A stretch of DNA of 45,383 bases from Alphaproteobacteria bacterium (GTDB taxonomy: Bacteria > Pseudomonadota > Alphaproteobacteria > GCA-2731375): contig JAJFGG010000034.1 of NCBI GenBank assembly GCA_021776235.1, positions 1-45,383 of the forward strand, written 5' to 3'. This document shows, one piece after another, positions 1 through 45,383 of this stretch. Numbering within the stretch: position 1 is the first letter of the stretch; each line of letters opens with the position of its first letter. Below the pieces are notes generated by a model. The model was not told the origin of the DNA. It worked only from the letters and a program-made list of their open reading frames with translations, and made no database searches. A program made the translations under genes and the position numbers.

Positions 1-136
1 AGTCTGTCGGATTTAGGGGAGTTTTGAAATAATCATCCGAAATATCGGTGAAATTTATCATATTCTGATATTTTTCGAAGGTATACTTGCTGATTATTTC
101 AAAAACGAGTCGAAAACTACCTAAATCCGACAGACT
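1..136. mobile_element. MITE-like element with 17-bp terminal inverted repeats
   Basis: The first 17 bases (AGTCTGTCGGATTTAGG) recur as an exact reverse complement at 120-136. Inside the ends, a second match (TTTTGAAATAATCA at about 22-35, and its complement near 91-105) continues the inverted symmetry after a short length difference. The interior is AT-rich and codes for nothing, unlike the GC-rich surroundings. A non-coding element of about 136 bp with perfect terminal repeats fits a miniature inverted-repeat transposable element. The left flank lies outside the window, so a target duplication cannot be checked and the element may begin before base 1. A large hairpin of another kind remains possible. 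Confidence 0.5.
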
Positions 137-525
137 GCTAGTGCTTCTTGATCGCAATATGACGAGAACTCTCCTCCAACATTCAAGACGTAAGGTAACG
201 GGTAGCTCGGGCTGTCGTGACTGATGACTGCGGCTTTGTCCGGCTTGTTGCGAAACCAAGACCACCGATTTGAGTATCCCAGTAGCCCCACAGTTCTAAT
301 TGTGGTGGGCTGGGAACCAACGTTAGTAACATTTATAGCTACGAACAATTTGTCGGTGTCATCGTAGCCGCCGATAAACAGCATGTGCGAACTGGCTTTT
401 CCTTTTAGCTGCGGTCCTCGTCTTACCCATTTCACTATATCCCAAATGAGAACGCTAGTCGCAACCAGGGCGGCGTAAAGCGCAATAGGGTCCAAATCAG
501 AGAAGAGTCGAATGTCTATTTCCAT
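121..525 (-). CDS. Small membrane-anchored protein of unknown function, C-terminus altered by an inserted repeat
   Basis: This is a 134-residue open frame with an ATG start. Residues about 14-35 form one hydrophobic segment (around ALYAALVATSVLIW) followed by a KWVRR basic stretch, so the protein is probably anchored with an N-out or short-N topology and a C-terminal soluble domain of about 95 residues rich in beta-type sequence. I do not recognise the family. The last four codons and the TAG stop lie inside the right end of the inverted-repeat element at 1-136, so the natural C-terminus may have been replaced. A one-base shift shortly before this would give an ending IAIKKH with its own TAG just before the repeat, which could be the original terminus. 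Confidence 0.55.
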   Translation of the reverse strand: MEIDIRLFSDLDPIALYAALVATSVLIWDIVKWVRRGPQLKGKASSHMLFIGGYDDTDKLFVAINVTNVGSQPTTIRTVGLLGYSNRWSWFRNKPDKAAVISHDSPSYPLPYVLNVGGEFSSYCDQEALAVCRI

Positions 526-724
526 CAGTGCATATTTTCTCAGTACAGAGATTTTTCAACATCAGATTGGCCGAGGATCGTCGCCAACTTCATTCGCCGC
601 CACATGACGGCCTTGATGCTAGAGCAAATGGAACCGTACCACGCGGCTAATAGCAATGCCGGATCACATTCTTCAGAGTTTCGGCTCAGGCGGTGACTCC
701 CTGGCGCCATCGTCCGCGCGAAGT

Positions 725-1876
725 TCAAATCCCGAATAGTGACAGGAAAAATTCGATCTTGACGATCACCGCGGCGATAATGGCGATGCCGCCTTGAATT
801 AATGGTCCAAGTTCGGTCACTAGCATCTTGAAGCGCTGGAAAACGGTTAGGTCGGGCACGGGTGCCCTAGATTGAGCAATCGCAGTGTCCGCTTCAGCGA
901 CAAGTTGGGCATGAATCTCAAATGTTCCCGGCGGCTGATTATGCCCAATTCCGGGTTTCTCAGCAGCATCGCCATGCTCCGAAATTGCCTTCTGCGCGTT
1001 GGCGACTAGCTCCTTTATGCTGGCTTCAAGGTCATTGGCGGCCTCCAACTGTTGTTCCCAGGTGACGTCCGATCGACGGGTTGGAAAGCGGATCCGGTTG
1101 GGCAATATTGTAGGCCTATCGTCCGGACCGATTACTATATCGTAGTGTCGCTGTGCGCCCGGTTCAACGGGCGTATCCGCCGATGGATCGCCTTTATCAT
1201 CATTTTTCTCAAGACCATATCGATTCGGATCTCCGCATTCCAGTTCTTCATCTCGGAAAGCGAATTGCCAGTTTCGCGCTGTCCGAAGGGTGTTGCAGAC
1301 AAGCCCAAAAACACCATGCAAGTTTGCACTTAGAAGGTCTGCATCATAGAGCTCTGCACCTCTCAAGTCGGCATTCTTGAAGCGAGCACCGCGGAGAATC
1401 GCACCGCGAAGATCCGCATTGCGTAAGGCCGCATCCTTGAGGATCACATTCTCGAGGTCCGCCCCACGGAGGTTCGCCCTGCGAAGGTCCGATTCGCTGA
1501 GGTCCGCAAGGCTGAGGTTCGCCTCGGTGAGGTCCGCCTCAAGGAGCTCTGCCTTGCCGAGGTACGCCCCGCGGAAGTTCGCTCCGCGGAGGTCCACCCC
1601 AGGGAGTTTCGCATTGCGAAGTTCCGCCCCGCTGAGGTCCGCCCCTTTGAGCTCCGCCCCGCTGAGGTCTGACTCGCCGAGGTACGCCCCGCAGAGGTTC
1701 GCCTCGGTGAGGTCCGCCCCGTCGAGGTCCGCCCCGCTGAGGTCCGCCCGGCTGAGGTCCGCACGGCTGAGGTCCGCATCGCTGAGGTCCGGCCGTACGT
1801 ATTTATTTTCCTCGCACCAATTGTTCCAGGCTTGAACGCCCTCGTTGAGCTTCGCCACATGTTCTTCATTAGCCAT
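725..1876 (-). CDS. Pentapeptide-repeat protein with C-terminal membrane helix
   Basis: This 383-residue protein starts at the ATG at 1876 (MANEEHVAKLNEG). A TTG 12 codons upstream is open but unlike family starts. Residues about 30-190 are more than 30 consecutive A(D/N)LxX pentapeptides, which fold as a right-handed quadrilateral beta-helix. A charged linker follows, then a short GIGHNQPP motif near residue 310 and a strongly hydrophobic tail (IQGGIAIIAAVIVKIEFF) likely to anchor the protein in the inner membrane. Pentapeptide helices are known as DNA mimics that protect gyrase and as domains in effectors, but the membrane tail argues for a scaffolding or sensing role here. That role is inference. 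No operon partner is evident. The frames opposite the repeats are low-complexity shadows. Confidence 0.9.
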   Translation of the reverse strand: MANEEHVAKLNEGVQAWNNWCEENKYVRPDLSDADLSRADLSRADLSGADLDGADLTEANLCGAYLGESDLSGAELKGADLSGAELRNAKLPGVDLRGANFRGAYLGKAELLEADLTEANLSLADLSESDLRRANLRGADLENVILKDAALRNADLRGAILRGARFKNADLRGAELYDADLLSANLHGVFGLVCNTLRTARNWQFAFRDEELECGDPNRYGLEKNDDKGDPSADTPVEPGAQRHYDIVIGPDDRPTILPNRIRFPTRRSDVTWEQQLEAANDLEASIKELVANAQKAISEHGDAAEKPGIGHNQPPGTFEIHAQLVAEADTAIAQSRAPVPDLTVFQRFKMLVTELGPLIQGGIAIIAAVIVKIEFFLSLFGI

Positions 1877-2160
1877 AGCACGAGTATAGACAGCTGCTAC
1901 TGAAACGGGCAATGGTGGGTGGATTTTAAGGCCGGATGCCGCGCACCCGGACGCCTGGTTTCAGGATCATGGGATTACCTCAGGGAAAAGCCGCCTCAAT
2001 ATGCTGCGGAATTCCGTCACCGGCTGATCAACCCGGCCGCGCGATCCTCAAGCACCTAACTTGTCGGCCGCTTGGAGGCGGGGTGGCCGTCCATGGTGCG
2101 CATGCGGATTTGCCAGTATTGAAACAAGGGTTATTAGCGACGACGGGAGCGAGGGCGGCA

Positions 2161-2370
2161 GTGCATTATTTTATTCTGGTCATTTTCGCCGTCGGAGTTG
2201 TCGTCGGCACATATAGCGCGCCTTCGATTTTGAATGGGGAAACAACCGCGGTCGTAATTACTGCTTTCAGCATCCTCGCCGGCCTGCTTCTTGGCGTAAG
2301 GATGCCGCCCTCAATAAAAATGACCTTACCCCTAGCCCTTGGGGCGTTGTTGGGGGTTTGGGTTTCATAG
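2161..2370 (+). CDS. Small hydrophobic membrane protein, unknown
   Basis: This 69-residue frame begins with GTG at 2161, six bases after a GAGG ribosome-binding match at 2151-2154. It is almost entirely hydrophobic, with three likely helices: YFILVIFAVGVVVGT, AVVITAFSILAGLLLGV and MTLPLALGALLGVWV. The frame stays open further upstream to 1936, but that part is not protein-like. No family was recognised. It could be a genuine small membrane protein or the remnant of a larger one. The hydrophobic periodicity and the plausible start are the only support. Confidence 0.4.
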   Translation: MHYFILVIFAVGVVVGTYSAPSILNGETTAVVITAFSILAGLLLGVRMPPSIKMTLPLALGALLGVWVS

Positions 2371-2460
2371 GAGCGCCTCTCAGATTTTTGGAACAGTCTC
2401 CCCAAGCGTTGCGTACGCCTACATCGCGGGAGAACCGGAAGATTTGGTCTGTCATTTAAG

Positions 2461-2486
2461 GGTTTGATAATCTGAATTATCAAACC
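2461..2486. terminator. Perfect 11-bp hairpin between convergent genes
   Basis: GGTTTGATAAT and ATTATCAAACC pair perfectly around a CTGA tetraloop. The hairpin lies between the plus-strand small membrane protein and the minus-strand decarboxylase-like gene, where a bidirectional terminator would be expected. The stem is AT-rich and no clear T-run follows, so the assignment is tentative. Confidence 0.35.
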
Positions 2487-2511
2487 TATGCACTCTGTCT
2501 TGTGAGACGCC

Positions 2512-3240
2512 TTATGTTGAGGCTTCGTCATAGCCGCCCTGGCCGGGCGCACGGGCCCAGGCTTCGAAGGCCGGCGAGGCGGAAACCCGCCCGTCAAGGA
2601 TCAGCCGCTGCCAGTGCGCCGCGGCATCCACGAAATTGGGCATCCCTCCTGGGAACATCATCAGGCTGAGTGCTTCCAACAACGCCCGCTCGGCAACGCC
2701 TTCGCGGTAGGCGCCGACAATGTGTTCATCCACCCATTCCCAGCGCCGCTGACAGGCATGGGCCGCGGCCAAGGCCATTTCCACGCACCCCGGCTCAATT
2801 CCACTACCCGCTACCAGACTGTCAAGCCCGTCACGATAGGCCCTGACAGCGTCATAGTCCGCGAGGTGCGGGGCCCAGTGTTGGCGCACGAAATTGAAGT
2901 AATCGGCGCCACACGCGTATGCAGCCAGGCGCACCGCCGTCTCGATTTCCGCATCGGTCCCTCCAGCATCATGCATACGCCGGATATGATGGGTGGCGAT
3001 GGCCTCGGACGTGGTGGTCAAAACGACCAGCCAGATGATTTCCTTGGTACGCTCGTCCAATATCCGCGTACCCAGGGTTAACGTGGTGTACATCTGGTCG
3101 TAGGCGGCCAGCAGATCAGGCTCGCCCACGGCCATCAGACCGTGATGGGGCAGCAAGTAACCACGTTTGGCCCGCAGGGTTTCCAACCTGGCCAAAACCG
3201 TTTCCGGGGTCATGGACGTATCGTCTCCCGCCGCAGTCAT
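2512..3240 (-). CDS. Carboxymuconolactone decarboxylase-family (AhpD-like fold) protein
   Basis: This is a 242-residue protein. The ATG at 3240 is chosen because AAGGA lies eight bases upstream; the TTG at 3261 is less likely. The central region (about residues 50-120) has the family pattern: LGTRILDERTKEIIWLVV, then a TTTSEAIATHHIRRMHDAG helix, then a second helical unit ending near the C-terminus. The fold forms all-alpha oligomers. Members include 4-carboxymuconolactone decarboxylase and AhpD-type thiol reductases. The CxxC pair of AhpD is absent, so peroxidase activity is unlikely, and a decarboxylase or hydrolase-like role remains open. The gene appears monocistronic, with no aromatic-degradation neighbours. 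Confidence 0.8.
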   Translation of the reverse strand: MTAAGDDTSMTPETVLARLETLRAKRGYLLPHHGLMAVGEPDLLAAYDQMYTTLTLGTRILDERTKEIIWLVVLTTTSEAIATHHIRRMHDAGGTDAEIETAVRLAAYACGADYFNFVRQHWAPHLADYDAVRAYRDGLDSLVAGSGIEPGCVEMALAAAHACQRRWEWVDEHIVGAYREGVAERALLEALSLMMFPGGMPNFVDAAAHWQRLILDGRVSASPAFEAWARAPGQGGYDEAST

Positions 3241-3633
3241 ATTTCGGTCCTTTTTCGCCAATGTTTATAGATCAAATGATTGAACCCATGACATGATGTG
3301 ATTGGGCACGTGCGGACAAGATAGACAGAGTGCCGACAGTGCTTCGTCTCAATCATCGAGTGATCGAACCAGCCGCCATGCACCATACAGCAGCGGCGCA
3401 CATGCGATTATTCCGAATATGGATCCAAGCCAAAGCATTCCTAGCCTCGCTCGTTTACTCTCGTCCGGCTCGGACTCACATGTCAATCAGCAAAACCCAG
3501 CGCCGATCCCATCGCGCAAGTTGCCGGCGAAATTCAGAACAAACGGTGAATATATGCTCGACAACAGGCGAAATTTCATTCTATAGTTGTTGTTTAGCGC
3601 AACATACAATTTTTAGATATAGAGGCATCTGCT
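3241..3633. other. Intergenic region between divergent genes
   Basis: About 390 bases separate the divergent decarboxylase-like and Sel1 genes. The last 90 bases are markedly AT-richer, as expected for a promoter, and carry TACAAT about 30 bases before the Sel1 start, but no convincing spaced -35 box. The short open frames here are not protein-like. No RNA gene was seen. Confidence 0.4.
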
Positions 3634-5427
3634 ATGAAACGCGCTGTGAAGGCAGTAATCACCGCATGCATATTGTCCCTAGGTCTAGCCGGGCCGGGCC
3701 TGGCGGGGCCGCTGGAAGACGCCATGGCTGCCTATCATCGTGGCGATTACGCGACCGTCATTCAGTTGATGCGCCCCTTGGCGGAACAAGGCGATGCCGT
3801 CGCACAGTTTAGAATGGGATACCTGTATGTGAACGGACACGGCCTGCCCCAGGATTACGTTGAAGCGGTGAAATGGTTCCGCCGCGCCGCCGAGCAGGAT
3901 TACGCCGAGGCTCAGTTCTCTCTGGGGATCGCCTACAAGGAAGGCCGCGGCGTTCCCAAGAATCTCGATGAATCATTGAAATGGCACCGCCGCGCCGCCG
4001 CCTTGGGCCATGAGAAAGCCTGGAACGACGTCGGCCGGGCCTATGACGAGGGTTGGGGGGTGCAACGTGATCTGGCCAAAGCGGTGCAATGGTACCGCAA
4101 ATCGGCTGAAGGTGGTTTCCATAAAGCACAGTATAATCTGGCGCGGATGTATGACAAAGGCCTCGGCGTGGGGCAGGATCACGCCATAGCGACCAAATGG
4201 TACCGCGCGGCCGCCGTCCAGGGTGATGCTTGGGCGCAGTACAGTATGGGGTACCGATATGAACATGCAAAGGGCGCGCCGCAGGATTACAAGAAAGCGG
4301 CGAAATGGTATCGCCGGGCGGCCGAACAAGGTGACGCCGACGCGCAGAATTCACTTGGGGTTTTATATCGCTATGGCGAGGGCGTGCTGCGGGATGATAC
4401 AGCGGCGATCATGTGGTTTCGCAGGGCTGCGGACCAGGGCAACTTCAGAGGCCAGTTTCACCTGGGCAACATGTACTACTATAGCAACAGTCTGCCCGAG
4501 GATCTGCCCGAGGCGGCAAAATGGTATCGCAAAGCGGCCGATCAGGGGCTTGCCGAAGCGCAGTACAGTCTTGCGTTCATGTATGACAAGGGAACCGGAC
4601 TGCCCCAGGACCCTGTCAAGGCACTGAAATGGTACCGCCTGGCGGCCGCGCAGAATGATCCCGATGCCCAATTCGCCGTTGGTTATATGTATGACGAAGG
4701 TACAGGCGTGCCCCGGGATCACGTGGCGGCGCTGAAATGGTACCGCCTGGCGGCCGCGCAAAATGATCCCGAGGCGCAGAACAAGCTGGGTTACGCCTAT
4801 GACAACGGCCTTGACGTGGGCCGGGATCATGCAGAGGCGGCCAAATGGTTCCGCCGCGCCGCCCGTCAGGGCCAGGTCAGCGGCCAGTACAATCTGGGGA
4901 CGATGTATGAAATGGGCCGGGGCGTACCCCAGGACATTGCCCAGGCCCTGACCTGGTATCACAAGGCGGCCGGCCAGGGACATGTTCTGGCCCAGTACAA
5001 CATTGGCTATTTATACGAATTCGGCCGGGGCGTGGCGCCGGACCGCGCGGCGGCCCTGAAGTGGTTCCGCCGCGCCGCCGAGGGCGGCCATGACGCGGCG
5101 CAATATAACCTTGCCATGGCCTATCGGGACGGCCGCGGCGTGGCCAAGGATTACGCCGCCGCGGTGCATTGGTGCCGCAAGGCGGCGGTGCAAGGTCACG
5201 GCAGGGCCCAGTACTGTCTGGGGGCCATGTACGGCAATGGCCGCGGCGTGCCAAGGGACTATGCGGAAGCCTATTTCTGGTTCGGTCTGGCGGCCGCCAA
5301 TTTCAGGGATGACCATGCGGCCTATCGGGGCATTGCCATCACGCAACGTGACAAGACCACCCATAAGATCAGCCCGGCCCAGCGCGCCGCCGCCCTCGTG
5401 CGTGTCCGGAGCTGGCAGCCGAAATGA
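3634..5427 (+). CDS. Secreted Sel1-repeat protein (14 repeats)
   Basis: This is a 597-residue protein starting at ATG 3634 with AGAGG eight bases upstream. Residues 1-25 are a classic Sec signal peptide (MKRAVK, a hydrophobic core, then GLAG), so the protein is probably periplasmic. After one degenerate unit there are 14 consecutive 36-residue Sel1-like repeats with the signature AxAQYxLGxxYxxGxGVxxDxxxAxxWYRxAA, ending in a short basic tail. Sel1 arrays form alpha-alpha superhelices that bind protein partners; bacterial examples act in cell-envelope signalling, exopolysaccharide synthesis and host interaction. The partner here is unknown. A seven-repeat relative lies beyond the exporter gene at 7333-8346. 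Confidence 0.93.
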   Translation: MKRAVKAVITACILSLGLAGPGLAGPLEDAMAAYHRGDYATVIQLMRPLAEQGDAVAQFRMGYLYVNGHGLPQDYVEAVKWFRRAAEQDYAEAQFSLGIAYKEGRGVPKNLDESLKWHRRAAALGHEKAWNDVGRAYDEGWGVQRDLAKAVQWYRKSAEGGFHKAQYNLARMYDKGLGVGQDHAIATKWYRAAAVQGDAWAQYSMGYRYEHAKGAPQDYKKAAKWYRRAAEQGDADAQNSLGVLYRYGEGVLRDDTAAIMWFRRAADQGNFRGQFHLGNMYYYSNSLPEDLPEAAKWYRKAADQGLAEAQYSLAFMYDKGTGLPQDPVKALKWYRLAAAQNDPDAQFAVGYMYDEGTGVPRDHVAALKWYRLAAAQNDPEAQNKLGYAYDNGLDVGRDHAEAAKWFRRAARQGQVSGQYNLGTMYEMGRGVPQDIAQALTWYHKAAGQGHVLAQYNIGYLYEFGRGVAPDRAAALKWFRRAAEGGHDAAQYNLAMAYRDGRGVAKDYAAAVHWCRKAAVQGHGRAQYCLGAMYGNGRGVPRDYAEAYFWFGLAAANFRDDHAAYRGIAITQRDKTTHKISPAQRAAALVRVRSWQPK

Positions 5428-5525
5428 TACTGGACAGCCCCGTCGTGCCGCCTGTCCGCCCCGATCCCGGTCCTGGCGCAATCTTGAAATGCCTTGGAAG
5501 ACAGTTGCCTGCGGCGCGGACGCCG

Positions 5526-7097
5526 TTATTTCTTTCGTGATTTCCCCAGCATCAAAGCCGGCAGCAGGGCGCAGACGAAGACCACGGCAATGATCAGAAA
5601 GCCGTCTTTGAAGCCCAACGTAGTGGCCTGGGCCTCGATCACGCGGCTGAGGAAATGCAGGGAACCGGGACGCAGCAGCGCCTCGGATGTGCCGCCTTGG
5701 GACAGCAGCTCGGACAGGCGGCCCATGAGCTCCCGGCTGGCGGCGTTATCCGGCGTTTGGGTCGCGGTCAGCACGCTGGCATGGAATGCCGTGCGCTGTT
5801 CGATGAAGACGACCAGAAGGTTGACGCCGAAGGCGCCGCCCATCAGGCGAACGAAATTGATCGTCCCGGAGCCGTTGTTGAGCTTGTCGGGGGGCAGCGC
5901 GCCAAGCGCCGAGACGTTGATCGCGGGCAGCATGATGCTTTGGCCGATGCGCCCGATGATGACGTAGACAACCAGAGTGTAGAACGCGGTGTTGACGTCG
6001 GTCAGATGCAGCAATGCCGCCCCGAGGGCGAACAGCAGAAGGCCGACCATGGCCAGGTAATGCGCCGGAAAGGCATCGACCATGCGCCCGGCGATGGGAA
6101 AGAACAGCATCACCACAAAGCCGGCCGGCGCCGTCACCAGGCCCGAGGCCGTCGGGGTAAAGTTCTGCACGGTCTGGACGAAGACCGGTATGATGTAGGT
6201 GGAGGCGAAATTGCCGGCGCCGAAAACAAAGCCGAGCGCCGCCGCCGCCGCGAACTGCCGGTAGCGGAAAACCGCGAAATCGAGAATAGGCGCCGCCGAA
6301 CGCAGCTGCGAAATGACAAAGGCGCTGGCAAGGCCCACACCGGCCGAGCCCAGCAACATGATCTTGTCCGAGGCCCAACCGTCGCGCTGGCCGTTTGCGA
6401 TTGCCGTCATCATGCAGACGATCGCGCCGACAACCAGTCCATAGCCAACCCAATCGAACGGCAGGCGAAGGGTGTCCTTGTCGCGGGTCGGCATGAACAG
6501 GGTACCGAGCAGGATCGCCAGGCCGGCGATCGGCAGGGGAATAAAGAACAGATAGCGCCAGCTTGATGCATCAATGGTGATGCCGCCGACCACCGGTCCC
6601 ATGATCGGCGCCAACATGATACCCATGCCATAGAGGCTAAGGGCCAGGCCCCGTTGCTGGGTCGGAAAGACGCGAAAAATCGTCACCATCACAATCGGCT
6701 GCACGACGCCCGCGGCGACGCCCTGCAGGGTCCGCGAGAGGATCAGAATATCGATGTTCGGGGCCCAGGCGCCGACCAGGGAGCCGATGAAAAACAGCGC
6801 CACCGCGGCAAGGTATCCGCCGCGGGGCCCCAACACCGAAATGAGCCAGGCGCCCAGCAACTGGCTGGCCGTCATCGCGGCGAGGAAGGCCGTCGACATC
6901 CACTGCGCTTCGCTTTGGCCAACGCCAAAGGTTCCCATGATGGTGGGCACGGCCACGTTCACCATGGTCGACGACAGGATCATCGTCATGGCGGCGATCA
7001 TCCCCGTCGCCGTGACAATCCATCGATACGAGGGACCGTAACGCGCCAGCAGCGCGTCGATGTTCTCCGTCGCCAATACGACCCTAACTTTCACCAC
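5526..7097 (-). CDS. DHA2-family (EmrB/QacA type) MFS multidrug exporter, 14 TM
   Basis: This 523-residue inner-membrane protein has about 14 hydrophobic helices, as expected for drug:H+ antiporters of the DHA2 family. Visible signatures are the N-terminal MVNVAVPTIMGTFGV with AQWMSTAFL in helices 1-2, the RTLQGVAAGVVQP helix-4 motif, and the GPVVGG antiporter motif C in helix 5, followed by SWRYLFFIPLP. The start is GTG at 7097. The second codon is also GTG, and the ribosome-binding site is weak, so the first residues are uncertain. No EmrA-type membrane-fusion partner is adjacent. The gene converges on the Sel1 gene upstream in coordinates. It is paralogous along its whole length to the exporter at 33767-35335. 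The substrate is unknown. Confidence 0.92.
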   Translation of the reverse strand: MVKVRVVLATENIDALLARYGPSYRWIVTATGMIAAMTMILSSTMVNVAVPTIMGTFGVGQSEAQWMSTAFLAAMTASQLLGAWLISVLGPRGGYLAAVALFFIGSLVGAWAPNIDILILSRTLQGVAAGVVQPIVMVTIFRVFPTQQRGLALSLYGMGIMLAPIMGPVVGGITIDASSWRYLFFIPLPIAGLAILLGTLFMPTRDKDTLRLPFDWVGYGLVVGAIVCMMTAIANGQRDGWASDKIMLLGSAGVGLASAFVISQLRSAAPILDFAVFRYRQFAAAAALGFVFGAGNFASTYIIPVFVQTVQNFTPTASGLVTAPAGFVVMLFFPIAGRMVDAFPAHYLAMVGLLLFALGAALLHLTDVNTAFYTLVVYVIIGRIGQSIMLPAINVSALGALPPDKLNNGSGTINFVRLMGGAFGVNLLVVFIEQRTAFHASVLTATQTPDNAASRELMGRLSELLSQGGTSEALLRPGSLHFLSRVIEAQATTLGFKDGFLIIAVVFVCALLPALMLGKSRKK

Positions 7098-7280
7098 AGG
7101 GCGTCGCCAGGAGCGTCCGCTCGCATATTTGCCCAGGTGGAATCAGGTTAACATGACAGCCGGACGGGAGGAATTGAATAGGGGGCCGCAAACGCCGTCA
7201 TGTTCGATGCCCGGCGCAACACGGGCAAAAAGGTTTGCTCCGGCCTGGAACGCCTTGACGGATCTTGTTCCGTGGCCGAG

Positions 7281-7325
7281 CGGAGACGATCCATATGGGT
7301 TCCTGTCATCGCAAAGTGGTGTAAG
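7281..7325. repeat. Single diverged arm of the three-way-junction repeat
   Basis: These 45 bases match 18856-18900, the right arm of the large repeat, at 40 positions. All five differences are transitions (C/T or A/G). The matching left arm was not found nearby, so this is a solitary arm. It ends just before the Sel1 start at 7333, and its last bases (TAAGG) form part of that gene's ribosome-binding site. Confidence 0.7.
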
Positions 7326-7332
7326 GTTGCCA

Positions 7333-8346
7333 ATGGCCAGATTGATGCCACCTGTTGATATTTCGGCCCTGACGATGGAAGGGCCGATTGAGGCTGCCGT
7401 CGCGGCCTATGAACGGGGCGAGCATGCAACGGCGGCGGGCCTGTTCGCACCGCTCGCCGCCCAAGGCGACGTCCACGCCCAGGTTTATCTGGCAACCATG
7501 CACCACAATGGCGATGGCATCGATAAAGATCATGCCCGGTCCAGCGAATTGTTCCGTGCGGCGGCGCAACAGGGCGATGCCGGGGCGCAATACCAGTATG
7601 CGGTGAACCTTAGCGCCGGCCACGGTGTCTCGGCGGATTTCACCGAGGCGGCGCAATGGTTCCGCAAGGCCGCGGAACAAGGCGATATGGAGGCGCAGGC
7701 GGAACTTGGCGCCATATACCGCACGGGACGGGGCGTGGCGCCCGACAGCAGCGAAGCGGCCATATGGTACGAGAAGGCCGCCAAACAGGGCCATCCCTGG
7801 GTCCAGCACGCTTTGGGCTTGCTATATGAAACCGGTGAGGGCGTGGCGGTCGACGATGCCGAAGCGGTCAAATGGTACCGTTTGGCGGCCGATCAGGGTA
7901 TCCCCGAGGCGCAGAAGGACCTGGGCGGCATGTACCTTGATGGCCGCGGGGTGGCGCAGGACTATGCCGAGGCCGCGCGCCTGTACAGCCTCGCCGTCGA
8001 CCAGGGCGAGATCAAGGCGCTTGGCGGTCTGGCATATCTGTACCTGTCGGGCCTGGGGGTGGCGCAAGACCATGGCGAAGCGGCGAAGTTGTATCAACAA
8101 GCCGCCGCGCATGGCATTTCCGATTGCCAGTTCAACCTCGGAATTATGTACGCGAATGGTCAGGGCGTGCCGCGCGATTATGTCACGGCTCACATGTGGC
8201 TCAACCTTGCTTCGATGGGCACAACGTCGGCCCGTGAAGAATACCAGGATATCGCCGCCGAATACTGCGAAATGGCCGCCGCCATGATGACGGACGAGCA
8301 GATCGCCGAGGCGGAAGAACGCGCCCGCGAATGGCAGGAGGAATAA
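7333..8346 (+). CDS. Cytoplasmic Sel1-repeat protein (7 repeats)
   Basis: This 337-residue protein starts at ATG 7333, with AAGG six bases upstream. The frame stays open back to 7060, but that part lies over the exporter start and is not protein-like. A leading degenerate helix pair (EAAVAAYERGEHATAAGLF) is followed by seven 36-residue Sel1 repeats and a charged C-terminus ending EERAREWQEE. No signal peptide is visible with this start, unlike the 14-repeat relative at 3634-5427, so the protein is probably cytoplasmic. Sel1 arrays are protein-protein scaffolds; the partner is not evident. The translation start lies next to a solitary arm of a repeated element. Confidence 0.88.
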   Translation: MARLMPPVDISALTMEGPIEAAVAAYERGEHATAAGLFAPLAAQGDVHAQVYLATMHHNGDGIDKDHARSSELFRAAAQQGDAGAQYQYAVNLSAGHGVSADFTEAAQWFRKAAEQGDMEAQAELGAIYRTGRGVAPDSSEAAIWYEKAAKQGHPWVQHALGLLYETGEGVAVDDAEAVKWYRLAADQGIPEAQKDLGGMYLDGRGVAQDYAEAARLYSLAVDQGEIKALGGLAYLYLSGLGVAQDHGEAAKLYQQAAAHGISDCQFNLGIMYANGQGVPRDYVTAHMWLNLASMGTTSAREEYQDIAAEYCEMAAAMMTDEQIAEAEERAREWQEE

Positions 8347-8361
8347 TCGCGGCCACGCCCG

Positions 8362-9216
8362 TCAGGCGGGCAGGGGCGCCAGCGCGGCCCAGGTATCGGT
8401 GCCCACGACGCCATCGTCGCCCAATCCGTTCGCGGCCTGGAACGCCTTGACGGCGGTTTCCGTGGCCGGTCCGAAATCCCCATCCGGTGACCCGGGCGAA
8501 AAGCCCTTGGCCTCCAGGGCCCGTTGCAGCCGTTCGACCAGATCGCCCTCGCTGCCGCGCCTGAGCGTCGAGAGCACTTGTTCACCATCGAGCGCGGCCA
8601 ATGCCCGCGCCGTTCGGTTGCGCCGGTCCTGAAGCCCGTTCAGACCGCCGTTGACGATCCGCGTCACGGCCTCGATGTTGTTGTCATCGGCCCATTCCAG
8701 GGCTGTCTTGCCCTGCCAGCGGCGGGTCGCCAGATAGTTTGCCGCGATCAGCCAGGCGGTGGTGGGGTCTATGGCGCGTTCCGGGTCGGCTTCCAGGTCG
8801 ATACCGAGGCGGGAACCATACTTGCGGTAATTGTCCCGTCCGGTCAGTTGCAAATAGCCGCGCCCGCGATAGCGAAATCCGTCGCCGGATTCCGGCGGGC
8901 CGTTGCCCATGCGGTTGGCATAGACATAATTGGCCAGTTTCTCGGAATTGCGTACATACGCGGCGGCCTGCGCCAGATCGCGAAAGTGTCTGGGGAATAC
9001 CGCCCGCAAACGCTCGGGCGTGGTATAGAACAGCGATTCAGAGACCCGTGTGAAGCCAACGGATTCGTGAGCGCACTGGCCAATCAGATTGGCGCCGCGA
9101 AGTGTATTATTAAGCGCACCCTGCCGGGCGATTTCATTTTCCGCTTGTTCCAGTCCGGCAATTGCCGTGTCCGCCGCGCCATCCGCCGCGGCACGCACCG
9201 CCGATGCCAATTTCAT
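8362..9216 (-). CDS. GH19 chitinase/endolysin-like hydrolase with peptidoglycan-binding domain
   Basis: This is a 284-residue protein. The ATG at 9216 is preferred over the in-frame ATG at 9231 because GGAGG lies eight bases before it. Residues about 35-200 are a glycoside hydrolase family 19 domain: the general-acid glutamate is in CAHES (about residue 51), and the substrate-cleft motif is YRGRGYLQLTGRDNY. Residues about 215-284 form a PG_binding_1 domain (DLVERLQRALEAKGF, then DGDFGPATETAVKAFQ). GH19 enzymes with this C-terminal domain commonly cleave peptidoglycan and occur as phage or prophage lysins. No signal peptide is visible, which suits holin-dependent release or cell-associated use, but no other phage gene is nearby. 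The gene ends 15 bases from the convergent Sel1 gene. Confidence 0.9.
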   Translation of the reverse strand: MKLASAVRAAADGAADTAIAGLEQAENEIARQGALNNTLRGANLIGQCAHESVGFTRVSESLFYTTPERLRAVFPRHFRDLAQAAAYVRNSEKLANYVYANRMGNGPPESGDGFRYRGRGYLQLTGRDNYRKYGSRLGIDLEADPERAIDPTTAWLIAANYLATRRWQGKTALEWADDNNIEAVTRIVNGGLNGLQDRRNRTARALAALDGEQVLSTLRRGSEGDLVERLQRALEAKGFSPGSPDGDFGPATETAVKAFQAANGLGDDGVVGTDTWAALAPLPA

Positions 9217-9626
9217 TATGGCTGCCTCCATATGCTCATGGTTTCAGCAATAGGAAGCACCATATTGCACGCAGGCGGGCGCAGACGAAAGCCATTTCCG
9301 CCGGGTGCCGGCGCTGGCGCTGCTGCGGTCCAGATTGTCCAGGAGGCCTTGATGATGTGCTTTCTGCCCAGCAAAGGTGCGGCGGTACGTGTTGATGGCA
9401 CACCCAAGCGGCCCGGACCCCTGGATAAACTGAACGCACATCACGAGCTTGTCTTCCGGCGACGCTGGTTGGTTGGCGAATTAGCAGATGCGAAGAAAAA
9501 AATTTGCCGATCAGCGCCACCCTGCCACTGCCGCTTTTGGGGTGATCTCCTCGTCACGGTTACGTGGCCTGAACCGGCGCTATGTGCCAAAAGCGGAAAT
9601 CACGCCGGACTAGGGCTGTCACCAAA
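9217..9626. other. Intergenic region with a 10-bp inverted repeat
   Basis: About 410 bases lie between the GH19 gene and the cyclase gene. The only structure seen is CCGCTTTTGG at 9531-9540 with its exact complement at 9587-9596, separated by 46 bases. The open frames here are short and not protein-like. No RNA gene was recognised. Confidence 0.4.
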
Positions 9627-10772
9627 TCAGGAGACCGCGTAAACTTGCTGCGGCGTCGCAAATCCCTTGAATTCCACAAAGCCCAGATCGTTCACCCGAT
9701 CCGGCACAAGTTCGGCAAACGCTGCAGAGCAGACGGCTTCGACCCCTTGTTGTGAAGCCGCACCCAAAAGACGTGATGTTATGTTCACTGCTGGACCAAT
9801 GGCTGTAAAATCCAGCCGCGTCAGCCCGCCAATATTGCCATAGTGGATCTCGCCAACATGGTAGGCCGCTCGGAATTTTGTCCCAGCCGCAGCCAGTTCG
9901 GCCCGGGCGTCCTCGACTGCTGACAGCGCGGAAAACGCCGCCCCCTCTTCTGCAGTGAGGTCATGCGGTGTCGGGAAGATTGCCAACATGCCATCGCCCA
10001 TCAGTTTCAATACGTCGCCACCGTTCTTTACGACCGGCTGCTCCAATGCCTCAAAGTACCTGTTCAGCATCCCGACAGTTTCGGAGATTGGCAGCCGGTT
10101 TGATTGTTCCGTAAAACCGTCGATATCCGTAAAAAGAATAACAGCCCTGATCATCTCGGCATCGCCACGCCGGACCATTCCTGCATTCACCCGCGCGCCC
10201 GCGTCCCGGCCAAGGAAAGTAGCCAGCAAGCTTGAAGCACTTTCTTCGCGCACGTGGGATTCGACGACTCTTGCAAGGGGTGCAGCGATGCGGCGACAAA
10301 TCTCAAATTGTTCGTCGGAAAGGCCGCCTGCGCGCTTCACGCCTATGCCCAATAAAGCGTTTTCTTCGTTTATCGCAATCAAAGGAAGAGCAGTAAATTC
10401 AGTAAAACCAGAGTCAATCAGCCTTTTTGAGCCAGGATGTGCATCAAATTCCGGCATATTGCCGATGCGATACCTGACTGGCCTCTCAGTTGTTCTCGCC
10501 ACATCAACGACACTGTCAACGTGAATAGGGCTCTGAAAATCTGCGTGCGTAAATTCACGATCATACATCCCGCCGTCGGAAGACCAAACAAATCGCTTGC
10601 CGCTCGCGAGGGGGTTCTTTGGCTTTTGGTAAAGTACGAAAAGGTCGACCTCAACACCCGCGCCAACCAATCTCCGGGCAATTTCGGCGACGGTTTCAGT
10701 ATAATTGGTCCGTGGTGGCGCACCGCTGGCAAGCCAGCTCAACAGGGCCTGGACTTTTAGTGAGGTTGTCAT
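9627..10772 (-). CDS. Class III adenylate cyclase with N-terminal GAF-like domain
   Basis: This 381-residue protein starts at ATG 10772 (MTTSLKVQALLSWLASG), the usual beginning for this architecture, with AGGG upstream. The TTG 47 codons earlier is open but unlikely. Residues about 20-190 look like a GAF-type sensor domain. Residues about 210-380 are the catalytic domain: ILFTDIDGFTE gives the metal-binding aspartate, LKLMGDGMLAIF contributes the purine-contacting lysine and second aspartate, and RLDFTAIGPAVNITSRL has the second substrate-choosing aspartate and the transition-state asparagine. Lysine with aspartate indicates ATP, so cAMP is the likely product. The protein is soluble. The IS91-family element sits just upstream and may have displaced its promoter. 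Confidence 0.9.
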   Translation of the reverse strand: MTTSLKVQALLSWLASGAPPRTNYTETVAEIARRLVGAGVEVDLFVLYQKPKNPLASGKRFVWSSDGGMYDREFTHADFQSPIHVDSVVDVARTTERPVRYRIGNMPEFDAHPGSKRLIDSGFTEFTALPLIAINEENALLGIGVKRAGGLSDEQFEICRRIAAPLARVVESHVREESASSLLATFLGRDAGARVNAGMVRRGDAEMIRAVILFTDIDGFTEQSNRLPISETVGMLNRYFEALEQPVVKNGGDVLKLMGDGMLAIFPTPHDLTAEEGAAFSALSAVEDARAELAAAGTKFRAAYHVGEIHYGNIGGLTRLDFTAIGPAVNITSRLLGAASQQGVEAVCSAAFAELVPDRVNDLGFVEFKGFATPQQVYAVS

Positions 10773-11021
10773 CAAATCTACCCTGGATCTATCGCCAACT
10801 GGCAATTTTGGACGCTCTTTTGGTGAAATTGGTTCGACGCTCAACGTGCTCGGAGTGCTGCCACCGGAGCATAGCTGCATCGGCATGGTTCGTCGACGAG
10901 CGCCATGTGACAAAAGACCCCAATACGTATTGATGTCCGTACCGGGTCAATGAACTAAATCGCTCCCGCGATAATTTGTGTCAGCGTGTGGTGAGGACTG
11001 CACGATAACGGGCAGGTCTGT

Positions 11022-11065
11022 CCTGTGTTGAGATTTGGGGTTTCCAGAACCTCACTCAACACAGG
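11022..11065 (+). promoter_or_regulatory. Hairpin overlapping the recombinase ribosome-binding site
   Basis: CCTGTGTTGAG at 11022-11032 is the exact complement of CTCAACACAGG at 11055-11065. The right half overlaps the AGGAG ribosome-binding site at 11063-11067, ten bases before the recombinase ATG. In RNA this 11-bp stem would hide the site, a plausible brake on recombinase translation or on read-through expression. Regulation is inferred; the pairing is seen. Confidence 0.55.
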
Positions 11066-11074
11066 AGCAGAGCC

Positions 11075-11965
11075 ATGACTGACAAAGCTATCAGCCCCTT
11101 GCGCCAGCGCATGATCGAGGACATGACGGTCCGGGGATTTACGCCGGGCACGCAGCGAGGATACCTTACAGCGGTCACGAATTTCACCAAATTTCTTGGC
11201 CGCTCACCGGACCAGGCGGCGGCCGATGACCTGCGGCGTTTTCAACTGGAGATGCGAACGAACGGGGCCTCGGCGACGACCATGAACGCCGCCGTCTCGG
11301 CCCTGCGGTTTTTCTTCGGCGTGAGCCTGGGCCGGGGCGATGCGAACGTCGGCATGACCACGGTGCGCGAGCCACGCAGGCTGCCGGTTATTCTAAGCCC
11401 CGAGGAGGTGGCGCGTCTGCTGGATGCAGCACCAGGGCTGAAGCACCGAGCGGCGCTGTCGGTGGCCTATGGTGCCGGACTGCGGGCAGCGGAGATCGTC
11501 TCACTCAAGCCCTCGGACATTGACAGCGACCGCATGGTGATCCGGGTCGAGCAGGGAAAAGGCCGCAAGGACCGTTACGCCAAACTTTCCGACCCCTTGC
11601 TCGATATCTTGCGGGCCTGGTGGCGGGAAGGGCACGAGCGTGGCAAGATGCTGCCTGGAGGCTGGCTGTTTCCCGGCCAGAACCCGGTCAATCCCCTGAC
11701 CACGCGGCAATTGAACCGGGCCTTCCATGGTGCCAGGGAGGCCGCCGGCATCGACAGGCCCGTTTCCCTGCATACGCTTCGCCACTGCTTTGCCACGCAT
11801 CTGCTGGAACAGAAGGTCGATATCCGGCTGATCCAGGTGCTGTTGGGTCACCGCAAGCTCGACACCACGGCGCGCTATAGCCACGTCGATAGCTCCACCT
11901 TGCGTGCCGTCAAGAGCCCGCTGGAGTTGCTGAGGGCCAAGGGCAGGAAAAAGAAGGCTCCATAA
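11075..11965 (+). CDS. Tyrosine recombinase (IS91-associated integrase)
   Basis: This 296-residue protein starts at ATG 11075 after an AGGAG site. The N-terminal SAM-like core-binding domain (about residues 10-95, with FTPGTQRGYLTAVTNFTKFL) is followed by the catalytic domain. The active-site residues are all present: R137 in GAGLRAAEIV, H233 and R236 in HTLRHCFATH, H259 in LLGHRKLDTT and the nucleophile Y268. The length and N-terminus resemble the integrase-like proteins carried by many IS91 elements, whose exact role in transposition is not settled. The gene is followed 12 bases later by the transposase gene, so the two are probably co-transcribed. Both look intact. Confidence 0.93.
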   Translation: MTDKAISPLRQRMIEDMTVRGFTPGTQRGYLTAVTNFTKFLGRSPDQAAADDLRRFQLEMRTNGASATTMNAAVSALRFFFGVSLGRGDANVGMTTVREPRRLPVILSPEEVARLLDAAPGLKHRAALSVAYGAGLRAAEIVSLKPSDIDSDRMVIRVEQGKGRKDRYAKLSDPLLDILRAWWREGHERGKMLPGGWLFPGQNPVNPLTTRQLNRAFHGAREAAGIDRPVSLHTLRHCFATHLLEQKVDIRLIQVLLGHRKLDTTARYSHVDSSTLRAVKSPLELLRAKGRKKKAP

Positions 11966-11977
11966 AGACCGGGCGTC

Positions 11978-13204
11978 GTGTCGCAAAAGAGACCGGGGGA
12001 AAGGCTGGAGGTCGCGGATATCTTCCGTGACCACGGTCCCGCCTGGCGCAAGGCCAGGGCCGGCCATCTGAGCCTCGGCCAGCTCAAGGCAATGTCGGCC
12101 ATCGAGTGCTGCCGCACGGCGGCGCTCGGCGGCCACGTGGCAGCCTGCCAGGATTGCGGCCACAGCCATATCGCCTACAATTCCTGCCGCAACCGCCATT
12201 GCCCCAAGTGTCAGGGCGCTGCTGCCAAGGAATGGCTGGCGGCGCGAGGGGCCGAGCTGTTGCAGGTGCCCTACTTCCACCTGGTCTTCACGCTGCCCAA
12301 ACCGATCAGTGACATTGCCTACCAGAACAAGGCCGTGGTTTACGACATCCTGTTCAAAACCGCTGCCCGAACCCTGATTGCCGTCGCCGCCAACCCGAAG
12401 CATCTCGGTGCCCGTATCGGCTTCACCGCCGTGCTCCATACCTGGGGCTCGGCAATGACCCATCATCCCCACCTGCATATCATCGCACCCGGCGGCGGCA
12501 TCTCGCCCGATGGCAAGAGCTGGATACCTTGCCGGCCAAACTTCTTTCTGCACGTGCGCGTGCTATCGAAACTGTTCCAGCGATTGTTCCTGGAGACCCT
12601 CACCGCTGCTCAGGTGGCCGGGCGCCTGCACTTCTTCAACGATCTGGCACATCTGTCCGAGCCAGATGCCTTCGCCGCGTACCTCGCGCCATGGCATGAC
12701 AGGGACTGGGTCGTCTACGCCAAAAAACCTTTCGCCGGACCCAGGACGGTACTCGCCTATCTCTCCCGTTACACCCACCGTGTCGCCATCTCGAACAGCC
12801 GCCTGATCAGCTGCGATGAGCGCGGCGTCGTCTTCAGGTACAAGGATTATCGGCGCAAAGGCCGCGAGAGATACACGACCATGACCCTGACATCGGATGA
12901 GTTCATCCACCGTTTTCTACTCCATGTACTGCCCAGCAGGTTCCACCGCATTCGCTATTATGGCCTGCTCGCCAACGGCCACCGCACCCACAACATCGCC
13001 CTGGCCCGAGATCTTCTTGGCCAACTGCTTGATGGGCCGACAATCTTGAGCGAGCCTGTCAGGGCCGCCGATGATGAGCCAGTTGAAGCGTCATCCCCAG
13101 CCTATCCATGTCCCGCTTGCGGCGGCGTCATGGTGATCATTGAACGCTTCGAAGCCGGCGCCCAGCCGCGTGCGCCGCCACCAACAAAGGCCGTGGCAGC
13201 ATGA
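11978..13204 (+). CDS. IS91-family Y2 HUH transposase
   Basis: This 408-residue protein starts at GTG 11978. The N-terminal zinc-binding region has the pattern CQDCG, then CRNRHCPKCQ (about residues 55-80). The HUH metal site is the HPHLH motif with H165 and H167. Two candidate nucleophilic tyrosines, Y261 and Y265, lie in YLSRYTHR with the Y-x3-Y spacing of IS91 proper, whereas the ISCR branch has only one. A second cysteine pair near the C-terminus (CPACG) may form a further zinc site. The enzyme nicks single-stranded DNA for rolling-circle transposition. The reading frame is complete, so the element may be active. Confidence 0.95.
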   Translation: MSQKRPGERLEVADIFRDHGPAWRKARAGHLSLGQLKAMSAIECCRTAALGGHVAACQDCGHSHIAYNSCRNRHCPKCQGAAAKEWLAARGAELLQVPYFHLVFTLPKPISDIAYQNKAVVYDILFKTAARTLIAVAANPKHLGARIGFTAVLHTWGSAMTHHPHLHIIAPGGGISPDGKSWIPCRPNFFLHVRVLSKLFQRLFLETLTAAQVAGRLHFFNDLAHLSEPDAFAAYLAPWHDRDWVVYAKKPFAGPRTVLAYLSRYTHRVAISNSRLISCDERGVVFRYKDYRRKGRERYTTMTLTSDEFIHRFLLHVLPSRFHRIRYYGLLANGHRTHNIALARDLLGQLLDGPTILSEPVRAADDEPVEASSPAYPCPACGGVMVIIERFEAGAQPRAPPPTKAVAA

Positions 13205-13482
13205 CAATTGGGCGATCCATAAACGCCAGCGACGCCGGCCATCACCGGCCACGGTGCCGCTCGCCTCAAGGCCACCGTGAGCCAACAAAACCGCCTCCAG
13301 GTCCCGCCAGCGTCAAGCCAAAATCGCCGCCAAACCGCCTTGCCGGTATCGTTGTTATCCAGATCCGCGCGAGCCAAAGGCACCGGCCACCGCCAAAAGC
13401 CGGCCTGCCGTCATCAAATCCCCATAGATCGAGTGGGCCGCGCCAGCGAGCCTAGAACCCCCGCGATTTCCTTCCCTGAGGC

Positions 13483-13543
13483 TTGTCCGACACCTGCCGA
13501 TCAAGCCCGTGGCAGCCGCATCGCCACGACAGGTGTCCGACAA
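13483..13543. repeat. Nested inverted repeat at the right side of the IS91 element
   Basis: TTGTCCGACACCTG at 13483-13496 pairs with CAGGTGTCCGACAA at 13530-13543 with one mismatch. An inner CGTGGC/GCCACG stem (13508-13513 and 13523-13528) sits inside it. IS91 replication origins (oriIS) lie downstream of the transposase gene and contain hairpins, so this is the best candidate here. The 278 bases between the transposase stop and the structure hold no recognisable gene. Confidence 0.5.
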
Positions 13544-13545
13544 CC

Positions 13546-13991
13546 CTTAACACGAAGAGACCGTTAGGGTTTTCTGATGTTACGCCCGGAGTTGGGGGCA
13601 TGGCAGAAGAGGCCGATCGTATGCACAGCGCGCCGCCGCCGCTATTTGCGCTGTAATGCACGAGGTCCGAGAACGGTGTGGCGTTCGACTGGGGCATGGG
13701 TGGAAGGTCGTGCGCGGGGGGGGGCTGGAGCGGTATTGCTGTGTTGCGGGCTGGTTGGATTTGAGACGCCAGGCTTGAGCGTCGTCGTATTTGCTTCGGG
13801 ATGCGAAGCTTCGTTTTCGAAGGCAAACTCTCTGTCACGGTGACGGGGTCGTTACCGGCGCACTTCGATTGTATAGACGCAGCCTTCCGGGATTTGTCCC
13901 CGACGCTTGCGGTTTTCTGGTTCTGGATAATATTTGCCGGTGACAGGCTTGTATGGGACACTGCCGACAGGTTTCAAACGAGGAGCATGCA
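13546..13991. other. Non-coding stretch between IS91 element and OsmC gene
   Basis: About 445 bases contain no recognisable gene on either strand. A run of nine G at 13716-13724 is the only oddity. A 169-residue open frame on the minus strand spans this stretch and the IS91 end, but it has no protein-like character. The last bases hold the AGGAG site at 13981-13985 for the OsmC gene. Confidence 0.4.
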
Positions 13992-14432
13992 ATGGCTGAA
14001 CCGGCTCTGGCCTATCAAGCAAGTTGTTACAGCATCGGCGTCGCTGGCCGGTCGGTTTGCAACGCACGCAATCATCATTGGGTCGCCGAGAACACCGGCG
14101 GTGAAGCGGTCGGTGCGGGCGAGCTGTTTTGCGCCTCCATCGCCGCCTGCGCGGTGAATATGGTCGAGACAATCGCCAGCACCGAAAAACGCGCCCTCGA
14201 TGGCATGGAAGTCAATGTCGCGGCCTACCGGGATTTCGACAAGCCCGGCGGTGATCTCTCGCTGTATGACGAGGTGCGCATAAATTTCCAGATGTGGGGC
14301 GTGAGCGATGACGATGCGCGCTTCCTGGTCAAGACGTGGAAGCAACGCTGACCCATCTATGGTTCAGTCGCCGTGGCGACTGCAGACACCATTGTGGACT
14401 TTACCGCCCAGGCTACAGCGCGGCCTAGGTGA
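13992..14432 (+). CDS. OsmC-family peroxidase-like selenoprotein (in-frame TGA read as Sec120)
   Basis: The start is ATG 13992, six bases after AGGAG (13981-13985). The first 119 residues are an OsmC/Ohr-fold protein with the usual first active-site cysteine, C53, in GELFCASIAACAVNM. At 14349-14351 the frame meets TGA exactly where the family has its second active-site cysteine (KQR-C-P). Beyond it the same frame continues with PIYGSVAVATADTIVDF and ends at TGA 14430-14432. The total of 146 residues matches the family's usual length of about 140. The 67-residue spacing between C53 and position 120 fits the cysteine spacing in E. coli OsmC (59 and 125). A hairpin with SECIS geometry follows the TGA. 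Family members reduce organic hydroperoxides in the cytoplasm; in Ohr the first cysteine is peroxidatic and the second resolving. Reading to 14351 only would give a truncated 119-residue product lacking half the active site. Confidence 0.85.
14349..14382 (+). promoter_or_regulatory. Sec-coding TGA and putative bacterial SECIS hairpin
   Basis: TGA (14349-14351) is followed by CAGTCGCC at 14365-14372, GT, then GGCGACTG at 14375-14382. This is a perfect stem, practically 7 bp closed by a CGTG tetraloop. The apical loop begins 21 bases after the TGA, inside the 16-37 base window of bacterial SECIS elements, and has G as its second base, as the consensus requires. The hairpin also encodes SVAVATA, so it is conserved coding sequence at the same time. 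SelB binding is inferred. Confidence 0.75.
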
Positions 14433-14478
14433 AACGGTTCCGGCGCTCTTGGCTCTCCGGCGATCCGGCCGTCATCGA

Positions 14479-16026
14479 TCACTCGGCCGCGACGTTGGAA
14501 CGTGCACCCCAGCGATAGACGAAGACCTCGTCCTCCAGGTCGATGGCGGGAAACTCGTCCTTCTCTCGCCAATAGTCCTGGGTGTGCTGCCATTGCCGCT
14601 TGTCGCCGCGCTTCGGCAGGATCGGCATGGCGCGTTTCAGGTAGTTGGGATTGAAGCTGTCCTCGTCCATCCAATCGAACAAGGGCATGTCCTTGTCCTG
14701 CTCGCCCAGCGCCGGCGCCACGCTGGTGGCGCCGCTCGCCTGCATGTGCTTCAGCAGGCGGCAGACGAAAGCCGCGATCAACTCGCTACGTAACGTCCAA
14801 CTGGCCCGGAAATAGCCGAACACCCAGGCCAGGTTCGGCACGCCGGTGAACATCATGCCGCGATAAGTTACCGTCTCGTGGAAATCGACAGATTTGCCAT
14901 CGATGGAAAACGCGATATCGCCCATGACGTTCATATTGAAGCCGGTGGCGGTGACGATGATATCGGCTTCCAGTTCTTCGCCCGATTGCAAAAGGATGCC
15001 GTTCTCGGTGAAGCGGTCGATATGGTCCGTGACCACCGACGCCTTGCCCGAGGCGATGCCATGGAAGAGATCGCCGTCGGGAACAAAGGCGATGCGCTGG
15101 CGCCACGGCAGGTAGGAGGGCGTGAAGTGCTTGTCGATATCATAGTCAGGGCCAAGCAGCGTACGGACCTGAGCCAACAGCTCCTTCTTCACCGCCTCCG
15201 GCGTCTCAAAGCACATGTCAGTGAAGGCGGCCTGGTCGTACATGATCTTGCGCCGCGTGATGTCATGGACCACCTCTTCGTCGACCTGTAGCTCGCGCAG
15301 GGTCTCGGCGATGTCGATGGCGTTGCGGCCGCTGCGGAAATAGGTTGGCGAGCGCTGCAGCATGGTCAGATGCGCCGCGGTCTCGGCCATGGCCGGAATG
15401 ACTGTCGCGGCAGTCGCGCCGGAGCCGATGACGAGGACGTTCTTGCCGGCATAGTCCAGGTCTTCGGGCCAGTTCTCGGGGTGCGCGATCACACCTTTGA
15501 AATCTGCCATGCCCGGCCAATCGGGCGTATAGCCCTCATGGTGTCGGTAGTAACCTTGGCACATCCACAGGAAGTTACAGGTGAAGCGAACCGTCTTGCC
15601 GGTCTCCGCGCCCACGGCCTCGATGGTCCAGAGGCTGTCCTCGTAGGACCAGTCGGCTTTGAGGATTTTATGGCCGTAACGGATGTATTGCGCCAGTTCG
15701 TTTTCTTCAATCACCTCGCCCATGTAAGAGAGGATTTCCTCGGCCGTCGCGATCGGCGGGCCGACCCAGGGCTTGAAGCCGTAACCGAAGGTGTGAAGGT
15801 CGCTGTCCGAACGGATACCGGGAAAGCGATGGGTCCACCAGGTGCCGCCGAAGCTCTCTTCCGCCTCCAAAATGACGAAGCTTGTATCCGGGCATTGCTG
15901 GCGAAGGTGATAGGCCCCGCCAATCCCGGAAATTCCCGCGCCGACGATCAGAACATCGTAATGTTCTGCGCCCGCTTCGACCGCCTGCTGGTGGGTGCCC
16001 TGTGTCCTTGCCTTCTGCATCGCCAT
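14479..16026 (-). CDS. FAD/NADPH-dependent Baeyer-Villiger-type monooxygenase
   Basis: This is a 515-residue protein. The ATG at 16026 is chosen because AAAGGAG lies nine bases upstream; the frame is open to 16113. The FAD-binding Rossmann motif is GAGISGIGGAYHL (about residue 28), followed by FGGTWWTHRFPGIRSDSD, which is typical of flavin monooxygenases. The type I BVMO fingerprint FxGxxxHxxxWP is complete in FKGVIAHPENWP (about residues 176-187). The NADPH Rossmann motif is GSGATAATVIP. The enzyme inserts oxygen next to a ketone to give an ester or lactone, or oxidises heteroatoms; the substrate cannot be read from sequence. It is cytoplasmic, appears monocistronic, and converges on the OsmC gene with a 46-base gap. 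Confidence 0.93.
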   Translation of the reverse strand: MAMQKARTQGTHQQAVEAGAEHYDVLIVGAGISGIGGAYHLRQQCPDTSFVILEAEESFGGTWWTHRFPGIRSDSDLHTFGYGFKPWVGPPIATAEEILSYMGEVIEENELAQYIRYGHKILKADWSYEDSLWTIEAVGAETGKTVRFTCNFLWMCQGYYRHHEGYTPDWPGMADFKGVIAHPENWPEDLDYAGKNVLVIGSGATAATVIPAMAETAAHLTMLQRSPTYFRSGRNAIDIAETLRELQVDEEVVHDITRRKIMYDQAAFTDMCFETPEAVKKELLAQVRTLLGPDYDIDKHFTPSYLPWRQRIAFVPDGDLFHGIASGKASVVTDHIDRFTENGILLQSGEELEADIIVTATGFNMNVMGDIAFSIDGKSVDFHETVTYRGMMFTGVPNLAWVFGYFRASWTLRSELIAAFVCRLLKHMQASGATSVAPALGEQDKDMPLFDWMDEDSFNPNYLKRAMPILPKRGDKRQWQHTQDYWREKDEFPAIDLEDEVFVYRWGARSNVAAE

Positions 16027-16344
16027 TGCCGCGCGCTCCTTTAATTTGGTCAACTGGCTTGGGCCACCGCTCGAATACGGCTGCCTGCCCGTCGGCCTGA
16101 TCTTACCTGCCAATATTCCTCGATAATGCCATTGATCACTGCTTTAGCGCCACCCGACATTGTGACGCAGGGACCCAATGCCCTGTTCCGCCTCTTTCCG
16201 TCAACTCAATCCGATTGCCTTTGGCTCGAAATTGAAGGCAGGCCGGATATGGTCATGATGCCGGTTGAGGCTCGAAAAGCCTGCATAAGTCTAGACCATC
16301 AAATGACCCAGAATAGCCCGGAAATGCTCTAACGTTCAGCTACA
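16027..16344. other. Intergenic region between divergent genes
   Basis: About 318 bases lie between the monooxygenase and the membrane/spermidine-synthase fusion gene. A 68-residue plus-strand frame (16126-16332) has no recognisable character. No repeat or RNA gene was seen. The region presumably holds both promoters. Confidence 0.35.
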
Positions 16345-18651
16345 GTGCCACAAGCGGTCATTTGCCATATCCAGGCAGGTGATAAGCTAAGATCAATACA
16401 ATCGGGATCAGGGGTAATCGGTAAGGTGCTGGCTTTATATACCGTGACCTTGGGCATCAGCGCCTTGCTACTGTTCTGGGTGCAGCCCATGTTTGCCAAA
16501 ATGGTATTGCCGCTGTTGGGTGGTTCGCCGGCGGCATGGAATATCGCAATGGTGTTTTTTCAGGCGACCCTGCTGGCTGGCTATCTTTACGCCCATCTGA
16601 GTCATCGCTTCCTGCGGCCCAAACGGCAGGCCATGGTGCACCTGGTTGTGTTGGCATTGGCCTTCGCCACGCTGCCGATCGTGGTTGCCGCCGATCTGCA
16701 ACCACCCGGCAGCGGCCATCCGGTGATATGGCTGCTGGCCCTGCTGACGCTGTCCGTGGGGCTGCCATTTTTCGCCCTGGCGGCAATGGCGCCCATGCTG
16801 CAAATCTGGTTCGCCCATAGCGGCCACCGCCAGGCTGCCAATCCATATGTCCTATACTCTGCCAGCAACTTCGGCTCGATCCTGGCTCTGCTGGCCTACC
16901 CCGTATTGCTGGAGCCGACGCTGACCCTGGGCCAGCAAAGCCTGACGTGGGCCGTTGGCTTCGCTTTGCTGGTGCTGTTGATCGGAGCCTGCGCCTGGTC
17001 GCTGATGCAACATTATCAAACCCACGGCGCGGACCAAAGGGTGCGGGACGGGATTGGCTTGCCGGATCAGGTTGATTGGCCCCGGCGGCTGCGATGGCTG
17101 GCCCTGGCCTTTGTGCCGTCCTCGCTGTTACTCGGGGTAACCCAACACATCAGTACCGACATTGCGTCCGCGCCTTTGTTGTGGGTGGCGCCGTTGACCC
17201 TGTACCTGGGCACCTTCGTCATCGTATTTGCCCGCCGGCCGGCGATCCCGCATCGCGTGGCGATGTTCATACAGGTGCCCATGGTGCTGGTCTTCGCACT
17301 ATTGCCGTATTGGCATATCTATCACCTGCGCCTGATCCTGCCGTTGCATCTGATGGTATTCTTTTTCGTGGCCCTGGTCTGCCATGGCGAGTTGGCCAAG
17401 CTGCGACCGGCGCCCAGGCGCTTGACCGAGTTTTACCTGTGGATGTCCCTGGGTGGCGTGCTTGGTGGCGCCTTTACCGCGTTGTTGGCGCCGAACATTT
17501 TCGATACCGTGATGGAATACCCGCTGGCCTTGGCCGCCGCCTGTTTCCTGCGGCCACGTTTGGATCAAGGGCCCATGACGGTGCGCAAAGCATTGCCCCT
17601 GGTGACCCTCGTGGCGTTGTTGGCGCTGCCCCGGCTGGCCGGATATGAACCAGGGGATTTATCCTCGCTCTGGCTGTTGTTGTATTCGATCCCAATGGCT
17701 TTACTGGTCTGGGGCTGCCATGGCCGGCCCTTGCTGTTCGGGCTGGCGATCACGGCGATCCTGCTGGCCGGGTCCTACGATAATCGATCAGACGAGATTG
17801 CCATCTCACGCGGCTTCTTTGGCGTCAATCGGATCGTCGTCGAGGGCAGCGGTGACGACAAGGTATTCGTCTTCTGGCACGGCACGACCAAGCATGGCGC
17901 GCAGTATGCAGATCCGGCGCGCCGGCGTATACCGCTCACCTATTTTCACCGATTAGGCCCCCTGGGACAGGTTTTTCAGGCGCTGGACGATCGCCTCAGA
18001 CAGGTGGCCGTGGTCGGCCTCGGCGTTGGCACGGTGGCCTGCTATGAAAGCCCTGGCCGGCAATGGACGTTTTATGAAATTGACCCCCTGGTGGTCTATC
18101 TGGCCCGAAATCAGGGCTATTTCCATTATCTGTCCGATTGTGCGCCCGATGCGCGCATTGTCGTCGGCGATGGCCGTTTGTCTTTGCGGCGGGAGTTCAA
18201 GGTGGATGGGTCCGCTCCGCTTTACGATTTGCTGGTCCTGGATGCCTTTTCCTCGGATGCCGTCCCGATGCATCTGATCACCCGCGAGGCCATGGCTGTC
18301 TACTTATCCCGTCTGGCAAGCGGCGGTGTGCTGATGTTCAACATCTCGAACCGGCACGTCAACCTGCGTCCGGTTCTGGCCGATTTAGCCGCCGATGCGG
18401 GGCTGCAGGCCTATGTGCAGCGAAACCACCCCAAGGGGCGGGACAAGCAGCACTCGGGTTCGTCCTGGGTCGTTATGGCGCGGAACGCAGAGGATCTGGC
18501 ACCTGTGCTGGCGTCCGCTCCCGAAGATAGCCCGTGGAAGCCGCTTGAGGCCGAGCCGGGCCGGCGGGTCTGGACTGACGATTTTGGCAATCTCATAACG
18601 ATCACATACTTCTGGCGCCGCTTCCAAGGGGATAATACCACCTTGCGATGA
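16345..18651 (+). CDS. Multi-spanning membrane protein fused to a spermidine synthase-like domain
   Basis: This frame of up to 768 residues starts at GTG 16345. A GTG at 16426 (VLALYTVTLGISALLL) is an equally plausible start, because the first 27 residues are unlike the family. Residues about 30-500 contain roughly a dozen hydrophobic helices. Residues about 550-720 form an S-adenosyl-type Rossmann domain: VVGLGVGTVACY (nucleotide loop), YEIDPLV (acidic ribose contact), GDGR, and LDAFSSDAVP in place of the catalytic aspartate region of spermidine synthase. Such fusions are widespread but their reaction is not established; an aminopropyltransferase or methyltransferase at the membrane is inferred. 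The last codons, encoding TTLR and the stop, lie inside a repeated element, so the C-terminus may not be the original one. Confidence 0.85.
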   Translation: MPQAVICHIQAGDKLRSIQSGSGVIGKVLALYTVTLGISALLLFWVQPMFAKMVLPLLGGSPAAWNIAMVFFQATLLAGYLYAHLSHRFLRPKRQAMVHLVVLALAFATLPIVVAADLQPPGSGHPVIWLLALLTLSVGLPFFALAAMAPMLQIWFAHSGHRQAANPYVLYSASNFGSILALLAYPVLLEPTLTLGQQSLTWAVGFALLVLLIGACAWSLMQHYQTHGADQRVRDGIGLPDQVDWPRRLRWLALAFVPSSLLLGVTQHISTDIASAPLLWVAPLTLYLGTFVIVFARRPAIPHRVAMFIQVPMVLVFALLPYWHIYHLRLILPLHLMVFFFVALVCHGELAKLRPAPRRLTEFYLWMSLGGVLGGAFTALLAPNIFDTVMEYPLALAAACFLRPRLDQGPMTVRKALPLVTLVALLALPRLAGYEPGDLSSLWLLLYSIPMALLVWGCHGRPLLFGLAITAILLAGSYDNRSDEIAISRGFFGVNRIVVEGSGDDKVFVFWHGTTKHGAQYADPARRRIPLTYFHRLGPLGQVFQALDDRLRQVAVVGLGVGTVACYESPGRQWTFYEIDPLVVYLARNQGYFHYLSDCAPDARIVVGDGRLSLRREFKVDGSAPLYDLLVLDAFSSDAVPMHLITREAMAVYLSRLASGGVLMFNISNRHVNLRPVLADLAADAGLQAYVQRNHPKGRDKQHSGSSWVVMARNAEDLAPVLASAPEDSPWKPLEAEPGRRVWTDDFGNLITITYFWRRFQGDNTTLR

Positions 18652-18897
18652 TAGGGACCCATATAGACGCCTTGCGGACGTTTTCGGGTAGGAGCGTGCG
18701 ACGCAGCGATACGGGGTATCGTCAGTCGTGCGCAACGCCATCCGAAAATGTCCGCAAGGCGCCGTTCCGGTCGTCTCCGCGCGCCCTCGGATGGCGTCGA
18801 GAAGGCTTGACGATGTCCCACATCGCCGGCCCCTTCTCTCCTACCCGAGGGCGCGCGGAGACGATCTATATGGGTTCCTATCATCGTAAGGTGGTAT
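18635..18897. repeat. 263-bp palindromic repeat folding as a three-way junction
   Basis: The outer arms, 18635-18667 and 18865-18897, are 33-base inverted repeats with two mismatches. Between them are two long hairpins. Hairpin A has 20-bp arms at 18668-18687 and 18742-18761 with one G/T mismatch. Hairpin B has perfect 19-bp arms at 18772-18790 and 18845-18863 (CGTCTCCGCGCGCCCTCGG). Each hairpin loop holds further small palindromes. The strand thus folds as an outer stem with two branches. No protein is encoded, although the mirrored arms produce twin open frames starting MIGTHID on both strands. A diverged copy of the right arm is at 7281-7325. It is probably a MITE-like or intergenic mosaic repeat; its family is not recognised. 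Confidence 0.8.
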
Positions 18898-19025
18898 AAG
18901 TCGCTTGCTTGATTACCAACGCCCTGCCTGGATGCCGGCGGTCTTGATGATCCGTTGCTAGCTGTTGATCCCTCAAACCGGATCGGTCATCTTGGCGTAA
19001 CCTTGCCCAGGAAACGAGCGTTGCC

Positions 19026-19949
19026 ATGTCCTCCGAGGTACGACGAAAACTGACGACGATCCTCGCGGCCGACGCAGAGGGCTACAGCCGCGAAATGGAA
19101 GCTGACGAGGTGCGCGCGCTGGGTGCCCTGCATGCGGCGCGGCGTACCTTCTTCAAGTTCATCGAGCGTCACCATGGCCGCATCGCCAACACCGCCGGCG
19201 ACGGGCTGATCGCCGAATTCCCCTCGGTCGTCGAGGCCGTTGAGTGCGCGATCGAGGTGCAGCGCGAATTAGTTGTTTCCAATCATGATACAGAGGCCGC
19301 ATTGCGCTTCAGGATCGGTATCCATCTGGGCGATGTGATGATCGACGGCGATGATCTGTTGGGCGCCGGCGTCAACCTCGCTGCGCGCCTGCAGACCATG
19401 GCCGAGCCTGGCGGCATCCTGATCTCCCAGCAGGTTTACGATCAGGTTCAGAACAAACTTTCGGTCGGGTTCGAGTATCTGGGCGAGAAACGCCCGAAGA
19501 ATTTCACCGGGGAAGTCGCCGTGTATCGGGTCTCTCTCGGTGAAAAGAAATCACCGCGCGGCCCGACACAGGCCGCGCGCACGGCCGGTCCATCGCCAAA
19601 GCCGGACGGCGCCGCACCAACACAGGGTGATTTGCGGGCGCGTGTAATGCGCCACGCCAAGCTGCTCGGCGCCGTCTGGGCCTTGTTGATCGCCGCCGAT
19701 TTGTTCACCGGAGAGCCTTTCTGGGCCCATTGGCTCGGCATAGCCCTGGTGGCGGTTGTCGCGTTGGAGGCAGCGCCCTTGTTCGCGCGCGGCTGGTTCA
19801 AAGTGCAGTATGCCCGGGCCGTGGTGATCGTTGGCGGGCTGGCGTTGATCAACCTGTTCACCTGGTCGGGCTATGCATGGGTTATCTGGCCCGCCGGCGC
19901 CCTCATCACCATCGCGCTGCTCCGCCGGTTGGGTGTTCGCCAACAATAA
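19026..19949 (+). CDS. Class III adenylate/guanylate cyclase with C-terminal membrane domain
   Basis: This 307-residue protein starts at ATG 19026. Residues about 5-170 are a compact class III cyclase domain of the common alphaproteobacterial type: LAADAEGYSREM (first metal aspartate), RIANTAGDGLIAEFPS (second aspartate and the hairpin), GIHLGDVMIDGDDLLGAGVN and AARLQTMAEPGGI. After a proline/alanine linker, residues about 205-300 hold three or four hydrophobic helices resembling the 2TM domain, so the catalytic domain faces the cytoplasm at the inner membrane. The lysine that usually contacts adenine is asparagine here (ANTAGDG), a frequent variant, so the nucleotide preference is uncertain. 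The gene has a different architecture from the cyclase at 9627-10772 and follows the three-way repeat. Confidence 0.88.
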   Translation: MSSEVRRKLTTILAADAEGYSREMEADEVRALGALHAARRTFFKFIERHHGRIANTAGDGLIAEFPSVVEAVECAIEVQRELVVSNHDTEAALRFRIGIHLGDVMIDGDDLLGAGVNLAARLQTMAEPGGILISQQVYDQVQNKLSVGFEYLGEKRPKNFTGEVAVYRVSLGEKKSPRGPTQAARTAGPSPKPDGAAPTQGDLRARVMRHAKLLGAVWALLIAADLFTGEPFWAHWLGIALVAVVALEAAPLFARGWFKVQYARAVVIVGGLALINLFTWSGYAWVIWPAGALITIALLRRLGVRQQ

Positions 19950-20025
19950 TGCCCGGCGGCGCGGGTTGGTATAACGTGGAATGGCGGTGATCCGCGCCAT
20001 ATGTGACGAAAGAAGGGAGCAGCGA

Positions 20026-21393
20026 ATGGATGCCTGGCTGAAAGCGGCGTTGAATTATATCCCCCAATGGCTCGACTATCAGATGCGGTTGTTCGAGCAG
20101 CCGGGTTGCGTCATCGCGGTGGTGCACAAAGGGCGTCTGGTGCTTGAACAGGCCTTTGGTTATGCCGATGCCACGAGGCGTAGCAAGCTGACACCGCGGC
20201 ACCGCTTCCGCGTCGCCTCGCATTCCAAGAGTTTCGCCGCCGCCGCGATCATGAAGCTCAGGCAAGATAATCAGCTTCGTCTCGATGATCCCCTGGGCCA
20301 GTATCTTGATGGTCTGCATCCAGACGTCGCGCCAGCGACCCTGAACCAGCTTCTTAGTCACAGTGCCGGTCTGATCCGCGACGGACATGATGCCGGGCAA
20401 TGGCAGGATCGGCGCCCGTTTGCCAATACAGAGGAATTGCGTACCGCGCTTGCCGAGCCGCCGGTATTACCCGGCAGCAGCCAGCTCAAATATTCCAATC
20501 ATGGCTACGGCGCGATTGGCCTGGTGATAGAGGCGGTGACCGGAGAGCCCTATGCCGACTGGGTGACGCGCGAGATCATAAGGCCCGCAAAGCTTCTTGA
20601 AAGCCAGACCGACGCCCCGATTGCCCGCAATGTTCCCTTCGCACGGGGGCACAGCGGCAGGTTGCCCCTGGGCCGCCGGGTCACGATACCCGTCGACAAT
20701 CGAACCCACGCCTTGGCGCCGGCCACAGGATTGATTTCGACCGCGGGCGACCTCGCGCGGTTCTTTGCCAGCCTTGACCCCGCGGCCCGGCACAGCGTGC
20801 TTTCGCCCGCCAGCCGGCGCGAAATGATCCGCCGGCAATGGCATGATCCACATGGCCTGCAGCCATCATATTATGGTCTGGGCATCATGAGCGGCGAGAT
20901 CGATGATTGGGACTGGTTTGGCCACGGAGGCGGCTTTCAGGGCTGTCTGACCCGAACCTTCACGTTGACGGGCCGGGATCTTGCGGTCTCGATCCTGACC
21001 AATGCGGCGGACGGATACTCGGGCGTTTGGGGCGACGGGGTGATCCGTATTTTGCAGAATTTCAGTGCCGGGGGCAAAGCAGGTGCGCGTACCCGCGACT
21101 GGACCGGGCGCTGGTGGAGCCTGTGGGGCGCCGTCGACCTGGTGCCATACGCCGATCACGTGCGCGTCGCTTCGCCGGGACACCTCAACCCCTTCACAAT
21201 GGCGGGCAAAATAGATATCACTGGCCGCGATCAAGGAGTCATGGGCGCTTTCAGTGCCTTTGCAAGCCCCGGTGAGAGCGCTCGACTAATCCGGGGCGGC
21301 GACGGGAAGGTCCGCGAAGTTTGGCTCGGCGGCAACAAATTCCTGCCCGAAGCCCGGGCCGTCGCAGAGTTGCAGCGGAAGTATGGCGGCTAG
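20026..21393 (+). CDS. Serine hydrolase of the beta-lactamase class C / esterase family
   Basis: This 455-residue protein starts at ATG 20026, with AAGGGAG six bases upstream. The ATG at 19981 is open but has no site. The catalytic SxxK motif is S65-H-S-K68, the YxN motif is Y156-S-N158, and the KTG-equivalent is H300-G-G, the form seen in esterases and D-aminopeptidase-like members rather than true AmpC enzymes. No signal peptide is visible, so a cytoplasmic esterase or peptidase is likelier than antibiotic resistance. Residues from about 360 to the end form a second, beta-rich domain of the lipocalin-like type found in this family. The gene runs to within eight bases of the convergent gcvPB gene. 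The substrate is unknown. Confidence 0.88.
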   Translation: MDAWLKAALNYIPQWLDYQMRLFEQPGCVIAVVHKGRLVLEQAFGYADATRRSKLTPRHRFRVASHSKSFAAAAIMKLRQDNQLRLDDPLGQYLDGLHPDVAPATLNQLLSHSAGLIRDGHDAGQWQDRRPFANTEELRTALAEPPVLPGSSQLKYSNHGYGAIGLVIEAVTGEPYADWVTREIIRPAKLLESQTDAPIARNVPFARGHSGRLPLGRRVTIPVDNRTHALAPATGLISTAGDLARFFASLDPAARHSVLSPASRREMIRRQWHDPHGLQPSYYGLGIMSGEIDDWDWFGHGGGFQGCLTRTFTLTGRDLAVSILTNAADGYSGVWGDGVIRILQNFSAGGKAGARTRDWTGRWWSLWGAVDLVPYADHVRVASPGHLNPFTMAGKIDITGRDQGVMGAFSAFASPGESARLIRGGDGKVREVWLGGNKFLPEARAVAELQRKYGG

Positions 21394-21400
21394 GCCGTCG

Positions 21401-22870
21401 TCATCCCTCGACGGCTGTCCGGCCGGTGACAGGATCGATGAGCACCAGTTGCCGCGCCGCCTGGACTTCGTCCAGGCGCCGGACCGGCGTTTCATGGGGG
21501 GCGGTGCGGAGCCGTTCCGGCGTTGCCAGGGCCTCTTCCGCGATGCTGCCCATGGCGGCGGCGAAGGCGTCGAGGGTCTCCTTGTTTTCGGTTTCCGTCG
21601 GCTCGATCATCAGGGCCTCGGGCACGATCAGGGGAAAATAGTTGGTCGGCGGATGAAAGCCGAAATCCATCAGGCGCTTGCTGACGTCCAGGGCCCGCAC
21701 ATCGCTGCCCTCCGGCCGGCCCTGGCAAACGAATTCATGCATGTTGAGACGGTCGAAGGGCACCGGATAGAGCTCACGCAGCTTGACCCGAAGGTAGTTG
21801 GCGTTGAGCACGGCGTGGTATGAATTGTCCCGTAGCCCGGCGGCGCCCAGCATCCGGATGTAGGCGTGGCTGCGGACAAAGACGCCGAAGTTTCCGAAAT
21901 AGGTACACATGCGCCCAATGGATTTATCCGGTGTGGAAAAGGCGTATTCGGGTGCTTCCAAAGCGGCCCCGGGTTTGGCCACGACGATGGGGCCGGGCAG
22001 ATAGTCGCGCAGCCGGTCCGAGGCCCCAAGCGGCCCCGAGCCCGGGCCACCGCCGCCATGGGGCGTGGCAAATGTCTTGTGCAGATTGTAGTGCATCAAA
22101 TCGAGACCCAGTTCGCCCGGGCGCATAACCCCGGCCAACGCGTTCATGTTGGCGCCGTCGCCATAGACCAGACCGCCGCAGCCATGCACCAGGTCAATAA
22201 CCTCCGCGATCTCCTCCTCGAACAGGCCAAGGGTGTTGGGAAGGGTCAGCATCAGAGCCAGAACGGTATCATCACAGGCCGCGCGCAGGGCCTGGCGGTC
22301 AATATTGCCGCGGCTGTCGGACGGGATTTCGAGCACGTCCAGGCCCGCCATCGCCGTCGATGCGGGATTGGTGCCGTGCGCCGCGTCGGGGATCAGCACC
22401 TGGTTGCGTCCGGTCTCGCCGCGCTCGGCATGATAGGCCCGCATCATCAAAAGGGCGGTCAATTCGCCCTGCGCGCCAGCGGCGGGCTGCAGCGACACAG
22501 CAGCGAAACCGCCGATTTCAGCGAGCCATTGCTGCAACTGGTGCATCAGGGCGAGGTTGCCGGGCACCGTTTCGGGTGGCTGCAGGGGATGGCTGCGGGC
22601 AAAGCCCGGCAGCCGGGCAAGCTCTTCCGTGATTTTCGGATTGTACTTCATGGTGCAGGATCCAAGCGGGTAGAAGCCCGTATCAACGCCGAAGTTTCGT
22701 TGCGAAAGGGCGAGGAAATGCCGTACCACGTCGAGCTGCGCCAGCTCCGGCAAGCCATTGTCCGCGCGCGCCAGGCCGTCGGGCAGGGGGCTTTCGGGCA
22801 CGTCCAGCAGCGGTAGATCGACGCCTTGGCGTCCAGCTACACTCAATTCATAGACCGTCGGTTCTGCCAT
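21401..22870 (-). CDS. gcvPB: Glycine dehydrogenase (decarboxylating) subunit 2
   Basis: This 489-residue protein starts at ATG 22870 with AAAGGAG upstream. It is the PLP-binding half of the split P-protein. The N-terminal FYPLGSCTMKYNPK and SLQPAAGAQGELTALLMMR motifs are diagnostic, and the PLP lysine is in NLHKTFATPHGGGGPG near residue 264. With subunit 1 it decarboxylates glycine and passes the aminomethyl group to lipoylated GcvH, feeding one-carbon units to tetrahydrofolate through GcvT. It is cytoplasmic. It lies 32 bases after gcvPA and is almost certainly co-transcribed. Genes gcvT and gcvH, usually adjacent in relatives, are not in the window. Confidence 0.97.
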   Translation of the reverse strand: MAEPTVYELSVAGRQGVDLPLLDVPESPLPDGLARADNGLPELAQLDVVRHFLALSQRNFGVDTGFYPLGSCTMKYNPKITEELARLPGFARSHPLQPPETVPGNLALMHQLQQWLAEIGGFAAVSLQPAAGAQGELTALLMMRAYHAERGETGRNQVLIPDAAHGTNPASTAMAGLDVLEIPSDSRGNIDRQALRAACDDTVLALMLTLPNTLGLFEEEIAEVIDLVHGCGGLVYGDGANMNALAGVMRPGELGLDLMHYNLHKTFATPHGGGGPGSGPLGASDRLRDYLPGPIVVAKPGAALEAPEYAFSTPDKSIGRMCTYFGNFGVFVRSHAYIRMLGAAGLRDNSYHAVLNANYLRVKLRELYPVPFDRLNMHEFVCQGRPEGSDVRALDVSKRLMDFGFHPPTNYFPLIVPEALMIEPTETENKETLDAFAAAMGSIAEEALATPERLRTAPHETPVRRLDEVQAARQLVLIDPVTGRTAVEG

Positions 22871-22902
22871 CGCCAGCTATCTCCTTTCGCGGGGGCCAGC
22901 CG

Positions 22903-24255
22903 TCATGCCGTGGCATGGCGCAGCGCCGCGGCCAACTGATCAATTTCCGCGCAGGTGTTCATTTCAGTAACGGCGATCAACATTCGCTGCTCCAGATCCG
23001 ATGCTTCCCGGCCCAGATCATAACCGCCGATGATGCCGAATTCCGCCAACAGGATCCGGTTGACCTCCGCCGCCGGTTTCGCCAACTCGACGACGAATTC
23101 CTTGAAGAAGGGATGATCCGGCGCCTGCGGGTTGATCTTGACGCCGGGCAGCCGCGCGATGGTGTCGGCGGCATAATGGCTCTTGTGATAGCAAAGCTCG
23201 GCCACGCGCCGCAGGCCGCGCCGGCCCATGGTGGCGAGATAGACGGTGGCGGCAAGGGCCGTCAGGGCGGCGTTGGTGCAGATGTTGCTGGTCGCCCTTT
23301 CACGGCGGATATGCTGTTCCCGGGTACCAAGGGTGAGGACATATCCCCGCTCTCCCGCCGCGTCGCTGGTGGCCCCTACCAGGCGGCCGGCCAGGCCGCG
23401 CACATGGGCCTTCCGGCTGGTCAGGATGCCAAGATGGGGGCCGCCGAATGACGGCGGTATACCCAGGGGCTGGCCGTCCGCGACCACCATGTCCGCCCCC
23501 TGATCGCCTGGCGCCTGAAACAGACCCAGGGAAATGGGATCGGCAACGGCAATCAACAAGGCGCCCGCCGCATGGGCCGCCGCGGCCAGCCTTTCGACGG
23601 CCTCGAACTGGCCGTAAAAGTTCGGCGTCTGAAGCACCAAAGCCGCCGTCTGATCATCCAGCAATGCTTCCAGGGCGGCGGCCCCGCCCGGCGTGTCCCC
23701 AGCATCGGCAACGGTGGCATCGGCGCCGCGCAGATAGGTCTCGACGACAGTCCGATACTGCGGATGCAGGGCGGGCGACAGGATGATCTTGCGGCGTTTG
23801 CCGCGGGCCAAGCCAAGGGCCATGAGGACTGCCTCGGCGAGCGCTGTCGCACCATCATAATGACTGGCGTTACTGACCTCCATGCCGGTCAAACGGCAGA
23901 TCATGCTCTGGAACTCGAACATGGCCTGCAGCATGCCCTGGCTGAGTTCGGGCTGGTACGGAGTGTACGAGGTATAGAGTTCGCCGCGACGCAGCACATC
24001 GTCAACCGTCGCCGGAATATAGTGGTTATAGGTTCCGGCGCCGAGAAAACAGGGATGGTGGTCGAGGTCGAGATTGCCTTCCGCGCGGCTGCGCATCTCG
24101 CGCATCACTTCCATCTCGCTGATGGGCGGCGGCAGGTCTAAATCCGGGAAGCGGAGGCCTTCGGGAATGTCCGTGAACAATTCCGTCATCGACCGCAGAC
24201 CGATCGCCTGCAGCATCGCCGCGCGCTCCGCGTCCGTGTGGGGGATGTAGGCCAT
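22903..24255 (-). CDS. gcvPA: Glycine dehydrogenase (decarboxylating) subunit 1
   Basis: This 450-residue protein, the usual length for the family, starts at ATG 24255 with AGGAA upstream. The family-typical opening MAYIPHTDAERAAMLQ is followed by FLGAGTYNHYIPATVD, YTPYQPELSQGMLQAMFEFQ and GMEVSNASHYDGATALAEA. It resembles the N-terminal half of one-piece P-protein, is PLP-fold but lacks the cofactor lysine, and forms the heterotetramer with GcvPB. It lies 33 bases downstream of the NAD-kinase-like gene and 32 bases upstream of gcvPB, so all three probably share one transcript. No glycine riboswitch was recognised upstream. Confidence 0.97.
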   Translation of the reverse strand: MAYIPHTDAERAAMLQAIGLRSMTELFTDIPEGLRFPDLDLPPPISEMEVMREMRSRAEGNLDLDHHPCFLGAGTYNHYIPATVDDVLRRGELYTSYTPYQPELSQGMLQAMFEFQSMICRLTGMEVSNASHYDGATALAEAVLMALGLARGKRRKIILSPALHPQYRTVVETYLRGADATVADAGDTPGGAAALEALLDDQTAALVLQTPNFYGQFEAVERLAAAAHAAGALLIAVADPISLGLFQAPGDQGADMVVADGQPLGIPPSFGGPHLGILTSRKAHVRGLAGRLVGATSDAAGERGYVLTLGTREQHIRRERATSNICTNAALTALAATVYLATMGRRGLRRVAELCYHKSHYAADTIARLPGVKINPQAPDHPFFKEFVVELAKPAAEVNRILLAEFGIIGGYDLGREASDLEQRMLIAVTEMNTCAEIDQLAAALRHATA

Positions 24256-24288
24256 GCTTTTCCTGTTCCTTCGCGTGGCGGCTTCGTT

Positions 24289-25431
24289 TTAGAGCTGTGT
24301 CTTAACGAGACGCCGGCGGCGATGACCGATCACCACGGGGATGTAGCCGGCGCCGGCCAGTTCCGCATCCAGCTCCGGCTCGCCGGTATCGAAGCGCAAC
24401 ACGGGCGTACGCGCCAGCTTTGCCGGCGTGGCGACGACAATAATGTTTGCCCGGCCGCAGCGGCGGACGATTTCCGGCGTGATCTGCAGATTACCCCGGC
24501 CCAGGACGAAACCCTGTGCGCCGATCGGGCTCAGGACCAGTTTGCGCCGGGGGTGCCGGTCCAGCAAGGCGAGAATGCGGCCCTCGTTAAGGTCCGTGCC
24601 GGTAAGCCTGCCGTCGATGACCGCGTCAATGCCAAGCAAGGTCTTGTCGATATCAAGCCCATCGCCGATTGTCCGTACCGTGCTGCCGGGGCCAAGCAGG
24701 AACAGGGTTGCCGGATTGTCCCGGATGATCTCCAGCAGATAGGCGGCGATCTCCGCCTTCACATCGGCCTCGGTACTGGCCGCAATCAGCGCTTTCGCGG
24801 ATTGCGTGAAGGTCGCTTCGTAGGGTGTGAGGGCCGAGGCGCAAAGCCGGACGGCCCATTCACCCTGCCTGTATTTCTCTTCATCCAGGTCGAGGACGTC
24901 GACGGAGGTGGGTGCAAGCGAGCCGGTGAGAAATCCGACGACGATTTCGGCCGTCCGCGCCGGGTTAACGCCGAATACGCCGGAGTACATCTTGACCCCG
25001 GCGGGGACCCCCAGAATTGGTACCTCCTGGGCGGTGATGGCGCAAATGTCCCGCGCCGTACCGTCACCGCCGCAAAACAGGATGAGATCGGCGCCGCGTT
25101 CAAGAAATCGGCCGACGGCTGCTTTGGTATCGTTTTCAGTTGTTGTTTTCGCCCCCCGGTAGACGACCTCAACGGCCGTGAAACCCGCGGCCTGCAGGGC
25201 ATCGGCGCCCATTGGGCCGGAACAGGTCAGCCATTGCACGGCCACGGCCGGAACCTGCCGTTCAAGCAGGCCGTGCAAGCGGATTAGAGTTTCGCCGGCC
25301 CTCAGGTGCGCCGTTGGACGGGCACCAAGTTCAAGCGCCCGGGCCAGGGCATCATCGGTGCCCTTCAGGCCCACGCGGCCACCCATTCCGGCGATTGGGT
25401 TGATCAGAAATCCGATCCGTTTCGCTGTCAC
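24289..25431 (-). CDS. ATP-NAD kinase-like protein (AcoX/COG3199 type)
   Basis: This 380-residue protein starts at GTG 25431. The opening IGFLINPIAGMGGRVGLKG and the phosphate-binding FCGGDGTARDI (about residue 123) are the NAD kinase/diacylglycerol kinase hallmarks. GVPAGVKMYSGVFGVNP follows, as in the AcoX-like branch. That branch is longer than classical NAD kinase and often lies beside acetoin or other dehydrogenase genes. Phosphorylation of NAD or a related small molecule is inferred from family. The gene is first, or second after a small protein, in the gcvPA-gcvPB cluster. This suggests a link to pyridine nucleotide supply or to glycine catabolism, but that is context only. Confidence 0.88.
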   Translation of the reverse strand: MTAKRIGFLINPIAGMGGRVGLKGTDDALARALELGARPTAHLRAGETLIRLHGLLERQVPAVAVQWLTCSGPMGADALQAAGFTAVEVVYRGAKTTTENDTKAAVGRFLERGADLILFCGGDGTARDICAITAQEVPILGVPAGVKMYSGVFGVNPARTAEIVVGFLTGSLAPTSVDVLDLDEEKYRQGEWAVRLCASALTPYEATFTQSAKALIAASTEADVKAEIAAYLLEIIRDNPATLFLLGPGSTVRTIGDGLDIDKTLLGIDAVIDGRLTGTDLNEGRILALLDRHPRRKLVLSPIGAQGFVLGRGNLQITPEIVRRCGRANIIVVATPAKLARTPVLRFDTGEPELDAELAGAGYIPVVIGHRRRRLVKTQL

Positions 25432-25500
25432 GATGCTGCCTGACGTTGCCGGACCAACGAGGTGATTTCAATGGCCGTGGCGCGCTGGCCCGCCCCGCAG

Positions 25501-25671
25501 TCAGGCTTTACCTGGTTCCACGAACTCCTGATAACTGCAAATGCAGTAATCTCCGTGTTCGGGATCTATCTCGCACTCGATACTGCGTATGGCCTCGTCG
25601 CTCTCGAGCTTTTTAAGCAGCGCATCGCGCTCCGTGATTGGCACTCTTTCAAGCCTTGCCGTCCAAGACAT
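25501..25671 (-). CDS. Small hypothetical protein with C-x-C motif
   Basis: This 56-residue frame starts at ATG 25671 (MSWTARLERVP) with AAGGG upstream. The TTG at 25686 is less likely. The composition is normal for a soluble protein: a charged amphipathic helix (TERDALLKKLESDEAIRSI), then a short beta-type stretch containing YCICSY. The two cysteines could bind metal. It points the same way as the NAD-kinase-like gene 69 bases downstream and may be the first gene of that operon. The family is not recognised. The overlapping plus-strand extension of the GMC frame has no protein character, which favours this strand. Confidence 0.5.
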   Translation of the reverse strand: MSWTARLERVPITERDALLKKLESDEAIRSIECEIDPEHGDYCICSYQEFVEPGKA

Positions 25672-25873
25672 CCCATATCCCTTCAACTTGCCGGCGGCTG
25701 GCGCCGAAGACGCCGCGCCGGGCTATAAGTGGTTTGAGATGTCAGTTTATTCTATGGCAATAGTCTCCGACTTGATTTCGGTCATTTATGAGCGATGGCA
25801 CAGCATTGAACGGCTGCGACCTGGCGATTACAGTCATCCTGGGCGTCGAGTGACAGTGCGAGTGGAGGGGCGT

Positions 25874-27472
25874 ATGCAGGATGCGGGCAGTGAGACCTAC
25901 GATTACATCGTCGTCGGCGCGGGTTCCGCCGGTTCGGTGGTCGCCAACCGTTTATCGGCGGATCCGGGTTGCCGCGTGCTTCTGCTGGAAGCCGGGCCCG
26001 CCAGCCATCCCTGGTCCCGCTTTCCCATTGGCTATGCCAGGCTCGTTGATAACCCCGCCGCCAACTGGTGTTATGCCGCCGAGCCCGAGGCCAGCACCAA
26101 CGGGCGGAAAATCGCGGTGCCGCGCGGGCGCCTGCTGGGCGGGTCGAGCGCGATCAATGGCCTGGTCTTTGTCCGCGGGCAGGCGCAGGATTTCGATACC
26201 TGGGCGCAATTGGGCAACAAGGGCTGGAGCTATGCCGACGTCCTGCCGCACTTCAAGCGTCTGGAAAGCTACGAGGGCGGTGAGGATGCCTACCGAGGCC
26301 GCAATGGGCCGCTGCGCGTCACGGACCCCGATGAAGGCGGACCGCTTTACGATGCCCTGATCGCGGCAGCGGGTCAGGTGGGAATACCGCACAATCCCGA
26401 CTACAATGGCGCCACCCAGGAGGGTATCTCGTTGAGCCAGGCGACCATCGCCAACGGCCGCCGGATGAGCACGGCGCATTGCTATCTGGATCCGGTCAGG
26501 AAGCGCAAGAACCTCACCATAGAAACCGGCGCCTTGACCCAGGGCCTGGTGCTGGATGGCAAACGTTGCACGGGCGTGCGTTACTCTGTCGATGGGAAAC
26601 AGCGCCAAGCGCGCGCGGCCCGCGAGGTGGTGCTCAGCGCCGGCACGATCAACTCGCCGCAATTGCTCGAGCTTTCAGGTATCGGACAGCCGGCCCACCT
26701 GCAGGGACTGGGCATTGAGGTGCGGCACGCACTGCCGGGCGTTGGGGAAAATCTCCGCGACCATTACGCGCCCCGGACCCGGTGGGCCATTGGCGCGCCA
26801 GGGGTTACCTATAATGACATGGGCCGCGGGTTGGGGCTCGTCAAACAGGCGCTGCGCTATCTTTTTTTGCACAAAGGCATGCTGGGCATTCCCGCGGCCC
26901 CGATCCGCGCCTTCGTGCGCAGTCGCGAGGGACTTGCCTCGCCGGATGTCCTTCTGGGGTTCGTTCCCATGCTGTACGAGCCGGGCTACAAGCTTTCCAG
27001 GACGTCGGGTCTGACCTGTTACGCGCACCCAATGCGCCCCGACAGCACCGGCCATATCCACATCGCATCGGCCGATCCGGGGATGCCGCCATCGATCAAT
27101 TTCAACTTCCTGTCTTCGCCGCTTGACGCCGAACTCACCGTGCGCGCCGTCCGCATCGTGCGCGCCCTGATGACCGCCCCCGCGATGGCGGCATTGCAGA
27201 CAACAGAACTGGCGCCTGGTGCATCGCGCTCGTCGGACGATGACATCCTGGCCTGGGTCAGGGAGGTGGCGGAGACGACCTACCACCCGGTCGGAACCTG
27301 CAGAATGGGCACGGACCCCATGGCCGTGGTCGACGATCAACTCAAGGTTCGCGGCCTGGAGGGTTTGCGGGTGGCCGATGCCTCGATTATGCCGACCCTG
27401 ACCTCGGGCAATACCAACGCGCCCGCCATCATGATCGGCGAGAAAGCCGCCGACATGGTGTTGCGGGGATAA
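25874..27472 (+). CDS. GMC-family FAD-dependent alcohol (choline-type) dehydrogenase
   Basis: This 532-residue protein starts at ATG 25874 after GGAGG; the frame is open to 25589 without protein character. The FAD loop is GAGSAGSVVANRLS with LLLEAGP (residues about 15-45). The GMC signatures follow: GGSSAINGLVFVRGQ near residue 90 and SAGTINSPQLLELSGIG near residue 255. The C-terminal active site has YHPVGTCRMG with catalytic H471, then TSGNTNAPAIMIGEKAAD. Length and motifs match choline dehydrogenase-like alcohol dehydrogenases of broad substrate range. No betaine aldehyde dehydrogenase is adjacent, so choline is not assumed. It is cytoplasmic or loosely membrane-bound. Confidence 0.93.
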   Translation: MQDAGSETYDYIVVGAGSAGSVVANRLSADPGCRVLLLEAGPASHPWSRFPIGYARLVDNPAANWCYAAEPEASTNGRKIAVPRGRLLGGSSAINGLVFVRGQAQDFDTWAQLGNKGWSYADVLPHFKRLESYEGGEDAYRGRNGPLRVTDPDEGGPLYDALIAAAGQVGIPHNPDYNGATQEGISLSQATIANGRRMSTAHCYLDPVRKRKNLTIETGALTQGLVLDGKRCTGVRYSVDGKQRQARAAREVVLSAGTINSPQLLELSGIGQPAHLQGLGIEVRHALPGVGENLRDHYAPRTRWAIGAPGVTYNDMGRGLGLVKQALRYLFLHKGMLGIPAAPIRAFVRSREGLASPDVLLGFVPMLYEPGYKLSRTSGLTCYAHPMRPDSTGHIHIASADPGMPPSINFNFLSSPLDAELTVRAVRIVRALMTAPAMAALQTTELAPGASRSSDDDILAWVREVAETTYHPVGTCRMGTDPMAVVDDQLKVRGLEGLRVADASIMPTLTSGNTNAPAIMIGEKAADMVLRG

Positions 27473-27538
27473 TCCAGGAACCGGTCGTCGATGTTTTCCT
27501 TTTGATGAAGCGCCCCCGACCCGGCATTAGCAGCCGGC

Positions 27539-29191
27539 CTAGAACCTGGAGCGCCGCGGTTCGATGTTGGCATGCACATCAATCAGGACGGTTTTGCCGG
27601 TGGCGTTGAGGCGCTGGGCTTCCTGCAGGGCTGGACCCATTTCCCCAACCTTGGTCACCGTTAGGCCGACAGCGCCCATGCCTTCGGCGATCTTGGCGTA
27701 ATCGCCCTGCATGGTGGAAACGCCGTAGCGGTCCCGGGCCTCGGCACCGATCACGCCTTGTGATGGTCCGGAATAAGTCGCCATGGCGCTGTTGTTGAGC
27801 AGCACCGTTGTGATGGCGACTTCGGACCGGGCCGCCGTTTCAATGTCGGTGCCGGACATACCGAAAGCGCCATCTCCCATCAGGTTCAGGCAGAATTTGC
27901 CGGGTTCAGCCATCTTGGCGCCGATTATGAGGGGAATGCCGAAGCCGAGATGGGTGGTCTTGCCCCAACCGATATAACTGTGCGGTTTGGTCGCGTTGTA
28001 GAAGGGCACGATTGAATCGCGCGGTGCGCCGGCGTCGTGGGTGACGATACTGTTTTCCAGATCAAGATTCCGGTTGATCTCATGGATCACGCGATAGTAG
28101 TTCAACGGCTCCTCGTCGGAATTCAGCAGCGCTGTCCATTCCTCCATCCACTGGCTCTTGACCGTCTCGATTTCCGCCTCGATTTTGTCCCTGTCGCCGA
28201 CGCCCTGGCCGCCGGTCCGGGCCTTGATTTCTTCGCACAACGCCTGAATGGTCAGACAGGTATCGCCGATCAATGCGATGTCCGCCGTTTCGTCCTTGTT
28301 GATGTCATCCGGGTTGATGCTGTTGTGGATCAGCGTCTTGCCGGGCGGGATCGCTTGACCATAGGGCGATCGGGTCAGGCTTGACCCCAGGGCCAGCAGG
28401 ACGTCGCTTTCGGCCAGCCAGCGATGCGCCGGCAGGGTCGTGGCGCCGCTACCGGCGCCCAGGGCGAGGCCATGGCGTTCATCGAAGGCAGACTTGCCCG
28501 GCATGGTGCAGAAGACCGGTGTCGCGGTCAGTTCGGCCAATTCCTGCAGGGCGGCGGTGGCACCGGAAAACAGGACCCCGGCGCCAGCCCAGAGCAGCGG
28601 TTTCTTGGCTGTAATCAATGCCTCTGCCGCGGCGCTGATGTCGCGGCCTTCGGGCGCCTGGCGGGCCAGCCTGGGTGATTGATAGGTCTGTGCCGCTTCC
28701 GGAACCTCCTGGCTGCAGACATCCCCCGTCAGTTCGACCACCACCGGACCCGGGGTGCCGTTGCGCAGGGCGTGAAAGGCGCGGCGCATGACGTCGCCAA
28801 CCTGACTGGGCGTGTAGATCGCCTCGATCTGCTTGACCCAGCCCTGGTATTTCTGCACGGCGGAGAAGTTCGGCCGCACGGAAATCTGATTGAGATTGTT
28901 GCCGCCCAGCATAACCAGTATGGGGATATTGTCGGCATAGGCCTGGGACAACCCGCCCATGACGTTTTCCGCGCCTGCCTGGGCCTGCACCGCGACCACG
29001 CCGAAGCGTTGCCGGTCACTGATGCGGCTGTAACCGTCGGCCGCCATCACCGCGCCGCGCTCGTGGCGAAAGGCGATGGGGCGGATACCTTCCCTGGCGG
29101 CGGCCGAGATCAGCGGGTTGCTGGGGAAACAGGACAGCCATTCGACCCCTTCCTGCTTCAAGATTTGGGTGATGTAGTCGATCCCGTTCAT
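27539..29191 (-). CDS. Thiamine diphosphate-dependent enzyme (acetolactate synthase-like)
   Basis: This 550-residue protein starts at ATG 29191 with GGGAG upstream. The N-terminal Pyr domain has the activating glutamate in FRHERGAVMAADGYSR (about residue 44). A central domain follows, and the C-terminal PP domain has the ThDP/Mg signature from GDG to NN (MGDGAFGMSGTD through VLLNN, about residues 437-466). It belongs to the acetolactate synthase/benzoylformate decarboxylase superfamily and would decarboxylate a 2-oxo acid or ligate the resulting aldehyde. No small regulatory subunit gene is adjacent, which argues against biosynthetic IlvB. It is divergent from the CoA-transferase gene across 194 bases, hinting at shared regulation. 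The substrate cannot be assigned. Confidence 0.88.
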   Translation of the reverse strand: MNGIDYITQILKQEGVEWLSCFPSNPLISAAAREGIRPIAFRHERGAVMAADGYSRISDRQRFGVVAVQAQAGAENVMGGLSQAYADNIPILVMLGGNNLNQISVRPNFSAVQKYQGWVKQIEAIYTPSQVGDVMRRAFHALRNGTPGPVVVELTGDVCSQEVPEAAQTYQSPRLARQAPEGRDISAAAEALITAKKPLLWAGAGVLFSGATAALQELAELTATPVFCTMPGKSAFDERHGLALGAGSGATTLPAHRWLAESDVLLALGSSLTRSPYGQAIPPGKTLIHNSINPDDINKDETADIALIGDTCLTIQALCEEIKARTGGQGVGDRDKIEAEIETVKSQWMEEWTALLNSDEEPLNYYRVIHEINRNLDLENSIVTHDAGAPRDSIVPFYNATKPHSYIGWGKTTHLGFGIPLIIGAKMAEPGKFCLNLMGDGAFGMSGTDIETAARSEVAITTVLLNNSAMATYSGPSQGVIGAEARDRYGVSTMQGDYAKIAEGMGAVGLTVTKVGEMGPALQEAQRLNATGKTVLIDVHANIEPRRSRF

Positions 29192-29385
29192 TGCCTGCTC
29201 CCGTCAACCGGCCCGATCCCAGCGACGGGCCTCTTTTCATTGCTATGACCTGCTACTGTTACCAAAATTCGTTCCGGGTCAACCGTGCCGATTGCCGTCG
29301 GGCGCCCAGGCAGGTTACCGTAGCGCTTACAACAGCAAGCGTCCGGGGAACCTCGGTTTGACGGCATTGAAGGCGGAGGCAAGGC
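29192..29385. promoter_or_regulatory. Shared divergent promoter region
   Basis: The region separates the ThDP enzyme and the CoA-transferase genes. GCTACTGTTACC at 29252-29263 is an imperfect inverted match (10 of 12) to GGTTACCGTAGC at 29313-29324, a possible operator pair for a regulator controlling both directions. No confident promoter boxes were recognised. Confidence 0.25.
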
Positions 29386-30591
29386 ATGAGTGAAATCGAC
29401 GAGCTGCCGTACGAGGGTCTGAAGGTCCTGGATATCTCCCAGGGTGTCGCCGGACCCCATTGCGGCATGCTGCTGGCCAGGCATGGCGCGAACGTCGTCA
29501 AGCTGGAACCCTTGGCGGGGGATTGGGGCCGGCGGGTCGGCAAAACCTATGGCGACAACTGCGCCTACGGCATGGCCTTCAACCGGGGTAAGCGCAGCCT
29601 GGCGCTGGACCTGAAAAACCCTGAAGGAAAGCAGATCGCGCTGCAACTGGCGAACGCCGCCGACGTCATCATCGAGAACAACCGCCCCGGGATCACGGCG
29701 CGCCTTGGGCTCGGTTACGAGACTGTGAGGGCCGCAAACCCCAAGGTTGTCTACCTGTCGATCAGCGGCTTTGGGCAGACCGGCCCGAACGCCAATTTGC
29801 CGGCGACGGATTCAGTGATGCAGGCCTTTTCGGGTCTGATGTCTATTAACCGGGACGACGCCGGCCTGCCCCAGCGCATCAATCTGCTCGCCATCGACGT
29901 GGTCACCGGTTTGTACGGTTTTCAGGCGGTGGCGCCGGCGCTTTATCGGCGTGCCATGAAGGGCCGGGGCACGCATATCAAGACCAGCCTGATGGAGGCC
30001 ATTGGCGCCTTCCAGTCAGCCAAGATGATCGAATTCGAGCTTGAAAAAGGCCAACAGGCGCCCCTGGGCGTGCCCGTCGCCATGTTCGAGGCAAAGGACG
30101 GCTACCTCAATATCAACGGCCGCCGCGACAGCCATTTCGCGGCCCTGTGCCAGGTTGTCGGTGTGCCGGAACTGGCCGACAATCCGAAATACCGCACGGT
30201 CGCGGGGCGCAACGAGAGCGAGGGGGAACTGATGCCGCCGTTGCGCACGGCGGTCAGCAAGATGACGGTGGCGGAGCTGTCGGAGGCGCTGACGGCGGCG
30301 GATGTACTGCATGCGCCGGTGCAGGATTTCGGCGACTATTTCCAATCCGAGCATGTCCGCGCGGTGGAGGCCGTGCGCTGGATCGGGCAGTCCGGGGCCG
30401 GCCGCATTCCCATGCCGAACATTCCCGGCGTCCGCCCCGCCCGCGAAGGCGACCCAATGGTCCACGCGCCCCATCTTGGCGAACACAGCCGGGAAATTCT
30501 GTCCGAACTCGGGCATTCCGACCAGGAAATCGACGCGCTTGCCGCAAAGGGCGCGATCGGCCTGTTTGCGAGGCCCGAAACGCCGGCGTGA
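29386..30591 (+). CDS. CaiB/BaiF family (class III) CoA-transferase
   Basis: This 401-residue protein starts at ATG 29386, six bases after GGAGG. The family opening GLKVLDISQGVAGPHCGMLLARHGANVVKLEP is followed by GMAFNRGKRSLALDLKNPEG and VIIENNRPGITARLGLGYE. The likely catalytic aspartate is D142 in ATDSVMQAFSG. Class III enzymes move CoA between organic acids by a mixed-anhydride and aspartyl-thioester route and form interlocked dimers. The amidohydrolase and cupin genes follow on the same strand, and a ThDP enzyme gene is divergent, so a role in activating a carboxylic acid for degradation is plausible. The actual acid is not identifiable. Confidence 0.93.
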   Translation: MSEIDELPYEGLKVLDISQGVAGPHCGMLLARHGANVVKLEPLAGDWGRRVGKTYGDNCAYGMAFNRGKRSLALDLKNPEGKQIALQLANAADVIIENNRPGITARLGLGYETVRAANPKVVYLSISGFGQTGPNANLPATDSVMQAFSGLMSINRDDAGLPQRINLLAIDVVTGLYGFQAVAPALYRRAMKGRGTHIKTSLMEAIGAFQSAKMIEFELEKGQQAPLGVPVAMFEAKDGYLNINGRRDSHFAALCQVVGVPELADNPKYRTVAGRNESEGELMPPLRTAVSKMTVAELSEALTAADVLHAPVQDFGDYFQSEHVRAVEAVRWIGQSGAGRIPMPNIPGVRPAREGDPMVHAPHLGEHSREILSELGHSDQEIDALAAKGAIGLFARPETPA

Positions 30592-30674
30592 AGACCGCTA
30601 GCAGGCTGGATCCGGCCCGAAAGCGGCCGCAAGAGCCTTTTCAACGGCCCTGAATATTGCGTACCATTGGCCGG

Positions 30675-30710
30675 TTGACAGTCTGACCACGCGCGGCATG
30701 TTAGCCGCGC
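30675..30710 (+). promoter_or_regulatory. Possible promoter with palindromic operator or terminator
   Basis: TTGACA at 30675-30680 matches a -35 box, but no good -10 box stands at the right distance. GCGCGGC (30691-30697) and GCCGCGC (30704-30710) pair perfectly around ATGTTA. This could be an operator over a promoter for the amidohydrolase-cupin pair, or the terminator of the CoA-transferase gene. Confidence 0.25.
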
Positions 30711-30753
30711 CGCACTTCGGGCTTTCGGAATTGAATCACAAGGGAAGAAGACC

Positions 30754-31896
30754 ATGGAATACAATTGCATTTCCGCCGACAGCCACGTTGATCTGTGCTG
30801 GATGCCGCCCGAGCTGTTCGTCAACGAAGCCACGCCGGCCATGAAGGACCGCATGCCTTATGTGGTGGATGGTCCCGATGGTCCGTTCTGGACGTGCAAG
30901 AATGGCGCTTCCCTGGGCCTGAAAAATGGCGTTGGGCCGGCCGGCGCAAAATACGAAAAAGGCAAGCACGCCCGCGCCGACCTGATGGCCGCGACCAATC
31001 TTTACGAAGACGGCAAGAACGACATCCGGCGCATTTCCGACCCGCACCTACGGCTCAAGGACATGATGCTGGACGGCGTCGACGCGGAAGTCATTTACGG
31101 CATTCTGGGCGCCGCCACCCGGCTGGCGGACCATGCAGCGGCGAACGAAATGTTCCGTATTTACAATGACTGGCTGGCGGATTTCTGCAGCCATTATCCC
31201 GAGCGTCACATCGGCCTGGCCTGTCTGCCCTATGGCGATATCGAGGCCGCGCGCAAAGAGGTCTACCGCGCCGCCGATCTGGGTTTGCGGGGCTTGGAGC
31301 TATCCTGTTCCTGGGATATGGCACCCATGTACGACCCCTGTTGGGAGCCCCTTTGGCAGGCCGTGAACGAGGTTGGTCTACCGCTGCATTTCCACACCTT
31401 CCCGGCCATTCCGGTGGATCAGATCACCAATCTTACCGGCAAGACCAAGCGCGCCGCGTTTTTCACCGTGGTCTCCGGGTTTCAGATGAACCTGGTTAAC
31501 ATTATCGCGGCGATCATTTCCGCCGGCGTGCTGGAACGCTATCCCAGCCTCAAGGTCGCCTTTGGCGAAAGCGGCTGCGGTTGGATCCCCTACATGCTCG
31601 ACCGCATGGATTTCGAATGGGAGGACCGTTTCCATGATCTCGAATTGACCATGCGGCCCAGCGATTATTGGAAACGCCAGTGCAAGGCGACCTTCCAGTT
31701 TGACACCATCGGCACGAAGCTGATCGAGGACATGGGCGTGGAAACCCTCATGTGGGGCTCGGACTACCCCCACGGCGATGGCGTCTGGCCCGAATCCCCG
31801 CGTTACATTGAAGAGCAGTTCGGCCACTTGCCCGCCGCGGACCGGCGCAAAATAACCTGCGAGAACGCCGGCAAATTCTATGGTCTGATCAAATAG
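30754..31896 (+). CDS. Amidohydrolase-2 family (ACMSD-like) metal-dependent hydrolase
   Basis: This 380-residue TIM-barrel protein starts at ATG 30754 after AAGGGAAG. The N-terminal ISADSHVD motif replaces the usual HxH, as is common in this branch. LHFHTFP near residue 210 supplies the conserved metal or substrate histidines. GESGCGWIPYMLDRMD near residue 270 and the C-terminal WGSDYPHGDGVWPES near residue 335 (catalytic aspartate) complete the pattern. The family hydrolyses or decarboxylates aromatic and cyclic acids; 2-amino-3-carboxymuconate semialdehyde decarboxylase is a known member. It is followed 20 bases later by the cupin gene, so the two are probably one transcript. Confidence 0.9.
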   Translation: MEYNCISADSHVDLCWMPPELFVNEATPAMKDRMPYVVDGPDGPFWTCKNGASLGLKNGVGPAGAKYEKGKHARADLMAATNLYEDGKNDIRRISDPHLRLKDMMLDGVDAEVIYGILGAATRLADHAAANEMFRIYNDWLADFCSHYPERHIGLACLPYGDIEAARKEVYRAADLGLRGLELSCSWDMAPMYDPCWEPLWQAVNEVGLPLHFHTFPAIPVDQITNLTGKTKRAAFFTVVSGFQMNLVNIIAAIISAGVLERYPSLKVAFGESGCGWIPYMLDRMDFEWEDRFHDLELTMRPSDYWKRQCKATFQFDTIGTKLIEDMGVETLMWGSDYPHGDGVWPESPRYIEEQFGHLPAADRRKITCENAGKFYGLIK

Positions 31897-31916
31897 GCAG
31901 GCGGTGCGGGGATCGT

Positions 31917-32378
31917 ATGCAGGAGAGGTTTAAATTCGATACCAGCCATATTGAATGGGTGCATTTCACGGGCAGTTCCCGGTTTGACTATCCCATCGAC
32001 TACGCCCTGGCGGTGCTGGGGGCGCAGCCCGGGACCGGCGCCCTCGACATGCTGATGAAATGGGCCCCGAATGCCTATTGCCACTACCACCGGCACCTGG
32101 CCGCGACCACGACCCTGGTGCTGGAGGGTGAACAGCACATTCATGAAACCTCGGACACCGGCGAGATCGTCCACAAGATCAGAAAAGCCGGCGATTATGC
32201 CCACAGCCCCGGTGGTGACGTCCACATGGAGCAGGCCGGACCGGAAGGGGCGTTGGTCTTCTTTGGGCTGCAGTCAGCGGACGGCCGCCTGTTCCAGACC
32301 CTGGATAAGGAGCGCAATGTCCTGGCCACCGCAACCGTCGAAGACTGGGCCGCGGGCCGAATTGAAGGTTCCCGATAA
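31917..32378 (+). CDS. Cupin-domain protein
   Basis: This 153-residue protein starts at ATG 31917. A single cupin barrel is visible: CHYHRHLAATTTLVLEGEQ gives the first motif with metal-binding histidines and the glutamate region, and GDYAHSPGGDVHMEQAG gives the second. It probably binds one divalent metal and is cytoplasmic. It is encoded 20 bases after the amidohydrolase and likely works on the same compound, as a dioxygenase, isomerase or binding protein. These cannot be told apart from the sequence. It ends just before a gamma-glutamyltransferase remnant on the other strand. Confidence 0.85.
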   Translation: MQERFKFDTSHIEWVHFTGSSRFDYPIDYALAVLGAQPGTGALDMLMKWAPNAYCHYHRHLAATTTLVLEGEQHIHETSDTGEIVHKIRKAGDYAHSPGGDVHMEQAGPEGALVFFGLQSADGRLFQTLDKERNVLATATVEDWAAGRIEGSR

Positions 32379-32400
32379 GCCGAATCTTGGGAGAAATGCT

Positions 32401-32770
32401 CTAATAGCCAATTGCCGCGCCATCGCTGCTGGGATAGCAGCCACCCATGCGTAAGCCCGTCTCCTGATCGACAAAGATGCCATGGGCATGGCCGGCCCAC
32501 TCGTTCCAATTGGCCCGATGGTCCAGTGGTCCAGGATATGGCCACGTTCCTCAAGCCCCAGGAACCTCTGGGAGGGGTGGCGCGCCTCCATCTGCAAGGT
32601 GTCGCGCGCTTCGCCTAACGCGAACCGGCCGGAGACGTAGCGGGGCATCTCCAAGGCCTCTTGAATATCCAAGCCGTAATCAAGCATCGCGAGATAACAT
32701 TGCAGCTGGATTTGTGGCTGACTATCCGCGCCCATGCAGCCCAGACCACATGGCCATAGGCGATCATCTT
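32401..32770 (-). pseudogene. C-terminal remnant of a gamma-glutamyltransferase gene, frameshifted
   Basis: Only the end of the gene survives. In one frame GLGCMGADSQPQIQLQ and MLDYGLDIQEALEMPRY (about 32750-32650) are the small-subunit motifs of the gamma-glutamyltransferase/acylase family. Near 32515-32530 the reading must shift by one base to continue as RANWNEWAGHAHGIFVDQ and GGCYPSSDGAAIGY, ending at TAG 32401-32403. A second shift or break lies near 32740-32755, before which AYG residues remain. The N-terminal large subunit and the catalytic threonine are absent, replaced by the GFA gene. So roughly 115 codons persist of a family that is usually over 500. A sequencing error could explain one shift but not the missing part. 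Confidence 0.75.
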
Positions 32771-32794
32771 CTCATAGCCAGGCTACGCCGCTGG

Positions 32795-33643
32795 TCAGTT
32801 CGTTGGCATCTCGTCGAACCGGGGTAAGTCGTCGGTGATTTCGTACCACGGCGCCTTGGAGCCGGTAAAAATATGATCATCGGGACCCTGGCCCGGATCG
32901 TCATCCAGGCAGCCCAAGGGGATGATGGCGTTGCCTGTTTCTTTTCGCAGTCTTGGCATGCCGGAGCCGCAGATCCGGCAAAAGGTCGGGGTATATGTCT
33001 TTGCTTCCGGTACCTTGTAGGCGACGAGCAGATCGTCGCCCCTGAGAAACCGGATGGCATCGATTGAGGTAAAGCCATTGGTCGTATGGGCCGCGGCCCG
33101 CGACTTGCGGCAACGGGAGCAGTGGCAATTATGGATCACTGTGAACCGCCCGCTTATCTCGAACGCGACGCCGTCGCATAAGCATGAACCATGCAGATGG
33201 CCAGGCCGCGCGCCTTGTCTCGCAGGCATCGGCGACACTTCCAGTCCGGCCCCGGCCGGATAGGCGTCATGGCGCGGCAGATTATCGGTGATCGAATGCC
33301 AAGGCGCTTTGGAGCCAGTAAAGATATGCATGGCGGGTCGGATGCCGGGATCATCATCAAGACAGCCGGCGGGTATCGCCATGCGCTGGTTTCCGCTCAT
33401 CATGGGGACAACCGAACCGCAGATGGAGCAAAAGGCGCGGCTAAGGCGCGGCGAACAATTATGCTCCCGGATCACATCCGCACCCGATATCAGCCGGTAG
33501 TCGTCGAGCCCGGCTGACAGGTACGTGGCGAACGGCGCCCCATGGGCTTTTCGGCAGATGGAGCAATGACAATGGCTCATGTGGCTGACGGGGCCGTCGA
33601 TCCCCCAGCGCACGGAGCCGCAAAGACAGCTTCCCTGGATCAT
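32795..33643 (-). CDS. Tandem GFA (glutathione-dependent formaldehyde-activating type) domain protein
   Basis: This 282-residue protein starts at ATG 33643 after AGGGGGA. It consists of two full GFA/CENP-V-type zinc domains in a row. The first has CLCGSVRW, CHCSICRKAHG and FCSICGS. The second, from about residue 150, has CLCDGVAF, CHCSRCRKSRA and FCRICGSG. Each domain normally binds two zinc ions through these cysteines. Most family members have one domain, so this is an internal duplication. Both copies keep all motif cysteines and end with the same DDPG and HIFTGSKAPW pattern. The function of GFA proteins is generally unproven; binding of glutathione adducts is inferred. The gene lies downstream of the second DHA2 exporter in the same direction. 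Confidence 0.92.
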   Translation of the reverse strand: MIQGSCLCGSVRWGIDGPVSHMSHCHCSICRKAHGAPFATYLSAGLDDYRLISGADVIREHNCSPRLSRAFCSICGSVVPMMSGNQRMAIPAGCLDDDPGIRPAMHIFTGSKAPWHSITDNLPRHDAYPAGAGLEVSPMPARQGARPGHLHGSCLCDGVAFEISGRFTVIHNCHCSRCRKSRAAAHTTNGFTSIDAIRFLRGDDLLVAYKVPEAKTYTPTFCRICGSGMPRLRKETGNAIIPLGCLDDDPGQGPDDHIFTGSKAPWYEITDDLPRFDEMPTN

Positions 33644-33766
33644 TATTCAGTTCCCCCTTTTGCACAGAATCAACGCCGCCAGTAAACAAATGAACCGGCC
33701 TTTGCCGAATGATGACCGCGCTGCGGACATCGTAACTCTACCCCATCTCTTGCAGACCAGATCCCG

Positions 33767-35335
33767 TCAGGGCTGGCGCCGCTTGCCGGTTCGGCCGATC
33801 ATCCAGGCGGGCCCCACAGCCAAAAATGCGACTATGGAAATGGCCAGGAAGGTATCCTTGAAGGCCAGGGTGCTGGCCTGTGCCAGAACCATTTCCGAGA
33901 GATAATTCAGCGCACCCGCCTTCTGAATGGTTTCCGGCAGGCCCGTACCGGCCAGCAGGTGCTGGACATCGCTCAGAAGGGTCATGGTCGTTTCATTGGC
34001 CCAGGTCTGGGTGTCGGTAAACGCCTCGCTGTGGTACTGGGCACGTTGCAGAAAGAATGCCGTCAGCAGGGTAATACCCAGGCCGCCGCCAAAGTTGCGG
34101 AAGAAGGTTGCGTTGGAAGCGGCCCGCGCCAGCTTGTCCGCCGGAACCGCCCGCAACGCGGCGATACTAAGGGATGGAATGGCCAGGCTGAGGCCAAGAC
34201 GGTTCACGGCGGTGTAGGCCACCATGGCCCAAAACGTCGTGTTCACATCGACCACCCGGATCATGAAAAACCCGACACCGAATATCAACAAACCGGTCGA
34301 AATCGGGATATGGGCCGGCATGGAATCGGTAATGCGCCCCGAAAGCGGAAAGAATATCATCATCACCACGCCCCCCGTGGCCAGCAGCAGGCCAGCGCGG
34401 GTGGCGCTGTAATCCTGGATGGTCTGCACGAAAATTGGGATGAAGTAGCCGGAGGCAAAAAGCCCGGCGCCAAAGACAAAACCCGCCAGCATGGTCAGGG
34501 CGAACTGGGTGTTTCGAAACAGACTGAGATCAAGCAGGGGGTAGGGCGCGCGCAGTTCCCAGAGAATGAAGGCGACGAGACCCGCCGCGCTGCCGCACAG
34601 CAGGTAGATTACCGAATCCGCATCCCAGCCGGCGCGCGGCCCGTTGGAAATGGCGTTAAAGGCGGTGAAGACAATGAATACGATCAGGATCAGACCGATC
34701 CAATCGAAGGCCGGGAGGTGCTTCGCCAGTTTTTTCGTTGGCATGAACACCATGCCCATCATCATTGCCGGGGCGCAGAACGGCAGCGGCAGGAAGAACA
34801 GATAGCGCCACGAGATAGTATCGATGGCGATGCCGCCTACGATGGGGCCGAAGGTCGGGGCCAGGACACTGACCAGGCCCTGGATTCCGATCGCCATGCC
34901 GCGCCGCTCGGGCGGAAAAACGCTGAACATGGTGTACATGGCCAGGGGCTGTCCCACGCCGTTTGCCGCCCCCTGCAGAATGCGGCCAACGATCAGCATG
35001 TCCATATTCGGTGCCGTGGCACTTAGGACCGAACCAATTCCGAACACTGTCAGGATCGCAATGAAGGTGATGCGTTGGCCCAGCACTTCAATCAGCCAGG
35101 AACTGACCAACATGGAGGCTGACATGGTGGCGAGAAAACCCGTTGCCATCCATTGCGCCTGGTCCAGGCCCACCCCGAACGCCCCGATCACCGAAGGAAC
35201 GGCGACGTTGACCATGGACGAAGCCAGACCCATGGCGATGCCCCCTGACATCACCGTCAAGGTCACCAGCCAGACATAATGCGGCCCGAAGCGTTCCGAT
35301 AACGCCGCCCCGTCCATGCTGGCGGTCGCGCTCAT
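33767..35335 (-). CDS. DHA2-family (EmrB/QacA type) MFS multidrug exporter, second copy
   Basis: This 522-residue protein with about 14 transmembrane helices starts at ATG 35335. It is collinear with the exporter at 5526-7097: the same opening (SERFGPHYVW against LARYGPSYRW), MVNVAVPSVIGAFGV, AQWMATGFL, GRILQGAANGVGQP in helix 4, GPIVGG motif C, and SWRYLFFLPLP. Conserved internal spacing and C-terminal ends (LAFKDTFLAIS against LGFKDGFLIIA) show the two are paralogues from one subfamily. It lies 123 bases upstream of the GFA gene on the same strand. No fusion-protein partner is adjacent. The substrate is unknown. Confidence 0.93.
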   Translation of the reverse strand: MSATASMDGAALSERFGPHYVWLVTLTVMSGGIAMGLASSMVNVAVPSVIGAFGVGLDQAQWMATGFLATMSASMLVSSWLIEVLGQRITFIAILTVFGIGSVLSATAPNMDMLIVGRILQGAANGVGQPLAMYTMFSVFPPERRGMAIGIQGLVSVLAPTFGPIVGGIAIDTISWRYLFFLPLPFCAPAMMMGMVFMPTKKLAKHLPAFDWIGLILIVFIVFTAFNAISNGPRAGWDADSVIYLLCGSAAGLVAFILWELRAPYPLLDLSLFRNTQFALTMLAGFVFGAGLFASGYFIPIFVQTIQDYSATRAGLLLATGGVVMMIFFPLSGRITDSMPAHIPISTGLLIFGVGFFMIRVVDVNTTFWAMVAYTAVNRLGLSLAIPSLSIAALRAVPADKLARAASNATFFRNFGGGLGITLLTAFFLQRAQYHSEAFTDTQTWANETTMTLLSDVQHLLAGTGLPETIQKAGALNYLSEMVLAQASTLAFKDTFLAISIVAFLAVGPAWMIGRTGKRRQP

Positions 35336-35752
35336 CGTGCCCCCAATCGGGGTTTCGAATGTTTGGGATCTACCGGGGCGGGCATAGCTCTATGAACCGA
35401 GATTTCTGAAGTAAGGGCGTATCCGATCACGAGTTGGCAGGCTGTTTGGCAAGTATCCTATAGTTTCGCCCTCGGCTGGAGTCTTATTGCGGACTGAATT
35501 TGGTGAGCCGCCGTGAAATTCCCCAACCCGTTCATGCGCCCTCATTTTTTCCGCGCAATGTTTACGGACCCGCGCCAATTGCCAACCGGTTACATTTTGT
35601 AGAAGAGGGCTGCAATAAAGCTTGTCACCGCGGCTTCCAGTATGATGTTCGTGGGTACTTCGTATCAAGGAATGCTGGTATATTTCAAGAGATGCTGGTG
35701 TCGAATGGAGCGAACCGCAAATATCCTGAGCGCGCTGTCTCCCGCATGCCGA
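35336..35752. other. Intergenic region between two minus-strand genes
   Basis: About 417 bases lie between the sulfatase stop and the DHA2 start. Open frames of up to 96 codons on either strand show no family character. The base composition is less GC-rich than the flanks. The promoter of the exporter should be here, but no boxes are convincing. Confidence 0.35.
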
Positions 35753-37315
35753 TCACGCGAGCCGTCTTGCCCGCGGGCTTTCGTCCATGAGAGCGGCCAG
35801 TTGATGCGCCAGGCGCAGAGACATTCGTGCCTTCACCTCGCTATGCTCCGCACTGTCCCACAGATTCCGGGCTTCGTCGGGGTCCGTCTTAAGATCGTAC
35901 AGTTCACCCCAGTCGTGGCCCTGGTAGATTGTCATGCGGTAGCGCTCGTCGATCAGCGAGCGGACACGCGCCGGTGTTTCGAAACCCAACCGCGGGCCGC
36001 TATCGTTGTATTCGATCAGCAGGTCATCCCGCAGTTCGGCCGAGCCGTTCAGGTTGCCTAGGAAGCTCTTGCCCTGGAGGCCGGCATAGGGCTCGAGGCC
36101 GGCGCGTTCGAGAATGGATGCCGACAGATCGATGGTCGATGCCAGCGCTTTGGTTCGCCGGGCATTTCTGTCGTCGGGATCCGACCAGATGAAGGGCACC
36201 CGGGTGATGCTGTCGAACGGCAATGCGCCTTTAAAGAGCATATTGAAGTCGCCGAGATAGTCGCCATGGTCGGCATTGAAACAGACCACGGTGTTGTCAT
36301 CGAGACCCTGTTGGCGCAGGCAATTCATGATCGCGCCGACCGCATCGTCGATGCATGTGATCATCCCGGCGGTCAGGGCCATGACCTGACGCAGTTCCTC
36401 GTCGCTCGCCATCATCGCCGTTTCCGGCGTCGTCTGCGAGCCGCCACCCTGCCATTGCTCGTGGAGCCAGCGCATCGGTGGTACCGGGTTGCGATGTGCC
36501 CCGTAGGGCAGGCGGATCTCGAAGTCCTCCGGCCGGTACATGTCCCAATAGCGCCCGGGCGGATTGAACGGGTGATGCGGGTCGGGGAAGGAGACGAAGG
36601 CGAAGAAAGGCTGCTCCTGTTCCCCGCGCGCCGCTAAATAGTCGATCGTACGATCGCGGACATAGGCGGTCGGATAGAGCGCCTCGGGGATGGGCGTGCG
36701 ATAGGCCTGCGGGCAGGAGTAGTTATGCGCCAGCTGGTTGGCGCCATCCCACAGTTCCTGCCAGTTCTCCGCGCGCTCGCGAAACCATTGCTCGTAGTGG
36801 CCGCCGCAACGGTCGCCGTGCCGGGTGACCACATCGACATGCTGAAAGCCGTAATAGGGTGTGTCAAATTCGTAGCGCCCGTCGGCCTTGTAACGCCCAG
36901 GCTCCTCTTGACTGTAGTCGTCGTCAATTTGCCGCCAGGCTTCGTCGTAGGCACCCGGATCGTCGGGGACCGGCATCAGCGGCGCCCTGCCGGTGAAGGG
37001 CTGCAGATGGCTCTTGCCGATGCTGGCCGTATGGTAGCCAGCCTGCGCCAGCAGGTCGACGAAGGTAACCGCCGACCTCGGCAGGACGCAGCCGTTGTAG
37101 CGCAGACCATGCACAGTTGGATAGCGGCCGGTCAGCAACGAGGCCCGGTTCGGCATGCAGACCGGCGAGGCAACGTAAAAATTATCGAACACCGCCCCCT
37201 GGTCCGCGATGGCGTCGATGTGGGGCGTCCGAAGCACAGGATGGCCATAACATCCAAGCCAGTCCGCGCGCTGCTGATCCGTGATAAAGAACAGAAAATT
37301 CGGGCGGTCGTTCAT
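35753..37315 (-). CDS. Sulfatase-family hydrolase (choline-sulfatase/phosphonate monoester hydrolase-like)
   Basis: This is a 520-residue protein. Two ATGs stand side by side at 37318 and 37315; GGAGGA directly before them favours the second. The metal site begins with NFLFFITDQQRADWLGCYG. The formylglycine precursor is C53 in VCMPNRASLLTGRYP, matching C-x-P-x-R, so activity needs a maturase. HGDYLGDFNMLFKG supplies the second metal cluster, and DPHHPFNPPGRYW matches phosphonate monoester hydrolase-type members. It cleaves sulfate or phosphonate esters. No signal peptide is evident, so it is cytoplasmic. It is 31 bases downstream of sthA and likely shares its transcript. Confidence 0.92.
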   Translation of the reverse strand: MNDRPNFLFFITDQQRADWLGCYGHPVLRTPHIDAIADQGAVFDNFYVASPVCMPNRASLLTGRYPTVHGLRYNGCVLPRSAVTFVDLLAQAGYHTASIGKSHLQPFTGRAPLMPVPDDPGAYDEAWRQIDDDYSQEEPGRYKADGRYEFDTPYYGFQHVDVVTRHGDRCGGHYEQWFRERAENWQELWDGANQLAHNYSCPQAYRTPIPEALYPTAYVRDRTIDYLAARGEQEQPFFAFVSFPDPHHPFNPPGRYWDMYRPEDFEIRLPYGAHRNPVPPMRWLHEQWQGGGSQTTPETAMMASDEELRQVMALTAGMITCIDDAVGAIMNCLRQQGLDDNTVVCFNADHGDYLGDFNMLFKGALPFDSITRVPFIWSDPDDRNARRTKALASTIDLSASILERAGLEPYAGLQGKSFLGNLNGSAELRDDLLIEYNDSGPRLGFETPARVRSLIDERYRMTIYQGHDWGELYDLKTDPDEARNLWDSAEHSEVKARMSLRLAHQLAALMDESPRARRLA

Positions 37316-37346
37316 CATTCCTCCGCAATTGTTGTGCCCTGGACGA

Positions 37347-38750
37347 CTAGCCCATCCGGTTGATGCCATCGAAAGCCGCGGTTTTGTAGCATTCAGCAAG
37401 GGTCGGATAGTTGAACACCGTATCGACAAAATAGTCGATGGTGCCACCCAACTTCAAAACCGCCTGGCCAATATGAATGAGCTCCGAGGCCCCTTCGCCC
37501 AATATTGCAATGCCGAGTAACTCGCGCGTGTCGAGATGGAACAGCAGTTTCAGCATTCCCACGGTGTCGCCAAGTATCTGCCCCCGGGAAATCTCCTTGT
37601 AGGCCGCTTTGCCGACCTCGTATGGAACGCCTGCTTCGGTCAGTTCTTCCTCGCTGCGGCCGACAATGGAAATTTCGGGAATTGTGTAGATGCCATAGGG
37701 TAACTGGTTTGGCACGCTCTCGGCCGGCTGGCCGAAGGCATGACAGGATGCAAGGCGGCCCTGTTCCATGGATGTCGATGCCAGGCTGGGAAAACCGATC
37801 ACGTCGCCAACGGCGTAGATGTGGGGCACCGAGGTCTGGAAATTCTCGTTCACCTTTATCAGACCGCGATCGATGGTTTCCAGATTGGCAGCGGCCAGGT
37901 TCAACACCTCGGTCGCTCCGGAACGGCCAATACTATACAGGGCGCATTCCGTTTGGATCTGTTTGCCGCTGCCAAGAAGCACCCGCACCTTGTCCCCCAG
38001 GTCGTCCGTAAACCGTTCCAACCCGGTTACTTCCTCGCCCAGACGCAGGGTCATGCGGTTCTGTCTCATTTGGTAGACCAGAGTGTCGATAATTTCGTGA
38101 TCAACGAAATCCAGCAGTCGCGGCCGCTTGTCCACGACCGTCACCCGTACGCCAAGGGCGGCGAAAATAGTACCGTATTCCAGCCCAATCACGCCCGCGC
38201 CTATGATCACCAACGAGCGCGGCAGCTGTTGCAAATTCAGAACGTCGTCCGAAGTGAATATTCGCTGGCCGTCAAAATCCACATGGTTGTCCCTGGTCGT
38301 GGTCGTGCCCACCGCGATGATGATGTTATCCGCGGTGACATCCCAATTGCCATGCCCGTCCAGACCTGACAAACGCACCGTATTCGGATCGACGAAACTG
38401 GCCTCCGCATTCAGCAACTCCACATGGTTGCGCTGCAATTGATGCCGATTGACATCCAGCTCATGGGCGATGACGTTGTCGGTGCGGACAAACAGGTCGG
38501 CCATGGATATGTCTTTCTTGACCCGGTAAGAGGCACCGTAAATGTTGCGCTCACGGTAACCTGACAGGTGCAACACCGCCTCGCGCAGAGTCTTCGACGG
38601 TATGGTGCCGGTGTTGATGCAGGCGCCGCCAACCACCGCCTTATGCTCCACCACGACAGTTTTCTTGCCCAGCTTGGCGGCCTGGATCGCTGCCCGATGC
38701 CCCGCGGGTCCAGATCCCAAGACCAGCATTTCATAGTCTCGTTCCGACAT
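37347..38750 (-). CDS. sthA: Soluble pyridine nucleotide transhydrogenase
   Basis: This 467-residue protein, close to the 466 of E. coli SthA, starts at ATG 38750 after AGGGG. The FAD loop is LGSGPAGHRAAIQAAKLG. The signature GGACINTGTIPSKTLREA keeps the first redox cysteine (C44) but has threonine where dihydrolipoamide dehydrogenase has the second, which distinguishes STH. The NAD loop is IIGAGVIGLEYGTIF, and the C-terminal dimer interface with FNYPTLAECYK is intact. It transfers hydride between NADPH and NAD+ and is cytoplasmic. The sulfatase gene follows closely. The gene lies 238 bases downstream of the LLM gene on the same strand. Confidence 0.93.
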   Translation of the reverse strand: MSERDYEMLVLGSGPAGHRAAIQAAKLGKKTVVVEHKAVVGGACINTGTIPSKTLREAVLHLSGYRERNIYGASYRVKKDISMADLFVRTDNVIAHELDVNRHQLQRNHVELLNAEASFVDPNTVRLSGLDGHGNWDVTADNIIIAVGTTTTRDNHVDFDGQRIFTSDDVLNLQQLPRSLVIIGAGVIGLEYGTIFAALGVRVTVVDKRPRLLDFVDHEIIDTLVYQMRQNRMTLRLGEEVTGLERFTDDLGDKVRVLLGSGKQIQTECALYSIGRSGATEVLNLAAANLETIDRGLIKVNENFQTSVPHIYAVGDVIGFPSLASTSMEQGRLASCHAFGQPAESVPNQLPYGIYTIPEISIVGRSEEELTEAGVPYEVGKAAYKEISRGQILGDTVGMLKLLFHLDTRELLGIAILGEGASELIHIGQAVLKLGGTIDYFVDTVFNYPTLAECYKTAAFDGINRMG

Positions 38751-38988
38751 TGTTCGCCCCTTTTCTGCTACATGCCGGCCCGGGTTCCACAGGGATATAT
38801 GCCATGGGCCTTCGCCAAACAGTTCCAAATGCCGCGAAACTCTACTTTGAATGATCGCTTATGGAAAATCTATTCCCCTGGCAGATATACTGTGAGGGAC
38901 AGGCGCCGGTCTAACCGCCATGGCGAGTGTCACCTGCGCCAATCCGGGCCGCTCGCTTTTGCAATAGAGGATATTTGCTACATCTGGT

Positions 38989-39915
38989 CTAGGAAATGCC
39001 CCTTCGCAGTACCGGGGCTACCTGCTCCGCCAGGCAGCGCAGGTGGCTGTGGTCGAGGCTCGGTACGGCAAGCATCAGATGGCTGATGCCGGCATCCACT
39101 TGCTCGCGCAGACGGCTGCTCACCTCGTCGGCCGATCCGAAGATCGCGTTGTTGTCGACATCATAGTCCGGTCCATAATAACCATGCAGAAAACCGGCGA
39201 TGGCGGCACGGGCCCGGGCCCGATCATCATCGACCGCGACATAGAGCAGCCGCCCGAAGGTCAGATCATCCGGATCCTTACCCGCCGCCGCCGCCCCCTG
39301 ACGCGCGGTATCCCGGCCACGCCGGAAGTCTTCGAGGGAGCCGAAGGGCGCCATGATCCAGCCATCGCCCAATTCTCCGGCCCGGCGCACCGCCGCCTCC
39401 ACGACACCGCCAATGAGCATTGGCACCGGGGCCGCCGGCCTGATCGTGGCCCCATGCAGGGGAAAGAACGCACCGTCGCGCTCAACTTCTTCGCCGCCAA
39501 GCAATGTCTTCAACACCGCCACGCTTTCCCGAAATATGGCAACCCTTCGATCCATGGGTACACCCAGGGCGTGGTATTCCTCGACCCGGCCGCCAAGGGA
39601 AAGGCCGAGCGCCAGCCTGCCACCGGAAAGATGCTGCAGGGTCGAGACCTGGCGGGCAACCACCGGGGCCTGGCGCAGGTTCAGCACCATGACGGCGGTG
39701 CCCAATAGGATTCTGCTGGTGCTGGCCGCCGCCCAGGACAGCAGAACCAGTGAATCCGCCAGGGCCGCGGGATGAAAGATACGGTCCTCGAGCCAGATCG
39801 CATCAAAGCCCAATGCCTCAACCTGCCTGAAATATGCGGCGTAGGCCGGCCCGTCGTCCAGGGACGAGACCGATACACTGGGCACGTGAATGCCGATCGA
39901 TAGTTCTTTCCGCAC
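38989..39915 (-). CDS. LLM-class flavin-dependent oxidoreductase
   Basis: This is a 308-residue protein. The GTG at 39915 is chosen because AAAGGA lies eight bases upstream and the family begins close to IGIHVPS; the frame is open to 40002. A luciferase-like TIM barrel is visible: FDAIWLEDRIFHPAALADSLVLLSWAA, then GTAVMVLNLRQAPVVARQVSTL and LSGGRLALGLSLGGRVEEYHALG. The C-terminal half carries PVPMLIGG. Members use FMN or F420 to oxidise alkanes, alcohols or sulfonates. F420 use would fit the DDN-family protein encoded at 43378, but nothing in the sequence proves it. The gene is divergent from the PhyH-family gene. Confidence 0.88.
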   Translation of the reverse strand: MRKELSIGIHVPSVSVSSLDDGPAYAAYFRQVEALGFDAIWLEDRIFHPAALADSLVLLSWAAASTSRILLGTAVMVLNLRQAPVVARQVSTLQHLSGGRLALGLSLGGRVEEYHALGVPMDRRVAIFRESVAVLKTLLGGEEVERDGAFFPLHGATIRPAAPVPMLIGGVVEAAVRRAGELGDGWIMAPFGSLEDFRRGRDTARQGAAAAGKDPDDLTFGRLLYVAVDDDRARARAAIAGFLHGYYGPDYDVDNNAIFGSADEVSSRLREQVDAGISHLMLAVPSLDHSHLRCLAEQVAPVLRRGIS

Positions 39916-40027
39916 CTGTCTATCCTTTGCAGCAATGACCTTTGGCATTATCCAGTTGCCGGCGTGGTCGTACAAGGCAACCATATGCGCTAACATCGTC
40001 AACCGGCATTCAGGGAGGTGATCAGCG

Positions 40028-41188
40028 GTGACGATCCAGGAAGACCCATTTCCCGTCGACTATGGCGAGGACAGCGATGCCATGGCGGCCTATCTGCGGG
40101 CCGGCGAGGAAAGAGCATACGCCTTGGGCAACCGCGGCCCGGTGCGCTATGACGCCGGCGGCACGCTGCACGGGGATATTCTGGAAGCCTATTGGCGCTG
40201 CGGCTTTTATGTCTTCGAAGGCGTGCTGGGCGCCGAGGAACTGGCCGACATCGAAGCGGACATCGCCAATATCAGGGAGCGGTTGCCGCGGCAGAAAGGT
40301 TCGCCCCTCGATGCCAAGGGACGGCCCGCCCTGGGGGCTGATTGCCAGGCCCCCACATTGTTCTGGTCCAAACCCCTGGGTGATCCGTTCGGCGGCACCG
40401 ATCTGGCCAACGGCCGCCATCCGGTAAAAATGCTGGAGCCGACCCCGGCCCGGGACAGCCCGGAGGAAATCGTCTATCTGATCCTCGGTTCGCTGCAATT
40501 CTCCGATGCTTGCCTGCGCGCTTACGGCCACCCGGATTTGCTGGCCATCTCGGCCGGCATAAATGGCGACGATTTCGTGCCCTTCACCGATGCCATATTC
40601 ATCAAGGAACCGGGTCTGGGCGCCTCGGTCGCCTGGCACCAGGACGGCGTCACCCATTGGGACAGCGAGAGCTGGGACCAGGGCAGCCATGGCTTTAATA
40701 TCATGGCGCAGTTATACGGCTGCACGCCGGCGAACGGTGTCTGGGTGGTGCCCGGCACCCACAAGCTGGGCAAAGTGGATATCAGGGCGATGGTCGCGGC
40801 GGCCGGCTCGGAACGGCTGCCCGACGCCGTGCCCATCGTCTGCGGCCCCGGCGCCGTTGCCGTGACCAACCGTCAGGCCCTGCATGGTTCGTTCGCCAAC
40901 ACCTCAGCCGATTGGCGTGTGACCCTGAATTTCGGCTGTCACCGCCGCGCCTCGGTCCTCGGCGTGCAAGGCGGCGGTCTGCATAACGCGCCGGCGGTTT
41001 ATGACGCGGCCCGCATCCGCCAACGGGCCCGCCTGATCGCCTATGCCATCGACGCCCGGCGGCAACGTTTCCCCGCCGAGACGCCTTATGTCTATCAGCC
41101 GTTCGCGCAATCCGGCGACCGCTTCCCCTGGGACGAGAGCGCCCGGCGAAGCATGAAGGATTACAACCTGCTCGACCTGAGTATCTGA
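40028..41188 (+). CDS. Phytanoyl-CoA dioxygenase (PhyH)-family Fe(II)/2-oxoglutarate enzyme
   Basis: This 386-residue protein starts at GTG 40028 with GGGAGG upstream. The double-stranded beta-helix core carries the iron triad: H204 and D206 in WHQDGVTHWD and H286 in RQALHGSFANTS, with R297 in DWRVTLNF placed to bind 2-oxoglutarate. NGVWVVPGTHKLGK is another family motif. It hydroxylates a small substrate at the cost of 2-oxoglutarate and oxygen and is cytoplasmic. The substrate is not predictable; the family also includes hydroxylases of ectoine and natural products. It converges on gabD, whose succinate-semialdehyde-type activity is not obviously linked. Confidence 0.9.
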   Translation: MTIQEDPFPVDYGEDSDAMAAYLRAGEERAYALGNRGPVRYDAGGTLHGDILEAYWRCGFYVFEGVLGAEELADIEADIANIRERLPRQKGSPLDAKGRPALGADCQAPTLFWSKPLGDPFGGTDLANGRHPVKMLEPTPARDSPEEIVYLILGSLQFSDACLRAYGHPDLLAISAGINGDDFVPFTDAIFIKEPGLGASVAWHQDGVTHWDSESWDQGSHGFNIMAQLYGCTPANGVWVVPGTHKLGKVDIRAMVAAAGSERLPDAVPIVCGPGAVAVTNRQALHGSFANTSADWRVTLNFGCHRRASVLGVQGGGLHNAPAVYDAARIRQRARLIAYAIDARRQRFPAETPYVYQPFAQSGDRFPWDESARRSMKDYNLLDLSI

Positions 41189-41209
41189 AAGCGGGTTATG
41201 CCGACCCCT

Positions 41210-41234
41210 CCCGGCAGCCGGCTTTCGTGCCGGG
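41210..41234. terminator. Hairpin between convergent PhyH-family and gabD genes
   Basis: CCCGGCA (41210-41216) and TGCCGGG (41228-41234) pair perfectly around an 11-base loop, filling most of the 46-base space between two stop codons. No T-run follows on either strand, so termination in both directions is inferred mainly from position. Confidence 0.4.
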
Positions 41235-42692
41235 CTATTGATCGACCCCGCCGATGCACAGGTACTTGATCTCCACATAATCATCGATGCCGTATTTGGA
41301 GCCTTCCCGGCCCAGACCGGACTCCTTCATGCCGCCGAACGGGGCCACTTCGGTGGAAATGATGCCGGTGTTGATGCCGACGATGCCGTATTCCACGCCC
41401 TCGGAGACACGCCAGATGCGGCCGATGTCGCGGGCATAGAAATACGCGGCCAGGCCGAATTCCGTGTCGTTGGCCATGGCAATGGCCTCTGCCTCGTCCC
41501 TAAAGCGGAAGATCGGCGCCATGGGGCCGAAGGTCTCTTCCTTCGCGACCGCCATCTCGGGCGTGACGTCGGCGACGATGGTCGGTTGGAAAAAATTGCC
41601 GCCCAATTCGTGGCGGCCGCCGCCGACCACCACCCGGGCGCCCTTGGCCAGGGCGTCGGCGATATGCTCCTCGGTCTTGGCGACGGCGTTTTGATCAATC
41701 AGCGGGCCGATGACGACGCCATCGTCCACGCCACTGCCTACCTGCATGGCGGCGACGGCCGTGGCCAGTTTGTCCAGAAAGGCGTCATAAACATTGTCCT
41801 GCACCAACAGGCGGTTGGCGCAGACACAGGTTTGCCCGGCATTGCGGTACTTCGAGGCCATGGCGCCTTCCACCGCCGCATCCAGGTCGGCATCGTCAAA
41901 GACGATAAAGGGCGCGTTGCCGCCCAGTTCCATGGTCGCCTTTTTCACCGTATCGGCGCATTTCTTCATGAGCACCTTGCCGACTTCGGTGGAGCCGGTG
42001 AAGGTCAGTTTCCGCACGATCGGGTTTGCCGTCATCTCGTCGCCAATCTCGGCCGAGGCGCCGGCCAGAACCGAGATGACGCCCGCCGGCATGCCGGCCC
42101 GCTCGCTCAATTCGGCCAGGGCCAGGGCCGAGAACGGCGTCTGGCTGGCCGGTTTGACCACCATGGTGCAACCGGCGGCCAGCGCCGGGCCAACCTTGCG
42201 GGTGATCATGGCGGCGGGGAAGTTCCAGGGCGTAACGGCGCAACAAACCCCGATGGGTTCCTTCAGCACCACGATACGCTTGTCCGCCTGATGCGCCGGA
42301 ATGGTGTCGCCATACAGCCGCTTGCCCTCTTCCGCGAACCATTCGATGAAAGATGCGGCATAGGCGATCTCGCCCTTGGACTCGGCCAGGGGTTTGCCCT
42401 GTTCCAGGGTCATGATCAAGGCCAGATCGTCCACATGTTCGTGCATCAGGTTGAACCAGCGGCGCAGGATTTTGGCCCGCTCGCCCGCGGTCAGGGCCCG
42501 CCACGGGCCCAGGGCCTCGTTGGCCGCCTCGATCGCCCGGCGGGTTTCCGCCCGGCCCATGCGCGGAACGGTGCCAATGATCTCGCCCGTGGCCGGGTTA
42601 TCGACCTCGATTACACCACCGCCGTCGGCATCGCACCAGGCGCCAGCGATATAGTTCTGTTGACGAAACAGTTTTGCATCGTTGAGGTTCAT
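41235..42692 (-). CDS. gabD: Succinate-semialdehyde dehydrogenase family aldehyde dehydrogenase
   Basis: This 485-residue protein starts at ATG 42692 after AGGGAG. Aldehyde dehydrogenase motifs are complete: AVTPWNFPAAMITRK, FTGSTEVGKVLM, the general-base glutamate in MELGGNAPF, and the nucleophile cysteine in GQTCVCANR (about residue 287). GMKESGLGREGSKYGIDDY near the end is typical of GabD. It oxidises succinate semialdehyde to succinate with NAD(P)+, though relatives such as glutarate-semialdehyde dehydrogenase look very similar. It lies 37 bases downstream of the thioesterase gene and is probably co-transcribed with it. Confidence 0.9.
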   Translation of the reverse strand: MNLNDAKLFRQQNYIAGAWCDADGGGVIEVDNPATGEIIGTVPRMGRAETRRAIEAANEALGPWRALTAGERAKILRRWFNLMHEHVDDLALIMTLEQGKPLAESKGEIAYAASFIEWFAEEGKRLYGDTIPAHQADKRIVVLKEPIGVCCAVTPWNFPAAMITRKVGPALAAGCTMVVKPASQTPFSALALAELSERAGMPAGVISVLAGASAEIGDEMTANPIVRKLTFTGSTEVGKVLMKKCADTVKKATMELGGNAPFIVFDDADLDAAVEGAMASKYRNAGQTCVCANRLLVQDNVYDAFLDKLATAVAAMQVGSGVDDGVVIGPLIDQNAVAKTEEHIADALAKGARVVVGGGRHELGGNFFQPTIVADVTPEMAVAKEETFGPMAPIFRFRDEAEAIAMANDTEFGLAAYFYARDIGRIWRVSEGVEYGIVGINTGIISTEVAPFGGMKESGLGREGSKYGIDDYVEIKYLCIGGVDQ

Positions 42693-42729
42693 GGTTGCTC
42701 TCCCTGTTTGAAATGATCCGGATGGGCCG

Positions 42730-43203
42730 CTAGATAGTCTTTCCCTCGGTCATGACCGCCGCCGCGCCCGCGGCCCGGGCAAAGCGGGGATCGTTGGCGC
42801 TGGGCAGCTTCGCCAGGCCGTTGCAGCGCAACACCGGGCCGTCGGGTCCCACCATCAGGCCCGAGGCGAAACCCAGACGCCGGGTGGTATGGCGGAAATC
42901 GATTTCGCTGACCAGCCATTGATCCTTCAACGCCGGCTTCAGGAAATCGTAGCTCATTTGAATGGTCGGCGAGAAGGCCTCTGTTTTTGCCGCCAGCTGC
43001 ACATTGAAGCCCACCGCCATGTCCATCACGGTCATCATCATGCCGCCATGGCAAATGCCGGCCGGATTCATATGGTGCTCCTGGACGACGAAGCCCATGA
43101 CGCCGCGGTCGCCGTCGATCCGCCAATACAACGGCCCCACATGATTGACGAAGCCGTCGTCGAGGGTAAAGGGTTGAAAGCCTTCGGGTACGCCTGCCTG
43201 CAT
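42730..43203 (-). CDS. PaaI-like hotdog-fold thioesterase
   Basis: This is a 157-residue protein. The ATG at 43203 is chosen because AGGA lies upstream and the fold starts there; the frame is open to 43764, but its first 187 codons lie over the DDN gene on the other strand. The hotdog signature HHMNPAGICHGGMMMTVMD (about residue 45) contains the HGG turn and the acidic residue that activates water. It probably hydrolyses acyl-CoA thioesters and is a cytoplasmic tetramer. It is upstream of gabD by 37 bases, suggesting one operon. It is divergent from the DDN-family gene across about 170 bases. Confidence 0.88.
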   Translation of the reverse strand: MQAGVPEGFQPFTLDDGFVNHVGPLYWRIDGDRGVMGFVVQEHHMNPAGICHGGMMMTVMDMAVGFNVQLAAKTEAFSPTIQMSYDFLKPALKDQWLVSEIDFRHTTRRLGFASGLMVGPDGPVLRCNGLAKLPSANDPRFARAAGAAAVMTEGKTI

Positions 43204-43377
43204 GATCCTGGGTCTGACCTCTGTTTGCCTCCATGCACGCAACCGCCGGCGCGCAGGCCTACATACGGCGTTTTCGCAGCCCCGGGCAAGCCGCGATGGG
43301 GAGCTTGGTTTCCCGCGCCATGCCTGTATGGTGCTATGATTGGTTTTTGGCATTTGACATTCAGGTAGGGACATAAC

Positions 43378-43812
43378 ATGGCGGAATACATTCCACCCAC
43401 GGCGGACTGGGTGCGTGAACAGGTCGAATTGTACGAAAGCAGCGGCGGCACCCAGGGCACCACATTGAAGGATACCGGTATGCCGTGCATCATCGTCACC
43501 CATGTTGGCAACAAAACCGGGGCCACGCGAAAAATTCCGCTGATGCGGGTTGCCGTGGATAATAGCTATGTGCTGATCGGCTCCAAGGGCGGCAGTCCGG
43601 AAAATCCCGTGTGGGTCTACAACCTCAGGGCAAATCCGGAGGTGCAAATCCGCGACAAGACCGAGGTCTTCAAGATGCGGGTCCGAGAGGTCACCGACGA
43701 TCCGGAACGCGCCCGTTTGTGGGACGCCGGTGCGCAGGCCTACCCGCCGTATACGGATTATCAAGCCAAGACATCCCGCAGGATTCCGGTCTTTATCGCC
43801 GAACTGGCATAG
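43378..43812 (+). CDS. Deazaflavin (F420)-dependent nitroreductase (DDN) family protein
   Basis: This 144-residue protein, the normal family length, starts at ATG 43378. The pattern MPCIIVTHVGNKTGATRKIPLM is the family core (split-barrel fold), followed by YVLIGSKGGSPENPVWVYNL and a lysine/arginine pattern near residues 90-105. Ddn-type proteins reduce substrates with reduced F420, while many proteobacterial homologues may use flavin instead. The paired LLM-class gene at 38989 would be consistent with F420 use but does not prove it. No F420 biosynthesis gene is in the window. It converges on glmS with a 30-base gap. Confidence 0.9.
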   Translation: MAEYIPPTADWVREQVELYESSGGTQGTTLKDTGMPCIIVTHVGNKTGATRKIPLMRVAVDNSYVLIGSKGGSPENPVWVYNLRANPEVQIRDKTEVFKMRVREVTDDPERARLWDAGAQAYPPYTDYQAKTSRRIPVFIAELA

Positions 43813-43842
43813 CCCGGAAACGTCTTAAACCTGGAAACGGGG

Positions 43843-45383
43843 CTATTCGACGGTTACCGACTTGGCTAGGTTGCGCGGCTGATCGACGTCGGTGCCCTTG
43901 AGCACGGCGATGTGATAGGCCAGCAATTGTACGGGTATGGAATATAAAATCGGCGCAACGAAGGGATGCACCGTGGGCAGTTCGATGTTGGCCCAGGCCA
44001 CGTCGCCGGACTGCGCCACACCTTCCGCATCGGATATCAGCACCACCTTGCCGCCGCGGGCCGCCACTTCCTGCATGTTGGAGGCGACTTTGTCGAACCA
44101 TTGATCCTTGGGCGCGACGACGATCACGGGCACCTGTTCGTCGATCAGGGCGATGGGGCCGTGTTTCATCTCTCCGGCGGGATAACCCTCGGCATGAATG
44201 TAGGAAATTTCCTTTAGTTTCAGCGCCCCCTCCATGGCGATGGGATAGCCCGTGCCGCGGCCCAGGTACAAGGCGTCCCGCGCCTTGAAGATGTCCTGGG
44301 CCAGTTCCTGGATGCGTTCGTCATGATGCAGGACTTCGGCCGCGCGGGAGGGCACCTCGGTAATCGCCTGGCTCAAAATTGCCTCCGCCTGGGCCTCCAG
44401 CTTGCCGCATTGCTTGGCGGCCGTAATGGCCAGACAGGCCAGGACCACCAGTTGCGTTGTGAAGGCCTTGGTAGAGGCGACGCCAATCTCGGGCCCGGCC
44501 AGGGTTTGCAGCACGACGTCGCTTTCCCGGGCGATGGAACTGTCCGCCACATTGACGATGGACAGGATGCGCTGGCCCTGGCGCCGGCACAGCTTCAGGG
44601 CCTCCAGGGTATCCATGGTCTCGCCGGATTGGGACAGGAAAATCGCTACGCCGCCGTCCGGCAATGGGGCATCGCGATAGCGGAATTCCGAGGCCACATC
44701 GATTTCCACCGGGATCCGGGCCATGCCCTCGAACCAGTATTTCGCCACCATGGCGGCATAGGACGCGGTGCCGCAGGCGATGATCGACAGTTTTGGCACC
44801 TCGGCAAAATCAAAGGGCAGATCAGGCAACTGAATGGAGCGTTCGCCGGGATTGAAAAAGGAATGGATGGTATCGCCGATAACGGACGGCTGTTCGTAAA
44901 TTTCCTTCAACATGTAATGGCGGTAATTGCCTTTCGAGATATCCCCCAAAGAGGCCGCGGTCAGCTTGATCTCGCGCTGTACGACGGCGCCGGAGGCATC
45001 ATGGATTTCGGCGCTATCCCGGCGCATCACGACCCAGTCGCCTTCCTCCAGATAGCAAATCCGATTGGTCCAGGGCGCCAGGGCAATCGCGTCCGAGCCC
45101 AGAAACATCTCGTCGTCGCCATAGCCGACAACCAGCGGGCTGCCGCGCCGTGCACCGACCATCAGATCATGCTCGCCCGAGAATATAACCGCCAGGGCGA
45201 AGGCCCCTTCCAGGCGCTGCAGGGTGGTCCGGGCCGCCGCCACCGGGTCCAGGCCGTCGTTCATGTATTGGCTGATCAACTGGACGACCACCTCGCTGTC
45301 GGTTTCCGAGGCGAAATTGGCGCCCCGGTCCTGCAGTTCCGCCTTCAACTCCTTGAAATTCTCGATGATCCCGTTATGCACCA
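43843..45383 (-). CDS. glmS: Glutamine--fructose-6-phosphate aminotransferase (isomerizing), partial
   Basis: The 512 visible residues are the C-terminal part of a protein of about 607; roughly 95 N-terminal residues, including the catalytic Cys1, lie beyond the window. The visible start HNGIIENFKELK belongs to the glutaminase domain. The first SIS domain has ACGTASYAAMVAKYWFEG and SQSGETMDTLEALK. The second has LGRGTGYPIAMEGALKLKEI and EGYPAGEMKHGPIALI. The end PRNLAKSVTVE is the characteristic GlmS tail. It makes glucosamine-6-phosphate for peptidoglycan and lipopolysaccharide and is normally essential. No glmS ribozyme is expected in this group, and the upstream region is not visible. Confidence 0.97.
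   Translation of the reverse strand, partial: VHNGIIENFKELKAELQDRGANFASETDSEVVVQLISQYMNDGLDPVAAARTTLQRLEGAFALAVIFSGEHDLMVGARRGSPLVVGYGDDEMFLGSDAIALAPWTNRICYLEEGDWVVMRRDSAEIHDASGAVVQREIKLTAASLGDISKGNYRHYMLKEIYEQPSVIGDTIHSFFNPGERSIQLPDLPFDFAEVPKLSIIACGTASYAAMVAKYWFEGMARIPVEIDVASEFRYRDAPLPDGGVAIFLSQSGETMDTLEALKLCRRQGQRILSIVNVADSSIARESDVVLQTLAGPEIGVASTKAFTTQLVVLACLAITAAKQCGKLEAQAEAILSQAITEVPSRAAEVLHHDERIQELAQDIFKARDALYLGRGTGYPIAMEGALKLKEISYIHAEGYPAGEMKHGPIALIDEQVPVIVVAPKDQWFDKVASNMQEVAARGGKVVLISDAEGVAQSGDVAWANIELPTVHPFVAPILYSIPVQLLAYHIAVLKGTDVDQPRNLAKSVTVE

Follow-up and report, generated by a model that had tools for sequence, protein, structure and literature searches.

A probable OsmC-fold selenoprotein of an alphaproteobacterium with an in-frame TGA codon at the second active-site cysteine position

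The window, that is, the whole stretch of DNA analysed here, comprises 45,383 nt of an Alphaproteobacteria bacterium (GCA-2731375 lineage; assembly GCA_021776235.1, contig JAJFGG010000034.1). An open reading frame on its forward strand (13992-14432) reads M...KQR-TGA-PIYGSVAVATADTIVDFTAQATARPR-TGA, in which the first TGA (14349-14351) is codon 120. This codon is in frame with the ATG at 13992 and is preceded by 119 residues and followed by 26 more until the TGA at 14430-14432, as a sequence-only reading of the locus had described when it placed the codon at the second active-site cysteine of an OsmC-type protein. Gene calling with the standard code would end the protein at residue 119. The Pfam OsmC model (PF02566; gathering cut-off 27.5) scores the read-through protein at 40.5 bits versus 28.9 for the protein cut at the TGA. 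The features of the locus are the following:

13980..13985, + strand: probable Shine-Dalgarno-like GAGGAG, 6 nt upstream of the ATG, from sequence reading
13992..14432, + strand: putative OsmC-fold selenoprotein gene, 146 residues, predicted Sec at 120, stop TGA at 14430-14432
14058..14060, + strand: Cys23, in a column invariant in 59 aligned proteins
14121..14123, + strand: Glu44, invariant, one column after the Ohr catalytic Glu by sequence alignment
14148..14150, + strand: Cys53 (TGC), the retained first cysteine, at the Ohr 'peroxidatic' position; invariant in 59/59 and aligned with the first Ohr Cys
14349..14351, + strand: predicted Sec codon TGA, residue 120, the second cysteine, at the Ohr 'resolving' position; aligned with the second Ohr Cys, and in relatives 56/60 TGA and 4 Cys
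14365..14382, + strand: SECIS-type hairpin, seven core pairs (14366-14372 with 14375-14381) plus an outer pair (14365 with 14382)

Relatives were sought in a genome collection in which each species is represented once, starting from peptides of the window protein; the 61 loci obtained are therefore biased to close relatives, and Cys-coding ones may have been missed. The alphaproteobacterial and Chloroflexota loci among them all come from metagenome-assembled genomes. The codon in question is reached in 60 of the loci (in L080 the contig ends before it), and it is TGA in 56, TGT in two and TGC in two. Two further loci, L044 with unknown residues and L081 with a broken upstream frame, were kept in this count and left out of the alignment and tree. 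Sixteen of the TGA loci have alphaproteobacterial record titles and 40 Chloroflexota ones (Chloroflexi, Dehalococcoidia, SAR202); by the same criterion, the four Cys loci are assigned to Aminicenantes, Acidobacteria or Acidobacteriota (two) and Proteobacteria. In the unrooted tree the Cys sequences are all found on one side of a single branch (support 78/85). The frame of the TGA loci runs on for 24 to 32 residues (n=56) to a final stop, which is TAA or TAG in 50 and TGA in six, as it also is in the window. Comparison thus reveals an exchange of TGA and cysteine codons in one column, the pattern expected of a Sec/Cys exchange. The TGA differs by one base from TGC or TGT and could, from the window alone, be a misread cysteine codon or one mutated in a pseudogene; however, this is refuted by the 56 of 60 loci in other assemblies that share the TGA and by the covariation of the hairpin described below, and its probability is now negligible.

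The TGA might instead be a true stop, the 119-residue form being the functional protein and the remainder only rarely read through. The truncated protein does just pass the Pfam OsmC cut-off, and free variation is seen in the final portion of the tail made by read-through. Against this, the residues directly after the TGA are conserved in relatives: P121, Y123, G124, A127, A129, T130, T133 and V135 are invariant in the 59 aligned proteins. The same holds for W116, K117 and R119 ahead of the codon and, further upstream, for R20, C23, R26, E44 and C53, with position 120 being invariant save for its Sec/Cys exchange. The four Cys-coding relatives translate the region beyond residue 120 without any stop, and in the AlphaFold2 model this region forms one helix and one strand. 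When the 15 alphaproteobacterial relatives are compared to the window, codons 1-10 after the TGA show 31 silent changes and no replacement, whereas in codons 11-23 replacements (59) are almost as numerous as silent changes (65); the far tail is therefore only loosely kept. A true stop is thus very improbable. The retention of the other cysteine, also claimed from the sequence alone, holds throughout the alignment (Cys53, 59/59). Cys23 is a third cysteine conserved in all 59 members, located near the loop which bears the catalytic Arg in Ohr.

The hairpin noticed in the initial reading, CAGTCGCC-GT-GGCGACTG (14365-14382), is indeed perfectly paired; it starts 13 nt after the TGA, and its GU tip (14373-14374) lies 21 nt after it. 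The SECIS criterion as worded in PMC1088965 includes a small apical loop with a G, and the hairpin is a stem-loop of this type just downstream of the codon, with a small G-containing apical loop. Its folding energy as a single sequence is unexceptional (z -1.38; 15 of 200 shuffles were as low), and support for it comes, therefore, from comparison. Of the seven core pairs, six are formed in every one of the 57 TGA sequences (the window among them) and the loop-closing seventh in 56; the outermost eighth pair is formed in only 25. At the outer core pair, 42 sequences have GC, 14 have AU and one has CG, the Ser and Thr codons involved changing only silently. A further core pair shows CG in 56 sequences and UA in one, and the GU tip is closed by CG in 53 and by AU in three, the closing pair being broken in one. 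For a covariation test, 33 of the 57 sequences were picked by hand. Cells in which both sides of a pair had changed numbered 18 in this selection, compared with 5.4 in shuffles (none of 500 as high), and sliding the partner strand by one to three columns left zero doubly changed cells; the count of further pair types in the same 33 sequences was no higher than chance (142 of 500 shuffles as high).

Codon third positions yield a congruent picture. After the TGA their entropy is 0.87-1.31 bits for codons 1-4, 0.92 for codons 5 and 10, 0.13-0.37 for codons 6-9 and 1.13-1.89 for codons 11-18. Measured against the 15 alphaproteobacterial sequences, the rate of silent change per codon is lower in the hairpin (0.156) than ahead of the TGA (0.28) or in codons 11-23 (0.33). 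The inner stem is kept in the four loci with a Cys codon, of which one forms the outer core pair and one the tip pair. Judged by these comparisons, the RNA of the hairpin is under selection beyond the protein code, the signature of a recoding site, and chance is excluded as the source of the combined TGA and hairpin pattern.

The protein was modeled using AlphaFold2 with moderate confidence (mean pLDDT 82.6, pTM 0.80), residues 26-37 falling below 50. Structural matches are headed by OsmC and Ohr (Foldseek best 9.6e-05, TM 0.59; Z up to 11.6), which assigns the predicted fold to this group; structures of the unrelated S-adenosylmethionine synthetase (Z 9) rank below the OsmC rows and were set aside. 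The two cysteines of Ohr have been termed peroxidatic and resolving, and roles in catalysis are described for its Arg and Glu (PMC5962072). Alignment of the family profile with the Ohr sequence pairs Cys53 and residue 120 with both Ohr cysteines, which agrees with the placement of selenocysteine at the Ohr resolving position in the sequence-only reading. In Pseudomonas aeruginosa Ohr the catalytic Arg is presumably that of GGRDG; on the sequence alignment R20 falls three columns later than this Arg, and E44 one column later than the Glu of PEQLF. Since the Arg and Glu of the Ohr triad are not matched column for column, Ohr chemistry serves as a lead and not as a finding. A peroxidase role, such as that of the hydroperoxide reductase suggested initially, is plausible.

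Of the sel genes that the sequence-only reading proposed to look for, selA, selB and selD are all present in the genome. The selB gene was recognized as a match of 329.6 bits and a further segment of 82.7 bits, in one frame of 673 codons (414.3 together), with selA directly upstream (583.9 bits; cut-off 267.9), and selD (381.6 bits) possesses an in-frame TGA of its own, GGG-U-GSKIAP. Of 40 genomes of relatives, 38 have a selB above its cut-off. All four carriers of the Cys form are among these, three of them with a match limited to the first 345 of the 581 positions in the stretch concerned. The selC gene, whose absence the sequence-only reading had listed among the refuting outcomes, fared otherwise: no tRNA-Sec was found in the draft genome (174 contigs, completeness 98.4%) using the Rfam model, a strict pattern, a relaxed pattern or a genus-mate sequence, though it is present in 10 of the 10 genus mates searched (66-73 bits). 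The Rfam search of the draft scored 150 of 914 first-look candidates; two hits over the cut-off are tRNA-Ser according to ARAGORN. The possibility of a tRNA-Sec nested within selB was considered following PMC8124441, and neither ARAGORN nor Rfam found one in the selB region of this genome. In all seven genus mates tested, ARAGORN calls tRNA-Sec(tca). Judging from equal coordinates, loci L022, L024 and L026 seem to belong to the genomes of genus mates G004, G007 and G002, respectively, so that the OsmC selenoprotein gene and tRNA-Sec would co-occur in the genus.

The alternative raised by these data is that the family is a selenoprotein elsewhere and that this genome has lost its tRNA-Sec, the TGA being a stop here and the protein truncated. 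None of the searches of the genome recovered the tRNA, and its surroundings are in line with a loss. A thiolase gene adjoins tRNA-Sec in five of the 10 genus-mate loci; in this genome the same thiolase lies inside a contig without tRNA-Sec, and a contig gap at that place is therefore not the explanation. After the thiolase comes a 267-bp segment with inverted ends (L142 2780-3046, equal to contig C68 19623-19889), which likewise holds no tRNA-Sec, and the other flank of the tRNA matches a second place in the genome, again without a tRNA. Nevertheless, selA, selB and the TGA-containing selD are intact, the hairpin in the window is perfect and identical to that of the nearest relatives (L022-L026), the assembly is a draft of 174 contigs at the stated completeness, and only part of the Rfam candidates was scored. 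Loss of the tRNA is consequently an improbable account, albeit the least improbable of the three alternatives.

Taken with the TGA/Cys column, the conserved residues after the codon and the covarying hairpin, the presence of selA, selB and selD supports the selenoprotein reading first advanced from the sequence. Residue 120, the second active-site cysteine position, is on this comparative evidence almost certainly selenocysteine. With high confidence, the gene would encode an OsmC-fold selenoprotein whose UGA is read as Sec by means of SelB and the hairpin, and in which Cys53 and Sec120 form a redox pair. For the insertion of Sec, the redox pair, the substrate, the reductant and the attacking residue we infer the following course. 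SelB carrying Sec-tRNA would bind the hairpin 13 nt past the codon, such that the UGA at 14349-14351 is decoded as selenocysteine and a protein of 146 residues is made; the fold suggests that Cys53 and Sec120 act together in it. The substrate would most likely be an organic or lipid hydroperoxide, or else a disulfide-like compound. The reaction would pass through a Cys53-Sec120 selenenylsulfide, which a cellular thiol would re-reduce, the corresponding role being that of a lipoylated protein in Ohr. As for the order of the two residues, we lean slightly toward attack by Sec120 with Cys53 resolving, rather than the resolving role for Sec120 implied by the Ohr position.

An OsmC-like selenoprotein from marine metagenomes had been mentioned in the initial reading. 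Such a protein does exist, but its motif is UxxT (PMC1088965) and its Sec occupies the first cysteine, so that it represents a different family. One OsmC-like selenoprotein, with this motif, is given in the available text of PMC1088965, PMC2398784, PMC9312934 and PMC13188914, the first two of these being the Sargasso Sea and GOS surveys. In PMC7435645 an OsmC-like protein is merely named in a table, PMC2673044 names Ohr/OsmC as a redox family, and OsmC is absent from the main text, as available, of Deep-Sep (PMC12013277). No description of Sec at the second OsmC position was found in the literature searched, which lay outside subscription papers and preprints.

The NCBIfam model NF041052 (OsmC_like_Se) presumably describes the surveys' UxxT family, judging from the motif. 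It is exceeded in 13 of the 57 genomes searched, all of them reached via Chloroflexota loci holding the second-position gene, with a total of 15 hits over the cut-off, each with one TGA. Thirteen of these were given as loci and read on both strands, and eight were aligned. In 13 of 13 read, the first position, with its TGA, reads FUEMT, and the second position is a Cys in NGCW or NGCY; the U is seven residues downstream of a Phe, the same spacing as between F46 and Cys53 in the window protein. The UxxT loci (L155-L167) lie in Chloroflexota genomes which also carry the second-position gene, with two copies each in G320 and G332. The window protein scores 17.0 bits against NF041052, where 95 are needed, and its own genome has no match to the model at 0.001. 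Weak matches occur in 49 of the 59 members (best E 3.4e-06), from which the two families appear to be distant kin. Profile-profile comparison, with thin profiles, gave a probability of 1.1% while pairing both redox columns; the Sec position in NF041052 is taken from the direct reading of the 13 loci and not from this comparison. Both families thus share the OsmC fold, two redox positions and a Sec specified by TGA, whereas their arrangement is reversed: Sec first and Cys second in NF041052/UxxT, Cys53 first and Sec120 second in the window family.

The relationship to the remaining OsmC-type families is more distant. Pfam OsmC is matched by each of the 59 aligned members (E <= 0.01), and the NCBIfam search found no model whose cut-off the window protein passes. 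Ohr (TIGR03561; 1N2F, 9JX6) shares with it the fold and both aligned cysteine positions; however, the resolving Cys of Ohr is replaced by the predicted Sec, the Ohr Arg and Glu are off-column, and the score of 21.7 bits is far under the cut-off of 88.85. A second NCBIfam Ohr comparison gives 18.5 of the 240 required. OsmC peroxidase proper (TIGR03562; E. coli 1NYE and 1QWI) has the same fold (Z about 10), whereas identity in the structural match is 13%, and even a weak match to TIGR03562 occurs in just one of the 59 members.

These findings would add a selenoprotein family of alphaproteobacteria and Chloroflexota (SAR202, Dehalococcoidia). Together with the UxxT family, Sec is predicted at either redox position of one fold, and in the same genomes, which makes the choice of position directly testable. 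Whether the new family has an inverted OsmC active site, in which Sec at the Ohr-resolving position attacks, Cys53 resolves and Sec was acquired separately, is in our estimate evenly balanced. Some Chloroflexota carry both mirror-image selenoproteins, from which it may be surmised that selenium entered each redox position of the fold separately; if so, the two proteins constitute a natural test of the role of each position.

With regard to gene surroundings, none of the 25 largest neighbour clusters listed contains an alphaproteobacterial locus; these clusters therefore offer no functional link across phyla and no pointer to the substrate. Approximately 0.8 kb upstream of the gene, a phage-integrase-type recombinase adjoins an IS91-type transposase (Y2_Tnp, Zn_Tnp_IS91; window 11075-13204). 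Elsewhere in the window, Rhodo-rpoB of Rfam is weakly matched on the minus strand at 41546-41640, with 34 bits where the gathering score is 33.6.
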